From: Chloroflexota bacterium
Lineage (GTDB): Bacteria > Chloroflexota > Anaerolineae > UBA4142
Direction: 5' to 3'
Assembly (NCBI GenBank): GCA_016219275.1
Contig: JACRBM010000040.1
Span: forward strand, 186,001-250,000
Length of the DNA: 64,000 nt
The translations under genes and the position numbers were made by a program. Every line of letters begins with the position of its first letter. Position 1 is the stretch's first letter. The notes beneath the pieces were generated by a model, which worked only from the letters and a program-made list of their open reading frames with translations, ran no database searches and was not told the origin of the DNA. Positions 1 through 64,000 of this stretch are shown in pieces.

Positions 1-174
1 GCCGCTATACAAAACATGCTCGCGCTCCACAAATCGCTTGCCGCCGCGCAAACCGAAACGGATCGCGAATTGTATCAGCGTCAAATTGACGCGACCGACA
101 AGCAGATTGACACGCTCGTGTACGAACTGTACGGACTGACGGACGAGGAAATCAAAATCGTGGAAGGCAGATAA
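1..174 (+). CDS. C-terminal end of a type IIG restriction-modification / Eco57I-like protein (partial)
   Basis: The reading frame is open from the first base and stops at TAA (172-174), giving the last 57 residues of a protein that begins outside the window. The tail ends in a polar helix followed by TLVYELYGLTDEEIKIVEG. This closing motif (D-x-LVYELYGLTxEEIxIVE) is typical of the extreme C-terminus of large fused adenine methyltransferase/restriction proteins of the Eco57I/BREX PglX type. The methylase domain is not visible, so the call rests on the tail alone. It may be part of a defence locus lying to the left. Confidence 0.6.
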   Translation, partial: AAIQNMLALHKSLAAAQTETDRELYQRQIDATDKQIDTLVYELYGLTDEEIKIVEGR

Positions 175-189
175 AACAGTCGGGGCGAG

Positions 190-585
190 TTATGTGACTC
201 GCCCCGACGCTTGTACTGTTCTGATTTTACGCCGTACAATGCTGTTTCGTTTTGCCCGTCGATAGATAACTCGTCCCGTCCGGCGAATCTCCTCCGCAAA
301 ACTGCCGCGTTCCGCGTCGCGCCATTGACGCGGCGAAAAACCGATTGCCTGAATCGGTTCGCGCAACGTCATATTCGCCAACCCCAAGGTCTCGTATCGC
401 TCGCGCAAGTTCAACCGCGCGAATTGCGGCGCAATCACTGCCAAGTCAATATCGCTTCCTTCGCGTGCGCGCTGACGCGCATAGAACCCGAACAGGACGA
501 TTTGTTCGACCTGGATTCCCCGCGCGTGTAAATTGTCCACGTATTGATTTACGATAGTTTTAATCTGGGATCGTGTTCTAACCAT
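190..585 (-). CDS. MNT-type nucleotidyltransferase-fold protein
   Basis: A 131-residue protein with the minimal nucleotidyltransferase pattern: a short N-terminal helix, then LFGFYARQRAREGSDIDLAVI around residues 31-51. The SDID pair supplies two metal-binding aspartates. Family members usually have a Gly-Ser at the start of the motif (GSxARG); here it is Gly-Phe, so the serine is missing and the catalytic status is uncertain. Such proteins commonly pair with a HEPN partner in type VII toxin-antitoxin modules, but no HEPN gene is adjacent. It lies tail-to-tail with the restriction-modification gene end on its left. Confidence 0.72.
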   Translation of the reverse strand: MVRTRSQIKTIVNQYVDNLHARGIQVEQIVLFGFYARQRAREGSDIDLAVIAPQFARLNLRERYETLGLANMTLREPIQAIGFSPRQWRDAERGSFAEEIRRTGRVIYRRAKRNSIVRRKIRTVQASGRVT

Positions 586-677
586 TTCAGACCGACAATT
601 ATCGCATTCCCTACGCCTTGTCGTGCGGACTCAAATTGAGAAAGACAATACTTTAGACATTATCGGGAATAAGACCT

Positions 678-749
678 CTCTCGCCAAGCCGCCAAGAACG
701 CCAAGTTTTTTCAAGATGATTCTTTGCGTGCTTTGCGTCTTGGCGAGAG
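678..749. repeat. 72-bp palindromic repeat of the CTCGCCAAGACGCAAAG type
   Basis: The left arm (from 678, CTCTCGCCAAG) and right arm (ending CTTGGCGAGAG at 749) form an imperfect inverted repeat containing the iterated word CGCCAAG/CGCAAAG. When translated it gives the familiar SRQDAKHAK peptide that turns up as spurious protein tails. It is inserted in the 3' part of a RelE-type toxin gene. Confidence 0.8.
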
Positions 750-751
750 GT

Positions 752-983
752 AAAAGTTGTTTCCGACAAAGTCTTTTGGTCTTCTAATCCTTCACATTCG
801 CAATAGACACACTCTGGTTCTTTCCGGCATTCTTCGCAGATCACAAAAATAATCCGGAAATTTTGTATCTTGATACGGTGACTCGATAATTCTGTTTACC
901 TCTTTTTGAATTCGTTTGGCAAGACCGGCATAAAGTACCAATCTTTTCTTAAAACGCGGCGTGAGGCGAACAGCGTAACTCAT
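752..983 (-). pseudogene. RelE/ParE-family toxin, broken by deletion, frameshift and repeat insertion
   Basis: The minus-strand frame opens as a normal RelE-like toxin: ATG at 983, KRIQKEVNRIIESPYQDTKF. After this point the family core (a LKGLRxxRVGxxFR stretch) is missing and the frame shifts. In the neighbouring frame the sequence resumes as RIIFVICEECRKEPECVYCEC, the Cys-rich segment I recognise from this toxin subfamily. The last strand is then replaced by the 678-749 palindromic repeat. The intact antitoxin lies upstream with a 4-base ATGA overlap. I infer a dead toxin with a surviving antitoxin. Confidence 0.65.
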
Positions 984-1231
984 TTTCCAAACACCTCGTC
1001 ATAGGTCAACAGTTTGGGATGATGACTACTCCGCATCTCTTTCGCTAATTCTTGCATGTCTTGATACAACGGCGATTCTGGATCAGACATCCACGGTTCA
1101 ACCACTTCGGCGCCCGTGCGCGCCAATTCTTCGCGCACAATTTGTCGCACATCGTGTCGTACAATTTTCCGAATCATTTTTTCAAGGTCTTGAAGATCAA
1201 TCGTCACCATCGTTCGCGTCGAACGAGTCAT
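980..1231 (-). CDS. Antitoxin of the broken RelE-type module
   Basis: An 83-residue acidic protein. The N-terminal half (VTIDLQDLEKMIRKIVRHDVRQIV) is an amphipathic helical segment and the C-terminal half (SPLYQDMQELAKEM, ending LTYDEVFGK) is the kind of toxin-wrapping tail seen in RelB-like antitoxins. The stop overlaps the toxin start as ATGA (980-983), the usual translational coupling of such pairs. The first ATG (1231) is kept; a second in-frame ATG at 1210 is possible. It may persist as a solitary repressor or neutraliser since the toxin is broken. Confidence 0.65.
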   Translation of the reverse strand: MTRSTRTMVTIDLQDLEKMIRKIVRHDVRQIVREELARTGAEVVEPWMSDPESPLYQDMQELAKEMRSSHHPKLLTYDEVFGK

Positions 1232-1293
1232 TGCTCACTTCACAAATCAGTTGGCGCAGGAGTCATCCCCTGCGCCAACATTTTACCACAGAT

Positions 1294-4119
1294 TTACTTG
1301 TCCTTCACAACCTTCGCGAGCGCCGCTTGCGCCGCCGCCAATCGCGCGACTGGCACGCGGAACGGTGAGCAACTCACATAGTTCAGCCCGGTGCGATGGC
1401 AGAAATCAATCGAGGACGGATCGCCGCCGTGCTCGCCGCAGATGCCGACCTTGAGGTTCGGCTTAACGCCGCGCCCTTCGGCAACCGCGATTTCCATCAA
1501 GCGACCGACGCCGATTTGATCGAGCGCCTGGAATGGATTCTCCGGCAGAATCTTGTCTTCGACGTACTTGAGCAAAAACTTTCCTTCGGCATCGTCACGT
1601 GAATAACCAAAAGTTGTTTGCGTCAAGTCGTTCGTGCCGAACGAGAAGAATTGCGCGTACTCGGCGATTTGCGCCGCGGTCAACGCGCCGCGCGGAATCT
1701 CGATCATCGTGCCGAACTTGTATTCGAGTTCGACGGCTTGCTCGGCGATAACCTTCTTCGCTTCCGCTTCCAGCAAATCGCGCTGATTCTTCAACTCGTT
1801 CACATGACCGACGAGCGGGATCATGATTTCGGGATGCACGTTGACGCCGCGTTTCTTGAGGATGCACGCCGCTTCGATGATCGCACGCGTCTGCATGATG
1901 GTGATCTGCGGCATCGTGATGCCGAGGCGGCAACCGCGCAAGCCAAGCATCGGGTTCGCTTCTTTCATCCCCGCGACCGCTTTGAGCATTTGCTCGGTCG
2001 CGTGCAGGTCGGCTTCTTGCGATTGCGTATTGACGTTGTCTTTCTTCATGTATTCGATGCGCACGCGCAGTTCGGTTTGCTTGACTAGCAGTTCTTCGTA
2101 CGACGGCAAGAATTCATGCAGCGGCGGATCAATCAAACGAATGACCGTCGGCAAATCTTCCATCGCTTCAAAGATCCCGACAAAGTCGCTGCGCTGAATC
2201 GGCAACAATTGATCGAGATATTTTTGGCGTTCTTCGTCGCTGTGCGCGAGAATCATTTTCTGCACGATGGGCAGGCGCTCGGTTTCAAAGAACATGTGCT
2301 CGGTGCGACACAAGCCGATACCCTGCGCGCCGAAACGACGCGCCATGCGTGCGTCGCGCGGATAATCCGCGTTCGCCCACACTTGCAGACCCAGTTCGGG
2401 CGCGTTCTTCATGCCCTTGCGCGATTTCTTCAAACGAATTTCATCCGCCCACGACAAGAGCAATTTCAAATTCTCGTCCTTGTCGAAATCGGGCAAGACG
2501 GTTTTGATTTCGCCGGCGTACACTTCGCCCGCGCCGCCGTCAATCGAAATGAAATCGCCTTCCTTGACGATTTTATTTCCGGCGGTAAACAATTTCTTTT
2601 CTTCATCCACGCGGATGCCTTCGCAACCCGCCACGCAGGGCAAGCCCGCGCCGCGCGCGACGACGGCTGCGTGTGATGTCGCGCCGCCGTGCTGGGTCAA
2701 GATGCCTTTCGAGGCGTACATGCCGTGCACATCTTCCGGCGACGTTTCGTAGCGAACCAGGATAATGCTCTTGCCTTCCTTGCCGAGTTTTTCCGCGGTG
2801 TCTGGGTCGAAGATTGCGAGACCTGCCGCCGCGCCGGGCGAGGCATTCAAACCGGTCGCGAGCAAGTTGCCGATTTTCTTCGCGTCGTCTTTCGCCTTCA
2901 TATCGAATTGCGGCATCAACAGTTGGACAACCTGTTGCGGGTCCACGCGTTGCACGGCTTCTTCTTTCGTGATCAATTTTTCGTTGACCATCTGCACCGC
3001 GATGTTGACGGCTGCGCGCGCAGTGCGTTTGCCGGTGCGCGTCTGGAGCATGTAGAGCGTGCCGCGCTCGACCGTGAATTCCAGGTCTTGCATTTCGCGG
3101 TAATGCTTTTCCATCTGGCGCGCGAGCTTGCGGAATTCGTTATAGACCTGGACATTCTTGTCTTTGAGTTCCGCGATCTTCATCGGCGTGCGAATGCCGG
3201 CGACCACGTCTTCGCCTTGCGCGTTGACGAGGTACTCGCCGAACAGTTCATTCTCGCCCGTCCCCGGATCGCGCGTGAACGCAACGCCGGTGCCCGAGTC
3301 GTCGCCTTGATTGCCGAACACCATCGTGCAGACGTTGACCGCGGTGCCCAGGTTATCGGGAATCTTGTTGATGCGGCGATAGTCCACCGCGCGCTTGCCC
3401 ATCCACGAACCGAACACGGCTTGAATCGCGAGTTCGAGTTGCTTGTACGGGTCTTCGGGAAATTCGTCGCCGATTTCTTTCTTGTACAATTCCTTGTACT
3501 GCGCCACAACCTCTTTCAATCCGTTCGTATCGAGGTCAGTGTCTTGCTTGGCGTGATATTTTTCTTTTGCGCCGTCAAAGATCGCGTCCCACTTTTTCGC
3601 TTCGATGCCCATCACGATGCGCCCGAACATTTGGATGAAACGGCGGTACGCATCTTGCGCGAAACGCGGATTGCCGGTCAATTTTTCGATACCAACCATC
3701 GTCTCGGAATTGAGACCCAGGTTGAGCACCGTGTCCATCATCCCAGGCATCGAGAATTTCGCGCCCGAACGGACGGAGACGAGGAGCGGATTGCTGGGAT
3801 CGCCGAATTTTTTGCCGGTCAGTTTCTCGACCTGTTTCATCGCGGCGAGCGCCTGCTGCCACATGCCCTTGGGAAATTGTTTGCCGAGCGCGGTGTACGT
3901 GTTGCACGCGTCGGTCGTGATCGTAAAGCCGGGCGGGACGGGCAATTTCGCGTTCGTCATCTCGGCGAGACCCGCGCCCTTGCCGCCGAGCAGATCGCGC
4001 ATGTCCTTGTTCCCTTCGGCGAACAGGTACACCCACTTTTTCGCGGTTGATGCTTTCGCCTTCATGGCTGGTTTTTTCGCAATCGCTTTCGTTGCTTGCC
4101 TGACAGTTTTTGTTGCCAT
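1294..4119 (-). CDS. ppdK: Pyruvate, phosphate dikinase
   Basis: This enzyme interconverts pyruvate + ATP + Pi and phosphoenolpyruvate + AMP + PPi in the cytoplasm. The 941 residues contain, in order, the ATP-grasp start (WVYLFAEGNKDMRDLLGGKGAGLAEM), the phosphohistidine loop GGATSHAAVVARGAGLPC near residue 480, and the C-terminal PEP-binding barrel with FFSFGTNDLTQTTFGYSRDD and the catalytic cysteine motif GICGEHGGDPSS. A basic Ala/Lys-rich extension of about 26 residues precedes the usual family start and has no obvious role. The start is fixed by AGGAGG seven bases upstream. It is monocistronic, followed on its upstream side by an AT-rich spacer with repeated GATTTTTGATTT words. Confidence 0.97.
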   Translation of the reverse strand: MATKTVRQATKAIAKKPAMKAKASTAKKWVYLFAEGNKDMRDLLGGKGAGLAEMTNAKLPVPPGFTITTDACNTYTALGKQFPKGMWQQALAAMKQVEKLTGKKFGDPSNPLLVSVRSGAKFSMPGMMDTVLNLGLNSETMVGIEKLTGNPRFAQDAYRRFIQMFGRIVMGIEAKKWDAIFDGAKEKYHAKQDTDLDTNGLKEVVAQYKELYKKEIGDEFPEDPYKQLELAIQAVFGSWMGKRAVDYRRINKIPDNLGTAVNVCTMVFGNQGDDSGTGVAFTRDPGTGENELFGEYLVNAQGEDVVAGIRTPMKIAELKDKNVQVYNEFRKLARQMEKHYREMQDLEFTVERGTLYMLQTRTGKRTARAAVNIAVQMVNEKLITKEEAVQRVDPQQVVQLLMPQFDMKAKDDAKKIGNLLATGLNASPGAAAGLAIFDPDTAEKLGKEGKSIILVRYETSPEDVHGMYASKGILTQHGGATSHAAVVARGAGLPCVAGCEGIRVDEEKKLFTAGNKIVKEGDFISIDGGAGEVYAGEIKTVLPDFDKDENLKLLLSWADEIRLKKSRKGMKNAPELGLQVWANADYPRDARMARRFGAQGIGLCRTEHMFFETERLPIVQKMILAHSDEERQKYLDQLLPIQRSDFVGIFEAMEDLPTVIRLIDPPLHEFLPSYEELLVKQTELRVRIEYMKKDNVNTQSQEADLHATEQMLKAVAGMKEANPMLGLRGCRLGITMPQITIMQTRAIIEAACILKKRGVNVHPEIMIPLVGHVNELKNQRDLLEAEAKKVIAEQAVELEYKFGTMIEIPRGALTAAQIAEYAQFFSFGTNDLTQTTFGYSRDDAEGKFLLKYVEDKILPENPFQALDQIGVGRLMEIAVAEGRGVKPNLKVGICGEHGGDPSSIDFCHRTGLNYVSCSPFRVPVARLAAAQAALAKVVKDK

Positions 4120-4256
4120 CGCAACATTCCTCCTGATGAAATTAACTATGCCTCGGATTGGAACGAACGCACGCCGTTGTAAGTCCAGCCAATCGGGAGC
4201 AGTTGTCTTGGGAATTTTCGATTTTTGATTTTTGATTTAGGATTTGGGATTCAGAG

Positions 4257-4652
4257 TTATTTACCGGCTTGCGTATACGACCAGTGCGTTTGAATGATGC
4301 GCCACAAGTCCGCGTCATTCGCGCGCCGATACACTTCGGTACAATTCCAACGACTCTGGGACTCGCCGGTGTACGACACATAGTTGAACGTCAGTACCGC
4401 CGCGTCGTCGCAAACCTGAACGTGCGGATTGATGAGTTCGTAGCGATCAATGTGAACTTGACCGCGAATCGCTTCGTAATATCGCGTCAGCGCGTCCAGC
4501 CCATCTATCCGTCGTTCGAGGTACGGATCAAAGTACACGACATCTGACGCAGAGATTTCGAGAAAGCCGGACGGATCGCCCTTGCCCCAGCGATCTAACG
4601 CCGCGCGTTCGAGCGCGATGATGCGCGCGGCGATCTCAGGATTTTGAATCAC
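4257..4652 (-). CDS. SnoaL-like / DUF4440-type NTF2-fold protein
   Basis: About 131 residues beginning IQNPEIAARIIALERAALDRW, followed by SDVVYFDPYLERRIDG and a C-terminal WRIIQTHWSYT strand. This is the cone-shaped NTF2-like architecture used by SnoaL cyclases and DUF4440 proteins. The substrate cannot be told from sequence. I choose the GTG at 4652 because it overlaps the TGA of the upstream Doc gene (GTGA), rather than the ATG further upstream inside Doc. Its coupling to the Doc module suggests co-transcription but not a shared role. Confidence 0.65.
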   Translation of the reverse strand: MIQNPEIAARIIALERAALDRWGKGDPSGFLEISASDVVYFDPYLERRIDGLDALTRYYEAIRGQVHIDRYELINPHVQVCDDAAVLTFNYVSYTGESQSRWNCTEVYRRANDADLWRIIQTHWSYTQAGK

Positions 4653-5035
4653 GATACATTCCGCAAATGCGCGCGAATCCACTCGGTGACTTGCTCCTTG
4701 TCCAGAACTGACGTAGCGACATCCATCGCGAATTGATAAAGATCGTCATTCGTCGTATCCAGCTTATGTCCGTTGCGCTCCAAAAATTCGAGTAACGCTA
4801 AGGTCGCTGTTCGTTTGTTGCCATCCATAAAGGGATGATTTTGGATCAACAGCAAAAATAAGACACCCGCTTTGGATGGCAAATCTGGGTACAGATCTTC
4901 GCCGAACATCGTTTGTTGCGGCGTTTCTAGACACGACTTTAGCTTTTCAAAGTCCAGAACCTCTGGTGTACCACCGAATTCATGAATGGCTTCCAAATGA
5001 ATCGCTAGCAATTCCTCGGCAGTGAGATACTGCAT
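4649..5035 (-). CDS. doc: Doc (death-on-curing) family toxin
   Basis: A 128-residue Fic-fold protein carrying the motif HPFMDGNKRTATLALLEFL around residues 67-85, which matches HxFx(D/N)GNKR of Fic/Doc enzymes. Phage P1 Doc phosphorylates EF-Tu. The N-terminus YLTAEELLAIHLEAI is typical of the Doc subfamily. It starts one base after the stop of its upstream partner gene, the standard antitoxin-first order. All motif residues are present, so it looks intact. Confidence 0.88.
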   Translation of the reverse strand: MQYLTAEELLAIHLEAIHEFGGTPEVLDFEKLKSCLETPQQTMFGEDLYPDLPSKAGVLFLLLIQNHPFMDGNKRTATLALLEFLERNGHKLDTTNDDLYQFAMDVATSVLDKEQVTEWIRAHLRNVS

Positions 5036-5036
5036 T

Positions 5037-5258
5037 TCATGCTTCCGCTAATCGTTGAAGCGCAGAATGGTAGCGTTGGATATTGGCGCGAACACGCGTT
5101 AGCATCGCCGGGTCTATGTTTTCCAACCGCTCAAGTACGACTTGATCGTTTTCTTCGCGGTAAAGTAGAATCCCCGATTTCTTCGCATCCGACTCTAGCC
5201 ATTCCAGAACTCGCAGTGGAAGTGCAGAGCGGTCAATGACCAAATTACTTGCCATCAT
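5037..5258 (-). CDS. Antitoxin partner of Doc
   Basis: A 73-residue protein, MMASNLVIDRSALPLRVLEWL at the start, without a recognisable Phd DNA-binding motif. Its place directly upstream of doc, one base apart, and its small size make an antitoxin role likely. AAAGGGGG precedes the ATG. It resembles short stand-alone antitoxin-like proteins often found beside Doc in place of Phd. Direct evidence for function is only positional. Confidence 0.6.
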   Translation of the reverse strand: MMASNLVIDRSALPLRVLEWLESDAKKSGILLYREENDQVVLERLENIDPAMLTRVRANIQRYHSALQRLAEA

Positions 5259-5295
5259 TCCCCCTTTGCGGACACGTGACTACTCGACCGCATTT

Positions 5296-6666
5296 CTATC
5301 CGACTAATTTTTCCATCAACACTTGCTTCGCTTCCGCCACCGGTACACGAATCTGCTCCATCGAATCGCGGTCGCGAATCGTGACCTTGCCATCGTACTT
5401 TTCATCGCCGGGAATCGCGGACTGATGATCCACCGTCACGCAGAACGGCGTGCCGATTTCGTCTTGACGGCGATACAAACGACCGATGCTCGCCGAGTCG
5501 TCGTACATCGCCATCATGTGCGGCTTTAACTCCGCCGTAAGTTTTTGTGCGATCTCAACGATTTCCGGACGGTTGCGCGCAAGCGGCAACACCGCGACCT
5601 TGATCGGTGCGAGCGCCTTGGGAAAATGCAAGACGACGCGCTTTTCGTTCCGCACTGGTTGCTCTTCGTAACTCTCAAAGAGCGCGACGAGCACCGCGCG
5701 TTCCACGCCCATTGCCGGTTCGACAACATACGGAATATACTTTTCTTTTGTCTCGTCGTCAAAATACGAGAGGTCCTTGCCGCTCAATTTCGAGTGCGCG
5801 CCCAAGTCCCAGTCGGTGCGGCTCGCGATGCCTTCGACTTCGCTCCAGCCCATCGGGAAGCGATACTCTAAATCGTAATTGCCTTTGGAATAGTGCGGCG
5901 GCTTTTCCTCTTTCACATCGTCGGGGTCGGGACCCTGGATGAACGTACCGTCGCGTCGAATCACCTTGACACGAATATTCTCATCGCGGATATTGAACGT
6001 CTTTTTCCACCACGCGACGCGTTCGTCGCGCCAACGATCGTGCCATTCATCTTCCGTGCCGGGTTTGAGAAAGAATTCCATTTCCATCTGCTCAAACTCG
6101 CGGTCGCGGAAAATGAAATTGCCGGTGATGATCTCGTTGCGAAACGACTTGCCGATCTGCGCGATACCAAACGGAATTTTTTTCCGCATCGAATCTTGGA
6201 CGTTGCGGAAATTCGTAAAGATGCCTTGCGCGGTTTCGGGACGCAAGTATGCAATCGCGGCGTCGTCTTCGACCGGACCGACGTGCGTTTTGAAAAGCAG
6301 ATTGAATTGCTTGGGTTCCGTCATCGTGCCTTTGTTACCGCAGTTCGGACACGCCTCGCCGGGAATTTGATCCGCGCGAAAACGCTTGTGGCAGTTCTTG
6401 CACTCGACGAGCGGATCGGTGAACGTTTCGACATGCCCGCTCGCGACCCAGACATTCGGGTTCATCAGGATTGCCGCGTCCACGCCGACGATGTCGTCGC
6501 GGTCTTGCACCATCGCCTTCCACCACGCGCGCTTTATATTATTTTTCAGTTCGACGCCGAGCGGACCGTAATCCCAGAATCCGCCGATGCCGCCGTAAAT
6601 CTCGGACCCTTGAAACACAAATCCACGTCGTTTGCACAATGAGACAATCGTTTCCATGTCTGGCAT
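5296..6666 (-). CDS. glyS: Glycyl-tRNA synthetase, homodimeric type
   Basis: This cytoplasmic class II synthetase charges tRNA-Gly. The protein has 456 residues, the usual length for the bacterial/archaeal single-chain form. It begins METIVSLCKRRGFVFQGSEIYGG and has motif 2 in RNEI followed by FRDREFEQMEMEFF. A zinc-ribbon-like stretch CKNCHKRF...CPNCGNKG lies near residues 90-110. The C-terminal anticodon-binding domain includes IGRLYRRQDEIGTPFCVTVD. A GAGGT ribosome site precedes the ATG. It stands alone between the Doc module and a protease-like gene. Confidence 0.97.
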   Translation of the reverse strand: MPDMETIVSLCKRRGFVFQGSEIYGGIGGFWDYGPLGVELKNNIKRAWWKAMVQDRDDIVGVDAAILMNPNVWVASGHVETFTDPLVECKNCHKRFRADQIPGEACPNCGNKGTMTEPKQFNLLFKTHVGPVEDDAAIAYLRPETAQGIFTNFRNVQDSMRKKIPFGIAQIGKSFRNEIITGNFIFRDREFEQMEMEFFLKPGTEDEWHDRWRDERVAWWKKTFNIRDENIRVKVIRRDGTFIQGPDPDDVKEEKPPHYSKGNYDLEYRFPMGWSEVEGIASRTDWDLGAHSKLSGKDLSYFDDETKEKYIPYVVEPAMGVERAVLVALFESYEEQPVRNEKRVVLHFPKALAPIKVAVLPLARNRPEIVEIAQKLTAELKPHMMAMYDDSASIGRLYRRQDEIGTPFCVTVDHQSAIPGDEKYDGKVTIRDRDSMEQIRVPVAEAKQVLMEKLVG

Positions 6667-6690
6667 TGGTCATCTACCTCGCGAAAATTT

Positions 6691-7104
6691 TTATGATTCA
6701 AGACGCGATACTGTGAGCGCGCCGTCGCGATCGTTGAAACAAAATTGCAATTGATTAAAAACCGAACGGCGACCAAGCAAGTTGAAACCAAGCCCAAATT
6801 GTTCGGCAAAGCCCACCTCGGCGCGAATTTGCATTGTCCCAATTCGGAGACCGACCGGGTGCAGATAAATAAAGGTTCTACGACCATCCAATCCCATTAC
6901 GGTTGCGCGTTTACCGGCAAGCAGATTTAGCCCCAGTTCATTGGCAACATTTGCGGCGAAGATCGAATACAACGCGCCGGAATCCACATACGCCTTTTCA
7001 ATCACACTTGCCCGATCATGAAACAGAGTTATTGAGACAACCGGTGAATCAAAACCGCGCAAGGGCTGATAAGGAATCCGAACAGGGTTGACATCACTTG
7101 GCAT
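6691..7104 (-). CDS. Retropepsin-like aspartyl protease-fold protein
   Basis: About 137 residues, with VIEKAYVDSGALYSIFAANVANELGL containing the single-domain aspartyl protease signature (D-S-G in place of D-T-G), followed by VMGLDGRRTFIYLHPVGLRIG and FNLLGRRSVFNQLQFCFND. The pattern L-L-G-R-x-x-F is common in bacterial retropepsin-like proteins that accompany DUF5678 genes. The ATG at 7104 is chosen because it overlaps the upstream gene stop by 11 bases; the longer N-terminus would run deep into that gene. Target unknown. Confidence 0.7.
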   Translation of the reverse strand: MPSDVNPVRIPYQPLRGFDSPVVSITLFHDRASVIEKAYVDSGALYSIFAANVANELGLNLLAGKRATVMGLDGRRTFIYLHPVGLRIGTMQIRAEVGFAEQFGLGFNLLGRRSVFNQLQFCFNDRDGALTVSRLES

Positions 7105-7498
7105 CCGGTTTGCTCCACTCGACAGGAAAGTTACTGGGCACAACCAACATATCTTGTTCGCGCGGAACATAGGTAATGAGCGGGATTACTTCAGGACGCG
7201 CGCGCCGCGCAAGGCGATACACACTATTGCGGTCAGTGGTTGCCGCAATAATCTGCTTATCCCAAATCGCCAAATAATGTCCGGGATATTTTTCTTCAAA
7301 CTCTGGTTCGTGTTCGTTCAACCACATATCCCATTCGCGCAGCTGATCGTCCGTCGGCGCAATGCGCTCTGCCCACGCCACGACCGGCGCAAGCGATTTT
7401 CGCACACGGGGTTGAGCGGGGCGCGGTTTGATTGCGTGTTTTGTTCTGACGCGATACGCTGCGCGCGTCTCGCGCGTTTTGCTGGGTTTGGCTTTCAT
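7094..7498 (-). CDS. DUF5678-type small protein
   Basis: 134 residues. A basic, Arg/Lys-rich and probably disordered N-terminus (first 35 residues) precedes a domain containing FEEKYPGHYLAIWDKQIIAATTDRNSVYRLARRA and PLITYVPREQDM. The Tyr-x-Ala-x-x-x-x-x-hydrophobic-Ala pattern is that of DUF5678, often found next to retropepsin-like genes as here. Overlaps recO upstream by 4 bases (ATGA) and the protease gene downstream, so the three genes form one transcription unit. Confidence 0.6.
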   Translation of the reverse strand: MKAKPSKTRETRAAYRVRTKHAIKPRPAQPRVRKSLAPVVAWAERIAPTDDQLREWDMWLNEHEPEFEEKYPGHYLAIWDKQIIAATTDRNSVYRLARRARPEVIPLITYVPREQDMLVVPSNFPVEWSKPDAK

Positions 7499-8292
7499 TG
7501 GGATTGCCTTTCGTACATCACCGTCGGCTGGCGCAACTCGCGCAAAAACTCGACACTCTTCAAATTGCGTTCAAGATGGTGCGCGATGTACCGGTACATC
7601 AATGTCTCGACCGCGCTCTGCTCGTCCGGCTTGAGCCGCACCACGCGCACGGTCGCCCACTCGCGCGTCTGCAAATAGCGCAGCACCTTGAGCGCGCCGA
7701 GCGAAAGCGGTTGCGCGTCGCGCATGTGTTCGCGCGGCATCGCCGCGCAATCGGGGTCGAGCACGCCGCCCGCTTCGGCGCTAAAGAAATTGTCCATCGG
7801 CTCGATCGGTTTGCCGCAATTCACACACGCAAATAACTGCGGACGATAACCGACATGCGTGAGTAGTTGCAACTCGAAATACCGCGCGAGCAATCCTGGG
7901 TCGGTGCTCACCTCGCCGACCCATTCGAGCGCGTGCCTGAGCAGATCGAATACCTCCGCGTTCTCAATCGCTTCTTCGACGAACTGGTCTACGAGTTCCG
8001 CAAGATAGTACGCGTAACCCAGCCGGTCGAGATTGTCGCGCAAGGGTGAATACGCGTCTATCGTGTCGGCTTGGGTGATGATGTCAAGGTGCTTGCCTTT
8101 GGCGATTTGCAACGCGCAGTGCGTGAACAATTCGACGTGCCCGCCCTTGCGACTCGTCGGTTTGCGGATGCCTTTGGCAATCGCGCGCAGTTTGCCGCGA
8201 TCCGGCGTGTAGAGCGTGAGCAAACGATCCGCCTCGCCGGTATCGGTGCGCTTCAAGACAATGGCTTCGACGCGGTATGAACGTTCACGCAT
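7495..8292 (-). CDS. recO: DNA repair protein RecO
   Basis: RecO anneals single strands and loads RecA with RecF/RecR. The 265 residues start RSYRVEAIVLKRTDTGEADRLLTLYTPDRGKL, the N-terminal OB fold, followed by the helical domain. FACVNCGKPIEP and the later DPDC supply the zinc cysteines of the C-terminal part. Length is normal. The start codon at 8292 is followed on its upstream side by a hairpin repeat. It leads a short operon with the DUF5678 and protease-like genes. Confidence 0.93.
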   Translation of the reverse strand: MRERSYRVEAIVLKRTDTGEADRLLTLYTPDRGKLRAIAKGIRKPTSRKGGHVELFTHCALQIAKGKHLDIITQADTIDAYSPLRDNLDRLGYAYYLAELVDQFVEEAIENAEVFDLLRHALEWVGEVSTDPGLLARYFELQLLTHVGYRPQLFACVNCGKPIEPMDNFFSAEAGGVLDPDCAAMPREHMRDAQPLSLGALKVLRYLQTREWATVRVVRLKPDEQSAVETLMYRYIAHHLERNLKSVEFLRELRQPTVMYERQSQ

Positions 8293-8295
8293 AAC

Positions 8296-8358
8296 CAGTA
8301 TTCAGTATTCAGTATTCGGCATTCAGTTGGAAAACTGAACACTGGATACTGAACACTG
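8296..8358. repeat. Iterated-word hairpin (CAGTATT)
   Basis: The left arm iterates CAGTATT three times, and the right arm carries AACACTG/ATACTG complements after a short loop. It sits between the MazG-like gene and recO, replacing nearly the whole intergenic space. Confidence 0.8.
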
Positions 8359-8361
8359 CCT

Positions 8362-8673
8362 TTATCCGCCACGTACCGTATTGTACTTGTGCGGTCGTTC
8401 CCAGTTTTTCTTCATCTTGTCCACGAACAATTGCTCGGCGTCGAGATTGAGCGCGGACATCAAATGCAATATGCGAATGATCGCGTCGGTCAACTCTTCG
8501 CCGATATGTTCGAGCGGCTCGCCTTTCTTGTACGCGTCCGTCGCTTCCGACACTTCGGTGTGAATCAGCGCGAGCATTTCCCAGATGCGCGCCGGGTCAG
8601 ACGAGAATCCTTTTCCATCCGCGAGCGCGCGAACCTCTTGCATTTTTTGATTCAACCCGATAGTGTCACTCAT
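8362..8673 (-). CDS. MazG-like nucleotide pyrophosphohydrolase
   Basis: 103 residues, all helical, with LIHTEVSEATDAY and EELTDAIIRILHLM supplying the paired ExxE and ExxD acidic metal sites of the all-alpha NTP pyrophosphatase family. Such enzymes hydrolyse non-canonical or excess NTPs to NMP and PPi in the cytoplasm. It is a single-domain form, much shorter than E. coli MazG. Start chosen at ATG 8673. Confidence 0.82.
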   Translation of the reverse strand: MSDTIGLNQKMQEVRALADGKGFSSDPARIWEMLALIHTEVSEATDAYKKGEPLEHIGEELTDAIIRILHLMSALNLDAEQLFVDKMKKNWERPHKYNTVRGG

Positions 8674-8727
8674 GACTCCCCCTCAAGCCGTGCCATTATA
8701 CCACAACGTTTCCCAGAGAAAAATATG

Positions 8728-9609
8728 TCAGACCTGAGCCGCACGCAACTGGTTGTACAACGCCTCGACTTCTGCGCGCGTCCGATTGAACGGTCCTTCG
8801 GCTTCGAGTTTCAAACTCGTCACCGCCGCCGCCCACACGACCGCGTCTTCCGGCGGCGCAGTCAGTCTTCGTGACACGTACGCCGATGTGCACGTATCAC
8901 CGCGACCGCTGCGCCCGCGCAATTCGCGCGGCACGAGCGGCGCTTCGGCAATCGCGCCATCGTGATACACGAGCACACCGCCGCCGTGTGTGAGCAAAAC
9001 TTCGCGCGGACCGAACTCGGCGAGTTTGCGCGCGGCAACGCGACGATCTTTTTCACCCGTGATGAGTTCGGCTTCGACCGCGTCCGTTTTGAGAATCGAA
9101 ACGTAGCGCAGAACGTCCGCCTTGTCGCGCCAATCGTCCGCGACCAACTTGCCCTCACGCGCGATACGGAGGAAACCCTGCACGTCGAGTACGACGAGCG
9201 CGCCTTTTGCGGCAATCGCCGCGACGACCTCGGTCGGTACTTCGCCGCGCACCGATGCGCCAATCGCGAACGCGCGCGCGCGCACCCTCGCGATTTCATC
9301 CGTCGTGAACGCGCCCGCCGAACTCGTGATCTCGATAATGCGCTCGTCGAGATTCGCAGTTCGATAGATCAGACGCAAGCACGTCGACGCGGGCGTCTCA
9401 CGCGCAAATGCGGTGACACCCAGTTTTTCCAGACTCTCGACGACGCGCCAGTCCTCGCGCGCCAGCCGCGTAACGACCGCGACTTGCAAGCCGAGGCGCG
9501 CGGCGACGTTCGCGCCATAATTGAACGCGCCGCCATCCACCACGCGCGTCGCGTTCGTGTACACAATCGTGTCTTTGGTATAGTGTCCGATGTACGCAAT
9601 GTCAAACAT
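8728..9609 (-). CDS. PfkB-family carbohydrate/nucleoside kinase
   Basis: About 293 residues. The N-terminus FDIAYIGHYTKDTIV and the motif DGGAFNYGANVAARLGL match the ribokinase/PfkB substrate lid. The C-terminal signature GRSGRGDTCTSAYVSRRL has the anion-hole and catalytic Asp (G-x-G-D). LLTHGGGVLVYHDG is the usual strand before it. The ATG at 9609 (MFDIAYIG) fits the family start better than an upstream ATG inside the adjacent hairpin repeat. The sugar or nucleoside substrate is not evident. Confidence 0.85.
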   Translation of the reverse strand: MFDIAYIGHYTKDTIVYTNATRVVDGGAFNYGANVAARLGLQVAVVTRLAREDWRVVESLEKLGVTAFARETPASTCLRLIYRTANLDERIIEITSSAGAFTTDEIARVRARAFAIGASVRGEVPTEVVAAIAAKGALVVLDVQGFLRIAREGKLVADDWRDKADVLRYVSILKTDAVEAELITGEKDRRVAARKLAEFGPREVLLTHGGGVLVYHDGAIAEAPLVPRELRGRSGRGDTCTSAYVSRRLTAPPEDAVVWAAAVTSLKLEAEGPFNRTRAEVEALYNQLRAAQV

Positions 9610-9621
9610 TTCTGCTCTCTT

Positions 9622-9689
9622 TTTCCACCAAGCGCACAAAGGTCACGAAGGAAAAAAATCTTCGTGCTCCTTCGTGCCCTTCGTGGAAA
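9622..9689. repeat. Inverted repeat with CACGAAGG words
   Basis: TTTCCACCAAG at the left and CTTCGTGGAAA at the right bracket several AAGGTCACGAAGG/CCTTCGTG words. It lies between the Thr/Pro-linker lipoprotein gene and the PfkB kinase gene and leaves only a few bases of other spacer. Confidence 0.75.
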
Positions 9690-9693
9690 GGTT

Positions 9694-10731
9694 TTATTTG
9701 CCGCGCCACCAATCTTTGCGCGAGCGTGGGTCGAAGAACGCGCCGTCGCGAATCACAAAGCGCACTTCGTTCGTGCGTGCTTTGCCAAACGCTTGTCCTT
9801 CGCGCAATGCCGGCATCTCGCCGCGTCCCGCGTCATTCGCCTGGCGATACAACGCGATGAGATTCGTGTCCACCGCGATGTTTTCGACGTAGAGTGCGTA
9901 CCCGCCCTCGGCATTGTCCTCGCGCGTGTACTTGAGCATCACGCGTTCCGCATCGGCATAGAGCACGAACACTTCGTACCCTTCGCCAATGTTGTAACCA
10001 GACGCGGGCACGCGCAGCCATTCACCGGCTTCAGCGGCGACGCTCGCCATCGTCGCTTCAGGTTCCATAATCAACGCGCCGCGACAATTGCACTCTTTGT
10101 TCCAATCGTACACCTGAAACAACGTGGTGATCACCGGCGCGCGATTGTTCGCGAACATCGTCGCGAGTTGCGGTGCGGAAACATCGGCGGGTCCTTCGAT
10201 GTCCACAAGTTTCAACGCGCCGGTCGTCGGCGCATAACCGCGCACGCTTAAATTGAAATCAGGATGCGCTGCGGCGGGGCGATTGATCGGCGATGAAAGC
10301 ACGCGCAAGAGGTTGTACGTTTCACCCAGGTTCACCGTCGGCAATGGTGTTGGCGCGACAGTCGCGTTCGTTGCCGGCTTGAGCGCGGCGACGGGCGTCC
10401 GCGTCGGCGCGGGTGTCGCGGTTGGCAGTGGCGTGCGCGTGCGCGTCGCCGTCGCCGTCGCGGTGCGTGTCGCGGTGGCAGTGGGCGTGCGCGTCGGCGT
10501 CGGCGTTTCGGTCGGCACCGCAATCGCGATTTTGGTTGGTAACGGCGCGGCGTCTACCGGGTCATCCTCGATTGGCGTGGGGCGAGACGCGCAGCCCGCG
10601 CTAGAAATAACAATGCCGCTCACCACGCACAACAACAGCATCCACGCGGTCGAGCGGCGACACAACACACCTAGCACGAAACTCAACTCACTCTTTTTGG
10701 CGCGCTTCGAGCAAGACAACTTGGGTCTCAT
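9694..10731 (-). CDS. Lipoprotein with Thr/Pro-rich linker, function unknown
   Basis: 345 residues as drawn. A hydrophobic segment (WMLLLCVVSGIVISSAGC) ends in a lipobox with Cys47, so the protein is probably exported and lipidated. Residues 52-115 are a low-complexity Thr/Pro/Ala linker (repeats of PTPTRTPTATAT), followed by a globular domain of about 230 residues with a CNCRG motif. The drawn start overlaps the upstream MBL gene by 44 bases; the ATG at 10641, just before the hydrophobic segment, is a realistic alternative. I do not recognise the C-terminal domain. Confidence 0.7.
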   Translation of the reverse strand: MRPKLSCSKRAKKSELSFVLGVLCRRSTAWMLLLCVVSGIVISSAGCASRPTPIEDDPVDAAPLPTKIAIAVPTETPTPTRTPTATATRTATATATRTRTPLPTATPAPTRTPVAALKPATNATVAPTPLPTVNLGETYNLLRVLSSPINRPAAAHPDFNLSVRGYAPTTGALKLVDIEGPADVSAPQLATMFANNRAPVITTLFQVYDWNKECNCRGALIMEPEATMASVAAEAGEWLRVPASGYNIGEGYEVFVLYADAERVMLKYTREDNAEGGYALYVENIAVDTNLIALYRQANDAGRGEMPALREGQAFGKARTNEVRFVIRDGAFFDPRSRKDWWRGK

Positions 10732-11332
10732 GCGGCAGCGAATCCTTGGTCACTTTGAAACTAGGCGTCGCATCGGTCGCCTTGATGCCCATCTCTTTGA
10801 AAAACTTGGCGACGGGATCGAGTTTAAAGTTCAAGTCGGGATGGTAAAAGTGCATGGGGATGACCACTTGCGGCTCCAGTTGCCCGACAATTTCCGCGGC
10901 ATCGCTCGCGTTGATCGTCGAGACGCCGCCGACCGGAATGAGCAACACGTTGACGTTGCCCAGCGCTTCGGTTTGCGCTTGCACTGGTACGTGACCCAGG
11001 TCGCCGAGATGACAGATCGTCAAACCGTCCATATCGAATACGTAAACCGTGTTCGCGCCGCGATCCTTGCCGTTCTTTTTATCGTGCGCGGTGCGAATGC
11101 CGCTTACGAAAACATTCTTGATTTCGTACTCGCCTGGTCCGGATATGATCTTGGGTTCGCCCTTGACGCCTTGCGCGTACGCGTGTCCCGGATGATCGTG
11201 GCTGATCGTGACGATATCGCCGCGCGGGCGCGCGAAACTCAAGCCGATCTCTTTCGAGTACGGGTCGGTGATCACGACGCCATCGCGTCCGCGCAGACGA
11301 AAACACGCGTGTCCAAACCAATCAATTTCCAT
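10688..11332 (-). CDS. MBL-fold metal-dependent hydrolase (UlaG/YtnP-like)
   Basis: 214 residues. MEIDWFGHACFRLRG is the classic first strand of the UlaG-like branch, and TISHDHPGHAYA carries the metal-binding histidines in a variant of HxHxDH. Later metal ligands fit HLGDLGH and IPMHFYH. The substrate cannot be inferred; members of this branch act on lactones or phosphodiesters. It shares an operon with the downstream lipoprotein gene, which overlaps its end. Confidence 0.85.
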   Translation of the reverse strand: MEIDWFGHACFRLRGRDGVVITDPYSKEIGLSFARPRGDIVTISHDHPGHAYAQGVKGEPKIISGPGEYEIKNVFVSGIRTAHDKKNGKDRGANTVYVFDMDGLTICHLGDLGHVPVQAQTEALGNVNVLLIPVGGVSTINASDAAEIVGQLEPQVVIPMHFYHPDLNFKLDPVAKFFKEMGIKATDATPSFKVTKDSLPHETQVVLLEARQKE

Positions 11333-11392
11333 TATTTTTTCTCCAATGCGAGATGCGCGTGGATTATAGTCGAATCCCCCATGAAACGCAAA

Positions 11393-11420
11393 AGAGGCAT
11401 AGCCCTTCGGCTCTGCCTCT
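11393..11420 (-). terminator. Rho-independent terminator
   Basis: Read on the minus strand: AGAGGCAGAGCC, loop GAAG, GGCTATGCCTCT, then TTTTG. It ends the winged-helix gene at 11445-11852; the next gene on that strand starts 60 bases further. Confidence 0.85.
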
Positions 11421-11444
11421 GGTTTTCGGGATGCGCTTGGTGAA

Positions 11445-11852
11445 CTAGGGAACGCTGCGGCGCGCGAGTCGCGTTACAGTACGCCGGGTCTCCGACAAAC
11501 GCGTCAACTCGTACAGCGTATCGTGTTCATTTTCGCGCGCGCGCAGAATACCCAGATACACTAAATCGTTCAACTCTTTTTCGATAACGCTCGTCCGCCG
11601 ACCGATGCGGTGCGCGATGGAAAAGGCATTCTCACGCGCCGCTGGATTGCGCCCAAAGAAAACGAGCAAATCCCATTTGGCAAGATTGGTGGCATAGCGT
11701 TCGACAAAGGTCAGCAACTCGATGTCAACTTCGTGGGTACGCATTTCAAGTGTCTGGACGGGACGTTGTGCTATTTGTGGAATTGTCATCTTCCATCGCC
11801 GTTCTAATGGTCTGGATAATTCCATAGTAACATCGCGTCGCGACAGCGTCAA
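11445..11852 (-). CDS. Small winged-helix transcription regulator-like protein
   Basis: 135 residues as drawn. The core, KWDLLVFFGRNPAARENAFSIAHRIGRRTSVIEKELNDLVYLGIL, has the spacing of a winged-helix DNA-binding domain: two helices, a recognition helix ending DLVYLGIL, and a wing ending in LYELTR. Upstream ATGs at 11825 and 11789 are equally possible starts since no clear ribosome site favours one. The target is unknown. It is monocistronic, with a terminator 24 bases after the stop. Confidence 0.6.
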   Translation of the reverse strand: MTLSRRDVTMELSRPLERRWKMTIPQIAQRPVQTLEMRTHEVDIELLTFVERYATNLAKWDLLVFFGRNPAARENAFSIAHRIGRRTSVIEKELNDLVYLGILRARENEHDTLYELTRLSETRRTVTRLARRSVP

Positions 11853-11890
11853 TAGTACCTTGTGGATTAATTTGTGATTTATCGAGTGCT

Positions 11891-11931
11891 CAACCTTGCG
11901 AAGGTTTCGCCCAAGCGTCTTCGCAAGGTTG
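11891..11931. repeat. CAACCTTGCGAAG inverted repeat
   Basis: A perfect 13-base inverted repeat CAACCTTGCGAAG / CTTCGCAAGGTTG around a 15-base loop. Related copies of the CCTTGCGAAGGTT word occur at 15902, 46793, 52606 and 63964. Placed just after the stop of the first Thr/Pro-linker protein, it could also act as a transcription end. Confidence 0.8.
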
Positions 11932-11936
11932 ATTCT

Positions 11937-12638
11937 CTATCGCGCGGCAACGAAATCGACCACCGCAAACCAACAGGACTGGGAATTTTCAGACGGATAG
12001 TTATTCGTCTGGATGCGAAAGTTGGGATCGGAGGTGGGACTGCCGTTGCTATCTGCTGTCCACACATGCCAATAGGAGGGTTGTGCGAACGCGCCCAGAG
12101 AGCGCAGAACGAACGTGTAGTTGACTGCGCCATCCGGTTGTTGGCGCGTCGCTTGCTCATCCACGACTGTTGCGACGTCCGCGCTAGTCGAGACGCGAAT
12201 CCGCACGCCACTTTGGGGCGAACCACTATTCCATACCGTCCCTTTGATGTACGTGCCACCCGAATGCGTGCAACTTACCAGGTTCGCGCGATAAATGAAA
12301 CTCATCGGCGTTGACGTAGCCGGACGCGCGGTCGGACGACGCGTCGCGGTGGAGGTGGGTACGATTGGCGCGGGCGTGTCCGTTGGGGTTGGCGTATGTG
12401 TAGGCGTGAGCGTGGGTGTGCCGGTCGCGGTCGGCGTTAATGTGATCGTCGGCGTATTCGTCGGCGTGGGTGTCCAGGTCGGCGGCAACGCCGCAATCGC
12501 GGTCGGCGTGGGCAAGGGCGGTTTGAACGGATTGATCGCGACACGCGGATTGATGTAGATCAAAAAGAATGCCGCGACTGCGAGCACGATCAACACGACG
12601 ACGACCAGCGTCGCGATTTGAAAGTTGTCGTCGTTCAT
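11937..12638 (-). CDS. Single-pass membrane protein with Thr/Pro linker and C-terminal beta domain (paralogue B)
   Basis: 233 residues from the ATG at 12638, which overlaps the upstream stop as [33 protein letters not shown] is an N-terminal transmembrane anchor. A Thr/Pro linker ([10 protein letters not shown] and similar) spans roughly residues 55-110. The outer domain begins [17 protein letters not shown] and ends [11 protein letters not shown], suggesting an Ig-like beta fold with a disulfide between its first and last cysteines. It is clearly a duplicate of the gene just upstream. Function unknown; likely surface exposed. Confidence 0.7.
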
Positions 12639-13339
12639 CGCCGACCAAAACTGACGACTGCGCGCCAACACGCGCTAGGATCGTCCGAGTTGCGAATGTC
12701 GTTCGTCGTCACGCGTCCCACGCTGGGATTTGAAATCGCGCGACCATTGCCGTCTACGACCCACACATAGTAGGTGCCTGGGCGCGATCCGCGATCATTC
12801 AACACGAACACATAATAACCCGGACTGCGATTCGAGCCGGTGGTCACCGTTTGGATTTCGTCACCGCCGGCGGTACTGCCCAAGCGTACACGCACACCGG
12901 ATTCTTCGCCTTGCGCATTGGTCGCGTACCCTTCGATGTACGTGCCGCCCGCGTGCTTACACTCGATGATAAACGTCGTGTAGATGTACGGCGACGCGGT
13001 TGGCGCGGGCGGACGCGTGGGGCGTGGCGTCGGTCGTCGCGTGGGTGTGGACGTCGGTAGAATCGGCGTTGCACTTGGAATCGGCGTTTCGGTCGGTGTC
13101 ACCGTCGGCGTGCCCGTGGCGGTGGGCGTTCGCGTACCCGTCGGCGTATTCGTCGGCGTCGGCGTCCAGGTTGGCGGCAGCGCGGCAATCGCGGTCGGCG
13201 TGGGTAGCGGCGGCTTGAACGGATTCAGTGCCACTTGCGGATTGACAAAAATCAAACCGAGCGCCATGCACACCAAGACGATAATGACGATCACAACCAA
13301 CGTAGCGATTTGAAAATTCTCTTGGAGAAAATCGTCCAT
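12635..13339 (-). CDS. Single-pass membrane protein with Thr/Pro linker and C-terminal beta domain (paralogue A)
   Basis: 234 residues with the same layout as its downstream neighbour: anchor [32 protein letters not shown], the shared segment [20 protein letters not shown], a Thr/Pro linker, and an outer domain starting [18 protein letters not shown] and ending [10 protein letters not shown]. The N-terminal third is nearly identical to paralogue B while the outer domain has diverged, which suggests duplication followed by change in the exposed part. Translationally coupled by a 4-base overlap. Function unknown. Confidence 0.7.
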
Positions 13340-13375
13340 CGTTCCATGCTCCTACGCGGAAACTCCGCGCCGCAC

Positions 13376-14755
13376 TTACTTGGGTCGCGCTCTTTCGCCC
13401 TGCCCGACCAGTTCAGCGGGGACGAGCCAATACACCACACGATTGCCACGCGCGAGTGCATCGAGCCGCAACGCGTCATCATTCCGACGTTGATTGTTAT
13501 CAGCGAGCAACACGCGCAAATCTTGTTCTGGCACTGTGGTAAACCAACCCCAGCGCGCCGCATTCAACTCGTGGCGAATCACATCGTCCGTCGCGCGCCC
13601 CACTTCTTTTTGTTGCGCGGCTTGCGCTTCCAAAACCTGGGACAGGTCGGCGAACGCATCGCCCAACGCTTGGGCAATCGCCTTGTGGTCTTTTTCCCAC
13701 GCGGGCATCAACGCAACCCCAAATCCGCCGCGCGCCACGCGCAATTTCAGCGCGAGCCACGCGACCTTGTCACGCAACAACGTCAGGCGCACCGCGTCGT
13801 CTTTCGCCAGCGCGAGTTGCTGATCGTAATAGTCCGCGCGAATCTGGTCTTCATCCGTGAGTGCGTCGCTCAGAGATGTAACCCAATCTTTAGGCACCGC
13901 GCTCATCGTCTTAAACGACGCGTCCAAGATGTCGTCCTGCAACTGTTGCGCGGCAGTCACGCGTCCCTGCCGCACGCGATCAAACTCCGCATCGCGCGGG
14001 AGTGGTACACCGGGAGGGTCGAAGGGATTTTGCACGGCGGTGACAGTGGCTTCGCCGAGCGCTGTCGCGGCTTCGCTCGCTTTGAGACGCGCTTGCGTGG
14101 CGAGCGGCGCCGCGCCCAGCGCGTCATACGCGTCCGCGATTTGCGCGAGGCGGCGCGCGCGCACATCGCGGGGCACCGCCGGACTGGACTGCGCGACGAT
14201 GTACGCCTGGTCGGTGACCCAGCGCGCGGCATCACGCGCGTTCAAATCGCGCAAACCCGCGCTCGCTTGCGCGTACACGTCGAGCCGCGCGACATCGGAC
14301 AAACCCGGTGCGAATGTCGCCAAGTGCGCCGCGATTTGATAACACGCGATCGCTTTACGCGTATCTTTGAGCGCGCTATAGCGCGGCGCGAGTTGCAACA
14401 ACGCGCCCAGGCGCGTCGTAAAACTTAAACGCGTATCGTACGCCACCGCCGCGTACGCGTTCTCCCAGTGTCCGTTATCCAACGCGCGGCTAAGAGTTTC
14501 GGCGGCGTCCACATTCGTCAACGCGAGAAACGCGGTCGCCGGCGCGAGCGCGCGCGCGTCTACCAACTCCATCGGCGCGCTCCACGCAAACGCGTCGGAC
14601 GTGTCGTTCGAACGGAAAAAGAACGCGGTGACAAAAATCACGCCGCTCAAAACAACGAGCAGACAACCGCCGGCAAAAAAGAAAAGCGGCGCGATGCGTG
14701 AACCGCCGCGACGACGCCGCGGCGTTGGACTAAACGGCGGAGGTTGCAGACTCAC
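13376..14755 (-). CDS. Membrane-anchored helical-repeat protein, function unknown
   Basis: 459 residues from a GTG at 14755 that overlaps the PpiC stop (GTGA). A basic Pro/Arg-rich N-terminus is followed by one transmembrane helix (IAPLFFFAGGCLLVVLSGVIFVTAFFF). The rest is Ala-rich and helical, with segments such as KAIACYQIAAHLATFAPG and RRLAQIADAYDALGAAPLATQA that look like TPR-type hairpins. The coupling to the foldase gene suggests a role at the outer face of the membrane. No enzyme motif is seen. Confidence 0.65.
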   Translation of the reverse strand: MSLQPPPFSPTPRRRRGGSRIAPLFFFAGGCLLVVLSGVIFVTAFFFRSNDTSDAFAWSAPMELVDARALAPATAFLALTNVDAAETLSRALDNGHWENAYAAVAYDTRLSFTTRLGALLQLAPRYSALKDTRKAIACYQIAAHLATFAPGLSDVARLDVYAQASAGLRDLNARDAARWVTDQAYIVAQSSPAVPRDVRARRLAQIADAYDALGAAPLATQARLKASEAATALGEATVTAVQNPFDPPGVPLPRDAEFDRVRQGRVTAAQQLQDDILDASFKTMSAVPKDWVTSLSDALTDEDQIRADYYDQQLALAKDDAVRLTLLRDKVAWLALKLRVARGGFGVALMPAWEKDHKAIAQALGDAFADLSQVLEAQAAQQKEVGRATDDVIRHELNAARWGWFTTVPEQDLRVLLADNNQRRNDDALRLDALARGNRVVYWLVPAELVGQGERARPK

Positions 14756-15798
14756 GGCGCGACAAGCCGCTCGATCTTGAGTGTGTCCCGCACGGCTTGC
14801 AGCCACGCGAGGAACGCTTGCTGGCGCGCGCGTTGAAGCACTTCGGGCGGCAGCGCACGCGAGTCTGCTTTCTCTTCGACCTTGATGATGTGAAAACCGA
14901 ACTGAGTTTGCACGACGCTACTCACTTCCCCGGCACGCAGTTGGAACGCGACCGCTTCAAATTGCGGATCCATCACCCCTTTGGGCAGCCAACCCAGGTC
15001 GCCGCCGTTCGCTTTCGTCGCTTCGTCCAAGGATGAGACTTTGGCGATCTCCCCGAAATCCTTGCCCTGGCGAATTTGCTCGCGCAGAGCGGTCGCCTCT
15101 TGCGCGGTCTTGACGAGGATGTGACGCACACGCACCTGCGGCACGTTCGTCGGCAACGCGCCGGTCACGCGTTGCAGCATCGCGTCGCCGAGAATATTGC
15201 CGCGAATCTGCCCGCACAAATCAGCAAGCGTCAGTTGATTCTTGGTGAGGTACTCGTTCAACTTGTCCACCGTGCCGGCATCTTGAATCATTTGCGCGAG
15301 TTGCGCGTTGGCTTGCTCATCGGTCACCTTAATGCCTTCGCGGTTGGCTTGTTGCGCGATCACCACTTCGTCAATCATTTGATCGAGCACTTGTTGCTTC
15401 AAACTTTTGATCGCTTCGATGCCTTGCGCGCTCTTGGGATCGAGTCCCCCGTTTTGCACGAGCGCGACCTGGGCTTGATTCATTTGGCGATTGTAGAGAT
15501 CGAGTGAAATGCCTTGCCCATTCACGCGCGCGGCAAGTTGCGCGTTCGCCGGGAGCGCCGCGGCGGGCGGGCACGTCAACGCGGCTTTGACCGGCGTGGC
15601 AGGCGTCGTCGGCTTGGCGACACTCGTCGGCGCGACCGTCGGCGCGGTTGCCGCAGGTTTCGTCGGATTCGGCGCGCTCGGTTGAGTTGGCACTGCCACC
15701 GCCGTCGGTTCGGGCAACGGGGCGGGCGTCGGCGAAGAACACGCGGCAAGCACGAGCAGCAACATCACGGCGAGCAATCCGGTTAATTGTCTATTCAC
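14752..15798 (-). CDS. PpiC/SurA-type peptidyl-prolyl isomerase lipoprotein
   Basis: 348 residues from a GTG start at 15798 that sits seven bases after AAGGAGG, so the upstream ATG is rejected. The signal sequence ends in the lipobox VLAACSS (Cys20). A Thr/Pro/Ala linker follows, then a SurA-like N-terminal helical region and a parvulin domain near residues 215-315 with VRHILVKTAQEA, GGDLGWLPKG and FGFHIIKVEE. It should help fold exported proteins outside the membrane. It heads the minus-strand run of surface protein genes. Confidence 0.9.
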   Translation of the reverse strand: MNRQLTGLLAVMLLLVLAACSSPTPAPLPEPTAVAVPTQPSAPNPTKPAATAPTVAPTSVAKPTTPATPVKAALTCPPAAALPANAQLAARVNGQGISLDLYNRQMNQAQVALVQNGGLDPKSAQGIEAIKSLKQQVLDQMIDEVVIAQQANREGIKVTDEQANAQLAQMIQDAGTVDKLNEYLTKNQLTLADLCGQIRGNILGDAMLQRVTGALPTNVPQVRVRHILVKTAQEATALREQIRQGKDFGEIAKVSSLDEATKANGGDLGWLPKGVMDPQFEAVAFQLRAGEVSSVVQTQFGFHIIKVEEKADSRALPPEVLQRARQQAFLAWLQAVRDTLKIERLVAP

Positions 15799-15901
15799 TC
15801 GATTCCTCCTTAAGGCGACCGCGCGCAGAGCGCGGCAATCGTGAAGCAATTATACCGAATCGCTAAAGATTTGCAAGACGCACATTGCCTGGGCTTTGTC
15901 A

Positions 15902-15940
15902 TCCAACCTCGCGAAGGTTTTGAACCTTCGCAAGGTTGGA
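15902..15940. repeat. CCAACCTCGCGAAGGTT inverted repeat
   Basis: Two near-complementary arms (TCCAACCTCGCGAAGGTT and AACCTTCGCAAGGTTGGA) separated by three bases, 21 bases before the next ATG. Same word family as the repeat at 11891. It could block or end transcription into the following gene. Confidence 0.75.
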
Positions 15941-15961
15941 AAATGTGCTATACTTGGCGCG

Positions 15962-18277
15962 ATGAATCAACTCGATTATTTCGTGCCCGACCGCGACCCG
16001 CGCGCGTTCTATCCACTCGCCAGCTACTTGCCGCTCTCCTCCGCGAGCGTCGCGCGCGCCTATATCGAACAGCTCACCGCGCCCGGCGATTTAGTGCTCA
16101 CGCCGTTCGCGTGTTCGCCGACGATTGCGCGCGTCGCGCACGCGCTCAACCGCCGCGTCATCGCGATGGAAGCGAATCCGCTCTGGGCATGGCTCGCGCG
16201 CGCGATGGCAACTTTGCCCGGCGCATCCCAGATTGACGCAGCGCTCGCTCAGCTTGGCGATGCGCGCAAAGACGATACATCGCTCCGCGCGCATCTCAAC
16301 CAACTGTACGCGACGACGTGCGCGGCGTGCAGTCATGCGACGCCGGTCGAATACTTTGTCCACACGCGCGGCGCGGGCATTACGACGCGCCACTATACGT
16401 GCGCGCATTGCGGTGCAACGCGCGACGATCCGCCGGACGAGAGCGACCTGCAACGCGCGTCCGCATTCCAGGCACGCGGCTTGCACTTTCACCTCGCGTT
16501 CGAGCGCGTCGCGCCCGACGATCACGCGCACGACGAACGCATCCGTAAAATGCTCGACGTGTACACGCCGCGCAATCTGTACGCGCTCGTGACGTTGACG
16601 CAAAAAATTGATTCGCTCTTTCACGCAACGCGCGAGCGCGATATTTTGCTCTTGCTCTTGCTCCACTTGCTCGACCGCGGCGCGTCGTTTTACGCCGATG
16701 CGAAACCGGATACGCGCGCCCGACTGACCGCGCACAAACAATTCGTCGAACTCAACCTGTGGCGCGAGATCGAACTCGCCGCGCGCGAACTGGGGCGCGG
16801 CGAAGCGCCGCTCGACCTTGCCGAATCACCCCGCGCCATCGAAGATGCCCAGGTGTTTATCGGGCACGCCAGCGCGCGGTCACTCGCGCGCGCACACACA
16901 CCCGAGTCTGCCGCGCTCGTCATCGGCGCGTTGCCGACGCGGCGCATCGCCGTGTGGACGCTGAGTTACTTGTGGGGCGCGTGGGTCCTGGGTCGCGCGG
17001 CGGCGCAATCGCTCGCGCCGTTTCTCGCGACCGGGAAGGACGCGGCGTGGGAACGCCGCTGGTATTTCGATTCGCTCGCCGGCTCGATGAACGCGCTCGC
17101 CAAACTTGCGCGTGCGGACGCGCACATCGTGTTCGCGTTCAACGAGACCTGGCACGAGGTGATCGAATCGCTTTTGCTCGCGTCCGCCGGCGCGTCGTTC
17201 AATTTGGAAGCCCTGCTCTATCAACCGCGTCTAGGCGAGTTTCCCAAGCGCGAGTTCGACGATGTGCGCGGCGAGTATCGCGTCACATTCACGCGCGGCG
17301 CGCCCAACCTGGGTGAACCGCTCGACGCGCGCGCGCTCGACGCGGCGATTCGCGCAACGACGCTGGACGCAGCGCGCACCGTATTCGCGCGTCGCGCCGA
17401 TCCGCTGACGTTTTCGCATTTGCATCACGCGGCGTATCAACAACTCGCGCGCGCTGGCTTGCTCGCGCAGGCAATGCGAACCAAGTTTCGCACACCGCCC
17501 GGCAAACTCGTGCACGACGCGGTCGTCACCGGGTTGCGCGAAGGATACGCGCACGATTTCGATCACTATCACAGCCAAACGCAATTACTGTGGCTCACGC
17601 ACACACCGACCGCGCCGCCGCTCATCGAACGCGTTGAGGACGCCGTGCGCGAAATTTTGGCGCGCGGCGCACCCGTCGCGTGTGCGGAATTGGAAGACGC
17701 AATCTATCGCGCCTTTCCCGGCGACCTCACGCCGGACGCCGGAATGATCGCGGTGTGTGCGTCGGCGTACGCGGACGTGCGGGAAGGCGCGTGGCATTGG
17801 CGCGGCGATGACGCGACCAAACGCGCGCACGCGCTCGATGTGCTCGCGCGCTTGGGCGAACGATTGGGATACCAGGTACAGGCAGCAGATGGCAGATGGC
17901 AAATGGCGAATGGCAAATCGCAGATTGCAGATGCGCCTAATTCGCAATTTGATTTAATGTGGCTGAAAGACAACGATCTCGCGTGTGGATTCGTGTGGCG
18001 CGCGCGTGCTCAGTTCACCGACCTGGCGCAGGTTCACATCGCGCCCGCGCGCGGGTATGTGGTCGTGCCAGAAACCCAGGTCGCGTTGCTCGGCGCGAAA
18101 ACGCGCTGCTTGCCGCACCGCGCCGATGCGTTCCACGAAGCCGGCTGGCATTTCGTGCGCGTGCCGTTCGCGGCAAAATTGCTCGCCGCGCAACACGTCG
18201 AACCGAGCGACCTCGCGTTGATCGAAGGATTGACGCCCCCCGTCGCGGAACCGCGCGCACAGTTGGAATTGTTGTGA
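15962..18277 (+). CDS. Large DNA-methylase-like protein without a visible catalytic motif
   Basis: 771 residues from the ATG at 15962 (MNQLDYFVPDRDPRAFYPLA). The opening resembles DUF1156-type adenine methylases: GDLVLTPFACSPTIARVAHALNRRVIAMEANPLWAWLA reads as the SAM-binding region. A zinc ribbon (CAAC...CAHC) follows near residues 117-150. Where DPPY would be expected the sequence reads SAALVIGALPTRRIAVWTLSYLWG, so the catalytic tetrapeptide is absent. Residues near 640-665 come from an intergenic-type repeat read in frame (17881-17956). It precedes tRNA-Val. Probably a former methylase or a regulatory relative. Confidence 0.5.
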   Translation: MNQLDYFVPDRDPRAFYPLASYLPLSSASVARAYIEQLTAPGDLVLTPFACSPTIARVAHALNRRVIAMEANPLWAWLARAMATLPGASQIDAALAQLGDARKDDTSLRAHLNQLYATTCAACSHATPVEYFVHTRGAGITTRHYTCAHCGATRDDPPDESDLQRASAFQARGLHFHLAFERVAPDDHAHDERIRKMLDVYTPRNLYALVTLTQKIDSLFHATRERDILLLLLLHLLDRGASFYADAKPDTRARLTAHKQFVELNLWREIELAARELGRGEAPLDLAESPRAIEDAQVFIGHASARSLARAHTPESAALVIGALPTRRIAVWTLSYLWGAWVLGRAAAQSLAPFLATGKDAAWERRWYFDSLAGSMNALAKLARADAHIVFAFNETWHEVIESLLLASAGASFNLEALLYQPRLGEFPKREFDDVRGEYRVTFTRGAPNLGEPLDARALDAAIRATTLDAARTVFARRADPLTFSHLHHAAYQQLARAGLLAQAMRTKFRTPPGKLVHDAVVTGLREGYAHDFDHYHSQTQLLWLTHTPTAPPLIERVEDAVREILARGAPVACAELEDAIYRAFPGDLTPDAGMIAVCASAYADVREGAWHWRGDDATKRAHALDVLARLGERLGYQVQAADGRWQMANGKSQIADAPNSQFDLMWLKDNDLACGFVWRARAQFTDLAQVHIAPARGYVVVPETQVALLGAKTRCLPHRADAFHEAGWHFVRVPFAAKLLAAQHVEPSDLALIEGLTPPVAEPRAQLELL
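17881..17956. repeat. Iterated-word repeat read as protein
   Basis: GGCAGATGGCAAATGGCGAATGGCAAATCG-type words, of the same style as the intergenic repeat at 26350, lie inside the methylase-like gene without breaking its frame. The encoded stretch (GRWQMANGKSQIADAPNSQF) differs in composition from its surroundings. Confidence 0.7.
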
Positions 18278-18283
18278 TTTGAT

Positions 18284-18311
18284 TTGCCAAAAAAATGTTT
18301 CGTGGTATAAT
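18284..18311 (+). promoter_or_regulatory. Promoter of tRNA-Val
   Basis: TTGCCA (18284-18289) and TATAAT (18306-18311) are separated by 16 bases; the tRNA begins 13 bases after the -10 box. It may also feed the T-box leader downstream, since no separate promoter is evident there. Confidence 0.8.
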
Positions 18312-18323
18312 GCCGACACGTTC

Positions 18324-18401
18324 GGGCGGTTAGCTCAGTTTGGTTAGAGCGCAGCGTTGACATCGCTGAGGTCATAGGTTCGATCCCTATACCGCCCACC
18401 A
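18324..18401 (+). tRNA. tRNA-Val (anticodon GAC)
   Basis: A cloverleaf can be drawn by hand: acceptor GGGCGGT/ACCGCCC, D stem GCTC/GAGC, anticodon stem CAGCG/CGCTG with loop TTGACAT (anticodon GAC at 18359-18361), and a T arm ATAGG TTCGATC CCTAT. The CCA end is encoded (18399-18401). Confidence 0.97.
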
Positions 18402-18409
18402 ATTAGTGA

Positions 18410-18636
18410 ATAGCCGGCAAAGACCAAGACGAGTAGTCGAAAGCGCGGTCACAGGGAGATTGGATCATTGACTGTGAATCCAATCGGCGAGCGTTCGACG
18501 AAAACCCCTTGCGAGCCAATCGGGTTGCTCCGTTATCGGCAGAACAAGTGTGTGCACGCTCAATGACGCGCGCGTGCAAAACTGGGTGGAACCACGGGAA
18601 ACTCTCTCGTCCCAATGAGGATGTGAGAGTTTTTTT
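18410..18636 (+). promoter_or_regulatory. T-box leader with threonine specifier upstream of lysC
   Basis: This RNA senses uncharged tRNA and switches between antitermination and termination. Visible parts: the Stem I segment AGACGAGTAGTC, the specifier loop with GACGAAAACC where alignment to B. subtilis glyQS puts the specifier at 18504-18506 (ACC, Thr), the T-box GGGTGGAACCACGGG at 18584-18598, and a terminator. Stem I pairings GTCGAA/TTCGAC and GCAA/TTGC support the fold. I infer that lysC is expressed when threonine is scarce. AAC (Asn) is the alternative reading if the specifier is shifted by one base. Confidence 0.88.
18599..18636 (+). terminator. T-box terminator
   Basis: AAACTCTC pairs with GAGAGTTT, and inside it CGTCC pairs with GGATG around CAATGA; seven T residues follow. 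It competes with the antiterminator that includes the T-box sequence just upstream. Confidence 0.88.
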
Positions 18637-18653
18637 GTTTTCCCTATCTCGCA

Positions 18654-18715
18654 GTTCCCTTATTTCCTTCAGTTCCCTCGGACGGAAACAAGGGAACTGA
18701 AGGAAATGAGGGAAC
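18654..18715. repeat. Iterated-word hairpin (GTTCCCTTATTTCCTTCA)
   Basis: Two 25-base arms that pair with one mismatch, made of AAGGGAACTGAAGGAAATGAGG words, fill the space between the T-box terminator and the lysC ribosome site. The same word family recurs at 53205 and 56156. Confidence 0.85.
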
Positions 18716-18728
18716 GCGAGGAGGTAAC

Positions 18729-20132
18729 ATGCGTCTCGTAATGAAATTTGGCGGCACGTCCGTCGGCGATGGCAAACGCATCAAGAACGTCGCGGAACTC
18801 GTGCACGGATATGCGACCCAGGGCCACGCGATTGTGGTGGCAACGAGCGCGATGAGCAAAGTGACCGACACACTGATCGCCGCGGCGCGCAGAGCGGCGC
18901 AGGGCGACGACCCAGGTTATCGCGCGGCGGAGCAAACGTTGCGCGCGATGCACCTCGCCGCGATTGACGACGCGGTACGCGATACATTCGTCCGCGCGGC
19001 GTTGCGCGATCAGGTCGCGCATCGGCTCGATGGCTTGCTCGCCTTGTGCAACAGCATTCACATCCTAGGCGAACTCACGCCGCGCGCGCTCGACGCGATT
19101 GCATCGCTGGGTGAACGGCTCATCCTGCCGATTCTCGCGCAGGCGTTACGCGAGAGCGGGGCGCGCGCGGAACCGATTGAAGCGACCGAGCTGGTCGTCA
19201 CCGACGACAATTTCACATGCGCCGAACCATTGATAGACGCGACGCGCGAAAAATCGCGCGCGCGTTTGTTGCCACTCCTCGCCGCGGGCGTGATTCCGGT
19301 CGCAACCGGTTTTCTCGGCGCGACGCGCGATGGCATCGTCACGACGCTGGGGCGCGGCGGCAGCGATTACACCGGCACGATCCTGGGCGCGGCGCTCGAC
19401 GCGGACGAAGTATGGATTTGGACCGACGTGAACGGCGTGATGACCGCCGACCCGCGCGTCGTGCCGAACGCGCAGACGATTGACGAAATCGCGTACGCCG
19501 AAGCCGCCGAACTCTCGTACTTTGGCGCGAAGGTGATTCATCCGAAAACCATCGTGCCCGTCGCCGAGCGCGACATTCCGGTGCTGATTCTCAACACGTT
19601 CAACCCAACGCATCCTGGGACGCGCATCGTGCGCGCGCCGCGCAGTGATAGTCGTACCGTCAAAGCGATCACGGCAATTCGCAAACTCAGTCTCATCACG
19701 GTTGAAGGGCGCGGGATGCAAGGCGTGCCCGGCGTCGCCGCCAAAGTTTTTTCGGCGGTCGCGCGCGAGAGCATCAGCGTGCTGATGATTTCGCAATCGT
19801 CGTCCGAACAAAATATTTGCTTCATCATCGAAGCGGACGCGACCGCGCGCGCGACGGCGGCGCTCGAAAAAGAATTCGAACTGGAACGATTGCGTCACAA
19901 CATTGACCGCATCTCCGCTCAAGAAAAAATCGCGATCATCGCGATCGTCGGCGCGGGAATGAAGAACACCCCTGGCATCGCGGCAAAGGTGTTCGGCGCG
20001 CTGGGCGAACATCAGATGAATATCATATCCATCGCGCAAGGTTCGTCCGAGTACAACTTGTCCGTCGTCGTCGAAGAACAAGATGCGGACGCGGCGGTGA
20101 AAGCAATTCATAGTAGTTTTTTAGTGCAATAG
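18729..20132 (+). CDS. lysC: Aspartate kinase
   Basis: Phosphorylates aspartate, the first step toward lysine, methionine and threonine. The 467 residues start MRLVMKFGGTSVGDGKRIKNV, the nucleotide-binding KFGGTSV motif. The catalytic domain continues through GRGGSDYTGTILGAALDADEVWIWTDV. Two ACT domains at the C-terminus (SLITVEGRGMQGVPGVAAKVF and IAIVGAGMKNTPGIAAKVF) bind the feedback amino acid. The ATG follows GAGGAGG. Expression is very probably set by the T-box leader upstream. asd follows after a hairpin repeat. Confidence 0.97.
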   Translation: MRLVMKFGGTSVGDGKRIKNVAELVHGYATQGHAIVVATSAMSKVTDTLIAAARRAAQGDDPGYRAAEQTLRAMHLAAIDDAVRDTFVRAALRDQVAHRLDGLLALCNSIHILGELTPRALDAIASLGERLILPILAQALRESGARAEPIEATELVVTDDNFTCAEPLIDATREKSRARLLPLLAAGVIPVATGFLGATRDGIVTTLGRGGSDYTGTILGAALDADEVWIWTDVNGVMTADPRVVPNAQTIDEIAYAEAAELSYFGAKVIHPKTIVPVAERDIPVLILNTFNPTHPGTRIVRAPRSDSRTVKAITAIRKLSLITVEGRGMQGVPGVAAKVFSAVARESISVLMISQSSSEQNICFIIEADATARATAALEKEFELERLRHNIDRISAQEKIAIIAIVGAGMKNTPGIAAKVFGALGEHQMNIISIAQGSSEYNLSVVVEEQDADAAVKAIHSSFLVQ

Positions 20133-20208
20133 TACGATAGTGCGATAGTGCGATAGTCGTGCTGATGGCGAGAACTAACGCACTATTGAACTATCGCACT
20201 AGCGCACT
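20131..20208. repeat. Iterated-word hairpin (AGTGCGAT)
   Basis: The left arm iterates AGTGCGAT or close variants three times; the right arm carries CGCACTA/ACTATCGCACTA complements. It overlaps the last base pair of lysC and ends just before the asd ribosome site, so it could modulate expression between the two genes. Confidence 0.8.
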
Positions 20209-20219
20209 TGGAGGTAACC

Positions 20220-21260
20220 ATGTCAAAATTCCCAGTTGCAGTACTTGGCGCAACCGGTCTAGTCGGTCAACGTTTGATTCAATTGCTCGACAATCATCCC
20301 TGGTTCGAAATCAGCGCGCTCGCGGCGAGCGATAATTCTGCCGGAAAAAAATATGCGGACGCGGTCAAGTGGCAATTGCCGACGCCGATTCCCGATGTCG
20401 TGCGCGCGCTGGTCGTCCAGCCGTGCGAACCGCCGATGGACGCGGCAATCGTTTTCTCCGCGTTGCCGAGCGATGTGGCGAGCACGATTGAAGATAATTT
20501 TGCGGACGCGGGTTATCTCATTTCGAGCAACGCGTCGCCGCACCGCATGGACGCGGACGTGCCGCTCGTGATTCCCGAAGTGAACCCAGGTCATCTCAAT
20601 CTGGTGCGCGTGCAACGCGCGCGACGAAAAGGCGCGATCATCTGCAATCCCAACTGCTCGACGATTCACATCACGCTCGCGCTCAAGCCGCTCGACGACG
20701 CGTTCGGTCTGCGCCGCGTCGTCGTCACGACGATGCAAGCGTTGAGCGGTGCGGGTTATCCCGGCGTGCCCTCGCTCGATATTCTCGATAACGTGATTCC
20801 ATACATCGGCGGCGAAGAGAAAAAGTTGGAAGCGGAACCATTGAAGATTCTGGGCAAACTCGAAGGCAACCGCGTATCCAACGCCGACATTCGCATCAGT
20901 GCGAGTTGCAATCGTGTCGCCACCTGGGATGGACATTTGGAAGCCGCGTCCGTCGAATTTTTGACCAAACCGACACTTGACCAAGTGCGTAACGCGATGA
21001 TACAATTCACCAGTGAGCCGCAAGCGTTAAAACTGCCGACCGCACCGGAACATCCGATTGTCGTGCGCGACGAACCCGATCGTCCGCAGCCGCGTTTGGA
21101 TCGCGATGAAGGACGCGGCATGTCGTCGGTCGTCGGGCGCATTCGCGAGTGCAACGTGCTCGATTACAAATTTCTCGTGCTCGGGCACAACACGATTCGC
21201 GGCGCGGCGGGGGGCACACTGTTGAATGCGGAATTGTTGGTCGCAAAAAAGTTCATATAG
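20220..21260 (+). CDS. asd: Aspartate-semialdehyde dehydrogenase
   Basis: Reduces aspartyl phosphate to the semialdehyde with NADPH. 346 residues with the Rossmann start VAVLGATGLVGQRLIQLL, the nucleophile in ICNPNCSTIHI, and GGEEKKLEAEPLKILG plus ISASCNRVATWDGH typical of the archaeal/fungal-like branch. The ATG at 20220 has GGAGG six bases upstream, so the TTG further upstream is rejected. It follows lysC and probably shares the T-box controlled transcript through the hairpin repeat. Confidence 0.95.
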   Translation: MSKFPVAVLGATGLVGQRLIQLLDNHPWFEISALAASDNSAGKKYADAVKWQLPTPIPDVVRALVVQPCEPPMDAAIVFSALPSDVASTIEDNFADAGYLISSNASPHRMDADVPLVIPEVNPGHLNLVRVQRARRKGAIICNPNCSTIHITLALKPLDDAFGLRRVVVTTMQALSGAGYPGVPSLDILDNVIPYIGGEEKKLEAEPLKILGKLEGNRVSNADIRISASCNRVATWDGHLEAASVEFLTKPTLDQVRNAMIQFTSEPQALKLPTAPEHPIVVRDEPDRPQPRLDRDEGRGMSSVVGRIRECNVLDYKFLVLGHNTIRGAAGGTLLNAELLVAKKFI

Positions 21261-21262
21261 AA

Positions 21263-21343
21263 GTTGGCGGTTGGAAGTTGGAAATTGGAGGTTGGATACC
21301 TGCAACTACCATCTAATTTCCAATTTCCAACCTCTAACCTCCA
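21263..21343. repeat. Iterated-word hairpin (GGTTGGAAGTT)
   Basis: Left arm words GGCGGTTGGAAGTTGGAAATTGG; right arm AATTTCCAATTTCCAACCTCTAACC. It fills the space between asd and the next gene up to its ribosome site. Confidence 0.82.
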
Positions 21344-21361
21344 AATTTGAAAGGAGCAAGA

Positions 21362-22027
21362 GTGGCAACGATTGACGTTTATCATTACGCACGCGCTGAA
21401 GACCTGGACGCGATTTCGGACGAGGGCTTGAAACCAGGTGCGCGCTCGATCATCATCAACTCGCCGTTGCGCGAGAAATCGGTGTTCGGTTGGTTCTCGC
21501 CGGACTTTGACGTGATGGGTTACAACGAAAATCCCAAGTACGTTTGCTTGCGCGCCAAAGTGGACGTGGCGCGCTGTCGCGTCGCGCCGATGGAATTTGC
21601 GATGGCGGCTTACGTCAATCACATCGGACGCGGGCAACCCAAGAACGCGCCCGTCGCCGAACAGCTCGTCGCGGCGTACGAAAAACTCGCCGTGCCATAC
21701 GATCAACATAACTTTGGCATGTTCCGCGCGCCGGAAATCCTGGTCGAAGGCGAAATCAGCGCGGATGATATCGCGGTCGTGAAATCGCCGGAGATCGGCA
21801 CGCGCGGCGAAGAGAATCGCCGCGTGTACGCCGGACGCTGGGCGGAACATCTCATTCGTTTGCTCTCGGTCTCGCGCACCTTGATGCAGTTGGGCGAGTT
21901 GACCGAAGCGGTCGCGAATCGCGGACTCGCGGTGCGCGTGGCGAAACACGACGACGCGACCGCGTACCTCGAAACGTACATGCTTGTGGAGACGAGTGAT
22001 TTCTTTACGGTGGAGAAAGAGGATTGA
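21362..22027 (+). CDS. Uncharacterised protein with an ART-like opening motif
   Basis: 221 residues from a GTG at 21362 preceded by AAAGGAG. The N-terminus DVYHYARAEDLDAISDEGLKPG resembles the first strand-helix of ADP-ribosyltransferase-fold proteins (H-Y/F-T-x(5-7)-I-x(3)-GL) such as RNA 2'-phosphotransferase and DarT. VFGWFSPDFDVMGYNENPKYVCLRAKV would be the next strands. No RNA- or DNA-modifying role is proven, and the catalytic residues cannot be assigned. The rest is helical. The link to an ART fold is my inference. Confidence 0.5.
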   Translation: MATIDVYHYARAEDLDAISDEGLKPGARSIIINSPLREKSVFGWFSPDFDVMGYNENPKYVCLRAKVDVARCRVAPMEFAMAAYVNHIGRGQPKNAPVAEQLVAAYEKLAVPYDQHNFGMFRAPEILVEGEISADDIAVVKSPEIGTRGEENRRVYAGRWAEHLIRLLSVSRTLMQLGELTEAVANRGLAVRVAKHDDATAYLETYMLVETSDFFTVEKED

Positions 22028-22028
22028 G

Positions 22029-22490
22029 TTAGCGCAGCCACGCGAGAATTTGCTCAAGCCAATCCGGTTGGGCTTGGCGCGCCGGTGGCTCGGAACCTGG
22101 GGGATAACGTTCGGCGTACTCGGCATTGCGCGGGTCAACGAGCGGACTGGTGACGGGCACACCGGCGCGCAAGAGCAGGTACTCTGCCCACACGACTTGG
22201 CGGCGCTTGACGCAAAAATATAGATCGTCGCCGGCAATGCCGCGATCCCAGACCTTGACGCCGTGGCGCGCTAACAGTCGCTCGATATCCATCCCGCTCC
22301 AATGCGACCCGCGCGCGACGCGAATCGTCGGCGCGTTTTCGGAGAATACGCACGCGGAAAATTCAGAGAGCACGCCGGCAAATCCATCGCGGCGAAACGC
22401 GCCAACCCAGTCCGCGTTGATGAACGTCGAGAGTGCGCCCTCGACCCGCTCAATCGGATCAATGTACGCCGGAAGATCGAACCAGTTCAA
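22029..22490 (-). CDS. Hypothetical protein
   Basis: 153 residues, convergent with the gene on its left (one base between the stops). The middle, MDIERLLARHGVKVWDRGIAGDDLYFCVKRRQVVWAEYLLLRAGVPV, is the most family-like part and looks like an alpha/beta mini-domain. The C-terminus is Pro-rich and ends WLEQILAWLR. I do not recognise it and see no enzyme motif or membrane segment. Confidence 0.55.
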   Translation of the reverse strand: MNWFDLPAYIDPIERVEGALSTFINADWVGAFRRDGFAGVLSEFSACVFSENAPTIRVARGSHWSGMDIERLLARHGVKVWDRGIAGDDLYFCVKRRQVVWAEYLLLRAGVPVTSPLVDPRNAEYAERYPPGSEPPARQAQPDWLEQILAWLR

Positions 22491-22601
22491 TTTTCAAACC
22501 GCCTAAATAAGACATTTGTTCTATTATAAAACACAAATCTAATTTTGCCAAATCTGCGCGTGACTTGGTCCCTGGTTACTTTCAGCGTCGAGGTCACCCG
22601 T

Positions 22602-23012
22602 ATGCTCAATCTATTGCGTTCGATCGTGTTCTTGATTCTGGGCACTGCCTTTGTTTTCATCGTAATCAACCTGTTGGGTTATCGCGTCGAAATGCTCTCC
22701 TTCATCGGAGGGCTGGTAGCCGCCGCGATTATGGGCTTGCTGAGTTTCCGCGTGAATGAGTGGTGGGGTACCGTTACGCGACCGTACAAGCCGCAGACCG
22801 TTCGTTTGGAAACACGCGAGACGCCGGCACAGATTACTGGCGCGGCAACTCGCGCACGATTGCTCTCTGGGATTATTTTTGCGGTACTTGGACTAACCGT
22901 ATTACTAGGATTGTTTTTGAACGGATGGAAAATTTCGCCGTTGTTCTGGGGAGCCGCGACAGTGCTAACGTTTGCAATCGGATTTTTGCTCCCGCTGTTG
23001 TTTGCAAAATGA
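22602..23012 (+). CDS. Small four-helix membrane protein
   Basis: 136 residues from ATG 22602 (GAGGT upstream). Two hydrophobic segments lie at the N-terminus (LLRSIVFLILGTAFVFIVINLLG and MLSFIGGLVAAAIMGLLSF), then a polar loop of about 35 residues, and two more helices (LLSGIIFAVLGLTVLLGLFL and PLFWGAATVLTFAIGFLLPLLF). No functional motif. It precedes the thrS leader but a role there is not implied. Confidence 0.6.
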   Translation: MLNLLRSIVFLILGTAFVFIVINLLGYRVEMLSFIGGLVAAAIMGLLSFRVNEWWGTVTRPYKPQTVRLETRETPAQITGAATRARLLSGIIFAVLGLTVLLGLFLNGWKISPLFWGAATVLTFAIGFLLPLLFAK

Positions 23013-23030
23013 ATTTATCTTTTTATCAAA

Positions 23031-23113
23031 GGAGGTGGTTGCCGTGACTGGCGATGACACTGATACCACGCGCCTCGAAAAAAATCACAACCACCTCTGG
23101 GTGGTGAATGGAG
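23031..23113 (+). promoter_or_regulatory. thrS leader with mutually exclusive hairpins
   Basis: Arm A (23032-23041, GAGGTGGTTG) pairs perfectly over 10 bases with arm B (23088-23097). Arm B can instead pair with arm C (ACCACC 23090-23095 with GGTGGT 23100-23105). Arm A contains the strong ribosome site of a small ORF, and arm C lies next to the thrS ribosome site. The layout fits translational attenuation; this is inference from sequence. Confidence 0.55.
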
Positions 23114-23118
23114 ACTAG
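23044..23118 (+). CDS. Candidate Thr-rich leader peptide upstream of thrS
   Basis: A GTG-started frame of 24 codons with a near-perfect ribosome site (AAAGGAGGTGG, spacing about 4-6). The peptide reads MTGDDTDTTRLEKNHNHLWVVNGD, with four Thr codons (ACT, ACT, ACC, ACG) among the first nine. The stop TAG ends one base before the ATG of thrS at 23120. Ribosome stalling at Thr codons when charged tRNA-Thr is low could alter the A:B / B:C hairpins. Too short to be supported by homology. Confidence 0.45.
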   Translation: MTGDDTDTTRLEKNHNHLWVVNGD

Positions 23119-23119
23119 A

Positions 23120-24904
23120 ATGGACGACCAACTACACACACTCCGTCACTCGACGGCGCACGTCCTCGCGAGCGCCGTGATGGAAATTTTGCCGGGCACG
23201 AAATTCGGTTTCGGTCCGGCAATCGAAGAAGGTTTTTACTACGACTTTCAACTGCCGCGTCCGCTGACGCCGGACGATTTGCCGATGATCGAAGCGCGGA
23301 TGAAAGCGATCATCGCGAGCAAGTCGCCGTTCGTGCGCGCGGAACTCGCGATTGACGCGGCGCGCCAACAATTCGCCGACCAGCCGTTCAAGGTGGATCA
23401 GATCAACGCACTCGCGCGCGGCGAACTGGACGAACACGGCAACTCGGGCGCGAACGCGGCGACGAGCGTCTCGACGTACACGCACGATAAATTCGTTGAC
23501 CTGTGTCGCGGTCCGCATATTGCGAACACGGGCGAAATTCCGCTCGACGCCTTCAAACTGCTTTCGATTGCGGGCGCGTACTGGCGCGGCAGCGAAAAGA
23601 ATCCGATGCTCACGCGCGTCTATGGGACGGTGTTCGCGACGAAACAAGAACTGGACGATTACTTGTGGCGACTCGAAGAAGCCAAGAAACGCGATCACCG
23701 CAAACTGGGTCGCGAACTCAACCTGTTCTACTTTTCCGATGACATCGGTCCTGGGTTGCCGCTCTTCGCACCCAAGGGCGAAATCGTGCGCTACCTGATG
23801 GAAACGTACGTGCGCGAAACGCAGACACGCTATGGCTATCAGCACGTCTGGACAGGACACATGGTCAAGGAAGACCTGTATCACAAGTCGGGTCATTATG
23901 ATAATTATCAGGACGCGATGTTCCCGCCGATGGTGGACGAAGACATGGTTCTGCGGCTCAAGCCGATGAACTGTCCCAGCCACATGACGTTGTTCAACGA
24001 AATCGGCAAGCACTCGTACCGCGAATTCCCGTTGCGCTATGCCGAATTCGCGACGCTTTATCGCTATGAAAAACGCGGCGAGTTGTCCGGCTTGACGCGC
24101 GTGCGCGCGCTCACGCAAGACGATTGTCACGTGTTTTGCACGGAAGACCAAATCGAAAGCGAGTTCACGCTCGCGCTCAATTTGATCCGCGAGATTCTCA
24201 GCACATACGCGTTCACGGATTACAAGGTGCGCTTGTCGCTGCGCGGCACGACGGGCAAGTACGTGCAGGATGATGAAAAATGGGACAAGGCGACGAACGC
24301 GTTGCGCGCGTCGCTCGACGCGAACAAGGTCGAGTACTTTGTCGCGGAAGGCGAAGCCGCGTTCTACGGACCGAAAGCCGATTTCATCGCGCGCGATGTC
24401 CTGGGGCGCGAGTGGCAACTCTCGACGATTCAAGTTGATTTCATCCAGCCGGCGCGTCTCGGGTGCGAGTACATCGCGGAGGATGGTTCGCCGCGCACAC
24501 CGGTGTTGATTCACCGCGCGGTCACGGGTTCGACGGAGCGTTTCCTCGGCGTGTTGATCGAGCATTTTGCCGGCGCGTTCCCCGCCTGGCTCGCGCCGGT
24601 TCAAGCGATGCTCGTGCCGATTGCGGATCGTCACGCCGAGTACGCGCGCAAGGTCGCGGCGCGACTCAAAGCGGAAGGATTGCGCGTCGAGATTGACGGA
24701 CGCGGCGATCGGATGAACGCGAAAATTCGCGACGCGACGCTGCAAAAAATTCCGTACATCCTCGTGATGGGCGACAAGGAATCAGAAGCGAACGCGGTCG
24801 CGGTGCGCTTGCGCAGCGGCGAGGATCTCAAAGCGATGCCGCTCGAACAATTCATCGCGTTGGCGCGGCGCGTGGTGGACACAAAATCACTTGAGTTAAA
24901 GTGA
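23120..24904 (+). CDS. thrS: Threonyl-tRNA synthetase, short form without TGS domain
   Basis: 594 residues from ATG 23120, which has GGAG seven bases upstream; an ATG at 23108 is less well placed. It begins directly with the editing domain: TLRHSTAHVLA (HxxxH) and CRGPHIANTGEI. The catalytic core has the class II motifs LPMNCPSH-like (RLKPMNCPSHMTLF), RYEKRGELSGLTRVRALTQDD and the zinc ligands Cys, His and His. The anticodon-binding domain starts PAWLAPVQAMLVPI. The N-terminal TGS domain common in bacteria is missing. Confidence 0.96.
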   Translation: MDDQLHTLRHSTAHVLASAVMEILPGTKFGFGPAIEEGFYYDFQLPRPLTPDDLPMIEARMKAIIASKSPFVRAELAIDAARQQFADQPFKVDQINALARGELDEHGNSGANAATSVSTYTHDKFVDLCRGPHIANTGEIPLDAFKLLSIAGAYWRGSEKNPMLTRVYGTVFATKQELDDYLWRLEEAKKRDHRKLGRELNLFYFSDDIGPGLPLFAPKGEIVRYLMETYVRETQTRYGYQHVWTGHMVKEDLYHKSGHYDNYQDAMFPPMVDEDMVLRLKPMNCPSHMTLFNEIGKHSYREFPLRYAEFATLYRYEKRGELSGLTRVRALTQDDCHVFCTEDQIESEFTLALNLIREILSTYAFTDYKVRLSLRGTTGKYVQDDEKWDKATNALRASLDANKVEYFVAEGEAAFYGPKADFIARDVLGREWQLSTIQVDFIQPARLGCEYIAEDGSPRTPVLIHRAVTGSTERFLGVLIEHFAGAFPAWLAPVQAMLVPIADRHAEYARKVAARLKAEGLRVEIDGRGDRMNAKIRDATLQKIPYILVMGDKESEANAVAVRLRSGEDLKAMPLEQFIALARRVVDTKSLELK

Positions 24905-24907
24905 AAG

Positions 24908-24971
24908 TGACCGCCGACGGATGACCGCTGACCGCCGAGAAAACTGCGGCAGTGGTCGGCGGTCGGCGGTC
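24908..24971. repeat. Iterated-word hairpin (GACCGCCGAC)
   Basis: TGACCGCCGACGGATGACCGCTGACCGCCG in the left arm is answered by GTCGGCGGTCGGCGGTCA on the right. It fills the gap after thrS and could serve as a transcription end, although no T-tract follows directly. Confidence 0.82.
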
Positions 24972-24982
24972 AAGGTTTTTAT

Positions 24983-25366
24983 ATGACCCACGAGGAACGA
25001 ATCGCAATTATTACGCGCGATCTCAACGCGCTGAGGCAAGCCCAGGACGCGATAGTGATTTTCAATCTCGCGCACGATGAAGACTCGTTCGCGCAGTTCA
25101 GTTGCACGCGACCCGGCGAACCGCTGTTGTGCGAGGTGAGCAATCGTTCCGAGGGTTGGAACACGCACTCGCTCGACGCGGAACAGGTCGCGGCGTTACG
25201 CGCGCTCGGCTACGAAATTCCCTCGCCGCATCATCAATCGAATCCGCACAAGGAATTCACGGGCGATGTCGCAATGCTCGCGCAAGAAGTCGAGCGAATT
25301 TTTCGTGACGTGTTTCGCGCGGGCGACGAATACGACATGATATCGAGCGGCGTGGTATGGCAGTAG
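24983..25366 (+). CDS. Small uncharacterised protein, possibly TY-Chap-like
   Basis: 127 residues starting THEERIAIITRDLNALRQAQDAIVIFNL, with a central strand-turn-strand (FSCTRPGEPLLCEVSNRSEGW) and LDAEQVAALRALGYEIP. This layout recalls small YbjN/TY-Chap-like fold proteins, but the match is weak. The stop TAG (25364-25366) is contributed by the left terminal repeat of the MITE-like element at 25363, so the original C-terminus may have been longer. Confidence 0.5.
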   Translation: MTHEERIAIITRDLNALRQAQDAIVIFNLAHDEDSFAQFSCTRPGEPLLCEVSNRSEGWNTHSLDAEQVAALRALGYEIPSPHHQSNPHKEFTGDVAMLAQEVERIFRDVFRAGDEYDMISSGVVWQ

Positions 25367-25466
25367 GGGCGAAACAATTGCATGAAGCGTTCAGCTCGCG
25401 CAGATCGCTTTTCAAATGGAAACCGACTTGTTGAAGAATCAATTGTGGCAAATGCGTCGCCCCTAC
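25363..25466. mobile_element. MITE-like element with GTAGGGGCG termini
   Basis: 104 bases bounded by GTAGGGGCG (25363-25371) and CGCCCCTAC (25458-25466), with secondary inner complementarity (CAATTG words). The termini resemble the GTAGGGGCGAAGCATTTG family I know from cyanobacterial and Chloroflexota genomes. Non-coding; it overlaps the end of the preceding gene. Confidence 0.72.
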
Positions 25467-25498
25467 CTTTCAACCCGGAAACATTTCAAGGAGACCCC

Positions 25499-26344
25499 AT
25501 GTTAAATTCAATCGCGTTCATCGGCGGCGGCGTGATGGCAGAAGCCATGTTCGGCGGATTGCTCGAACGCCAACTCGTCACGCCGGACAAGATCATCGCG
25601 AGCGAACCGCGCGAGAAACGCCGCGCGGAACTCACCGCGCGTTATCACATTCGCACGACCGCCGACAATCGCCAAGCCGTTCATGCGGCGGAAACAATTG
25701 TCCTTTCGATCAAGCCCCAGGTGCTGACGCGCGTTCTGCCGGAATTGCGCGGGCAACTGCGCGACGATCAACTCGTCGTCTCGATCATCGCCGGCGGACG
25801 CATCGCGACATTGAGCGCGGGGCTGGGGCACAACGCGGTCGTACGCTCGATGCCGAACACGCCGGCGCAGATCGGCGCGGGGATGACCGTGTGGACGGCG
25901 ACCGCGCATGTGAGCGAATCGCAACGCGAACAGGCACGCGCGATCTTTCAGGCGCTCGGCAAAGAAATGTTCATGGACGAAGAAAAATATCTCGACATGG
26001 CGACAGCGGTGAGCGGCACGGGACCGACGTACACGTTCCTCGTCCTCGAAGCGTTGATTGACGCGGCGGTGCATCTCGGCTTTTCGCGCGATCAAGCGCA
26101 CGACATTGTACTCGAAACGATGCGCGGTTCGATTTTGTTCGCGGAAAAAACCGGCAAGCATCCAGCCGAGTTGCGGAACATGGTCACGTCGCCGGGCGGC
26201 ACATCCGCCGAAGCGATCTATCAAATGGAAAAAGGTTCGCTCCGTACCGTGTTATCGAAAGCAGTCTGGGCAGCGTACCAAAAATCCGTGTTGCTCGGTG
26301 AGACGGTGGGCAAGGCGGAACCGCGCAAACCGGTGGACGCGTAG
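25499..26344 (+). CDS. proC: Pyrroline-5-carboxylate reductase
   Basis: Last step of proline synthesis, NAD(P)H-dependent. 281 residues from the ATG at 25499, with AAGGAG seven bases upstream; longer frames run into the MITE-like element. It starts IAFIGGGVMAEAMFGGLLE (Rossmann). VVRSMPNTPAQIGAGMT and the C-terminal signature MVTSPGGTSAEAIYQME fit the ProC family closely. Length is normal. Confidence 0.95.
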   Translation: MLNSIAFIGGGVMAEAMFGGLLERQLVTPDKIIASEPREKRRAELTARYHIRTTADNRQAVHAAETIVLSIKPQVLTRVLPELRGQLRDDQLVVSIIAGGRIATLSAGLGHNAVVRSMPNTPAQIGAGMTVWTATAHVSESQREQARAIFQALGKEMFMDEEKYLDMATAVSGTGPTYTFLVLEALIDAAVHLGFSRDQAHDIVLETMRGSILFAEKTGKHPAELRNMVTSPGGTSAEAIYQMEKGSLRTVLSKAVWAAYQKSVLLGETVGKAEPRKPVDA

Positions 26345-26349
26345 AGACT

Positions 26350-26409
26350 CGCGGATAGCGAATGGCAAATGGCGATTTGCTATCCGCTATCCGCTATCCG
26401 CTATTCGCA
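26350..26409. repeat. Iterated-word hairpin (GCGGATAGC)
   Basis: Left: GCGGATAGCGAATGGCAAATGGCGA; right: TTTGCTATCCGCTATCCGCTATCC with a third copy. Occupies the whole space between proC and the acetyltransferase gene. Confidence 0.82.
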
Positions 26410-26414
26410 ATTCT

Positions 26415-26984
26415 ATGAAAACAGAAAAAGAAAAAATGCTCGCGGGCGAATTGTACCTCGCGACCGATCCACAACTCTCTGCCGAGCGACGCCGATGCCG
26501 GCTCTTGCTCAAACAGTTCAACGATTCCCAGGATGATGAAACCGAGGTGCGCCAGAAAATCCTCGACGAATTGTTCGGCGCGCACGGCGAGCGACTCTGG
26601 ATCGAGCCGCCGTTTTATTGCGATTATGGGAGCAACATCACGCTCGGCGACAGCGTGTACTTTAATTTCAACTGCGTCGTGCTCGACGTTGCCCCGGTAA
26701 AAATCGGCGACCGCACAATTTTTGGACCGAGCGTGCAAATCTACACCGCAACGCATCCGCTCGATTGGGCTGAGCGCGCACAGGGCGCAGAGTTCGCCAA
26801 GCCGATCACGATTGGCTCGCACGCGTGGATCGGCGGCGGCGCGATTCTCTGTCCTGGGATCATGATCGGTGACCGCACGGTGATTGGTGCGGGCAGTGTC
26901 GTCACCAAAGATATTCCGGCGGATGTGTTCGCCGCGGGCAATCCGTGCCGGGTTATTCGCAAATTAGAGCCGACTCACAAATGA
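26415..26984 (+). CDS. Maltose/galactoside O-acetyltransferase-like hexapeptide protein
   Basis: 189 residues from ATG 26415. The N-terminus KEKMLAGELYLATDPQLSAERRRC is the typical Maa/LacA opening. Left-handed beta-helix repeats follow (ITLGDSVYFNFNCVVLD, VKIGDRTIFGPSVQIYTATH). The catalytic His is in YTATHPLD, and the C-terminus ends GAGSVVTKDIPADVFAAGNPCRVIR. It acetylates a sugar with acetyl-CoA; the acceptor is uncertain. The stop overlaps the next start as ATGA. Confidence 0.92.
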   Translation: MKTEKEKMLAGELYLATDPQLSAERRRCRLLLKQFNDSQDDETEVRQKILDELFGAHGERLWIEPPFYCDYGSNITLGDSVYFNFNCVVLDVAPVKIGDRTIFGPSVQIYTATHPLDWAERAQGAEFAKPITIGSHAWIGGGAILCPGIMIGDRTVIGAGSVVTKDIPADVFAAGNPCRVIRKLEPTHK

Positions 26985-27946
26985 CCGACCAAGACCTCAT
27001 TGGGTTGATATTGTTGGTGAATCGCTTGACGCAAACCAACCAACCGCTCGGACGCGCGACCCTCGTGCCGTTCGCCGAAATGAAATTGCCGAATGTTGCG
27101 CGGAATTACGACGCGCTCGTCTCAAGTTTGCTTGAACGAAAACTCGCCGAGGGTTCGGTTGAATCGTTTCGCTTAACCACACTTGGCGCGACACGGGTGC
27201 GCGAGATTGCCAACACGTACTCGCTGCACGCGTGGTTTTACAACGCGTATTATCAAGCCGTATTGCGCAGCCCAGCGCACTCACTTTTTTGCGCGCGCGT
27301 GTACGGCAAAGACTTGTGCCAGCATGGGATGACCGATATGGCACAAATTCATCTCTTGTTGGATGCGCTGGACGTGCAAGCCGGGATGACCTTGCTCGAT
27401 TTTGGTTGCGGCGACGGGCGCATTGCGGAGTACATCTCGGACACGACTCGAACGCGGGTAGTGGGCGTGGATATCGCCGATCGCGCGATTGAGCTCGCGT
27501 GTGCGCGCACGCCGGACAAGCGTGCGCGGTTGGATTTCGTATGCGTGGATGTCGAACGCAATCCGGCAAAATTTCCGGGAGAAAAATTCGACCGCATCGT
27601 GGCAATAGACAGCATTTTCTTTGTGCGCGAACAGCGCGCCGTTCTGCAAGTGTTTCTCGATCATCTCAAGCCACAAGGCAGAATGGGGTTGTTCGCGCAC
27701 TGTCCGCCAAATAATTCCGCGGATCAAACTGCGTTGGCGCAAGCCCTGACCAACCTGGGAATCGCGTACTCGGTGTGCGACCTTTCGGAACAGAACCGGG
27801 AACATTGGCGCAAGAAGAAGCAAACGTTATTGGAACTCGAGTCGCAGTTTCGCGCAGAAGGCAATGACTTTTTGTTCAAGAATCGTCTCGCGGAATGTGA
27901 TGGGCTGGAGCATTTTCACCGGTATCTCTATCTCACGATTTTCTGA
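26981..27946 (+). CDS. Class I SAM-dependent methyltransferase
   Basis: 321 residues from ATG 26981, coupled to the acetyltransferase stop. Residues 1-120 form an N-terminal helical region (DQDLIGLILLVNRLTQTNQ). Motif I is MTLLDFGCGDGRIAEYI, followed by VVGVDIADRAIELA (acidic end of strand 2) and FDRIVAIDSIFF (motif IV). The layout resembles small-molecule methyltransferases of the UbiE/Cfa type with an extra N-terminal domain. Substrate unknown. Confidence 0.82.
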   Translation: MTDQDLIGLILLVNRLTQTNQPLGRATLVPFAEMKLPNVARNYDALVSSLLERKLAEGSVESFRLTTLGATRVREIANTYSLHAWFYNAYYQAVLRSPAHSLFCARVYGKDLCQHGMTDMAQIHLLLDALDVQAGMTLLDFGCGDGRIAEYISDTTRTRVVGVDIADRAIELACARTPDKRARLDFVCVDVERNPAKFPGEKFDRIVAIDSIFFVREQRAVLQVFLDHLKPQGRMGLFAHCPPNNSADQTALAQALTNLGIAYSVCDLSEQNREHWRKKKQTLLELESQFRAEGNDFLFKNRLAECDGLEHFHRYLYLTIF

Positions 27947-27960
27947 TTTATGATTTAGGC

Positions 27961-28482
27961 GTGGGCATGTTCACCACCGAACATCTCGATCGTACGCAAG
28001 CGCAAATTGCATTGCCGGAATTAATCGGACTGTTGCGCGATTCGGTTGATTCTGGCGCGTCGGTCGGTTTCCTGCCGCCGCTCGACGAACAGATCGCGCG
28101 CGAGTACTGGTTGGATGTGGCGCGCGCCATCGAAAAACGATCGCGCATCCTGCTCGTCGCGCGCAACGATTCCAGGTTGGTCGGCACAGTACAGTTGGAT
28201 TTGTGCACGCGGCAGAACGGATTGCATCGCGCCGAAGTGATGAAACTGCTCGTGCATACCGCGTGGCGTCGGCACGGCATCGGCGAAGCGTTGATGCGCG
28301 CGCTTGAGCGCGAAGCGATGCAAGCCAAGCGCACAACGCTCGTGCTGGATACGCGCGCGGGCGATCCATCGGAAAAGTTGTACACCAAACTGGGATATAC
28401 GCGCGCCGGTCTGATTCCGCAGTACGCGGAGGGTGCGAACGGCGCGTTGGATACCTCCGCCTTTTATTATCGGCTGTTATAG
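27961..28482 (+). CDS. GNAT-family N-acetyltransferase
   Basis: 173 residues. LVARNDSRLVGTVQLDL is the beta4 strand region, and AEVMKLLVHTAWRRHGIGEALMRALEREA contains the acetyl-CoA pyrophosphate loop R-x-x-G-I-G. TLVLDTRAGDPSEKLYTKLGYTRAG is the closing signature. A GTG at 27961 or an ATG at 27967 can start it. Target unknown; antibiotic or small amine acetylation is common for the group. Confidence 0.87.
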   Translation: MGMFTTEHLDRTQAQIALPELIGLLRDSVDSGASVGFLPPLDEQIAREYWLDVARAIEKRSRILLVARNDSRLVGTVQLDLCTRQNGLHRAEVMKLLVHTAWRRHGIGEALMRALEREAMQAKRTTLVLDTRAGDPSEKLYTKLGYTRAGLIPQYAEGANGALDTSAFYYRLL

Positions 28483-28511
28483 TTGGCAAAATAGAGTGGA
28501 TAAAATCAAAT

Positions 28512-29108
28512 ATGAACCAATTTGCGAAAAAAGCCGAAGACGATTTAGCTGCAACTGTTCAGATCATGAGAACCAACCTGGCTCTTTATAGGCAGGGTGA
28601 AAAACAGCTATACCGAGTTGTTGCCGCACAATTACGCCTATTGTTGTGTGATGGCAAGAATTCGTTGTTGCCGCGATTGTTTGGTGGCATTCATCTTCAC
28701 CCGATGACGGGATATGCGCGCAACAAACGTCTTGATCTGATATGGAAAGAAAAATTTGGCAAATCTTTTAGCGATGACATAGTTTTCCAGCAACCTTTTC
28801 AAGTCTATGTGGGTGAAGATGGAGCAAGAATCACGCAACTGTTCAATGAACAGTTGACTCCAATACCACTTGAAGAATGGCTTGACCAACCGATTTTTAA
28901 GAAATGGATGACTGTGCGCGAACTAATTCGATCGGTAGCAGATAAGGAATCAGTACACTCAGACATGGCTTATAATGAGACGTTAGAATTTACTCGTTCC
29001 TCATATCTCAACGGCGAAGTAATACATCAAGAATTGCTTGCATGTATGGGCGAATACATATTACGAATGATAGATTATTGGAAACATCGGTCTACGCCTG
29101 GTGATTAA
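28512..29108 (+). CDS. Hypothetical protein, low-GC accessory gene
   Basis: 198 residues, MNQFAKKAEDDLAATVQIMRTN at the start. It contains no membrane segment and no motif I recognise; helices alternate with short strands. The base composition (many AT-rich codons such as ATA, AAT, TTA) differs sharply from the neighbouring genes and marks a probable transferred segment that continues to about 30.4 kb, interrupted by the AhpD-like gene. Confidence 0.55.
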   Translation: MNQFAKKAEDDLAATVQIMRTNLALYRQGEKQLYRVVAAQLRLLLCDGKNSLLPRLFGGIHLHPMTGYARNKRLDLIWKEKFGKSFSDDIVFQQPFQVYVGEDGARITQLFNEQLTPIPLEEWLDQPIFKKWMTVRELIRSVADKESVHSDMAYNETLEFTRSSYLNGEVIHQELLACMGEYILRMIDYWKHRSTPGD

Positions 29109-29181
29109 TGAACTATTTCTCTGGTTCGAGGACGAACCAATTGGAATACTAGAATCATTGTGCAAATGTAAGGAGTAATCC

Positions 29182-29577
29182 ATGTCAACTGTCCAACTTA
29201 TCGAATACGAAAACGCGTCGGACGAAGTGAAAACAGTCTTCGACGACATCAAGCGCACGCGTAACGTCAAGGACGTGAACAATTTTTGGAAGGCGCTGGC
29301 GAATCAGCCGACAACGCTCAAGCGAACCTGGGATGATTTGAAACAAGTGATGCAACCCGGCACGCTCGACGCGCTGACGAAAGAGATGCTTTACATCGCG
29401 GTCTCAGTTGCGAACAATTGCGATTACTGTATTCACTCGCACACCGCATCCGCGTTCGCGAAAGGAATGACGCCGGAACAGTACGCGGAATTGCTCGCGG
29501 TCGTCGGCATGGCGAGCGAAACGAACGCGCTGTCAACCGCGATGAAAGTGCCGGTGGATGAGCAGTATTTAAAATAA
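29182..29577 (+). CDS. AhpD/carboxymuconolactone decarboxylase-like protein
   Basis: 131 residues. The CMD-family core reads LTKEMLYIAVSVANNCDYCIHSHTASAFAKGMT, with the redox pair C-x-x-C and the following His. AhpD uses this motif in peroxide defence. The ATG follows AAGGAG. GC content returns to the genome norm here, unlike its two neighbours. Confidence 0.85.
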   Translation: MSTVQLIEYENASDEVKTVFDDIKRTRNVKDVNNFWKALANQPTTLKRTWDDLKQVMQPGTLDALTKEMLYIAVSVANNCDYCIHSHTASAFAKGMTPEQYAELLAVVGMASETNALSTAMKVPVDEQYLK

Positions 29578-29620
29578 TCCAAAAGACAAATCAAATTTCG
29601 ATTAGCCTGGATTACACAAT

Positions 29621-30424
29621 ATGCGCGATGATTTTGATGATAAAACAAAAAACATTCTTGCGCGTCGGGTAGGTTTGCGGTGTTCCAATCCAAAATGCCG
29701 AAAGCTTACTAGTGGTCCCCAAACCGACCCTGCAAAAGCAATCAATATCGGTGTCGCGTCTCATATAACTGCCGCATCGCCTGGGGGGCCGCGCTATAAT
29801 CCGAGTCTATCGCCTGAGCAGCGAAAATCTGTTGAAAATGGCATTTGGCTTTGTCAATCATGTTCCAAGTTGATTGATAGTGATGAACGAAGATACACAA
29901 TTGAATTGCTCAAGGAATGGAAAAGGCAGGCAGAAATGTCAGCCCAGCGAGAAGTAGAAGAAGGCACTTTACTGCAAAACGTAGATGAAATAGATCCTCT
30001 CGCAGTATTTTCCAAATTATTGGATGTTCCGGAGAATTGGATAAAAGTACAAGGAGACGAATACATTAGGCATCGCTACCAATCTCAATTCGTTATTAAG
30101 ATGGGAAGAATGATTAATGACGATTACCGCGAACCTTGGGCGCAAAGATTTCCCGATCCTCATGCGACAAGCTTTCAGGTTGAGTATTGGTTGGGCGCAA
30201 CTTTATTAAAATCTAGTTTGTTTGTGACTACTGATGGCGGCAGATTTCATATTCCGGCACCACGCCTACGCAAAATAGATCAAGAAAGGGAAGATTGGAG
30301 TAGCATTGAATTTAGTATTGATACCACAAGTTTGGAATGGAAGACTGCAATGCTATTTGATCAATATGATGATCTTTGGGAGAGATTGCCCATCATAGGA
30401 ATCAAGCTGGTTCAGGCAACATAG
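29621..30424 (+). CDS. HNH-type zinc-finger protein with an unknown C-terminal domain
   Basis: 267 residues. The N-terminal 100 residues read RRVGLRCSNPKCRKLTSGP, GVASHITAASPGGPRYNPSL, NGIWLCQSCSKLIDSD, which is an HNH-like treble-clef with its Cys pairs and the H-I-T-A-A-S motif. I have seen this N-terminal module fused to sensor or effector domains in defence proteins (for example HNH-SAVED). The C-terminal 150 residues are not recognised. Low GC, like the gene at 28512. A defence role is inferred. Confidence 0.65.
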   Translation: MRDDFDDKTKNILARRVGLRCSNPKCRKLTSGPQTDPAKAINIGVASHITAASPGGPRYNPSLSPEQRKSVENGIWLCQSCSKLIDSDERRYTIELLKEWKRQAEMSAQREVEEGTLLQNVDEIDPLAVFSKLLDVPENWIKVQGDEYIRHRYQSQFVIKMGRMINDDYREPWAQRFPDPHATSFQVEYWLGATLLKSSLFVTTDGGRFHIPAPRLRKIDQEREDWSSIEFSIDTTSLEWKTAMLFDQYDDLWERLPIIGIKLVQAT

Positions 30425-30463
30425 TATAAACAATGATTTTTGCTATATATTCAACAGGAGCTT

Positions 30464-30670
30464 ATGAAAGGTCTACTCACCACCTACCGCAATTATTTAC
30501 CACTTACCAATTCCACTCCCCCGCTCTCACTCGGCGAAGGCGACACGCCGCTCGTTCACGCGCCGGCAATCTCGCGCGATACCGGCGCGGATGTGTGGCT
30601 GAAACTCGAAGGGTGCAACCCGACCGGCGCGTTCAAATATCAAGTTGACAACCCGCGTAAGTTGGGATGA
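30464..30670 (+). pseudogene. Truncated duplicate of the thrC 5' end
   Basis: From ATG 30464 the frame encodes MKGLLTTYRNYLP...[15 protein letters not shown]...[11 protein letters not shown], which matches the first 56 or so residues of the intact threonine synthase at 31420 with scattered synonymous changes. Similarity ends at about 30637, just before the lysine that would bind PLP, and the frame stops at 30670. A PIN-domain module begins right after. Confidence 0.85.
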
Positions 30671-30689
30671 TAATCCAAGCGGAGGGAAA

Positions 30690-31148
30690 ATGATTCCGCG
30701 CATTTACATTGACACTTCGGTGGTGGGTGGCTGTTTCGACAAAGAATACGCAAAAGAATCCATGCAACTGTGGCATGAATTCAACGGCGGCAAAAAAATT
30801 GCGGTGGCTTCCGATTTGTTACTGCTCGAACTTGAAGAAGCGCCGTTGCGCGTCCGCCAACTGCTGAACGATCTGCCCGCCGATAGTGTGGAGTACGTTT
30901 CACTTGACGAGGAAGCGCTAGCGTTGGCAAACGCATATCTCCTCGATGGAGCGGTGGCAGAATCGAGTCAATCTGATGCGCGGCACATTGCGATTGCGAC
31001 GGTGGCACGGGTAGATGTGTTGGTGAGTTGGAATTTCAAGCACATTGTGAATCTCAATCGGATTCGCCGGTTTAACGCGGTGAATTTGAAACGGGGTTAT
31101 CCAATAATTGAGATTCGCAGTCCGAGCGAGGTGTTGAATGAAAACTGA
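30690..31148 (+). CDS. PIN-domain (VapC-like) toxin
   Basis: 152 residues from ATG 30690, seven bases after GGAGGG. PRIYIDTSVVGGCFD supplies the first catalytic Asp, LLLELEEAP the second acidic residue, and SDARHIAIATVARVDVLVSWNFKHIVN the third acidic patch of the PIN nuclease fold. The protein probably cleaves RNA. The end overlaps a small gene by 11 bases, which may encode its antitoxin, giving a toxin-first order. Confidence 0.8.
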   Translation: MIPRIYIDTSVVGGCFDKEYAKESMQLWHEFNGGKKIAVASDLLLLELEEAPLRVRQLLNDLPADSVEYVSLDEEALALANAYLLDGAVAESSQSDARHIAIATVARVDVLVSWNFKHIVNLNRIRRFNAVNLKRGYPIIEIRSPSEVLNEN

Positions 31149-31317
31149 AAATGTTGACGCGGTGGCTTTGAAACGCGCGTTGCAGAAAAAAGCGGAACAA
31201 AAATTGGCGCGGCTTTCGGAGCAAGAGCAACTTGAATTATTGCGGCGCAAGTACGGTCACTTGCGCCGCACGCCAAAACGTTCACCCCGCGCACGCCGCG
31301 AATTGCAAACCGCCTAG
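31138..31317 (+). CDS. Small basic protein, candidate antitoxin of the PIN toxin
   Basis: A 59-residue frame starting at ATG 31138 inside the end of the PIN gene: MKTENVDAVALKRALQKKAE, then QKLARLSEQEQLELLRRKYG and a basic tail ending RARRELQTA. The overlap and the helical, charged composition fit an antitoxin or short partner. No DNA-binding fold is obvious. Followed by a hairpin (31345-31381). Confidence 0.5.
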   Translation: MKTENVDAVALKRALQKKAEQKLARLSEQEQLELLRRKYGHLRRTPKRSPRARRELQTA

Positions 31318-31344
31318 CGTGGATGCTTGATGTGTTTAAGAAAG

Positions 31345-31381
31345 ACCGGTCAGGTTTTCGCCGCAGGCGAACCTGACCGGT
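31345..31381 (+). terminator. Hairpin, probable transcription end
   Basis: ACCGGTCAGGTT and AACCTGACCGGT pair over 12 bases, extended by TTCGCC/GGCGA, then TTTC. It separates the PIN module from thrC. Confidence 0.65.
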
Positions 31382-31419
31382 TTCAACAGCCGCGCCAAAT
31401 ACAATACTCAAGGAACATT

Positions 31420-32484
31420 ATGAATGGACTCATTTCACGTTACCGCATTTATCTACCCATCACACCTAGCACTCCCCCGCTTTCGCTCGGCGAAGGCGAC
31501 ACGCCGCTCGTCCACGCGCCCGCCATTTCGCGCGAGACCGGCGCGGATGTGTGGCTGAAACTCGAAGGATGCAATCCGACCGGCTCGTTCAAAGATCGCG
31601 GAATGGTTGTCGCGATTGCGAAAGCAGTCGAAGAAAAATCGCGCGCGGTCATCTGCGCTTCGACCGGCAACACGTCCGCGAGCGCGGCGGCGTACGCGGC
31701 GCGCGCCGGGCTGACGTGCGCGGTTGTCATTCCGTCCGGCAAAATCGCACTCGGCAAACTGTCGCAAGCGATCATTCATCACGCGCGCGTCCTGCCCATC
31801 GAAGGCAACTTTGACGTCGCGCTCAACCTCGTGCGCGAACTCGCGGAGCAAGGATCAACCCCTGGCGGGGCAAGTGTCACACTCGTCAACTCGATCAATC
31901 CATATCGCATCGAAGGGCAAAAGACCGGTGCATTTGAAATCGTGGACGCACTCGGTGATGCGCCGGATATTCTCGCGCTGCCGGTCGGCAATGCCGGCAA
32001 CATCACCGCGTACTGGCGCGGGTTCAACGAATATCATCGCGCGGGGAAATCGAAACTGCCCAAGATGTTTGGCTTTCAAGCCGCGGGCGCCGCGCCCATC
32101 GTCAACGGCGCGCCGGTTGAAAACCCGCAAACGATTGCGACCGCGATTCGCATCGGCAACCCAGCATCATGGCGCGGCGCGACGAATGCGCGCGATGAAT
32201 CCGGCGGACTGATCGAAGCCGTCACCGATGAAGAAATTCTCGCGGCGTACCGGTTTCTCGCCGAGCGCGAAGGCGTGTTCTGCGAGCCAGCGTCTGCCGC
32301 CGGCGTCGCCGGAATTATGAAACTCAAACGCGCGAACCCGCGAAGCGTGCCGCAAGGCGCACGCATCGTTTGCATCTTAACCGGCAATGGTCTCAAAGAC
32401 CCAGACAATGCCATCGCGCAAGCGAGCATTCCGCCAGCATTGCCGGCGACGATGGATGCGCTAACAAAGGCATTGGATTTATGA
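31420..32484 (+). CDS. thrC: Threonine synthase
   Basis: PLP enzyme converting O-phosphohomoserine to threonine. 354 residues from ATG 31420 (AAGGAAC upstream). Visible: [10 protein letters not shown], the PLP lysine in [27 protein letters not shown], and [14 protein letters not shown] for the phosphate cup. Length and motifs match the short bacterial form. thrB follows after a hairpin repeat. A truncated copy of its 5' end lies 950 bases upstream. Confidence 0.96.
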
Positions 32485-32563
32485 TTTTCGATTTGCGATT
32501 TGCGATTTATGCGAATCGGAAAATTTCAATCGAAAATCGGCAATCGAAAATCAAAAATCAAAA
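32482..32563. repeat. Iterated-word hairpin (GATTTGC / CGAAAATC)
   Basis: Left words GATTTTCGATTTGCGATTTGCGATTT; right words CGAAAATCGGCAATCGAAAATC. It abuts thrC and thrB directly, leaving thrB without a normal ribosome site in view. Confidence 0.8.
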
Positions 32564-33457
32564 ATGAAACTTCGCATTCGCGTACCTGCTACCTCTGCTA
32601 ACCTTGGACCTGGGTTCGATTGTATTGGCATCGCGCTCGATTGGTGGAACACCGTCGAGGTTGAAACGCTCGCGCGTGGGCTGGAGATTATCTGTCCAGA
32701 TAATTTGCCGCGCGATAAAAGTAACGCGGTCATTCAAGGCATGATCGAAGGATTCAAACTCGCCGGGCGCAAACTGCCGCCGGTGCGCGTCAAGATGAAT
32801 GCCGAAGTGCCGATTGCGAGCGGACTGGGTTCGAGTTCTGCCGCGCTCGTGAGCGGCATTCTCGCCGCGAACGCGTTGATGGGCGATTGCTTTTCGCGCG
32901 CACAATTACTTTCACTCGCGACGCATATCGAAGGACATCCGGACAATGTGACGCCCGCACTGCTCGGCGGCTTGGTCGTCGCCGTACAAGAGGGCAAACT
33001 CGTCCACGCGGTTCGCATTGACGTGCCGCGCGATTTGCGCGCCGTCATCTTCGTGCCGAATTATCCGGTGCTGACTAAAAAATCGCGCGGCATTTTGCCG
33101 ACGCGCATTCCGCGCGGCGACGCGATTTATAACGCGGGACGCACCGCACTCTGGATCACCGCGCTGTACGAGCGGCGCTGGGACTGGCTCAACCTCGCGA
33201 CGCGCGACAAACTGCATCAACCGTACCGCGTCCAGTTGGTGCACGGCATGAACGAGTTGTGCGACGCGGCGCGCCAAGCCGGCGCGCGCGGCGTCGCGCT
33301 CAGCGGCGCGGGACCGAGCATCATCGCGTTCACCGACCACGCCGACGACGAAATCGCCGCGGCGATGGAACGCGTCGCCAAGCGAATGAAGATCGAAGGC
33401 AAATCCCATCTCGTCGGCATCAGCAAAAAAGGCGCGCGCCTCACGCGATTGAAATAA
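32564..33457 (+). CDS. thrB: Homoserine kinase
   Basis: GHMP-family kinase making O-phosphohomoserine for ThrC. 297 residues: KLRIRVPATSANLGPGFDCIGIAL at the start, the ATP loop PIASGLGSSSAALVSG, and the C-terminal ALSGAGPSIIAFTDH. The start is set by homology because the hairpin repeat runs up to the ATG. Together with lysC, asd and thrC this covers the threonine pathway except homoserine dehydrogenase, which is not in the window. Confidence 0.95.
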   Translation: MKLRIRVPATSANLGPGFDCIGIALDWWNTVEVETLARGLEIICPDNLPRDKSNAVIQGMIEGFKLAGRKLPPVRVKMNAEVPIASGLGSSSAALVSGILAANALMGDCFSRAQLLSLATHIEGHPDNVTPALLGGLVVAVQEGKLVHAVRIDVPRDLRAVIFVPNYPVLTKKSRGILPTRIPRGDAIYNAGRTALWITALYERRWDWLNLATRDKLHQPYRVQLVHGMNELCDAARQAGARGVALSGAGPSIIAFTDHADDEIAAAMERVAKRMKIEGKSHLVGISKKGARLTRLK

Positions 33458-33480
33458 TCCCGACCTCGACCCCACCCTAA

Positions 33481-33506
33481 CCCTCCCCCGCTTTCGCCGG
33501 GGAGGG
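33481..33506 (+). terminator. C-rich hairpin after thrB
   Basis: CCCTCCCC pairs with GGGGAGGG around CGCTTTCGCC, followed by AATTT. It belongs to the CCCTAACCCTCCCC repeat type, seen also inside the composite repeat at 40675. Confidence 0.6.
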
Positions 33507-33617
33507 AATTTCATCTTACGTAACCCGACTTGATGGATTCGCGCGATTGTGTTAAGATGGGCGCATCGAGAAAAGAGAGTGCCTTTCTCGGATCGTGAAT
33601 GTTCAGGAGGAGTTTCG

Positions 33618-34484
33618 ATGAAGATTTCTCGCTTCATTCTTATAATGTCCGTGCTCATCGGATTGACGCTCGCGGTGACGCCACGCGCCGCCGCCGCGAG
33701 TCCTGGTTTCGTCGTCGTGCGGTGGGGCGATACGCTCGCCGCGATCGCCGCGCGGAGCGGCACGTCATTGGCTGCGCTGATGCGCGCGAATGCAATTCCC
33801 AACGCGAACATCGTTTACGCCGGTCAAAAACTCGTCATCCCCGCCGGTTCTTTTTCGCCCGCGCCTGCCAATCCTGCGCCGACCGGCAGCGTTTATACAG
33901 TCGTCGGCGGCGACACGCTCGGCACCATCGCCGCGCGTCATGGCACAACAATCAGCTCGTTGATGCAAGCGAACGGCTTGACGAATCAAAACTTTATCTA
34001 CACGGGTCAACGCTTGAACGTGCCAGGACGCAACGCCCCGGCTTCCGCGACGCAACCCGCGCCAGCCCCCGCGCCCGCACCGCTGCCCATCGTGGGCGCC
34101 TCGCCGGCGCCACCCACAACCGGCAAATGGATTGACGTGAACATCAGCAAGCAAACGATCACCGCGTATCAAGGCAGCGCGCCACTCAAAGCGGTCCTCG
34201 TTTCGACCGGCGTCGCGTGGCACCCCACCCCGGCGGGACGCTTTGCGGTCTACACCAAAATCAAATCGCAAACGATGAGCGGCGGGTACGGCGCCGATTC
34301 GTACTATTTGCCTGGCGTGCCCTGGGTGATGTACTTTACCGGCGCGTACGCGATTCACGGCACGTACTGGCATCGCAATTTCGGTCAGCCGATGAGTCAC
34401 GGTTGCGTCAACCTCACGATTGACGACGCGAAATGGTTCTTCGACTGGGCGGAGATCGGCACGCCGGTCATGTCACATCTCTGA
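33618..34484 (+). CDS. Exported L,D-transpeptidase with two LysM domains
   Basis: 288 residues from ATG 33618 (AGGAGG upstream). A signal peptide (FILIMSVLIGLTLAVTPRAAA) is followed by two LysM domains (VVRWGDTLAAIAARSGTS, YTVVGGDTLGTIAARHGTT), a Pro/Ala linker and a YkuD domain. The catalytic motif HGTYWHRNFGQPMSHGCVNL has the His and Cys. It forms 3-3 cross-links in peptidoglycan. The LysM-YkuD arrangement indicates a real cell wall in this organism. Confidence 0.93.
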   Translation: MKISRFILIMSVLIGLTLAVTPRAAAASPGFVVVRWGDTLAAIAARSGTSLAALMRANAIPNANIVYAGQKLVIPAGSFSPAPANPAPTGSVYTVVGGDTLGTIAARHGTTISSLMQANGLTNQNFIYTGQRLNVPGRNAPASATQPAPAPAPAPLPIVGASPAPPTTGKWIDVNISKQTITAYQGSAPLKAVLVSTGVAWHPTPAGRFAVYTKIKSQTMSGGYGADSYYLPGVPWVMYFTGAYAIHGTYWHRNFGQPMSHGCVNLTIDDAKWFFDWAEIGTPVMSHL

Positions 34485-34498
34485 GCCGTTGTGAAAGC

Positions 34499-34915
34499 AT
34501 GATCGTCGCAGTCATTGATGGGATGGGCGGCGGCATCGGCGTTCAAATCGTCACCCAGTTGCGCCAAGAATTACCGGAGATCGAAATCCTCGCGTTGGGC
34601 GCGAACGCCGTCGCCACCGATCGCATGATGCAAGCCAAGGCGAGTCGCGGCGCGAGCGGCGAGAACGCGATTCGCGTGTCGGTCGGCGCGGCAGATTTTA
34701 TCGTCGCGCCCATCGGCGTCATCGTACCGAATTCGATGATGGGCGAGATCACGCCGGAAATTGCGCAAGCGGTCGCGGGTGCGCGTGCGCGCAAGTTGCT
34801 GTTGCCGGTCAATCAATCGCATTTCGAAATCATCGGCATCGAAAGCAAACCACTCGCCAAACAAATCGGCGCGGCAATCGCGATCATCAAAGAATCGCTC
34901 GCCCCGCGCGTTTGA
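34499..34915 (+). CDS. DUF3842 family protein
   Basis: 138 residues from ATG 34499: MIVAVIDGMGGGIGVQIVTQL, a nucleotide-binding-like Gly-rich loop, then LALGANAVATDRMMQAKASRGASGENAI and VAPIGVIVPNSMMGEITPE. These are the constant parts of DUF3842, which has no assigned function. The neighbouring larE-larB-larC operon raises the question of a role in that cofactor pathway. Its stop codon overlaps the -35 box of the RNA promoter downstream. Confidence 0.8.
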   Translation: MIVAVIDGMGGGIGVQIVTQLRQELPEIEILALGANAVATDRMMQAKASRGASGENAIRVSVGAADFIVAPIGVIVPNSMMGEITPEIAQAVAGARARKLLLPVNQSHFEIIGIESKPLAKQIGAAIAIIKESLAPRV

Positions 34916-34940
34916 CTTTTTTGCGCGCGCCGTGTATAGT
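34912..34940 (+). promoter_or_regulatory. Promoter for the RNA upstream of larE
   Basis: TTGACT (34912-34917) and TATAGT (34935-34940) with a 17-base spacer. The same two hexamers with the same spacing occur at 38209 before the molybdenum enzyme leader. Confidence 0.85.
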
Positions 34941-34945
34941 CTGCC

Positions 34946-35118
34946 CCGCTGATATGAAATCAGTTCGTGCAATCTGAAGATTGCCGACTCTGGATGCGCC
35001 GCCGCGCGCAGCGCGTTTTCTGATTGTCCGTTCTCGCGAAACAATTGAATACGGGTGATGTACAAGCCATGAAGGTGATTTCCGACTCGAAGTCGGAGCG
35101 TCCCTCAATGGCTTTTTT
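34946..35118 (+). ncRNA. Candidate structured RNA or riboswitch upstream of larE
   Basis: The transcript from the promoter at 34912 would begin near 34946 and end at a terminator with stem AAGCCAT/ATGGCTT (35064-35070 with 35108-35114), an inner hairpin CCGACT/AGTCGG, and six T residues. Further local hairpins: CTGATatgaaATCAG and CAATCtgaaGATTG. No open reading frame with a ribosome site is seen. It matches no class I recognise (not T-box, TPP, cobalamin, SAM, fluoride or c-di-GMP). It could be a small RNA or a terminating leader for the lar operon. Confidence 0.55.
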
Positions 35119-35139
35119 GTTTTCCCGTTCTACTCAGGT

Positions 35140-35244
35140 TGTCATTGCGAGGAGTGCAGTTTGCAACGAAGCAATCCCCAAGTAACTTTTTAGGCAAACA
35201 ATATTGGGGATTACTTCGCAACCGCTTCGCGGCTCGCAATGACA
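35140..35244. repeat. TGTCATTGCGAGGAG palindromic repeat, copy 1
   Basis: TGTCATTGCGAGGAGTGCAG at the left and CTCGCAATGACA at the right, with inner complements AGCAATCCCC/GGGGATTACTTCG. A second copy lies at 40675. This sequence type is common as an intergenic element in diverse bacteria. Confidence 0.85.
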
Positions 35245-35277
35245 GACTGTGTTGAACTGATAAAATCTGGAGGTCTG

Positions 35278-36090
35278 ATGAACGATAAGCTTGAACAATT
35301 GCAAGATCTACTGCGCGCGATGGAATCCGTCGTCGTCGCGTATTCGGGCGGCGTGGACAGCACGCTCGTGCTCAAGGTCGCGCATGACGTACTGGGAGAT
35401 GCCGCGCTCGCCGTCACCGCCGACTCGCCGAGTTTGCCGCGTGATGATTTGCGTCAAGCGCAAGCCATCGCCGCGCAAATCGGCGCGCGCCATCTCTGCA
35501 TTCCGATTTCCGAAATGAGCGACGCGCGCTACCTGAACAATCCGCCCGACCGTTGTTACTTTTGCAAAACCCACACGTACGACGCACTCGCCGCGCTAGC
35601 AGAACGCGAAGGATTTCGCGTCGTCGTGGACGGCAACAACGCCGACGACGCGCACGACGTACGACCAGGACGTCGCGCGGCGCAGGAGCGCGGCATTCGC
35701 AGTCCGCTCCAAGAAGTCGGCTTGACCAAAGCGGAAATTCGCGAACTCGCGCGCACATACGGATTGCCGAACTGGGACAAGCCCGCCGCCGCGTGCCTCT
35801 CGTCGCGCATTCCGTACGGCACGCGCATCACACTCGAATCCTTGTCCCAGGTCGAGCGCGCCGAGGCGTACTTAAGCGCGTTGAATCTCGGTCAAGTGCG
35901 CGTGCGTCATCTCGGCGATGCGGCGCGCATCGAGGTCGCGCCGGAGGCGATGGCGCGCGTGCGCGATCAGCGCGCCGCGATTGTCGCGCAGTTGAACGCA
36001 CTCGGTTTTAGCGAGGTGATGCTCAACCTGGACGGTTATCGGATGGGCAGTCTCAACGGCAACGCCGCGCCGCGGGTGGAACGATTATGA
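35278..36090 (+). CDS. larE: LarE, sulfur-donating synthase of the nickel-pincer cofactor
   Basis: LarE adenylates and sulfurates the pyridinium bis-carboxylate precursor in an ATP-dependent manner. 270 residues from ATG 35278 (GGAGG upstream). VVVAYSGGVDSTLVLKVA is the PP-loop; DRCYFCKTHTYDAL follows. AACLSSRIPYGTRI holds the cysteine that corresponds to the sacrificial Cys176 of Lactobacillus plantarum LarE. The stop overlaps larB (ATGA). Confidence 0.94.
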   Translation: MNDKLEQLQDLLRAMESVVVAYSGGVDSTLVLKVAHDVLGDAALAVTADSPSLPRDDLRQAQAIAAQIGARHLCIPISEMSDARYLNNPPDRCYFCKTHTYDALAALAEREGFRVVVDGNNADDAHDVRPGRRAAQERGIRSPLQEVGLTKAEIRELARTYGLPNWDKPAAACLSSRIPYGTRITLESLSQVERAEAYLSALNLGQVRVRHLGDAARIEVAPEAMARVRDQRAAIVAQLNALGFSEVMLNLDGYRMGSLNGNAAPRVERL

Positions 36091-36857
36091 ATGCCGATTC
36101 GTTGCGCGAGGTTCTCGAACAAGTGCGTGAAGGCGAACGCTCGGTTGACGACGCGTTCGCGCGACTCAAGGATTTGCCGTACCAAGACCTGGGTTTCGCG
36201 CGGCTCGATCATCATCGCGCGTTGCGCCAGGGTTTTCCCGAAGTCGTTTTTTGCGAGGGCAAGCGCACCGAACACACCGTCGCGATCCTGCAACAGTTAG
36301 CGCGCGAGCACGCGAACGGACTCGTGATGGGCACGCGCGTGACGCCCGAAACGTTTCGCGCGATTGCGGCGGTCTTGCCGCACGCGCGATATTTTCCCGA
36401 CGCGCGCATCGTCACACTCGGCGCGTTGCCCGAACCCAGGAACGCCGACGCGATGATTCTGGTCGCGTGCGCCGGAACCGCCGACTTGCCCATCGCGGAA
36501 GAAGCCGCGCTCACCGCGCAAGCGATGGGTAGCCGCATCGTCAAACTGTACGATGTCGGTGTCGCCGGGATCCATCGCTTGCTCGACGCGCGCGACAAAC
36601 TGAGTGAAGCGAACGTGATTATCGTCGTCGCGGGGATGGACGGCGCGTTGCCCGCCGTCATCGGCGGACTGGTCGCGTGCCCGGTGATCGCGTTGCCGAC
36701 GAGCATCGGCTACGGCACCGGCTTGGGCGGCGTCGCGGCATTGATGACGATGCTGAACGCGTGCGCGCCCGGCATCGCGGTCGTCAACATTGACAACGGA
36801 TTTGGCGCGGGCTACCTCGCGCACCTGATCAATTCTCGAACACGGAAAACCGCATGA
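36087..36857 (+). CDS. larB: LarB, nicotinate adenine dinucleotide carboxylase/hydrolase
   Basis: LarB carboxylates the pyridine ring of NaAD and hydrolyses it, the first step of nickel-pincer cofactor synthesis. 256 residues; the C-terminal half (VAGMDGALPAVIGGLVACPVIALPTSIGYG) resembles PurE-type carboxylases as expected. DLGFARLDHHRALRQGFPEVVFCEGK is the typical N-terminal region. Both ends overlap neighbouring genes by 4 bases, so translation of larE-larB-larC is coupled. Confidence 0.95.
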   Translation: MNADSLREVLEQVREGERSVDDAFARLKDLPYQDLGFARLDHHRALRQGFPEVVFCEGKRTEHTVAILQQLAREHANGLVMGTRVTPETFRAIAAVLPHARYFPDARIVTLGALPEPRNADAMILVACAGTADLPIAEEAALTAQAMGSRIVKLYDVGVAGIHRLLDARDKLSEANVIIVVAGMDGALPAVIGGLVACPVIALPTSIGYGTGLGGVAALMTMLNACAPGIAVVNIDNGFGAGYLAHLINSRTRKTA

Positions 36858-38032
36858 TGAAAAATGACACGATTTATTTTGATCTGATCGGCGGGGCGAG
36901 CGGCAATATGATTCTCGCCGCGCTGCTCGACGCCGGGCTGGAACTCGACGCGCTGCGCGAAGCGCTCGCCGGACTGGCGCTCCCAGGTTGGTCGTTTGAA
37001 ACCCAGCGCGTCACCCGGCGCGGCATCGCGGCGACCTGGCTCGATGTGCGCGTGAACGATGAAACGACCGAACGCCATCTCCGCGATTTGCTCGACGTGA
37101 TTGCCGCGAGTCGTTTGCCGGCGGACGCGCAAACCACGTGCGCGCGCATCCTCACGCGACTCGGTAAAGTCGAAGCGCAAATTCACGATCAACCACTCGA
37201 CCGGGTTCATCTTCACGAGATCGGCGGACTCGATACGATTGTGGATGTCGTCGGGAGTGTGATGGGTTTGCGTTTGCTCGGCGTCGCGCGCGTCGTCGTT
37301 TCGCCGTTTCCGCTCGCGCGCGGACGCGTCACGATGGCGCACGGCAGTTTCCCGCTTCCCGCGCCGGCGACGCTCGCGCTCGTGCAAGGCGCGCCGATTG
37401 TCGGCGTAGACGGCGAACGCGAAACCGTGACACCGACCGCCGCCGCGATTCTCACGACGCTCGCGCACGCGTACGGCGCGCTGCCGCGCATAACCCTGCA
37501 CGCGATCGGTTACGGCGCAGGCACGCGCGATGATCCCACACCGAACGTGTTGCGCGTGATGCTTGGCGCGCGCGAACCCGATGGCGCGGTGATGGAATCC
37601 ATCGTCGAATTGGAAACGAACATTGACGACATGAATCCGCAAACGTACGATTTCGTGATGGCGCGTTTGTTTGAAGCGGGCGCGCTCGACGTGACACTGA
37701 CGCCGATGCAAATGAAAAAGAATCGTCCAGGCACCTGGCTGCGCGTGTTCGCGCCACTCGAACGCGCCGCCGATCTGCGCGCGATCATTCTGAACGAGAC
37801 GACGACGTTGGGCGTGCGCGAACAAATCGTCCAACGCCACACACTCGCGCGCGAAATCATCTCGGTCGCCACCGAATTCGGCGCGGTCCAAGCCAAACTC
37901 GCGCGCCGACCGAACGGCGCGCAAACGGTGACGCCCGAGTACGACGATTGTGCGCGCATCGCGCGCGAACAGCGCGTACCACTCCAAACGATTTTCGATG
38001 CGGTCAAGCGGCGCACACACGACCTGACTTAG
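36854..38032 (+). CDS. larC: LarC, nickel insertion protein
   Basis: LarC inserts nickel into the pincer nucleotide in a CTP-dependent step. 392 residues in one uninterrupted frame, unlike L. plantarum where a programmed frameshift joins larC1 and larC2. YFDLIGGASGNMILAALLDAGL is the family start, HLHEIGGLDTIVDVVG the histidine-rich region, and IVELETNIDDMNPQTYDFVMARLFEAGALDV the C-terminal domain. No lactate racemase (larA) gene is in the window. Confidence 0.95.
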   Translation: MMKNDTIYFDLIGGASGNMILAALLDAGLELDALREALAGLALPGWSFETQRVTRRGIAATWLDVRVNDETTERHLRDLLDVIAASRLPADAQTTCARILTRLGKVEAQIHDQPLDRVHLHEIGGLDTIVDVVGSVMGLRLLGVARVVVSPFPLARGRVTMAHGSFPLPAPATLALVQGAPIVGVDGERETVTPTAAAILTTLAHAYGALPRITLHAIGYGAGTRDDPTPNVLRVMLGAREPDGAVMESIVELETNIDDMNPQTYDFVMARLFEAGALDVTLTPMQMKKNRPGTWLRVFAPLERAADLRAIILNETTTLGVREQIVQRHTLAREIISVATEFGAVQAKLARRPNGAQTVTPEYDDCARIAREQRVPLQTIFDAVKRRTHDLT

Positions 38033-38046
38033 CCGCCATTTGTTTG

Positions 38047-38117
38047 GGACGCGGACCGCTTCGCGCGCGGATGAACGCGGACTTTTTATCCGCGTTTATC
38101 CGCGTTATTATTCGCGT
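38047..38117. repeat. GGACGCGGA / TCCGCGTT hairpin repeat
   Basis: Left words GGACGCGGACC and GCGGATGAACGCGGA, right words TCCGCGTTTATCCGCGTTATTATTCGCG. Related elements are at 55001 and 62126. Confidence 0.75.
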
Positions 38118-38208
38118 TATTTGATTTCGGCTGGTCAGAGTTGGCTTGTAATAAACAAAGTTTTGATGAATAATAAAATAATCAAATAGATAATCATTTG
38201 AAAATTGC

Positions 38209-38237
38209 TTGACTTTATAACCAATGTGGGATATAGT
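38209..38237 (+). promoter_or_regulatory. Promoter of the selenium/molybdenum oxidoreductase operon
   Basis: TTGACT (38209-38214), 17-base spacer, TATAGT (38232-38237), in an AT-rich stretch. The transcript would start near 38244 and run into a leader with a strong terminator before the first gene. Confidence 0.82.
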
Positions 38238-38293
38238 GATAGTGAAGGAAAGCACGAGTAAAGTCGCTCGTCCATCTTTTTGCAGGTACTGTA

Positions 38294-38329
38294 TGCCTCT
38301 CTCGACCCCGTTCGAGAGGGGCATTTTTT
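38294..38329 (+). terminator. Leader terminator (attenuator) before the molybdopterin oxidoreductase
   Basis: TGCCTCTCTCGA pairs with TCGAGAGGGGCA (12 pairs, one G-T) around CCCCGT, followed by six T residues. The coding start is only 25 bases further on. The upstream 50-base leader has a hairpin ACGAG/CTCGT. This arrangement means the operon is read only when termination is prevented; the signal is unknown. Confidence 0.8.
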
Positions 38330-38353
38330 ATGCATCGCGTTGGAAAGGTGTTT

Positions 38354-40648
38354 ATGGTTGATTACAATTCAGGAATGACTCGGCGGAGTTTTTTGAAAAC
38401 CTCCGCGTCGAGCGCGGGCGCGTTCCTGTTTCTCGACCGCGCGTTCTGGTCGTTGACCGAGGGCTTGGCGAAACTCGGCGTGACTCCGCCGTGGTTCAAA
38501 GGGCAAGTCAAGACCACGTACAACTATTGCGACATTTGTCCGTGGCGGTGCGGCATCGTCGTCCAGAGCGTCGGCAATCGCGTCTACAAAATTGACGGCA
38601 ACCCGAAAGATCCGAAATCGCGCGGGATGTTGTGTGCGCGCGGGCAAGCCGGCGTTTCGTTTTTGTACGATCCCGACCGCTTGAAACAACCGATGATTCG
38701 CACGGGCGAGCGCGGCGAAGGCAAATTCAAAAACGTTTCGTGGGAAGAGGCGTTGGATTATTCCGCGAACGCGTTGAAAAAATTGCGCGATCAACACGGA
38801 CCCGAATCGCTTGCGATTTTCGGACACACGTCCGGCGATTTCTGGTTCACCGATTATTTCGCGCAGGCGTACGGCACGGTCAACGCGGCGAAAGCATCGG
38901 TGACGATGTGCACCGCGCCGCGCGAAGAAGCGTCCATCATCACGACCGGTCGCTCGATTGGCAATCACGAGCCGGTGGACTGGGAAAAATCGAAATGCGT
39001 CGTGCTCATCGGCACACACATCGGCGAGGACGCGCGCAACACGATGATGCAAGACCTGGCGACCGCGCGCGCGAACGGCGCGAAACTCATCGTCGTTGAT
39101 CCGCGCTATTCCTCCGCCGCGATGAAAGCCGACGCGTGGCTGCCAATCAAACCTGGGACGGACACCGCGCTCTTGCTCGCGTGGATGAATGTGCTCATCG
39201 CCGAAAATCTGATTGACAAAGCATTCGTTGCCAAGTGGACGGAAGGATTCGATAAACTCGCGGCGCACGTCAAGACGTTCACGCCGGAATGGGCGGCGCA
39301 AATCACCGACTTGCCCGCCGATAAAATTCGTGAGACCGCGCGGATGTTCGGCGCGGCGCGACCCAGTTCGGTCATCGTCCCAGGTCGGCACGTCGTGTGG
39401 TACGGGAACGATACGCAGAGAATGCGCGCCGTCTACATTTTGCTGGGCTTGACCGGCTCGTACGGACGCGAGGGCGGGTTGTATTTCAACAAGCCGCCGT
39501 TCCTCGAAGAAATTCCGCATCCACCCTTTGCCGCCGCGAGCGGCGCGGGTGGCTGAGCGTCCACCCCTGGGGAGGAGGCAGGTCTGCCTCCAGGACCGAC
39601 TGGCAAGACGCGCGCGGACGGCATCCGCGAGAAATTCTTGCGCGGCGGCACGGCGATGCAAGAACTCGTCGAACCGATGCTCACCGGCAAGCCGTATCCG
39701 ATCAAGGGGTTGATCGCGTACGGGTGCAACATTTTCCACACGATTCCGAACGTTCCGCGCACGAAACAAGCGTTGAAACAATTGGATTTCGTGATGGTCG
39801 TGGACACACTGCCGCAAGATCACGTCGCGTGGGCGGATGTCGTTCTGCCCGAAGCGACGTACCTCGAACGCTACGACGAACTCTGGGCGTGCGGACACAA
39901 GACACCGTACATCGCAATGCGCGAACCGGCGATTGACCCGTTGTACTATTCGCGACCCGCGTGGTGGATGGTACGCGAACTGGGTTTGCGCCTGGGTCTG
40001 GACGATTTCTTCAAGTGGAAAACCGCTGAGGAATATCTCAATCAGCGTCTCGGTTCGATTGGCTTGAATCTCGGTAAACTGCGCGAGCAAGGTGGCGTGG
40101 CGGTACAAAAAGGCAAGGCGTACCTCGCCGATTTCGAAGCCGAGAAATCATCGCCGTTCACGACGCCGACCGGCAAGCTCGAATTCTTCTCGGACGCGTT
40201 GGAAAAAGCGAAACTCGATCCACTGCCCAAGTACGAAGCGACGCCCGACGCGCCCGCCGGATTCTTCCGCCTGCTCTACGGTCGTTCGCCGGTACACACG
40301 TTCAGCCGCACGCAGAACACGCCGGTGCTCAACGAGTTGATGGCAGAGAACGAAGTCTGGATCAACGACGAAGCCGCCGCAAACCTGGGTCTAAAACACG
40401 GCGATAGCGTAATGCTCGAAAACCAGGACGGCGTCAAGAGTGGTCCGATCAAGGTCAAGGCGACACCGCGCATTCGCAAAGATTGCGTGTACATGATTCA
40501 CGGCTTTGGGCACGACGCGCCAGGTTTGACGCGCGCGCATAAACGCGGCGCGAGTGATGCGATGTTGCAAACCAAGTACAAACTCGATCCGATCAGCGGT
40601 GGGGCTGGCTTGCGCGTCAACTTTGTGCGGTTAGTGAGGGCGGCATGA
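38354..40648 (+). CDS. Tat-exported molybdopterin oxidoreductase with an in-frame UGA (candidate selenoprotein)
   Basis: Catalytic subunit of the CISM family (polysulfide/thiosulfate/formate type), 764 residues if UGA at codon 401 (39554-39556) is read through. MTRRSFLKTSASSAGAF is a Tat signal. Cys59, Cys62, Cys66 and Cys94 (YNYCDICPWRC, GMLCARGQAG) bind a 4Fe-4S cluster; Cys186 in TMCTAPREEAS is the likely molybdenum ligand. The C-terminal half continues in the same frame (ADGIREKFLRGGTAMQEL) to the dinucleotide-binding domain. The UGA lies in a loop after HPPFAAASGAGG and before ASTPGEE, not at the metal site. A SECIS-like hairpin follows it. FdnHI-like genes are downstream. A plain nonsense mutation is the alternative. 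Confidence 0.8.
39554..39594 (+). promoter_or_regulatory. UGA plus SECIS-like hairpin
   Basis: After UGA, CCTGG (39566-39570) pairs with CCAGG (39590-39594), and AGGCA (39576-39580) with TGCCT (39585-39589) around loop GGTC. The apex GCAGGTCTGC is identical to that of the E. coli fdhF SECIS. The loop starts 24 bases after the UGA, inside the known range for bacteria. Confidence 0.72.
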
Positions 40649-40674
40649 AAGAAAAGATTTTTGTTGTCATTGCG

Positions 40675-40812
40675 AGGAGCGCAGTTTGCGACGAAGCAAT
40701 CCCCAACCCCACCCTAGCCCTCCCCTTGGTAAGGGGAGGGGTGGGAGGGGTGGATTGCTTCGCAAAAACCGCTCGCAACACTTGCACCGCACGCAAGTGC
40801 AGGTGTGACATG
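40675..40812. repeat. TGTCATTGCGAGGAG repeat, copy 2, with a nested C-rich hairpin
   Basis: The left arm TGTCATTGCGAGGAGCGCAG and right GGATTGCTTCGCAAAAACCGCTCGCAA enclose another repeat (about 40706-40754) of the CCCCACCCTAGCCCTCCCC type, whose arms pair with GGGGAGGGGTGGGAGGGG. One element has inserted into or recombined with the other. Confidence 0.8.
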
Positions 40813-40828
40813 ACGGCGGGGGCGTGAC

Positions 40829-41668
40829 ATGGCAACCCGTTACGCCTACTCGATTGATCTGGATCGTTGCATCGGTTGCCAGGCATGCATCGTCGCGTGC
40901 AAGACTGGCAACGAAGTGCCGCTCTACGACACCTTCATCAACGTCGGCGACATTGTCACCGGCAAGTCGCCCAACTTTTTCGGCACGTTCGCGCATCATC
41001 GTTGCTTTCACTGCGGCGACGCGCCGTGCGTCACCGTTTGTCCGACCGGCACGCTTTCGAAATGGAATGGTTTGACGATTGTCGAGCCGGAAAAATGTTC
41101 GTCGTGCGGGTACTGCACGGACGCGTGTCCGTTCAAGGTTCCGCACATCGTGGACAATCACGTTTCGAAATGTATCGCATGCCTCGAACTCGTCAAGGAT
41201 GGCGGGACGCCGTGGTGCGCGCAAACGTGTCCCAGCCAGGCAATCAAGTTTGGCGACCGCGAAAAAATTCTCGCGGATCTAAAAACGCGCGTCGCGCAAG
41301 TCAAGTCGCGTTTTCCGAACGCGCAACTGTACGGCGAATCGCCGCTCGGTGGGTTGGGGTTGATCACACTCTTGCTCGACAAGCCCAGCGTGTACGGCTT
41401 GCCCGACGATCCGCAAATGCCATTGATGGTGAACACCTGGCAAAAGGTCGTGCAACCCGTATCGGTTGGGTTGACGCTCACGGCGCTGGCAACGACCGGC
41501 ATCGCGTACTTTATCGCACGACGACAACACGTGCGCGAAAAGGCAGAGACGTTGCACGCTTCGCGGACGTCTCTACCGGCTGAAACACCGGCGGAGGTTC
41601 AACCTGAGCAGAGTGCTGAGCAACCGTCCAAGCAAGCAGAGTCGAAGGAGAAGAAAGACAATGGCTAG
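40829..41668 (+). CDS. 4Fe-4S electron-transfer subunit with C-terminal membrane anchor (FdnH/HybA-like)
   Basis: 279 residues. DLDRCIGCQACIVACKTGNEVPL, HRCFHCGDAPCVTVCPTGTL, EKCSSCGYCTDACPFKVPH and SKCIACLELV...CAQTCPSQAI provide four sets of cysteines for four 4Fe-4S clusters. VSVGLTLTALATTGIAYFIAR near residue 220 is a transmembrane helix, as in the formate dehydrogenase-N beta subunit. A charged tail ends KEKKDNG. It should pass electrons between the upstream molybdenum enzyme and the cytochrome b encoded next. Confidence 0.92.
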   Translation: MATRYAYSIDLDRCIGCQACIVACKTGNEVPLYDTFINVGDIVTGKSPNFFGTFAHHRCFHCGDAPCVTVCPTGTLSKWNGLTIVEPEKCSSCGYCTDACPFKVPHIVDNHVSKCIACLELVKDGGTPWCAQTCPSQAIKFGDREKILADLKTRVAQVKSRFPNAQLYGESPLGGLGLITLLLDKPSVYGLPDDPQMPLMVNTWQKVVQPVSVGLTLTALATTGIAYFIARRQHVREKAETLHASRTSLPAETPAEVQPEQSAEQPSKQAESKEKKDNG

Positions 41669-42320
41669 CGAATCGGTTCTCGTCAAACGCTACCTGCCAA
41701 CTCAGCGACTCGTGCACTGGATCGGCGTGCTGACGTTTCTCATTCTGCTGTTTAGCGGCGTCATCCTGATCGCGTCGCCGCTTGCGCCGCTCGCCGCTGG
41801 CGGCATTACGCGGACGATTCATCGCATCGCGGTCATCCCGTTCATGCTCTTGCCGATTCTGTACGTGGTCCTGAATCCAAAGCAAGCGATGGAATTGCTC
41901 AAGGAATCGTTCACGTACACGCGCGACGACATCGAGTGGTTCAAGCACATGCCCGCGTACTTCCTGGGTCGCACAAAAGGGTTGCCGCCGCAAGGGCGCA
42001 TCAACGCCGGGCAAAAACTGCATCACGCCGCGACATTTCTAATGTTCAACTTTATCGCGTGGTCTGGGTTTGTGCTGTGGTTCGGCAAAGGTCAACTCGG
42101 TTACGATGGGCTTGCGATTGCGGCGATGATCCACGACCTCTCGATGCTGGGTCTCACCGTGCTGATGATTGGTCACTTGTACTTTACGCTCGTGTACGAT
42201 GCGCTGTCTTCGATGTTGACCGGCTACGTCACCGAAGAGTATGCCAAAATGGAACATGCCAAGTGGATCGCCGAATTACCGGAGAATGCGTTTGTCAAAC
42301 CGGATGAAAAGAAAAAGTAG
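41661..42320 (+). CDS. Cytochrome b subunit, formate dehydrogenase gamma-like
   Basis: 219 residues from ATG 41661 inside the end of the previous gene. Four hydrophobic helices: LVHWIGVLTFLILLFSGVILIA, IHRIAVIPFMLLPILYVVL, LHHAATFLMFNFIAWSGFVLWF and LSMLGLTVLMIGHLYFTLVYD. The histidines in RLVHWI, RTIHRIAV, KLHHAA and IGHLYF are candidate heme b and quinone-site ligands, as in FdnI. It links the ferredoxin subunit to the quinone pool. Confidence 0.9.
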   Translation: MASESVLVKRYLPTQRLVHWIGVLTFLILLFSGVILIASPLAPLAAGGITRTIHRIAVIPFMLLPILYVVLNPKQAMELLKESFTYTRDDIEWFKHMPAYFLGRTKGLPPQGRINAGQKLHHAATFLMFNFIAWSGFVLWFGKGQLGYDGLAIAAMIHDLSMLGLTVLMIGHLYFTLVYDALSSMLTGYVTEEYAKMEHAKWIAELPENAFVKPDEKKK

Positions 42321-42372
42321 GAGCAAATTGGAAATTTGCTCTACCGATAAAAATTCCAAGGAGAAGAAGAAA

Positions 42373-44160
42373 ATGAATGCTCGCAAATTTTTCCTGATTG
42401 CCATGCTGTTCGTGTTGGCAATCGTGGCGGTGGCGTGCGCGACACCGACACCGACGCCGATGCCGATCCCGACACCAATCCCGCCGACCGCCGCGCCTAA
42501 GCCAACGGACGCGCCCAAAGCGACCGAAGCCCCCAAGCCAACCGTCGCGCCGACGAAAGCGGCTGAACCAACCAAGCCCCCCGCCGCGGCGTTCGACGTC
42601 AAAGCCGCGCTCGACAAGTATTTTTCCGCATTGCCGGATGGTTTCAGCACGATTCAACCCGCCGCGGTGAAAGATCAAATGGCGGCGACCAAGGTCTTTA
42701 TCCTCGACTTGCGCGAAGCGAACGAAGTCGCGACGGACGGGTACATTGACGGTTCGGTCGTGATTTCAGTTCGCTCGTTCTTGAAAAACTTGGATAAACT
42801 TCCCGCGAAAGATCAACCGATCATCACGACCTGCGCTGGCGGTCATCGCGGCGCGATGGCGATGGCAACATTGCAAATGCTTGGCTATACCAATGTCAAG
42901 AGTATGGCGGGTGGCATTCGCGGTTGGAAGACGGCGAACCTGCCAGTCGTAATGACCGGCACGCCTGCGATGCCGGTCGCGGGCAAAGCCCCCGAAGTTG
43001 ACAAGGACCTGTTTGCCGCGTTCGACAAGTATTTTTCGGCTTTGCCGGACGGATGGGGCACAATCCAAGCCACCGCCGCCAAAGACCAGATGGCTGCAAC
43101 CAAAGTCACCATTCTTGATGTGCGCGAAGCCAGCGAATTCGCGACGGGTTACATTGAAGGTTCACTCAACATCTCGATTCGTTCATTGTTGAAGAGCGAC
43201 AAATTGCCTAGCGACAAAGCGACCCCGATCATCGCGACCTGCGCGAGCGGGCATCGCGGCGCTATGGCAATGATGGCATTGCAAATGCTCGGCTATACCA
43301 ACGTCAAGGCGATGGTTAACGGCATCAATGCCTGGAAAGCCGCGAACCTGCCGGTCGTGGGCGGCGCGCCGGCTGCCGCCGCGTTCGATCTGAAAGCAAC
43401 CTTCGACAAGTACTTTGCGGCGTTGCCGGATGGTTTCGGCTTGATTCAGCCCGCCGCGATGAAAGACCAGATGGGCGCGACCAAGGTGTTCGTCCTGGAT
43501 ATGCGCGAAGCGAGCGAGATCACGACGAACGGTTTCGTCGAAGGCGCAGTCAACATTCCGACGCGCACGCTGATGAAGAATCTCGACAAACTGCCCGCGA
43601 AAAATCAACCGATCATCGTCATGTGCGGCAGTGGCGTGCGTAGTCCGTTGGGCATGGCATCGTTGCAACTCCTAGGTTACACCAACGTCAAGTCGCTCGC
43701 CGGTGGTTTCGGCGCGTGGAAAGCCGCGAACTTGCCGGTGGCTACTGGCACACCCGCCGCACCCGTTGCCGGTAAAGCGCCCGACGTCGACAAGGACCTG
43801 CTCGCCGCGCTCGACAAGTGGTTTACCGCGCTGCCCGATGGGTACGGTGGAGTCGCGCCCGCCGCGGCAAAAGATCAAATGGCGGCGACCAAGGTCACGT
43901 TGATTGATGTCCGTGAAGCGAGCGAAATCGCGAGCGGCGGCAAGATCGAAGGTTCGATCAGCATCCCAGTCCGCACGCTGATCAAGAGTCTCGACAAACT
44001 GCCCGCCGACAAAGCCGCGCCGATCATCGTCACCTGCGCGAGCGGACATCGCGGCATGTTCTCGATCATGGCTCTGCAGATGCTGGGTTACACCAACGTC
44101 AAGAACATCTCCGGCGGCGTGAACGCGTGGAAAGCCGCGAACCTGCCGGTCGTCCAATAA
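42373..44160 (+). CDS. Lipoprotein with four tandem rhodanese domains
   Basis: 595 residues from ATG 42373 (AAGGAGAAG upstream). The signal ends AIVAVACATPTPTP with a lipobox cysteine, then a Thr/Pro/Lys linker. Four repeats of about 130 residues follow, each starting ALDKYFSALPDG-like and closing with GG-x-x-x-WKxANLPVV. Active-site cysteines: CAGGHRG (codon 42832), CASGHRG (43240), CGSGVRS (43624), CASGHRG (44035). All four keep the cysteine. It probably shuttles sulfane sulfur outside the membrane next to the molybdenum reductase. Confidence 0.92.
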   Translation: MNARKFFLIAMLFVLAIVAVACATPTPTPMPIPTPIPPTAAPKPTDAPKATEAPKPTVAPTKAAEPTKPPAAAFDVKAALDKYFSALPDGFSTIQPAAVKDQMAATKVFILDLREANEVATDGYIDGSVVISVRSFLKNLDKLPAKDQPIITTCAGGHRGAMAMATLQMLGYTNVKSMAGGIRGWKTANLPVVMTGTPAMPVAGKAPEVDKDLFAAFDKYFSALPDGWGTIQATAAKDQMAATKVTILDVREASEFATGYIEGSLNISIRSLLKSDKLPSDKATPIIATCASGHRGAMAMMALQMLGYTNVKAMVNGINAWKAANLPVVGGAPAAAAFDLKATFDKYFAALPDGFGLIQPAAMKDQMGATKVFVLDMREASEITTNGFVEGAVNIPTRTLMKNLDKLPAKNQPIIVMCGSGVRSPLGMASLQLLGYTNVKSLAGGFGAWKAANLPVATGTPAAPVAGKAPDVDKDLLAALDKWFTALPDGYGGVAPAAAKDQMAATKVTLIDVREASEIASGGKIEGSISIPVRTLIKSLDKLPADKAAPIIVTCASGHRGMFSIMALQMLGYTNVKNISGGVNAWKAANLPVVQ

Positions 44161-44288
44161 TTTTCACATAACCGAAATGCAAGACGCGACGCCTGGCACA
44201 AATTTGTGCCGGGCGTTTGCATTTTTGACAATGTGTTTCAATTGCGGTACAGTCGTACAAATTGTGCATTTTTGTGGGAGCAAAACGG

Positions 44289-46115
44289 ATGTGGGCAGGA
44301 CTGGGACGTTGGCTATCTCTGCCAACCTGGCAAAACGAAGAGGATCGCCAAATTGCGCGAATCTTGCTGCGGATTATGCTCGCGGCGGTGACAGCATTTT
44401 TTCTCGTAATCGTAATCGGTTTGTACGTGCGACATTCCGCCGTCGTAATCACGTGCATCATCGGCGGCGTCTTGCTAATCGCGCCAGTGAACTTGCTGCG
44501 GCGCGGGCATTTGCGCGCGAGCGGCATCGTGCTCGCGCTCGACACACTCGGTGTCGTTACTTTTTCTGCGCTGGCCGGCAAGGGCATTCACGACGTTGCG
44601 ATCATCGCGTACCCCATCATTGTGTTGTTCGCGGCGCTGGCGCTGGGCAAACGCAGTTTTGTAATTTTCGTTTTTCTGACGAACGGTTCGATCGGTGGGG
44701 TGGCGTGGGCGATGTTCTTGAGCGCGCCCGATGTGACGACATTGGCAGAAGCAATTACGGCAATGATGGCGATTACGGTTGCGGCGTTCATCGCGCATCT
44801 CTTGGCGGAAAATATGCGGCAGAACCTGGCACACGCGCAACGCCAAGTCGCGGAACGTCAACGGATCGAAGTCGCCTTGCGCGAGAGCGAAAAACGGTAT
44901 CGGCTTTTAGCGGAAAATATTTCGGATGTCATTTGGATTCTCGATTTGGACGCCGCGCGTTTTCGCTATGTCAGTCCCTCGGTCGAGCGGCTGCGCGGTT
45001 ATACCGCCGAAGAGGTGCTCGCGCAAGATATGGCGGCGGCGCTCACGCCCCAGTCGCTGGCATATCTACAGCAAGCTCTCCCAGGGTGGCGCCACGCCTT
45101 CCAGCAAGGTCAGACGCACATTGACGGGTATGCCGAACTCGAACAACCCTGCAAGCATGGCGGAACAGTGTGGACCGAAGCCAAAGCGCGCTTTGTCGTC
45201 AACCCAGACAACGGGCATTTAGAAGTGTACGGCTTGTCGCGCGATATTTCGGCGCGCAAACAGATCGAAGATCAACTGCGCCAACTCTCGCGCGCCATCG
45301 AGCAAAGCCCGGTGTCTATCGTCATCACGGATACTGTCGGCGACATCGAGTACGTCAATCCCAAATTCACCCACGTGACAGGATACACGTTTGAAGAAGT
45401 ACGCGGCAAAAATCCCCGCATCCTCAAATCGGGCGAGATGCCACCCCAAGCATACAAAGAATTATGGGAAACGGTTTTCACGGGGAAGGAATGGCGCGGC
45501 GAATTTCACAACAAAAAAAAGAATGGCGAATTGTACTGGGAGTCCGCCTCGATTTCGCCAATCACCGATATGGCTGGGAAAATCACCCATTTCGTCGCCG
45601 TCAAAGAAGATATTACCGCGCGCAAACGAGACGAAGAACAATTGCGCTTTCTCAGCACGCACGACACCCTCACCGGGCTGTACAATCGCACATTCTTTGA
45701 AGCGGAAGCCGCGCGGCTAGAACAAAGCCGCGCTGTTCCGATCAGCGTGATCATCGCCGACGTGGACCGGATGAAAGAGACCAATGATACCCTGGGACAC
45801 CACGCCGGCGACGAATTGCTCCGCCACATCGCGCAGGCGCTGCAGTCGGCGCTGCGCACGTCCGACATTATCGCGCGCATCGGCGGCGACGAGTTCGCCA
45901 TTTTGTTGCCCGAAACGGACGCGCGGACGGCAGACCAAGTATTGGAACGGATCAAGACAAAACTGGGTGAATCTCAGACCAGGCGCACGGATCTGGTTCT
46001 GAGTTTATCGCTCGGCGTGGCAACCGCCGAGGGTGGGCAACTCGAAGAAACGTTCCGTCTCGCCGATCAAGGCATGTACACCGACAAGCGCGCCCATAAA
46101 CGGAACGGCGGATAA
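44289..46115 (+). CDS. Membrane PAS-PAS-GGDEF diguanylate cyclase
   Basis: 608 residues from ATG 44289 (GGGAG upstream). The N-terminal 200 residues hold about six hydrophobic helices, then a coiled-coil (RQVAERQRIEVALRESEKRY). PAS 1 starts LLAENISDVIWILDLD, PAS 2 AIEQSPVSIVITDTVGDIEYVNPKF with a PAC end, and the GGDEF domain has LTGLYNRTFFE and RIGGDEFAIL. The GGDEF motif is intact, so it should make c-di-GMP. A strong terminator follows. The signal is unknown; the sulfur genes on both sides suggest respiratory control. Confidence 0.93.
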   Translation: MWAGLGRWLSLPTWQNEEDRQIARILLRIMLAAVTAFFLVIVIGLYVRHSAVVITCIIGGVLLIAPVNLLRRGHLRASGIVLALDTLGVVTFSALAGKGIHDVAIIAYPIIVLFAALALGKRSFVIFVFLTNGSIGGVAWAMFLSAPDVTTLAEAITAMMAITVAAFIAHLLAENMRQNLAHAQRQVAERQRIEVALRESEKRYRLLAENISDVIWILDLDAARFRYVSPSVERLRGYTAEEVLAQDMAAALTPQSLAYLQQALPGWRHAFQQGQTHIDGYAELEQPCKHGGTVWTEAKARFVVNPDNGHLEVYGLSRDISARKQIEDQLRQLSRAIEQSPVSIVITDTVGDIEYVNPKFTHVTGYTFEEVRGKNPRILKSGEMPPQAYKELWETVFTGKEWRGEFHNKKKNGELYWESASISPITDMAGKITHFVAVKEDITARKRDEEQLRFLSTHDTLTGLYNRTFFEAEAARLEQSRAVPISVIIADVDRMKETNDTLGHHAGDELLRHIAQALQSALRTSDIIARIGGDEFAILLPETDARTADQVLERIKTKLGESQTRRTDLVLSLSLGVATAEGGQLEETFRLADQGMYTDKRAHKRNGG

Positions 46116-46117
46116 TT

Positions 46118-46159
46118 AAAAGACCTTCCAGGTTTTCTCATGTAACCTGGAAGGTCTTT
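46118..46159. terminator. Bidirectional terminator between GGDEF and Uma2 genes
   Basis: AAAGACCTTCCAGGTT and AACCTGGAAGGTCTTT are fully complementary around a nine-base loop, with A and T runs on both flanks. It can end both convergent genes. Confidence 0.88.
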
Positions 46160-46170
46160 GCTCATTCTCG

Positions 46171-46749
46171 TCATTTTCGCCACGACGCCTTGGCGTAAAT
46201 TTGCGCGAGAGGAATCTCGCACTCGACCGCGGCGAGTTTTAAGCTTGCCTCCAAGCCCTCGATCATCTCCACCGTCCACAAATCGCCGGCGCGGCGGTAC
46301 ACCTCGACATGCGCTTGCTCCGACTCCACCACCACATACTCTTGCAAACTCGGAATCTGTTTGTAGAAGTTGAATTTCGCGCCGCGATCATACGCGCGCG
46401 TGGACTCGGATATCACCTCGACAATCAACAACGGATTCATGATCGTATCGTTGTGTTGCTCGGCGTACTGAATCTTGCCGCACACGACTATGGCATCGGG
46501 ATATGTGAACAGACCACTGCGCTTGACGAACAAGCGTGCATCGCTGGTATAGACGTGACAGGGCTTGGACTTGCCATCAATTTGTTGATTGAGCACAGTG
46601 ATCAATCTGCCGGCAATTTCACTGTGATCAGTAGTGCAACCCACCATCGCAAAGATTTTGCCATTGTAGTACTCGCTCTTGGATTCGGCGGCATGTTCCA
46701 TCGCGAGGTACTCGGCGGGCGTGAAATTGTTTTTCACTTGTCGGTTCAT
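46171..46749 (-). CDS. Uma2 family (DUF820) endonuclease-fold protein
   Basis: 192 residues from ATG 46749 (GGGAGG upstream; the longer frame runs through non-coding repeats). NFTPAEYLAMEHAAESKSEYYNGKIFAMVGC is the usual opening. The PD-(D/E)xK-like core is TYPDAIVVCG and PLLIVEVISESTRAYDRGAKF, followed by YKQIPSLQEYVVVESEQAHVEVYRR. These proteins are abundant in Chloroflexota and cyanobacteria and have no established role. Confidence 0.88.
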   Translation of the reverse strand: MNRQVKNNFTPAEYLAMEHAAESKSEYYNGKIFAMVGCTTDHSEIAGRLITVLNQQIDGKSKPCHVYTSDARLFVKRSGLFTYPDAIVVCGKIQYAEQHNDTIMNPLLIVEVISESTRAYDRGAKFNFYKQIPSLQEYVVVESEQAHVEVYRRAGDLWTVEMIEGLEASLKLAAVECEIPLAQIYAKASWRK

Positions 46750-47008
46750 CGTCGCCTCCCGAACGCGCGCCAAAAGGTATCTACCCAGCCCATCCTTGCG
46801 AAGGTTACCAACCACGTTGCCGAGACTTGGCGCCTTCAAACCTTCGCACGGCTGAACCATCGCGCCAAAAGTACAGCGCGCGCCTCTACGAGTGTCAACC
46901 AGTTCACGCACAACGGTGCATTTGGATGATTTCTCCATCGGCGCGGGATGTGCGGCAATCCTCCACGCCACCCTAGTCAAGATTCAGAGACGCTAATTTT
47001 GACCAATT
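46750..47008. other. Intergenic stretch without a gene
   Basis: About 260 bases between Uma2 and the next promoter. It contains degenerate copies of the CCTTGCGAAGGTT word (46793-46858) and a CATTTGGATGATTTC stretch. I see no coding sequence or RNA gene. Confidence 0.6.
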
Positions 47009-47040
47009 TTGACCTAATTTGCTATTGTAAATTATAGCAA
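47009..47040 (+). promoter_or_regulatory. Promoter with a palindromic operator
   Basis: TTGACC (47009-47014) and TATAGC (47033-47038), 18-base spacer, are overlaid by the inverted repeat TTGCTAT-N8-ATAGCAA (47019-47040). A second TTTGACC lies ten bases upstream. The operator position suggests repression, perhaps by one of the two downstream regulators. Confidence 0.6.
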
Positions 47041-47059
47041 TTTATTGCAAAATAGGCAC

Positions 47060-47842
47060 ATGGACGATCTGCTGACCACCAAACAATTGATGGGTTTATT
47101 GAGCGTAGACCGCACGACGATCTATCGCATGCTGAACGATGGTCGCTTACCGGCGGTACGCGTCGGCGGACAATGGCGCTTTCCGCGCCAAGCCATCGAA
47201 AAATGGCTCGGCGAACAACAAGAACCCGCCGCAACGGATTCGGGTGCATCTATCGCGCCGCCGACAACGCCACATGCGACCATCGAAGTTTTGCCGGTCT
47301 ATTGTTTGCAACCGATTCAAGAAGTGTTCGCCCAGACGAGCGACGTGGGCGCAATCACAACCGATCTCAACGGCAAACCGCTCACGCCCGTCAGCAACTC
47401 GTGCGCGATGTGCAACTTGATTCTTGCGACAGAAAAAGGACGCGCGCGGTGCGCGGCATCGTGGGAAAAACTCGCCGACCAAGCGGAGAAACAACCGCGC
47501 TTGGAAAAGTGCCACGCCGGTTTGACCTACGCGCGCGGGCGCATCGTCGTTCAAGACGAATTCATCGCGATGTTTTTCGTGGGGCAATTCGTCGTGGACG
47601 ATCCAAAACCGCTGCGCGCGAAAACGCATCTAGCCCAGGTCGCGCGCGCGTGCGATGTGGATCCAAAAGAACTGACGCGCGCCGCGCAGAACATCCGCGT
47701 CCTCGAAAAAACTCGCGCCGAGCGTTTGCTTCATCTCTTGCAAATGGTCGCCGACACGTACTCGCACATCGGCGAAGAGCGACTCGATTTGGTCACCCGC
47801 TTGAAAAAAGTTGCCGAAATCGCGGGCGTCTCAACGGGATAA
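47060..47842 (+). CDS. Regulator with excisionase-type HTH and PocR sensory domain
   Basis: 260 residues. DLLTTKQLMGLLSVDRTTIYRMLNDGRLPAVRVGGQWRF is a MerR/Xis-like winged HTH (first 55 residues). After a Thr/Ala linker comes a PocR domain: VGAITTDLNGKPLTPVSNSCAMCNLILATEKGRARC and KCHAGLTYARGRIVVQDEFIAMFFVGQF. Its cysteines are compatible with metal or small-molecule sensing. It precedes an ArsR-type regulator by one base and the cytochrome/YeeE genes, so it may control them. Confidence 0.88.
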   Translation: MDDLLTTKQLMGLLSVDRTTIYRMLNDGRLPAVRVGGQWRFPRQAIEKWLGEQQEPAATDSGASIAPPTTPHATIEVLPVYCLQPIQEVFAQTSDVGAITTDLNGKPLTPVSNSCAMCNLILATEKGRARCAASWEKLADQAEKQPRLEKCHAGLTYARGRIVVQDEFIAMFFVGQFVVDDPKPLRAKTHLAQVARACDVDPKELTRAAQNIRVLEKTRAERLLHLLQMVADTYSHIGEERLDLVTRLKKVAEIAGVSTG

Positions 47843-47843
47843 C

Positions 47844-48170
47844 ATGGCTCAATCTATTTTCGATCTCCAAGCCGAACTATGCCAGGCGATGTCGAACGCG
47901 ACGCGCTTGCGCCTTGTCCACGAATTGCGCCAGGGTCCGCGTCGCGTCGGCGAATTGGCGCTTGCCGTCAATCTGGCGCAAGCCAAAGTGTCGCAACACC
48001 TGGCGATCTTGCGCACGCGTAACATTGTTCACGTCCAGCGTGAAGGCAACGAATCCATCTATCAAATCACGAATCCCAAAATCGAACAGGTCTGTGACTT
48101 GATGCGCGAAGTGTTAGCAGAACAAGCGGCGCAACGTTCGGAACTGATGCAAACGATGCAACAAAACTAG
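47844..48170 (+). CDS. ArsR/SmtB-family regulator
   Basis: 108 residues from ATG 47844, directly after the PocR gene. IFDLQAELCQAMSNATRLRLVHELRQGPRRVGELALAVNLAQAKVSQHLAILRTRNIVHVQREGNESIYQI is a complete winged helix of this family, with Ser-x-His before the recognition turn. The classical ELCVCDL metal site is absent; a cysteine lies in AELCQAM and another in VCDLMREV near the C-terminus. It could be a sulfur- or redox-responsive type like SqrR/BigR, which is inference. Confidence 0.9.
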   Translation: MAQSIFDLQAELCQAMSNATRLRLVHELRQGPRRVGELALAVNLAQAKVSQHLAILRTRNIVHVQREGNESIYQITNPKIEQVCDLMREVLAEQAAQRSELMQTMQQN

Positions 48171-48192
48171 ATCAATCATCAAGGTGATGAAT

Positions 48193-48233
48193 GCCTTGGA
48201 AAAACGCTCGCCGGTTTTTTCCAAGGCGTTTTT
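48193..48233 (+). terminator. Terminator after the ArsR gene
   Basis: GCCTTGGAAAAA and TTTTTTCCAAGGC form the stem around CGCTCGCCGG, followed by GTTTTTG. It lies 35 bases before the ATG of the next gene and may act as an attenuator rather than a full stop. Confidence 0.82.
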
Positions 48234-48267
48234 GTGTCCAGGATTTTTTATAGGAGCGACGAAACGT

Positions 48268-49146
48268 ATGCGAAAGAAACACGTCGGATTTTTTCTGGTG
48301 CTGGCAATTCTGTTGGCGACCGTTGTCTTTATCGCCTATCCGCGACCGGCAGATGCGCAGTGCGGTTCTACCGCGTCGTCGTGCAAGAATTGCCATGAAG
48401 TGCAAAAAGCGATGCCGGTCAACGCGAAAGGCGCGTGGCATACCGCGCACGCGTTTGGCGATTTCTGCGCGTTCTGCCATTCCGGCAACACCAAGTCGAA
48501 AGATAAAACTGCGGCGCACACCGGCATGCTCGATCCATTCACCGATGTCAAGGGCGGCTGCCAATCGTGCCACCCGAACGATTACCTGGATCGCGCGAAA
48601 AAGTACGCCGACGCGCTTGGCAAAACGATTGGCGCCGGCTCTGGTTCCGGCACAACGACCGCGAGTGGCACGACGATGACCGCGGACGCCGGACCCTGTG
48701 GTCCTGCCGCACCTACCGGCGGTCAGACGATTGACCTCAACAAGGTGTACGCTGAACTCGACCAAGCCGCGCCCAATATTCTCGGCAACGCGATTTTGAT
48801 CGGGTTGATTCTTGCCGTCGCGTTCGTTCTCGCGGGACTCGTGTTTTATTACGAAAAACCTTTGCCGCGCGGCATCGCCGCGTTCCGTCAACTGCTCGCC
48901 ACGCCAGTCGCCGCGCCGGAAGGTGTCGTGACGCGTCCCGAACTAGGATCGTTGTTGCCTCTACTCTCGTCGAGCGATCCTGGGACGGTGCGCGCGGTGA
49001 CGCAACTCCTCTCCGACCGCGAGAACGGTCCGCGCATTTTGAAAGCGTTGAGTCATCTCGATTTGCGCGCGCTCGCGGAATTGGGCGAGAGCGATCAAAA
49101 GGCGCTCGCGTCATTGTTGACGCTGGCGAAAGAAATGAAGGCGTAA
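48268..49146 (+). CDS. Triheme c-type cytochrome with membrane anchor
   Basis: 292 residues from ATG 48268 (AGGAGCG upstream). A signal segment (HVGFFLVLAILLATVVFIAYP) is followed by three heme sites: CKNCH, CAFCH and CQSCH, in about 80 residues. A Gly/Thr linker leads to a second transmembrane helix (NAILIGLILAVAFVLAGLVFYY) and a soluble helical tail with ARM/HEAT-like segments (LLSDRENGPRILKALSHL). The hemes should face outside and the tail inside. It may feed electrons to the transporter or reductases next to it. Confidence 0.87.
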   Translation: MRKKHVGFFLVLAILLATVVFIAYPRPADAQCGSTASSCKNCHEVQKAMPVNAKGAWHTAHAFGDFCAFCHSGNTKSKDKTAAHTGMLDPFTDVKGGCQSCHPNDYLDRAKKYADALGKTIGAGSGSGTTTASGTTMTADAGPCGPAAPTGGQTIDLNKVYAELDQAAPNILGNAILIGLILAVAFVLAGLVFYYEKPLPRGIAAFRQLLATPVAAPEGVVTRPELGSLLPLLSSSDPGTVRAVTQLLSDRENGPRILKALSHLDLRALAELGESDQKALASLLTLAKEMKA

Positions 49147-49194
49147 ATTACCAATTACCACTTACCACTTACGCAATTTGTAATTTGTAATTGG
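49146..49194. repeat. Iterated-word hairpin (ATTACCACTT)
   Basis: AATTACCAATTACCACTTACCACTTACGCAA on the left; TTTGTAATTTGTAATTGG on the right. It bridges the cytochrome stop and the YeeE gene start. Confidence 0.75.
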
Positions 49195-49209
49195 CTTGAG
49201 GTGAAAACA

Positions 49210-49734
49210 ATGATGAAACTCTTGAAACAGAAAGAATGGTCGCCGTATCTTGCTGGGACGTTACTGGGTTTGGTGTACGTCATCAGCATCGCCGTCACCG
49301 GCATCATCCCCGGCGCGTCCGGCGCGTTTGAAAACATCGGGGGGTTGATTGCGCAGGTGCTCTATCCCGACTTGGTGAAGAACACGTACTTTCAATTCGT
49401 GATGCCACCTGGCATTACGACCGCCGTGATGATCTTACTTGGTATCATTGTCGGCGCGTTCGTCTCGGCGAAATTGTCCGGCGATTTCAAACTGCAAGCC
49501 GTGTCCGATCCGCAGTGGAAACGCGTGTTCGGCAACGCGATGTGGAAACGCTGGCTCGTGTTGTTTATCGGCGGCATCATTTTGGAATTTGGCGCGGGCA
49601 TCGCGGGCGGCTGCACAAGCGGATTGGCAATCGGCGGCGGCTTGTTCCTCGCGCCCTCGGCATTCATCTTTATCGCGGCGATGTTCATGTCCGGCATTCC
49701 GGTCGCGATGTTGATGTACTGGAGGAAATACTAG
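49210..49734 (+). CDS. YeeE/YedE (Sulf_transp) N-terminal half
   Basis: 174 residues. Four hydrophobic helices: YLAGTLLGLVYVISIAVTGIIPG, ITTAVMILLGIIVGAFVSAKL, WLVLFIGGIILEFGAGIAGGCTSGLAIGGG and PSAFIFIAAMFMSGIPVAMLM. The GGCTSG motif carries one of the three cysteines that relay thiosulfate in the structurally known YeeE. The starts ATG 49210 and 49213 are both close to GAGGTG. The second half is the next gene, one base downstream. Confidence 0.9.
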   Translation: MMKLLKQKEWSPYLAGTLLGLVYVISIAVTGIIPGASGAFENIGGLIAQVLYPDLVKNTYFQFVMPPGITTAVMILLGIIVGAFVSAKLSGDFKLQAVSDPQWKRVFGNAMWKRWLVLFIGGIILEFGAGIAGGCTSGLAIGGGLFLAPSAFIFIAAMFMSGIPVAMLMYWRKY

Positions 49735-49735
49735 A

Positions 49736-50290
49736 ATGTTTGAAATGATCTTTTCGCTCGTGATGGGTTTTGGTTTCGGCTTTGCGCTGCAAAAAGCCGG
49801 TCTCGGCAAGTACAACAAAATCGTCAACGTGTTTCGCTTTACCGATCTCGCCGTGCTCAAGTTTATGATGACAACGCTCGCCGTTTCGATGATTGGCGTG
49901 TTCGCGCTCAACTCGCTTGGCATCATCGCTCTGCCGAATATTCCGGCGACGTACGTCGTCGGCAATCTCATCGGCGGTTTGATTTTCGGCGTCGGCATGT
50001 CCGGCGCCGGCTTCTGACCGGGTACGTGCGCCGCTGGAAGCGGTCAAGGCAATCTCGATTACTTGATTCCTGGGATGCTCGGTTTCTTGACGGGCGCGCT
50101 GATCTTTGGCGCGGCATATCCGACGATCTATCCACCGATTAGCAAAATCATCAACCTGGGCAGCACGATCCTGCCCACCGCCCTCGATGTGAATTTGTGG
50201 TTGAGCATTTTGCTGTTCGTGTTGATCGCCGTCACGCTGTTCTACTTTTTGGAAAAGTTTGGGCAGTTGCGCCGCGACAAGGCGGCGTGA
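49736..50290 (+). CDS. YeeE/YedE C-terminal half with UGA in place of the conserved cysteine (candidate selenoprotein)
   Basis: 184 residues if the UGA at codon 94 (50015-50017) is decoded. The frame before it ends LIFGVGMSGAGF and after it runs PGTCAAGSGQGNLDYLIPGMLGFL to the true stop at 50290. In the family this site is the Cys of G(Y/F/W)CPGTC, a thiosulfate-handling residue. Helices: MIFSLVMGFGFGFALQKAGL, MMTTLAVSMIGVFALNSLG, YVVGNLIGGLIFGVGM, MLGFLTGALIFGAAYP and LWLSILLFVLIAVTLFYFL. GGAGG lies ten bases before the ATG. UGA exactly at a redox cysteine is the classic selenocysteine signature. The ion carried could be thiosulfate or a selenium analogue. Confidence 0.87.
50015..50048 (+). 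promoter_or_regulatory. UGA plus SECIS-like hairpin in the YeeE-type gene
   Basis: CCGCT (50031-50035) pairs with AGCGG (50039-50043) around loop GGA; TGACC at the UGA can pair with GGTCA (50044-50048). The loop begins with GG 18 bases after the UGA, as in the fdhF element. Confidence 0.7.
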
Positions 50291-50360
50291 TTTCAGATTG
50301 CAAATTTCAGATTGCAGATTGAAGGTTCGTAAATCTGAAATCTGAAATCTGAAATCTGAA
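50291..50360. repeat. Iterated-word hairpin (TTTCAGATTGCAGATT)
   Basis: Left arm TTTCAGATTGCAAATTTCAG; right arm iterates AAATCTG four times. It occupies all the space between the YeeE-type gene and the next ribosome site. Confidence 0.83.
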
Positions 50361-50373
50361 TTTGGAGTTTGGC

Positions 50374-52599
50374 ATGAGTGATCACGAAATCAAGGTAGGC
50401 GATACGTTTCATTGGGAGATGTCGCGCCGTCAATTCTTGGCGATGAGCGCGGCAACCGTTGGCGCGCTCGCGGTGGGCGCGATTCCGTTTACGCACAACT
50501 CGGGCGCGAAACCGGTGCGCGCGCAAAACTCGCACACGCCGCCGACCAAGTTTGATCGCGAAGTGTTCACATTGTGCGAGCAATGCGTGTGGCGGTGTGG
50601 CTTGCGCGCCAAAGTCGTCAACGGCAAGGTGTACAAACTCGACGGCAACCCGAACCATCCACACTCGAACGGCATGTTGTGCCCGCGCGGGCAAGCTGGC
50701 ATCGCCGCGTTGTACGACCCAGACCGTTTACAATTCCCGATGATTCGCGGAGGTGATCGCGGCAGTGGAATGTGGAAGCGCGTCACCTGGACTGAGGCGC
50801 TCGATTACGTCGCGGGCAAACTGCAAGCAATCAAGCAACAGTACGGACCCGAAGCGATGGTGTTCAGTTCGACGCACAACTTGTCCCAGGTGCAGTTTGA
50901 AAATCTCTTGCGCGCGTACGGCTCGCCGAATTACGGCACGCAACGCTCGCTCTGCTTCAACGCGATGATTGTCGCAAATCTGTTGACGTTTGGAATGCAA
51001 GAACCGGGGCGCGATTACAGCGCGGCGCAATACATCATTTATTCCGGACGCAATCTTGCCGAAGCGATTTCCAATTCCGAAACGCAGGATCTGATCGCGG
51101 CGATTGATCGCGGCGTGCGCGTCGTTCTGCTCGATCCGCGTTTTACCAAGACCGCGTCGAAAGCGACCGAGTGGTTGCCGATTCGACCGGGCGCCGATCT
51201 CGCGTTTTATCTCGCGATGTTGCACGTGCTCATCACCGAAAATTTGTACGCAAAAGAATTCGTCGCCAAGTTAACTGCTGGCTTTGACGAAGTTTCAAAA
51301 GCGGTCAAGCCGTACACGCCGGAATGGGCGGCGAGCAAAACTGAAATTCCGGCGGCGACGATTCGCCGCATCGCGCGCGAGTTTGCGGTTGCCGCGCCGC
51401 ACGCATTCATTCATCCCGGCTGGCGCACATCAAATTTCGTCAACTCGTTCCAAACCGAACGCGCGATGGCGATCATCAACGCGATCTCCGGCAACTGGGG
51501 CGAGCCAGGGGGATTTTTTGCCGGCGCAGGTGAAGAAGGCGGCGGGTTAGGCGCGATTCCGCAACCGCCGTACCCGCGCGCGTCGGCGTTGCGTCTCGAC
51601 GGTGTGCCGTGGAAGTATCCGCTCGTCCCGCTCGAAATCGGCGTGTATCAGGAAATGCGCGACGCGATTCTCGCGGAGAAACCGTACCCCGCGCGCGGCT
51701 GGTTCGTGCATCGCCAAAATCCAATCGCGTCGCTGCCCGAACGACGCAAGACGCTGCAAGCGTTCAGCAAACTCGATTTCATCGTGACGGTAGACACGAC
51801 GATGAACGATACCGCGTGGTTCAGCGATGTCGTTTTGCCAGAGGCGACGTACCTCGAACGCTATGATCCACTCGCGGTCGTTGGCGACGGCGTGTTCATT
51901 CGCCAGCCCGTCGTGCCCGCGCTCGGCGAAAGCAAATCGGCGTTGTGGATTTTCAAAGAACTCGGCACGCGGCTGGGTCTGCAAGATTATTTTCAATACA
52001 AGGACGAGGAAGATTACATTCGCCAACAACTCAAGCCGCTCGGCATTTCGCTCGAAGAGTTGAAAGCGAAAGGGCATTATCGTCCGCCAAGCCATGAAGC
52101 GGCAACGGAAGAATTCAAATTCAACACACCGAGCGGCAAGATCGAATTATATTCCGCGTCGCTCGCGAAAAATAACTTTGCGCCTGTCCCGGTTTGGCAA
52201 GAACCGCCCGCGCCGCCCGCCGATCAATTTTATCTGTTGACCGGCAAGGTCGCGCAGCATACCCAGTTCGGCACGCAAAACAACAAACTTTTGTCCGAAC
52301 TGTTCCCGGAAAATGTCGTGTGGATTCACACCAAGCCAGCCGCCGAGCGCGGCATCAAAGATGGCGACTGGGTCTACGTCGAAAGCACCGCCGGCAAAAT
52401 CAGGATCAAGGCAAACGTCACCGAAGCGATTCGCCCCGACTGCACGTACATGACGCCTGGGTTTGGTCACTTGTCGAAAGGGAATCGCGTATCGTATGGC
52501 AAAGGCGCGAGCGATTCGGATATCCATTTGACCTTCACCGACCCGGCGAGCGGCGGGCAAGCGTTGTCGCAAACGTTCGTCAAAGTGTACAAGGCGTGA
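50374..52599 (+). CDS. Tat-exported molybdopterin oxidoreductase, PsrA/PhsA-like
   Basis: 741 residues from ATG 50374 (GGAG upstream). Tat signal MSRRQFLAMSAATVGALAVG. Cys68, Cys71, Cys75 and Cys103 (LCEQCVWRC, MLCPRGQAG) ligate the 4Fe-4S cluster; Cys194 in RSLCFNAM is the likely molybdenum ligand. The C-terminal domain has YMTPGFGHLS. No in-frame stop. It forms a three-gene operon with a PsrB-like ferredoxin and an NrfD-like membrane subunit, the arrangement of polysulfide, thiosulfate or tetrathionate reductases, or the reverse sulfite-oxidising enzymes. The exact substrate is open. Confidence 0.9.
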   Translation: MSDHEIKVGDTFHWEMSRRQFLAMSAATVGALAVGAIPFTHNSGAKPVRAQNSHTPPTKFDREVFTLCEQCVWRCGLRAKVVNGKVYKLDGNPNHPHSNGMLCPRGQAGIAALYDPDRLQFPMIRGGDRGSGMWKRVTWTEALDYVAGKLQAIKQQYGPEAMVFSSTHNLSQVQFENLLRAYGSPNYGTQRSLCFNAMIVANLLTFGMQEPGRDYSAAQYIIYSGRNLAEAISNSETQDLIAAIDRGVRVVLLDPRFTKTASKATEWLPIRPGADLAFYLAMLHVLITENLYAKEFVAKLTAGFDEVSKAVKPYTPEWAASKTEIPAATIRRIAREFAVAAPHAFIHPGWRTSNFVNSFQTERAMAIINAISGNWGEPGGFFAGAGEEGGGLGAIPQPPYPRASALRLDGVPWKYPLVPLEIGVYQEMRDAILAEKPYPARGWFVHRQNPIASLPERRKTLQAFSKLDFIVTVDTTMNDTAWFSDVVLPEATYLERYDPLAVVGDGVFIRQPVVPALGESKSALWIFKELGTRLGLQDYFQYKDEEDYIRQQLKPLGISLEELKAKGHYRPPSHEAATEEFKFNTPSGKIELYSASLAKNNFAPVPVWQEPPAPPADQFYLLTGKVAQHTQFGTQNNKLLSELFPENVVWIHTKPAAERGIKDGDWVYVESTAGKIRIKANVTEAIRPDCTYMTPGFGHLSKGNRVSYGKGASDSDIHLTFTDPASGGQALSQTFVKVYKA

Positions 52600-52643
52600 A
52601 ACCTTGAAACCTTGCGAAGGTTCGGCAAGGGTGAGGAAGAATC

Positions 52644-53201
52644 ATGGCATCAGAAAATAAACGACGCTGGGGATTTGTGATCGAGGTCAAGCGGTGCATT
52701 GATTGTAAAGCGTGCATGGTCGCGTGCGAAGTTGAAAATGCCGTACCGCTGGGCAAACATCGCAACTGGATCGGACGCATCGGACCGACCGGCACATTTC
52801 CAAACCTGGGTTTGAAATTCGAGCCGGGCAATTGTATGCACTGCGAAAATCCGCCGTGTATGCGCGTGTGTCCGACCGGCGCGACATATCAGCGCGAAGA
52901 TGGACTCGTGCTCGTGGACTATGACAAGTGCATCGGTTGTCGTTACTGCATGCAAGCATGCCCGTACGATGCGCGCTATGTGGATCACGAACACGGTTAC
53001 GTGGACAAGTGCACTTTTTGCGTCCATCGTCTCGACGCCGGACAACCGCCCGCGTGCGTCGAAACGTGCGTCGGCGGCTCGCGCCACTTTGGCGATCTAA
53101 ACGATCCGAACAGCGAGGTCTCGAAATTGCTCGCGACGCGCGATCATTACGTTGTGTACGAAGAAGCCGGGACAGAGCCGAAGATTTTCTACGTTTCATA
53201 A
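52644..53201 (+). CDS. 4Fe-4S electron-transfer subunit, PsrB/PhsB-like
   Basis: 185 residues without a membrane segment. VKRCIDCKACMVACEVEN, GNCMHCENPPCMRVCPTGA, DKCIGCRYCMQACPYDARY and DKCTFCVHRL...CVETCVGGSRHFGDL carry the cysteines for four clusters. It matches the middle subunit of CISM complexes in length. The ATG follows GTGAGGAAG. Located between the molybdenum subunit and NrfD. Confidence 0.93.
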   Translation: MASENKRRWGFVIEVKRCIDCKACMVACEVENAVPLGKHRNWIGRIGPTGTFPNLGLKFEPGNCMHCENPPCMRVCPTGATYQREDGLVLVDYDKCIGCRYCMQACPYDARYVDHEHGYVDKCTFCVHRLDAGQPPACVETCVGGSRHFGDLNDPNSEVSKLLATRDHYVVYEEAGTEPKIFYVS

Positions 53202-53204
53202 TGG

Positions 53205-53271
53205 AAACAAAGGAAATAAGGGAAATGAAGGAAATTTCCTTCTGTTCCCGCATTTCCCTCCTTTCCCTTGC
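53205..53271. repeat. Iterated-word hairpin (AAGGAAATAAGGGAAATG)
   Basis: AAACAAAGGAAATAAGGGAA and TTCCCGCATTTCCCTCCTTTCC are the arms. Same word family as 18654 and 56156. Confidence 0.8.
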
Positions 53272-53285
53272 TTTTCGAGGTTTTC

Positions 53286-54272
53286 ATGGAACAAATTGAA
53301 TGGAACTTGCTTGTCGTCAATTATCTTTTTCTCGCCGGCTTGAGCGCGGGCGCGTTTGCGATTTCGAGTTTCGCGACGTACATCGGCGGACCGCACTTTA
53401 GGCGCGTCGCGCGCATCGGCGCGCTCATCGCGCCGTTCCCGGTCGCACTCGGTGTCGGCATTCTCGTGCTCGACCTGGGACGACCGCTCGCGTTTTATAA
53501 TTTGTTTCTCACCGTGCAATTCACCTCGCCCATGTCTATTGGCTCGTGGTTACTAACTGGTTTTATCTTTTTGGCGCTGGCATACGCCGCGCTGTGGTTG
53601 CCCGCGCCGTTCGATAATTTGTTGCGCGTTCCCAGCCGCGCGCACCTGCGCGATTTCTCGCGCTGGACACCGCTCGCGCAAAATACGATTCGCCGCTGGC
53701 GTGCGATTCTCGCCGCGATCGGTTTTCCGCTCGCGCTCGGCGTCGGCATCTACACCGGCATCTTGCTCGGCGCGATTCCGTCGCGACCGTTTTGGAATAC
53801 GCCGATGGTTGCGCTACTATTTCTGTTCTCCGCGATGTCGTCCGGCACGGCGACGGTGTTGCTCGTCACCGCGCTGCTTGGCACACGACACGAACACGGG
53901 TACGAAGAGGAACGCCGTCTGCTCGTTTCGACCGACGTGGTTTTGATTGTGCTCGAAATTTTCATGCTCGTGCCATTCCTCCTGCATCACGCGCTCTCGA
54001 CGTGGAGTTCCGCGTCGTCCATCGAATTGATCCTGGGTGGCAAGTATACGCTCTGGTTCTGGATCGGCGTCATCGTGCTCGGCATTGTGTTGCCCTTGTT
54101 GATCGAAGCGTACGAATTGTTCCCGGTCATTTTGAAAGAAGGTGCGGCGCGTTACAGTCTCGCGTTGAGCGCAGTCTCGGCGGTGCTTGTACTCGTCGGC
54201 GGATTCATTTTGCGTTTTGTGTTTGTGTATGCCGGGCAAGCGTCGCATTTTTTGCCGCTGGTGGAGCGGTGA
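53286..54272 (+). CDS. NrfD/PsrC-type quinone-interacting membrane subunit
   Basis: 328 residues from ATG 53286. About eight to nine hydrophobic helices, starting LLVVNYLFLAGLSAGAFAISSF and ending AVSAVLVLVGGFILRFVFVYAG. The typical NrfD features LGVGILVLDLGRP in the second-third helix loop and RPFWNTPMVALLFLFSAMSSGTA in the middle are present. It connects the molybdenum/ferredoxin pair to the quinone pool without heme. Confidence 0.93.
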   Translation: MEQIEWNLLVVNYLFLAGLSAGAFAISSFATYIGGPHFRRVARIGALIAPFPVALGVGILVLDLGRPLAFYNLFLTVQFTSPMSIGSWLLTGFIFLALAYAALWLPAPFDNLLRVPSRAHLRDFSRWTPLAQNTIRRWRAILAAIGFPLALGVGIYTGILLGAIPSRPFWNTPMVALLFLFSAMSSGTATVLLVTALLGTRHEHGYEEERRLLVSTDVVLIVLEIFMLVPFLLHHALSTWSSASSIELILGGKYTLWFWIGVIVLGIVLPLLIEAYELFPVILKEGAARYSLALSAVSAVLVLVGGFILRFVFVYAGQASHFLPLVER

Positions 54273-54275
54273 CAA

Positions 54276-54337
54276 TGTAAACAGGTAAACAGGTAGACAA
54301 GTAAACACGAACCTGTTTACCTGTTTACCTGTCTACA
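54276..54337. repeat. Iterated-word hairpin (GTAAACAGGTAAACAG)
   Basis: TGTAAACAGGTAAACAGGTAG opposes CTGTTTACCTGTTTACCTGTC, with near-perfect pairing. Sits between nrfD-like and cytochrome genes. Confidence 0.85.
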
Positions 54338-54356
54338 ATCTTACGGGGTTATTCCT

Positions 54357-54992
54357 TTGAAAAAACTTTTTCTCCTCGTAGCGCTCGCCCTCACCCTCGC
54401 CGCATGTGATCGCCGCGTGCCCGCACCGCCGCGTCCGACGATTCAATCGGTTGCATCGAACACAACACTCACCGGCGATGTGGCAGATGGCGCGAGGTTG
54501 TGGCGCGAGAAACAATGCGTCGCGTGTCACGGCGCGACTGCGCTGGGAGGCATCGGCAAACCGTTGGCGAACACCGCGCTGCCATTCGATCAATTCTTGT
54601 CGAAAATTCGCAACGCGATACCGCCCAAGCCGGCAATGAACGCGAACGATTTGCCAGAAGCGGACGCGTACTCGATCTATTTGTGGTTACACGCGTTCGG
54701 CGCGCAATCGTCAAAGGCGACACCCGCACCCGCATTGCCGTCCGGGCAAATCCTGGGAATCCAGGTCTGGGTCGAAAAAGGATGCGATCAATGTCACGGC
54801 GCGTTCGCACAGGGAAGTCCGAGCGCACCGGCACTTGCGCGTGAAAATTTTCCATTCGAGCGACAACGCGCGGTCATGCGACAGTACTCGGAGCAAAACC
54901 CGGCGCACAGTGAAAAGAATATCGCTGACGATCTTTTGCAACGCTTGCTCGACTGGCTCAAGCGCGGCGCTGACCCGGCGAGTGGCTGTTAA
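54357..54992 (+). CDS. Diheme c-type cytochrome lipoprotein
   Basis: 211 residues from a TTG at 54357. The signal LFLLVALALTLAACDRR ends in a lipobox. Two heme sites, CVACH and CDQCH, are about 80 residues apart, each in a short class I-like cytochrome domain (DGARLWREKQ before the first, QVWVEKGCDQCHG at the second). It would sit outside the membrane as an electron carrier between the NrfD-linked reductase and the cytochrome b complex. Confidence 0.85.
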   Translation: MKKLFLLVALALTLAACDRRVPAPPRPTIQSVASNTTLTGDVADGARLWREKQCVACHGATALGGIGKPLANTALPFDQFLSKIRNAIPPKPAMNANDLPEADAYSIYLWLHAFGAQSSKATPAPALPSGQILGIQVWVEKGCDQCHGAFAQGSPSAPALARENFPFERQRAVMRQYSEQNPAHSEKNIADDLLQRLLDWLKRGADPASGC

Positions 54993-55000
54993 AACAGATA

Positions 55001-55074
55001 GGACGCAGACGAGCACAGACAACCGCAGATAAATTTTCGCAGGGCGTCCGCGTTCACCCGCGTTCATCGGCGTC
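55001..55074. repeat. GGACGCAGACGAGCACAGAC / GCGTCC hairpin repeat
   Basis: A degenerate element of the GGACGC...GCGTCC type, similar to those at 38047 and 62126, between the cytochrome genes. Confidence 0.6.
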
Positions 55075-55094
55075 CAATTTAGATTTGATTTTGA

Positions 55095-56132
55095 ATGTCT
55101 CGATTTTGGCGTAAAGAAAAGAGTATCATTTACGCGCTCCACCCGGAAAAAATTCCGGCAAGCGGAGCGCGGCTTACATACACGTTTGGACTCGGCGGTA
55201 TCGCGGTTCTCTCCTCACTCGTCACGCTGCTCACCGGCGTCGCGCTCACGTTCTACTACGTCCCCACACCCGGCGACGCGCACGCTTCGCTCATTCTCAT
55301 TCAAGACGTCGTGAGTTTCGGCGCGGTGATGCGCGGCTTGCATTACTGGGGCGCGCAAGTGATGGTACTCGCCGTGACGCTGCACCTCGCGCGCGTCGTG
55401 TTCACCGGCGGCTATCGTCCGCCGCGCGAATTCAACTGGCTCATCGGCGTCGCGCTTCTCGTCATTACGCTTGTCTGGGATTTCACCGGCTATGTATTGC
55501 GCTGGGACGATGGCGCGTACTGGGCATTTCTCGTCGGCACGAATTTGTTGCGCGAAATTCCAGCGTGGGGCGATGCGATCTATCGCGCGATTGTCGGCGA
55601 CGTGCAGATCGGCGCGAACGCGTTGTTGCGCTTTTACGGCTGGCACATTTTCGGGTTGACCGTCGCCGGCGTGTTCGGCGTTGTGTACCATTTGTGGCGA
55701 TTACGCAAAGACGGCGGCATCTCGCGTCCTTTGCCGGACGAAGGCGAGACGCGCGAATTTATTTCGCGCGACGAATTGTTCTTCCGCGAATTCATAACCG
55801 CCGCGTTGGTTTCCGCCACGCTCGTTTTCATCACGCTGATTTTTCCCGCGCCGCTGGGCACTGCCGCGAATCTCGACGCCGGTGTGAGCGATGTGCGCGC
55901 GCCCTGGATTTTTCTCTGGGTGCAAAATCTGTTGCGAATTCTGCCGCCGCTGTGGGCGGGGATCATCGCGCCGCTGTTCATTCTCGCACTCATCTCCGCG
56001 CTCCCGTTTTTGGATCGGCGCGGACCTGGACGCGCGATTTGGTTTGCACGCGAACGCTGGAAGCCGCAAGTGATTCTCGCGGCGATTGCGCTTGTGTTGA
56101 TTGCGTTGAGTGTGCGAGAGGTATGGCGATGA
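55095..56132 (+). CDS. Cytochrome b of a bc-type complex
   Basis: 345 residues. Four N-terminal helices hold two heme-ligand pairs: His in GLHYWGAQVMVLAVTLHLARV and in LRFYGWHIFGLTVAGVFGVVYHL. LVWDFTGYVLRWDDGAYWA resembles the Qo-side cd region. The C-terminal part adds three further helices, so the gene corresponds to a fused b6 plus short subunit IV. It overlaps the multiheme cytochrome gene (ATGA) and with the Rieske gene forms a quinol-oxidising unit. Confidence 0.92.
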   Translation: MSRFWRKEKSIIYALHPEKIPASGARLTYTFGLGGIAVLSSLVTLLTGVALTFYYVPTPGDAHASLILIQDVVSFGAVMRGLHYWGAQVMVLAVTLHLARVVFTGGYRPPREFNWLIGVALLVITLVWDFTGYVLRWDDGAYWAFLVGTNLLREIPAWGDAIYRAIVGDVQIGANALLRFYGWHIFGLTVAGVFGVVYHLWRLRKDGGISRPLPDEGETREFISRDELFFREFITAALVSATLVFITLIFPAPLGTAANLDAGVSDVRAPWIFLWVQNLLRILPPLWAGIIAPLFILALISALPFLDRRGPGRAIWFARERWKPQVILAAIALVLIALSVREVWR

Positions 56133-57598
56133 AACACAAGGGAGTGGAGGGAAACAAGGGAAATGAAGGAACTGAGGGAAAAACCGAGTTCCCTCAGTTC
56201 CTTTATTTCCCTTCAACCTGGCTCTTCATCGCTGGATTTGCATTACTATTCGCCGCACTTGCAATCGCCTGGAACGAATCGCACCAGCCCTGGCAAGGTT
56301 GGATCGCACGCTACAACACGCAAAGCGATGTAACGCCGGTACCTATCGAGATTCGCACACTCGTGCCGACCCAGACCGGCAAGCCAGAGTTGTGCGTCAC
56401 GTGCCACATCGGGATCGAAGACATCAGCGCGTCGCACCCGGCGGAGACGTTTGGTTGCGTCGTTTGTCACGGCGGACAGCCGCTCGCACTCGATAAAGAT
56501 CGCGCGCACACGACGATGCGCGGCGGGCGCAATCCATCCGATCTCAGCGTCGCGGCGCAATCGTGCGGGCAAGCGAATTGTCACGGCGGCTATACGGACG
56601 CGGAGCGGAATCATGTAGATCGCGTTTTGAAAAGCGTGCAGGCAACATACGCGGGCGGCGTCGCGCACGTGCGCTTTTCGTTCGGCGCGCAAAAATCGCC
56701 AACTGCGTTGTTCGGCATTCGCGCGGTGAGCGATCCGACCCAGGTTTTGCCGAGCAAGGAGTTGCGATCACTCGATATGTTTGCGACGAACCCAGTTTCT
56801 GGAACGCTGGATGCGAAAATGGTGTCGTGCTTGGACGGCGGTTGCCATCTGTGGACGACGCCGGCGAAACCGCAAGCGTATGCGTATCGCAGTTCGGGCT
56901 GTGCCGCGTGTCACTATGTTTACGCGGACGATGGGTTGTATCGCGGCAAGGACGCGACGATTGCGCGCGATGAACCGGGGCATGGCGTCGCGCATCAACT
57001 CACAACCGCGATTCCGTTTTCGCAATGCAATCACTGCCACAATCGCGGCAACTATGATTTGAAATCCATGACGTTCGATCTACGCGACGATTTGTCGCCG
57101 GTCGCGCGCCCGCTCTCCGCGCAAATGCCTCTCGAAGGGCGGCGGTTGCTCGAGTACTATCAGCCGATTGCTGATTTCACAAAGTGCGAGTACGAGTTGA
57201 ACTGCGTGGACTGTCACACGGCGCAAGAAGCGATGGGCAACGGGCGCATCTACGGTTCGAAAAAAGACGCGCAGTACATTCAATGCCAAACGTGTCACGG
57301 CACGCCGACGACGAAACCGCAAACCGCGACGATTCGCAGCGCGAATGAACTCGCGATGCGGCAGGCGCGCATCAACGGACATGCGGAATTTTTGAAGGTG
57401 GGCGATCAAGTGATCGTGACCGAGCGCGGGGAATTATTGTGGAGCATCAAGCAGATCGCGCCGAACAAGTTTGTGCAGACCGAAAAAGTGTCCGGCAAAA
57501 TCCACAACGTGCCGCTCGTGCAAGGGAGCAAGTGCACGCAAGATGGCAAGACGCAAACGTCGGACTATTGCCATGAGTGTCATGCGGTAGTCAGATAG
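56129..57598 (+). CDS. Multiheme cytochrome c with about nine heme sites
   Basis: 489 residues from ATG 56129. A hydrophobic anchor (WLFIAGFALLFAALAIAW) follows 28 residues that are encoded by an iterated-word hairpin. Heme motifs: CVTCH, CVVCH, CAACH, CNHCH, CVDCH, CQTCH and CHECH, plus two with wider spacing (CGQANCH and CLDGGCH). It replaces the usual cytochrome c1 or f next to cytochrome b. It probably hands electrons to an external acceptor or to the small cytochromes nearby. Confidence 0.9.
   Translation: MKHKGVEGNKGNEGTEGKTEFPQFLYFPSTWLFIAGFALLFAALAIAWNESHQPWQGWIARYNTQSDVTPVPIEIRTLVPTQTGKPELCVTCHIGIEDISASHPAETFGCVVCHGGQPLALDKDRAHTTMRGGRNPSDLSVAAQSCGQANCHGGYTDAERNHVDRVLKSVQATYAGGVAHVRFSFGAQKSPTALFGIRAVSDPTQVLPSKELRSLDMFATNPVSGTLDAKMVSCLDGGCHLWTTPAKPQAYAYRSSGCAACHYVYADDGLYRGKDATIARDEPGHGVAHQLTTAIPFSQCNHCHNRGNYDLKSMTFDLRDDLSPVARPLSAQMPLEGRRLLEYYQPIADFTKCEYELNCVDCHTAQEAMGNGRIYGSKKDAQYIQCQTCHGTPTTKPQTATIRSANELAMRQARINGHAEFLKVGDQVIVTERGELLWSIKQIAPNKFVQTEKVSGKIHNVPLVQGSKCTQDGKTQTSDYCHECHAVVR
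56156..56213. repeat. Iterated-word hairpin read as protein
   Basis: AAGGGAAATGAAGGAACTGAGGG in the left arm pairs with the right arm over 25 bases with one mismatch. It lies in the N-terminal coding region of the multiheme cytochrome and yields the peptide GNKGNEGTEGKTEFPQFLYF. Confidence 0.85.
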
Positions 57599-57673
57599 TC
57601 GAATAGTCGGATAGTCGCATCGTCAACGTGACTACCCGACTATTCGACTACTCGACTATGAGACTAGACGACT
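57588..57673. repeat. Iterated-word hairpin (GATAGTCGAATAGTCG)
   Basis: The left arm iterates ATAGTCG four times, the right arm CGACTA/CTATTCGACTACTCG. The cytochrome stop codon (57596-57598) lies within its left arm, and the Rieske ATG follows three bases after its end. Confidence 0.84.
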
Positions 57674-57675
57674 AG

Positions 57676-58113
57676 ATGACAAGACGTGATTTCCTAACAA
57701 ACCTGGGTTACGGCGCGTTCCTTGCCGCGAGTGGGGCGTTGGCGACGATGTTCGCGCGCTTTCTCGCGCCGAATATCGTTACGCCCGCGCCGGGTCCGGT
57801 CGAAATCGGAATGGCGGACGAGTACGCGGTTGGCTCAGTGACGCACATCGAAAATGCGCGTGTGTACCTGGGACGCGACGAGCGGGGATTCTACGCGATT
57901 AGCGCGACGTGTACGCACCTGGGTTGCACGCCGCGTCTCGATGGCGACAAGTTCGCATGTCCGTGTCACGGCAGTCGTTTCTCGCGCGAGGGTAAAGTGC
58001 TCGCCGCGCCGGCAACACGCGCGCTAGATCGCGCATTCGTTGGGCGCGCGGCGAACGGCAAATTGTTCGTGGATCGGAGTCGCGTCGTGGATGCGAGTTA
58101 TCGCCTGATCTGA
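57676..58113 (+). CDS. Rieske iron-sulfur protein
   Basis: 145 residues. Tat-like N-terminus MTRRDFLTNLGYGAFLAASGALATMFARFL serves as membrane anchor. The 2Fe-2S site is CTHLGC and CPCHGS with the two Cys-His pairs, and a GRDERGFYAISA strand before. Third component of the cytochrome b complex. Confidence 0.93.
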   Translation: MTRRDFLTNLGYGAFLAASGALATMFARFLAPNIVTPAPGPVEIGMADEYAVGSVTHIENARVYLGRDERGFYAISATCTHLGCTPRLDGDKFACPCHGSRFSREGKVLAAPATRALDRAFVGRAANGKLFVDRSRVVDASYRLI

Positions 58114-58136
58114 TCGCCAGTCTCAATCAATGTGGT

Positions 58137-58802
58137 TTACAACCCAAAGTGTTGTTTGGTCGGATGATCGCGCGCATCTGTCGGAAACAGTACGAGCAAG
58201 GATTGCGAAGGCACTTCGCCCACATTCTGCCAACGATGCGGCAAATGGGATTCGAACAACAGACTATCGCCTGGCTCTAACAGGTAGGTCTGAGTTTCAA
58301 TCGTGTATGCGATGCGTCCTTCGAGACAGAACACAAACTCGTAGCCGGTGTGAACAATTGGATTGGCACCGCTACTCGCAAACGGTTCGAGACGAACCAT
58401 GAAGGGTTCCACCCCGCGCTCGGTCAAACCCGCGCCCAGGTCTTCCAGACCACCGTGTTCAAACGCGACGCGCGGTCGGCGGTTCGATTTGATATGCGCG
58501 ATCTTGCTCTGGGGTATATTCGTTTCAAAAAACGCGGTGATTGGTAGTTCAAGCGCGCGCGCGATCTGCTGCAAGGTGCTGACACTGGGTGACGTTTTCC
58601 CATTTTCAATTAGCCCCAGGGTATTGATCGAAAGACCACTTTTTTCGGCGAGCGCGCGAATGGAAAGACCGCGTTCGGTCCGCAACGCGCGTAACCGGCT
58701 TCCAACATCCACTTCGAGAACCGATTGTGATCCATTCGCAGCGGCTAACTTGCGCCGACCGTGGACTCGGCTTGCCGCGCGACGCGATGTTTGTTTAGGC
58801 AT
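58137..58802 (-). CDS. XRE-family regulator with C-terminal cupin domain
   Basis: 221 residues from ATG 58802. Basic N-terminus (about 30 residues), then the HTH VGSRLRALRTERGLSIRALAEKSGLSINTLGLIENGKTSPSVSTLQQIARALEL, and a cupin: PIVHTGYEFVFCLEGRIAYTIE and LEPGDSLLFESHLPHRWQNVG. Such SinR-like/cupin proteins sense small ligands. It is convergent with the Rieske gene. Confidence 0.93.
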   Translation of the reverse strand: MPKQTSRRAASRVHGRRKLAAANGSQSVLEVDVGSRLRALRTERGLSIRALAEKSGLSINTLGLIENGKTSPSVSTLQQIARALELPITAFFETNIPQSKIAHIKSNRRPRVAFEHGGLEDLGAGLTERGVEPFMVRLEPFASSGANPIVHTGYEFVFCLEGRIAYTIETQTYLLEPGDSLLFESHLPHRWQNVGEVPSQSLLVLFPTDARDHPTKQHFGL

Positions 58803-58949
58803 GGCATCACCCACTCTGGTTGAGAGTTCTCCCAGCATTATAGTTTAGAACAGCGGCAAGTCAATGCCTGGGCACACCAATTGACGCTTGCCAAATTATC
58901 AATCCCCATGCTTGGGGCTTGCCGCATTCATGGCTGTCCAGGGTCTGGG

Positions 58950-59348
58950 CTAGTGCAGTTTTTCAGGATGGTTCACCAACGAACCATCAAGATACTTCTT
59001 GATCGCGTCTACAATCATGGGGGTATCTGTCACGACCGGCGTAATATTCGCGGCGCGAATGGACTCGTATGCGCCAGCGCCCATCCCGCGCGCGATGAGC
59101 ACCTGACAATCTGAAATCGCGTCCAGCATTCGCGCATGACGCGATTGCGCGCCGGCGTCAAAGCCGTGTCCGCGCGAATCACTCGCTTCCCCGTGCGCCT
59201 CGCCGTTAAAGTGCGCGTGTCCCATTTTGTCAACGATCTCCGAAGAGGTGATGCGTTGATTCTCCACGGTCACGACCACATAGTGCGCGGCGCGTCCAAA
59301 ATGTTGGCTGATGGTCACTCCATCATCTGAAACAACGGCGATCTTCAT
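58950..59348 (-). CDS. NifX/NifB C-terminal-like (dinitrogenase Fe-Mo cofactor biosynthesis family) protein
   Basis: 132 residues: MKIAVVSDDGVTISQHFGRAAHYVVVTVE is the family start, with the SQHFGRA motif. DCQVLIARGMGAGAYESI and VTDTPMIVDAIKKYLDG follow. A His-rich insertion (GHAHFNGEAHGEASDSRGHGF) may bind metal. No nitrogenase genes are seen; stand-alone members are common. AAGGAG precedes the ATG. It may bind a metal cluster in the molybdenum region. Confidence 0.88.
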   Translation of the reverse strand: MKIAVVSDDGVTISQHFGRAAHYVVVTVENQRITSSEIVDKMGHAHFNGEAHGEASDSRGHGFDAGAQSRHARMLDAISDCQVLIARGMGAGAYESIRAANITPVVTDTPMIVDAIKKYLDGSLVNHPEKLH

Positions 59349-59401
59349 TCTGACTCCTTATCGAAATTGGATTATCGAACCAGGGAGTACTCAAGCGCGG
59401 T

Positions 59402-60385
59402 TTAAGGCAATTGCGAACAACCTGGGTCTGGCGTTGGCGCAGGCAAAAGCACCGGCGGCAAGCAGGGTGGAAATTTTTGCGTAACGATGTTCTTGATTTG
59501 AAAGGGAATCTCTTGCTTCTCCCAATAACTTTGGTCGGCAGGGACGAACTGGGCGAGCGTTTGCTCTGCCGCAACTAACCAGATAGACGAATAGTACTCG
59601 GTCTTCAGGTGTTCCGGCTCCGAGGGACACGAGTTTGTCCATCCTTGTGATTGAGGATAATAGATCACCATCGCTTCTTTGATCGTCCACACGGTCGTTA
59701 GTATCTCGCGCGTCTCGACGTTGACCTTTTGCCATCCCGGCGCAGTAAAGAGGACCACTTCTCCCCCGTACTCGATCAGACCTAGGTGACTGTGACCGTA
59801 ACTGCACATCGGACGTTCCGGAACCAGGGCGAGTGCCTTGACTCGACTCAACGCTTCGTAAATTGTATTTGGATTCATCGGCGGACCATCGGCTTGCCAA
59901 TGATGAGTAATAGCTGGGTCGGTCGGTACCATCAAGTCGTTCAGCCGGGGAATCCATTTACTTAGCACATGGAGGATCCACTTTCCGCGCTCCTGAAACC
60001 GACAATAGCGCATCTGTTGTGGATCGAAGAGCCATGAAACCGCGCGGCTTTTTTCGAGCGCGGACATCTTTTCCCAGTCCCAGGTAATGTGTTGGTTGTG
60101 TGCCCGGTCATTCGGATCAAATCGCGCGACAACCGCGCCCGCCGAATTGGAGTAGTGAACTATTCGCGCGTTCGGTTGATTGTCGAATTCAAGGTCGGCA
60201 TCAAACCCAGGAATCTCTGGAATCACGATAGACGGCGCGGTCACCGTGGGCAATGGCGTGGGCGGGCGCGTGATGACGACAGTAGCTTGCGTCGGCAAAA
60301 CTGTCGGCGTCGGGGTCAGGATGGGCGCGCAGGCAAGACAATCTGCCACGACGATTAGAACCAGGGCAACGAGCCGGTGACTCAT
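59402..60385 (-). CDS. Lipoprotein, function unknown
   Basis: 327 residues from an ATG that overlaps the upstream stop (ATGA). Lipobox near DCLACAPI, then a short Thr/Pro linker, and a globular domain of about 260 residues (IPEIPGFDADLEFDNQPNARIVHYS, MSALEKSRAVSWLF, MCSYGHSHLGLIEYGGEVVLF). A pair of late cysteines may form a disulfide. Unrecognised. It is coupled to the cytochrome gene upstream, so it could be an accessory electron-transfer or heme-site protein. Confidence 0.6.
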   Translation of the reverse strand: MSHRLVALVLIVVADCLACAPILTPTPTVLPTQATVVITRPPTPLPTVTAPSIVIPEIPGFDADLEFDNQPNARIVHYSNSAGAVVARFDPNDRAHNQHITWDWEKMSALEKSRAVSWLFDPQQMRYCRFQERGKWILHVLSKWIPRLNDLMVPTDPAITHHWQADGPPMNPNTIYEALSRVKALALVPERPMCSYGHSHLGLIEYGGEVVLFTAPGWQKVNVETREILTTVWTIKEAMVIYYPQSQGWTNSCPSEPEHLKTEYYSSIWLVAAEQTLAQFVPADQSYWEKQEIPFQIKNIVTQKFPPCLPPVLLPAPTPDPGCSQLP

Positions 60386-60936
60386 GCAGTCTTGCCTTTC
60401 CACATAACCCAGACTAGGATCAAGACAGCCGGAACGGGAGTTAGCCACAAAGTCCAAACCCAGTCGAACGAATTGGTAGGGATTGCTGACGGAACAACCA
60501 ACGGCGTAGCAATCGGTCGAACGGCAACGGACGTCACTGATGCGAGGGAGCGCACCGCTGGTTCACGTGCCGATACGGTCACACCCAGCATCTTGGCAAA
60601 TCGCTCCGCGAGTTGTTTATAGTCCTCGGGGTGACACACGTAACAACTGGTGTACGCATCTTCGAGCGGATGGCGTACCAATCCGACGTGCGCCAACTCT
60701 TTGTCCTGAGCTGTATCATTACCGCCATGACAATTCCAGCAAGCATAGCGATGACCATATTCCGAGTGCCACTCCGTTTTGCCACAGACTGGATGAGTAT
60801 CTTGGTGACACTTGACACATGAGGATTCGATGCTTCTGCATTGTGCGCTTGTCACCGATGGCATCGTCGCCCACAGTATTGCCAATCCAACCAGAACGAA
60901 TGCTCCCAGGATAAACAGCAGCAATACTCTAAACAT
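60382..60936 (-). CDS. Triheme c-type cytochrome, double membrane anchor
   Basis: 184 residues from ATG 60936 (AAGGAGG upstream). N-terminal anchor FRVLLLFILGAFVLVGLAILW, heme sites CVKCH, CWNCH and CYVCH, and a C-terminal helix (FDWVWTLWLTPVPAVLILVWVMW). Similar in plan to the cytochrome at 48268. It may act in quinol or reductase electron transfer on the outer face. Confidence 0.87.
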   Translation of the reverse strand: MFRVLLLFILGAFVLVGLAILWATMPSVTSAQCRSIESSCVKCHQDTHPVCGKTEWHSEYGHRYACWNCHGGNDTAQDKELAHVGLVRHPLEDAYTSCYVCHPEDYKQLAERFAKMLGVTVSAREPAVRSLASVTSVAVRPIATPLVVPSAIPTNSFDWVWTLWLTPVPAVLILVWVMWKGKTA

Positions 60937-61031
60937 GTGAACCTCCTTGTCCTTCAGTCTGGTGGTTAATTCGTAACGATGCAACGCGCACCGACCAACC
61001 CTATACCTCGCTCATCAAATTCGGAATTCAC

Positions 61032-61451
61032 TCATTCCATCGAACAATCGTCCTTGCCCAAGATGGTGATCGCGAGTCCATTCATTGTTTTGATCGTCTC
61101 GTGAACCGGGCACAGGTCTGCCACGCGCTCGATGGCGTGGACCCGTGCCCCGCAATCGCCGTAGGGCAACTTGACGATTGCCTTCAAATCAACCAACCGG
61201 GTTGGTTTCGATGTTTTCTCGAAACTCATCTCCACGGTCATGCCAGCATCATCAATCCCATTGATCTCACAATACTGCGCCACGAAAGCGCCGATGCAAC
61301 TGCCCAACGAAGCCACAAACAATTGTGGCGGAATCGGACCACGGTCTTCGCCGCCCACCATATCGGCGGGCACATCAATCGTAAGAATGTGATTCCCGAT
61401 TCTGGACTCGAATAGCATGTCACCTTTGTAGTACGTTACAATTTGAGCCAT
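61032..61451 (-). CDS. OsmC-family protein
   Basis: 139 residues from ATG 61451 (GGGAAAAGGGA upstream). QIVTYYKGDMLFESRIGNHILTIDVP at the start; PPQLFVASLGSCIGAFVAQYCEINGI carries the first redox cysteine, and ADLCPVHETIKT the second. Both peroxidatic-type cysteines are present. OsmC/Ohr proteins reduce organic peroxides; the YhfA-like branch may act on persulfides. A consensus promoter lies upstream. Confidence 0.9.
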   Translation of the reverse strand: MAQIVTYYKGDMLFESRIGNHILTIDVPADMVGGEDRGPIPPQLFVASLGSCIGAFVAQYCEINGIDDAGMTVEMSFEKTSKPTRLVDLKAIVKLPYGDCGARVHAIERVADLCPVHETIKTMNGLAITILGKDDCSME

Positions 61452-61559
61452 TCCCTTTTCCCTTCTCCATGTGATCGGTCGGTTCATATCAAGAACCAGA
61501 ATCTTGACGTATCGCGCTCTATAATCAAATAGAACAATATAATGCTGACTACACACAAT

Positions 61560-61589
61560 ATTATAGTCTATTTTTTCACTTATTGTCAA
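61560..61589 (-). promoter_or_regulatory. Consensus sigma-70-type promoter of the osmC-like gene
   Basis: Read on the minus strand: TTGACA (61589-61584), 18-base spacer, TATAAT (61565-61560). Both boxes match the consensus fully. About 100 bases of AT-rich leader separate it from the ATG. Confidence 0.85.
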
Positions 61590-61722
61590 TATTAAAAACA
61601 TTATTTTGTGCTATCACAAAGAATGCGCTGGTCGGGAACTGCGCAAACAGATTTTTCTTTGTAACCTCCGGCGCTTTGGGGCATCAAAGAATGTGAAAGC
61701 GCAAAGACAAAGGAGATAGAAA

Positions 61723-62061
61723 ATGGCAATTCTCAAGGATCAAGACCGCCAAGTTTTGCGGAAAGAATTCCAAGCATTGGTTCAGCCGCTCAAAATGAAA
61801 ATCATCTACTATAAATCGCTCATCTGTCCGCGTTGTATTTCGACGAATCGCTTGCTCGCACGTGTGCGGCGCGAGTATCCCGAAATCGAGATCGAAGAAA
61901 TCGAAGTCGTGACCCATCTACCGCGCGCGATTCGCGACGGGGTGATGATGTTGCCCACGCTTATCGTCGGTGAGAAACGGTACCACCACGCGCCGCCGAT
62001 GGACGAGTTGCTCGATGCGCTTGGCGTCACACGTCGAATAACAGAACGGGTCGCGGCATAA
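61723..62061 (+). CDS. Thioredoxin-fold protein with a CPRC motif
   Basis: 112 residues. KMKIIYYKSLICPRCISTNRLLARVRREYPEIEIEEIEVV is a glutaredoxin-like beta-alpha-beta with the redox CxxC; MMLPTLIVGEKRY supplies the cis-Pro strand. The N-terminal 22 residues are a helical extension. AAAGGAG precedes the ATG. With the rhodanese and OsmC genes it forms a small thiol/persulfide-handling set. Confidence 0.85.
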   Translation: MAILKDQDRQVLRKEFQALVQPLKMKIIYYKSLICPRCISTNRLLARVRREYPEIEIEEIEVVTHLPRAIRDGVMMLPTLIVGEKRYHHAPPMDELLDALGVTRRITERVAA

Positions 62062-62125
62062 CTGGTAAACAAGAACGTGTTCCTTGTTGCCTCACTCGGA
62101 CAAGCCGAATCCGAACAAGGCAATC

Positions 62126-62188
62126 TGGGACACGGATTTTCGCGGATAAAGAAAATATCCGCATTCATCCGCGTTTGTCCGCGTCCCA
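62126..62188. repeat. TGGGACACGGA / TCCGCGTCCCA hairpin repeat
   Basis: TGGGACACGGATTTTCGCGGAT pairs with ATCCGCG...TCCGCGTCCCA. Same family as 38047 and 55001, between the thioredoxin-fold and rhodanese genes. Confidence 0.8.
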
Positions 62189-62218
62189 AAGATACAAACC
62201 TCTCGAAAGGCAAATAAC

Positions 62219-62569
62219 ATGAGTCTGCTCTCGCAATTATTCGGACCACCGATTCCCCAACTCGACGCGTCCACGGCAAAAGCTAAACTCGACGAAAAGC
62301 CGCGACCGTTTTTGCTCGACGTGCGCGAGCCGGAGGAATTTCACGCGGGGCACATTGCCAACGCCACGCTGATTCCGCTGCGCGATTTAGGGCGGCGCAT
62401 CCACGAGTTGCCGCGCGACCGCGCAATCATTTGCGTTTGTCATTCCGGCAATCGCAGTTCGAGCGCGACGCGGCAATTGCTCGCGGCGGGATACAATGTG
62501 ACGAACCTGCATGGCGGAATGCTTGCCTGGTCGCGCAGTAACTTGCCGATCAAACAAGGTTCGCGCTAA
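62219..62569 (+). CDS. Single-domain rhodanese
   Basis: 116 residues. PRPFLLDVREPEEFHAGHIANATLIPLRDL is the standard core and IICVCHSGNRSSSATRQL the active-site loop with its cysteine. No signal peptide, so it is cytoplasmic, unlike the four-domain lipoprotein. The TSUP permease gene starts two bases after its stop, suggesting joint handling of thiosulfate or sulfane sulfur. Confidence 0.92.
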   Translation: MSLLSQLFGPPIPQLDASTAKAKLDEKPRPFLLDVREPEEFHAGHIANATLIPLRDLGRRIHELPRDRAIICVCHSGNRSSSATRQLLAAGYNVTNLHGGMLAWSRSNLPIKQGSR

Positions 62570-62571
62570 AC

Positions 62572-63321
62572 ATGCCGGCGTTGTGGCTCGACCTGATGCT
62601 GGGTTTTGGTATCGGCTTGTCGCTGGGATTGCTCGGCGGCGGCGGCTCGATTCTCACCGTGCCGGCGTTGGTGTACCTCGTCGGGCAATCGCCGCAAGCT
62701 GCCATCACGACCTCGCTCGCGATTGTCGGAGCGAACAGCGCACTCGGCGCGACGTTTCATCACGCGCAAGGCACGCTCAATTGGCGCGTCGCGGTAATTT
62801 TCGGCGGCGCGGGGATGCTGGTCGCGTAATTTGCCGCGGGAGTATCGAAATTTTTCTCGCCCGCGATGTTGATGGTCGCGTTCGCAATCCTTATGCTCGT
62901 CGTCGGCGCAGTAATGCTCGTACGCCGCGCGGCGACGCCGCGCGCAACCGCGCCGAACTGGACATTGATCATCGCGAGTGGCGCCGGCGTTGGCTTGCTC
63001 ACCGGCATCCTGGGTGTCGGCGGCGGTTTTCTAATCGTGCCCGCGTTGGTGATGCTCGTCGGCTTACCGATGAATCAAGCGGTGGGTACGTCGCTCGTCA
63101 TCATCGCCGCGAATAGCGTCGCGGGATTGCTGGGACATTTGAGCGGAAGTATGTTCGACGTGACGCTCACACTCACTTTCGTCGCGGCGGGTCTCGTCGG
63201 CGCGTTCGCCGGCGCGCGTCTCGCGCATCGCATTTCGACGGATCGCCTGCGCCAAGTGTTTGCGACGTTCGTCATCGTGTTGGCGCTGTTCTTGCTCTTT
63301 GACAATTTTATTGTTGGATAG
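62572..63321 (+). pseudogene. TauE/SafE (TSUP) sulfur-anion permease interrupted by an in-frame TAA
   Basis: The frame encodes MPALWLDLMLGFGIGLSLGLLGGGGSILTVPALVYLVG, typical TSUP first half, up to GAGMLVA, then TAA (62827-62829), then FAAGVSKFFSPAMLMVAF and the second half (GAGVGLLTGILGVGGGFLIVPALVMLVG) to 63321, all in one frame. A Tyr codon is expected at this place. Without the stop it would be 249 residues, a normal length. This is a nonsense change, a sequence error, or two separately made halves. Confidence 0.8.
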
Positions 63322-63338
63322 GGTGAGCAAGACTTTGG

Positions 63339-63376
63339 AATCCAGGTTTCCCCGCAGGGGAGAAACCTGGATTTTT
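63339..63376 (+). terminator. Rho-independent terminator
   Basis: AATCCAGGTTTC-CCC and GGG-GAAACCTGGATT around GCAG, then TTTTTT. Ends the rhodanese-TSUP unit. Confidence 0.92.
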
Positions 63377-63467
63377 TCATTCTATCGTTTCTCAATCATT
63401 TCTCCATCGCTTTTCCACATCGCCGGTTTATAGTGCGGGCAAGAACGTAAATCAAATGGAGGATAAC

Positions 63468-63956
63468 ATGTTGAAACAAATCGCTATTGCCGTGTTGATC
63501 GGTGGATTGGTCGGGATTGTCGCGCTTGGCTTGGGCATGCGCGCACTGACGCCGGCGCCGGCAAACGTGGCGAATCAAGCGCTCGCCGCGCGTGGTCAAG
63601 GCACTGGCGCGCAATTGCGTGGCGGTGGTCAAGGACAAGGGCAAGGCGTCGCGGCGCAAGGTGTGCAATGGACGACGGTGCAAGGCAACGTGATTAGTGT
63701 GGATCAGTACGCGATGACCGTGCAAGCATCGAACGGCGAACAGGTGCGGATTGAAAATCGTCCGTGGTCGTACGCGCTCGAACAAAAATTTTCGGCGAAG
63801 GTTGGCGATCAGATCAAACTAAACGGTTTTTACCAGAACGGTTTGTTCGAAATCGGACAGATGCAGAATCTGTCGAATGGCGTGAACGCGCAGATCCGCG
63901 ATCAATCTGGGCGACCGGGTTGGGCGGGTCGCGGCAATGGCGGCAACGGCGGTTAG
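63468..63956 (+). CDS. Exported small protein with Gly/Gln-rich linker and OB-like domain
   Basis: 162 residues from ATG 63468 (GGAGG upstream). One N-terminal hydrophobic segment (IAIAVLIGGLVGIVALGLGM), a low-complexity linker of Gly, Gln and Arg (GGGQGQGQGVAAQ), then QGNVISVDQYAMTVQASNGEQVRIENRPW, a compact beta domain like those of DUF5666 proteins. The tail is Gly/Arg-rich. Function unknown; probably extracytoplasmic. Confidence 0.7.
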   Translation: MLKQIAIAVLIGGLVGIVALGLGMRALTPAPANVANQALAARGQGTGAQLRGGGQGQGQGVAAQGVQWTTVQGNVISVDQYAMTVQASNGEQVRIENRPWSYALEQKFSAKVGDQIKLNGFYQNGLFEIGQMQNLSNGVNAQIRDQSGRPGWAGRGNGGNGG

Positions 63957-63960
63957 AAAT

Positions 63961-63985
63961 TAGCCAACCTTGCGGAGGTTTAGCC
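63961..63985. repeat. CCAACCTTGCGGAGGTT word
   Basis: A single degenerate copy of the CCTTGCGAAGGTT family near the right end of the window; no gene is visible in the last 44 bases. Confidence 0.55.
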
Positions 63986-64000
63986 AACGAAACGAGTGTG

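Follow-up and report, generated by a model that had tools for sequence, protein, structure and literature searches.

We found that pmpB, a half-transporter gene of the YeeE/YedE superfamily in a Chloroflexota genome, carries an in-frame UGA at codon 94 that is most likely read as selenocysteine (Sec) through SelA, SelB, SelC, SelD and a hairpin following the codon, and that PmpB would make up, together with the neighboring PmpA, a two-piece YeeE-type sulfur channel. Judged from sequence comparison, we would assign this combined reading a probability of roughly 0.88, and the narrower proposition that pmpB encodes a true selenoprotein appears to us close to certain. The gene lies in a stretch of 64,000 nucleotides, hereafter the window, from a draft genome of 6.16 Mb (97.9% complete, 107 contigs); the features discussed below are compiled in Table 1.

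Table 1. Predicted features of the pmpB locus (coordinates of the window)
Feature	Position	Strand	Basis or remark
ArsR/SmtB-type repressor, two cysteines, candidate sulfane-sulfur sensor	47811..48170	+	
Membrane-anchored protein, three CxxCH motifs, conserved upstream partner	48244..49146	+	
PmpA/YedE1-type half transporter, GGCTSG cysteine (StTsuA Cys293)	49210..49734	+	PF04143 169-307, alignment to 6leo
PmpB/YedE2-type half transporter, predicted selenoprotein, 184 aa with Sec94	49736..50290	+	PF04143 profile, readthrough, orthologues
In-frame UGA, predicted Sec94, aligned to StTsuA Cys91 (second relay cysteine)	50015..50017	+	Alignment, homologue codons
SECIS-like hairpin GCCGCT-GGA-AGCGGT	50030..50044	+	Loop 18 nt after UGA; weak alone by energy
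PsrA/PhsA-like molybdopterin oxidoreductase, TAT signal	50374..52599	+	Best solved match Thermus PsrA 2vpw, E 3e-150
PsrB-like 4Fe-4S subunit	52644..53201	+	
PsrC/NrfD membrane anchor	53292..54272	+	PF03916 188 bits

Reading frame and family of PmpB

The frame opens with an ATG at 49736, 5' of which lies a GGAGGA motif (49721-49726), and closes with the terminal stop TGA at 50288-50290; on re-reading the sequence, the sole internal stop was the TGA at codon 94, as the initial annotation had described, and readthrough translation yielded the same surrounding residues, GVGMSGAGF-U-PGTCAAGSG. The readthrough product matches positions 10-154 of the PF04143 (Sulf_transp) profile with 72.8 bits against a cut-off of 27, and the product of the upstream gene covers positions 169-307, so that one gene corresponds to the N half and the other to the C half of a YeeE-type channel. 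In a phmmer alignment, counted from the alignment ends, codon 94 falls exactly on Cys91 of S. thermophila TsuA (StTsuA), the second of its three relay cysteines, in agreement with the earlier statement that YeeE family members have a cysteine at this site (CPGTC). The GGCTSG motif of PmpA falls on StTsuA Cys293, the relay cysteine that comes first, in the 6leo alignment, a weak match (E 0.14) in which the AGGC nevertheless lines up, and the motif cysteine is present in each of the 78 loci in which this motif could be located. At the position of the third relay cysteine, C22, the window PmpB has no cysteine, residue 24 being glycine. Both NCBIfam TsuA models remained below their cut-offs (38.4 bits vs. 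400 and 28.5 bits vs. 645), as did TIGR04112, the YedE selenium transporter model (19.2 bits vs. 200), and no NCBIfam model matches the Sec form of PmpB above its cut-off. An AlphaFold model of the PmpB half alone was poor (pLDDT 56).

The relay order of the TsuA cysteines, which line the transport path, has been described (PMC11073785), and PmpB has been identified as the half with Cys91 (PMC11582611). TsuA/YeeE (PDB 6leo, 8k1r) belongs to the same superfamily, with U94 equivalent to C91 and the PmpA cysteine to C293, but TsuA carries its three relay cysteines on one polypeptide, whereas here we have two polypeptides, no C22-like residue and a predicted Sec at the second site. Also related are PmpA/PmpB of Serratia (PMC11582611), likewise encoded as N and C halves by separate side-by-side genes with one key cysteine each, and YedE1/YedE2 of Cupriavidus (PMC10812762; COG2391), two adjacent half proteins that constitute a zero-valent sulfur transporter. 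The pair described here differs from these in three respects: 1) only here is the key residue of PmpB predicted to be Sec; 2) the halves are about 175-185 residues long, compared with about 130 in the Serratia and Cupriavidus pairs; 3) the neighboring genes form a Psr-type operon, in contrast to the persulfide dioxygenase found with the Serratia/Cupriavidus type.

Alternation of UGA and cysteine codons

To survey homologues, we scanned one genome per species with the first 93 residues of the window PmpB, a query in which codon 94 could not bias the search. The scan returned 80 loci, nearly all from Anaerolineae/Chloroflexota, and the codon-94 site was TGA in 49, TGC in 28 and TGT in 3, with no other codon seen. 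The alternation of Cys and UGA that the initial annotation had predicted is thus present, and the 31 cysteine homologues are the very kind whose lack it had named as evidence against its reading. On a maximum-likelihood tree built without the codon-94 column, nine changes between UGA and Cys are needed, at least six of them forced by well-supported branches, and the window clade consists of six members, all with UGA; the rows in the UGA/Cys and hairpin counts are related rather than independent, and p-values from them would overstate independence. Within the window clade, codon comparison gave a dN/dS of 0.03-0.23 on the 3' side of the UGA, similar to the 5' part, showing that coding selection continues beyond the UGA at the same strong purifying level.

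In Bacillota, the same-site UGA was found in all eight close homologues with conserved neighbors (two of the eight genomes apparently being already counted among the 80 loci), and seven of these short loci also showed a PsrA-like gene. Bacillota homologues that are more distant and lie outside the operon have Cys wherever the motif is readable. Among plasmids, a search returned three homologues only, all of them distant (33-36% identity). The Sec motif reads FUPGT in the window and [FYT]UPGT across the set. Three Bacillota sequences (L193-L195) have an altered motif, TUPGTLITGC, with the cysteine at +4 gone and another at +8. Cys98 accompanies all 50 UGA forms of the first set vs. 21 of 31 Cys forms, and was considered as a resolving cysteine for Sec94, an idea we rejected as it fails in these same Bacillota sequences.

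These counts bear on the possibility that the internal TGA is a sequencing or assembly error, or that pmpB is a pseudogene through nonsense mutation. The genome is a draft, and another gene in the window does look broken, namely that of a TauE/SafE-type sulfite exporter (62572-63321, + strand) with an in-frame TAA at 62827-62829, itself a pseudogene or an assembly error. Against this, TGA recurs at this codon in 49 of the 80 homologues as well as in the eight Bacillota, TAA or TAG never does, purifying selection is strong downstream of the UGA and the operon is intact; since the identical TGA occurs in dozens of separate genomes, a sequencing error is untenable, and we regard this whole explanation as exceedingly improbable.

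A hairpin that tracks the UGA

Bacterial SECIS (bSECIS) elements are hairpins with a G in the first two loop positions, located 16-37 nt after the UGA. The initial annotation had pointed to a CCGCT/AGCGG hairpin with loop GGA; it is present, with CCGCT at 50031-50035, GGA at 50036-50038 and AGCGG at 50039-50043; the spacer between the UGA and the five-pair stem is 13 nt, that between the UGA and the loop 18 nt, and a G50030-T50044 pair would extend the stem to six pairs. At -7.9 kcal/mol, the window hairpin is no more stable than synonymous-codon shuffles (z about 0) and likewise no more stable than dinucleotide shuffles. As this hairpin by itself is weak by energy, its weight comes from the family. 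Because comparing the energy of single hairpins with dinucleotide shuffles gave uninformative z-scores, we relied on synonymous-codon shuffles and on the contrast between UGA and Cys genes, scoring a hairpin when its stem reached at least 5, a GU pair counting half, and its loop of 3-4 nt, with G as first and second base, lay 16-37 nt beyond the codon.

By this measure, the bSECIS search proposed earlier found a hairpin specific to UGA genes, being present in 48 of 50 of these vs. 3 of 31 Cys genes, with the loop mostly at 18-19 nt. Mean local folding energy was -11.6 kcal/mol in UGA genes vs. -7.4 kcal/mol in Cys genes, and the mean z against synonymous-codon shuffles was -1.55 vs. +0.31, only the UGA genes being more stable than their shuffles. 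The hairpin occurs in two registers, one with loop GGU, GGC, GGG or GGA at 18 nt and the other with loop GGUC at 19 nt where the serine is TCC. Compensatory changes were seen at the loop-closing pair (C-G, U-A or A-U) and at pair 19-27 (G-C or A-U), the loop always starting with GG; they are clearest in Bacillota L193 and L194. The three hairpin-bearing Cys genes include L109, whose protein is near-identical to that of its sister L105; the site is TGT in the former and TGA in the latter, with the hairpin intact in both, and L109 looks like a very recent change from Sec to Cys.

The hairpin also speaks to a split-gene arrangement, whereby a short protein would end at the UGA and translation of another would restart at TTG 50063. 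An open reading frame from this TTG to 50290 does exist, but a restart there would leave out both the invariant PGT(C) motif and the segment conserved across codon 94; furthermore, the alternative codon at the site is always Cys, and the hairpin sits between the UGA and the putative restart and tracks the UGA. We consider such an arrangement extremely unlikely. Taken together, codon counts, dN/dS, the Bacillota homologues and hairpin covariation led us to reject sequencing error, pseudogene and restart alike.

Selenium machinery of the genomes

A search for the sel genes, another check called for at the outset, located all four in the window genome: tRNA-Sec (SelC) at 70.6 bits against a cut-off of 47, SelB at 335 bits, SelA at 585 bits and SelD at 366 bits. 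Sec is common near the start of SelD, and the SelD of this genome (L069) has its own in-frame UGA near the start (CAGUASK); with the SelD gene itself containing UGA, the cell is probably already dependent on UGA decoding. Full SelA was found in 18 of 20 genomes with the UGA form (plus one fragment) vs. 25 of 30 with the Cys form. No SelA was seen in one draft genome with the UGA form (L075), and five of the genomes lacking an intact SelA have the Cys form, in line with expectation. As SelA also occurs in 25 of the 30 Cys-form genomes, the machinery does not predict whether the Sec or the Cys form is present. Thus, codon alternation, sel genes and a UGA-specific bSECIS-like hairpin were all found, and the selenocysteine reading first proposed for pmpB has held up, with none of the results that had been named as contradicting it being encountered.

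Other predicted Sec sites in the superfamily

One-piece YeeE homologues in L032-L036 and L152-L156 have a UGA at QRGRF-U (QCGNF-U in one of them). This UGA lies in the column of StTsuA Cys22, the third relay cysteine, and was found in five genomes that belong to the same family as the window genome; Asp replaces Cys293 in these proteins (GGDN or AGDN), which are absent from the window genome, and a cysteine homologue (L157) reads RGRFC. By its sequence, the one-piece UGA is a second, separate predicted Sec site in the superfamily. Among PmpB-rhodanese fusions, two of the 20 read (L167 and L170) have a UGA at the Cys91 column, the rest having Cys, and a hairpin, GGUAGC-GGUC-GCUACC, follows the UGA in the fusion.

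Operon and candidate substrate

The gene order [ArsR-type repressor]-CxxCH membrane protein-PmpA-PmpB-PsrA-like-PsrB-like is kept in nearly all loci and is shared by UGA and Cys forms, the link between PmpAB and Psr being what is conserved at these loci. The PsrA-like product scores 605 bits with the PhsA equivalog model, whose cut-off is 694. In its three kinds of subunit and its TAT signal, the downstream complex corresponds to PsrABC polysulfide reductase (Thermus, 2vpw); to our knowledge, there is no known Psr operon with a Sec-containing PmpAB pair. Further downstream lie cytochromes, a Rieske protein and TauE, and upstream of the sulfur operon is a protein (42373-44160, + strand) with four rhodanese domains in a row and a signal-like N terminus. 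The operon contains no YeeD/TusA; elsewhere, the window genome encodes just one TusA, which could accept sulfur in the cytoplasm.

The initial annotation had favored an importer of sulfur oxyanions or of selenium. Import of thiosulfate or another sulfur oxyanion by a genuine Sec-PmpB/PmpA pair, serving assimilation rather than respiration of S0, is conceivable in that thiosulfate is the substrate of TsuA, the homologue of known structure (PMC11073785), and that the downstream enzyme resembles a thiosulfate/polysulfide reductase. However, the PmpB product falls far short of both TsuA cut-offs, lacks the cysteine at the C22 position and is not accompanied by YeeD/TusA in the operon, and the tested two-piece relatives move zero-valent sulfur (PMC10812762). 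The oxyanion part of the earlier proposal thus stands as possible but less well supported, and we deem it the less probable alternative. The selenium part is not indicated. YedE (TIGR04112) has been proposed as a selenium transporter (PMC5322559), and a role of Sec-PmpB as a selenium sensor with selenium-dependent feedback on selenoprotein synthesis can be imagined, because full-length protein would be made only when selenium is present; yet the TIGR04112 score is a small fraction of its cut-off, the neighbors are sulfur redox genes with no sel genes among them, Cys forms occupy the same operon and deletion of yedE in Methanococcus did not clearly impair selenium use (PMC11097638). We therefore consider a role as selenium importer or sensor highly improbable. 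Sulfane sulfur rather than thiosulfate is, by analogy with the assayed relatives, somewhat favored as the substrate.

Discussion

Selenocysteine in the YeeE/YedE superfamily is not wholly new, as YeeE/YedE (PF04143) has been listed as a predicted selenoprotein family with motif GUxSG (WP_012471001.1; PMC13188914, PMC9312934). Like the window PmpB, the listed protein is a PF04143 member with a predicted Sec, but it has GUxSG in place of the [FY]UPGT seen here; GUxSG, which may correspond to either the C91 or the C293 position, occurs in none of the genes of our set. The open-licence literature yielded no description of a PmpB with Sec, of the operon around it or of Anaerolineae selenoproteins, though one may exist elsewhere; the Sec-PmpB subfamily, its [FY]UPGT motif and its operon thus appear undescribed in the literature searched.

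We infer the translation of the UGA, the complex with PmpA, the substrate, its direction and the benefit of selenium, with substrate and direction resting on relatives assayed elsewhere and on neighboring genes. Among these relatives, the two-piece YedE1E2 imports zero-valent sulfur, and both of its key cysteines are essential (PMC10812762). A role of Sec-PmpB in a sulfur relay seems to us probable. We surmise that a PsrABC-type enzyme outside the membrane may make or use sulfane (zero-valent) sulfur or polysulfide, that the PmpA cysteine would pick up the sulfur and hand it over to Sec94, and that Sec94 would hold it as a selenenyl-sulfide (Se-S) intermediate before passing it on to TusA or a similar carrier in the cytoplasm; with its low pKa and rapid exchange, the selenol would accelerate this hand-over or give it a bias. 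The ArsR-type repressor may sense sulfane sulfur, for which SoxR and sHdrR of Hyphomicrobium offer a precedent (PMC11582611; PMC12423496). More broadly, and only as a tentative idea to which we give slightly less than even odds, we postulate that Sec may have been recruited repeatedly into the YeeE substrate path, at Cys91 in PmpB and PmpB-rhodanese and at Cys22 in the one-piece proteins, giving a new selenium-dependent membrane sulfur relay with Se-S intermediates that would be wired to a periplasmic complex of the polysulfide/thiosulfate-reductase type.

Most known selenoproteins are redox enzymes, and a membrane sulfur channel with Sec in its conducting path would be unusual; placed at a sulfur-handling cysteine site, the Sec would give a known transporter type new chemistry at a key step. 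Close relatives that differ in Sec vs. Cys (for example L105/L109 and L086/L101) provide natural matched pairs for examining relay chemistry, and these bear on whether a nucleophilic chalcogen relay, with persulfide hand-over, or the hydrogen bonding proposed for TsuA is at work. The finding also reveals genes of a kind that will be split in two by standard annotation, and it would tie the sulfur metabolism of an uncultured, deep-branching Chloroflexota lineage to its selenium supply.
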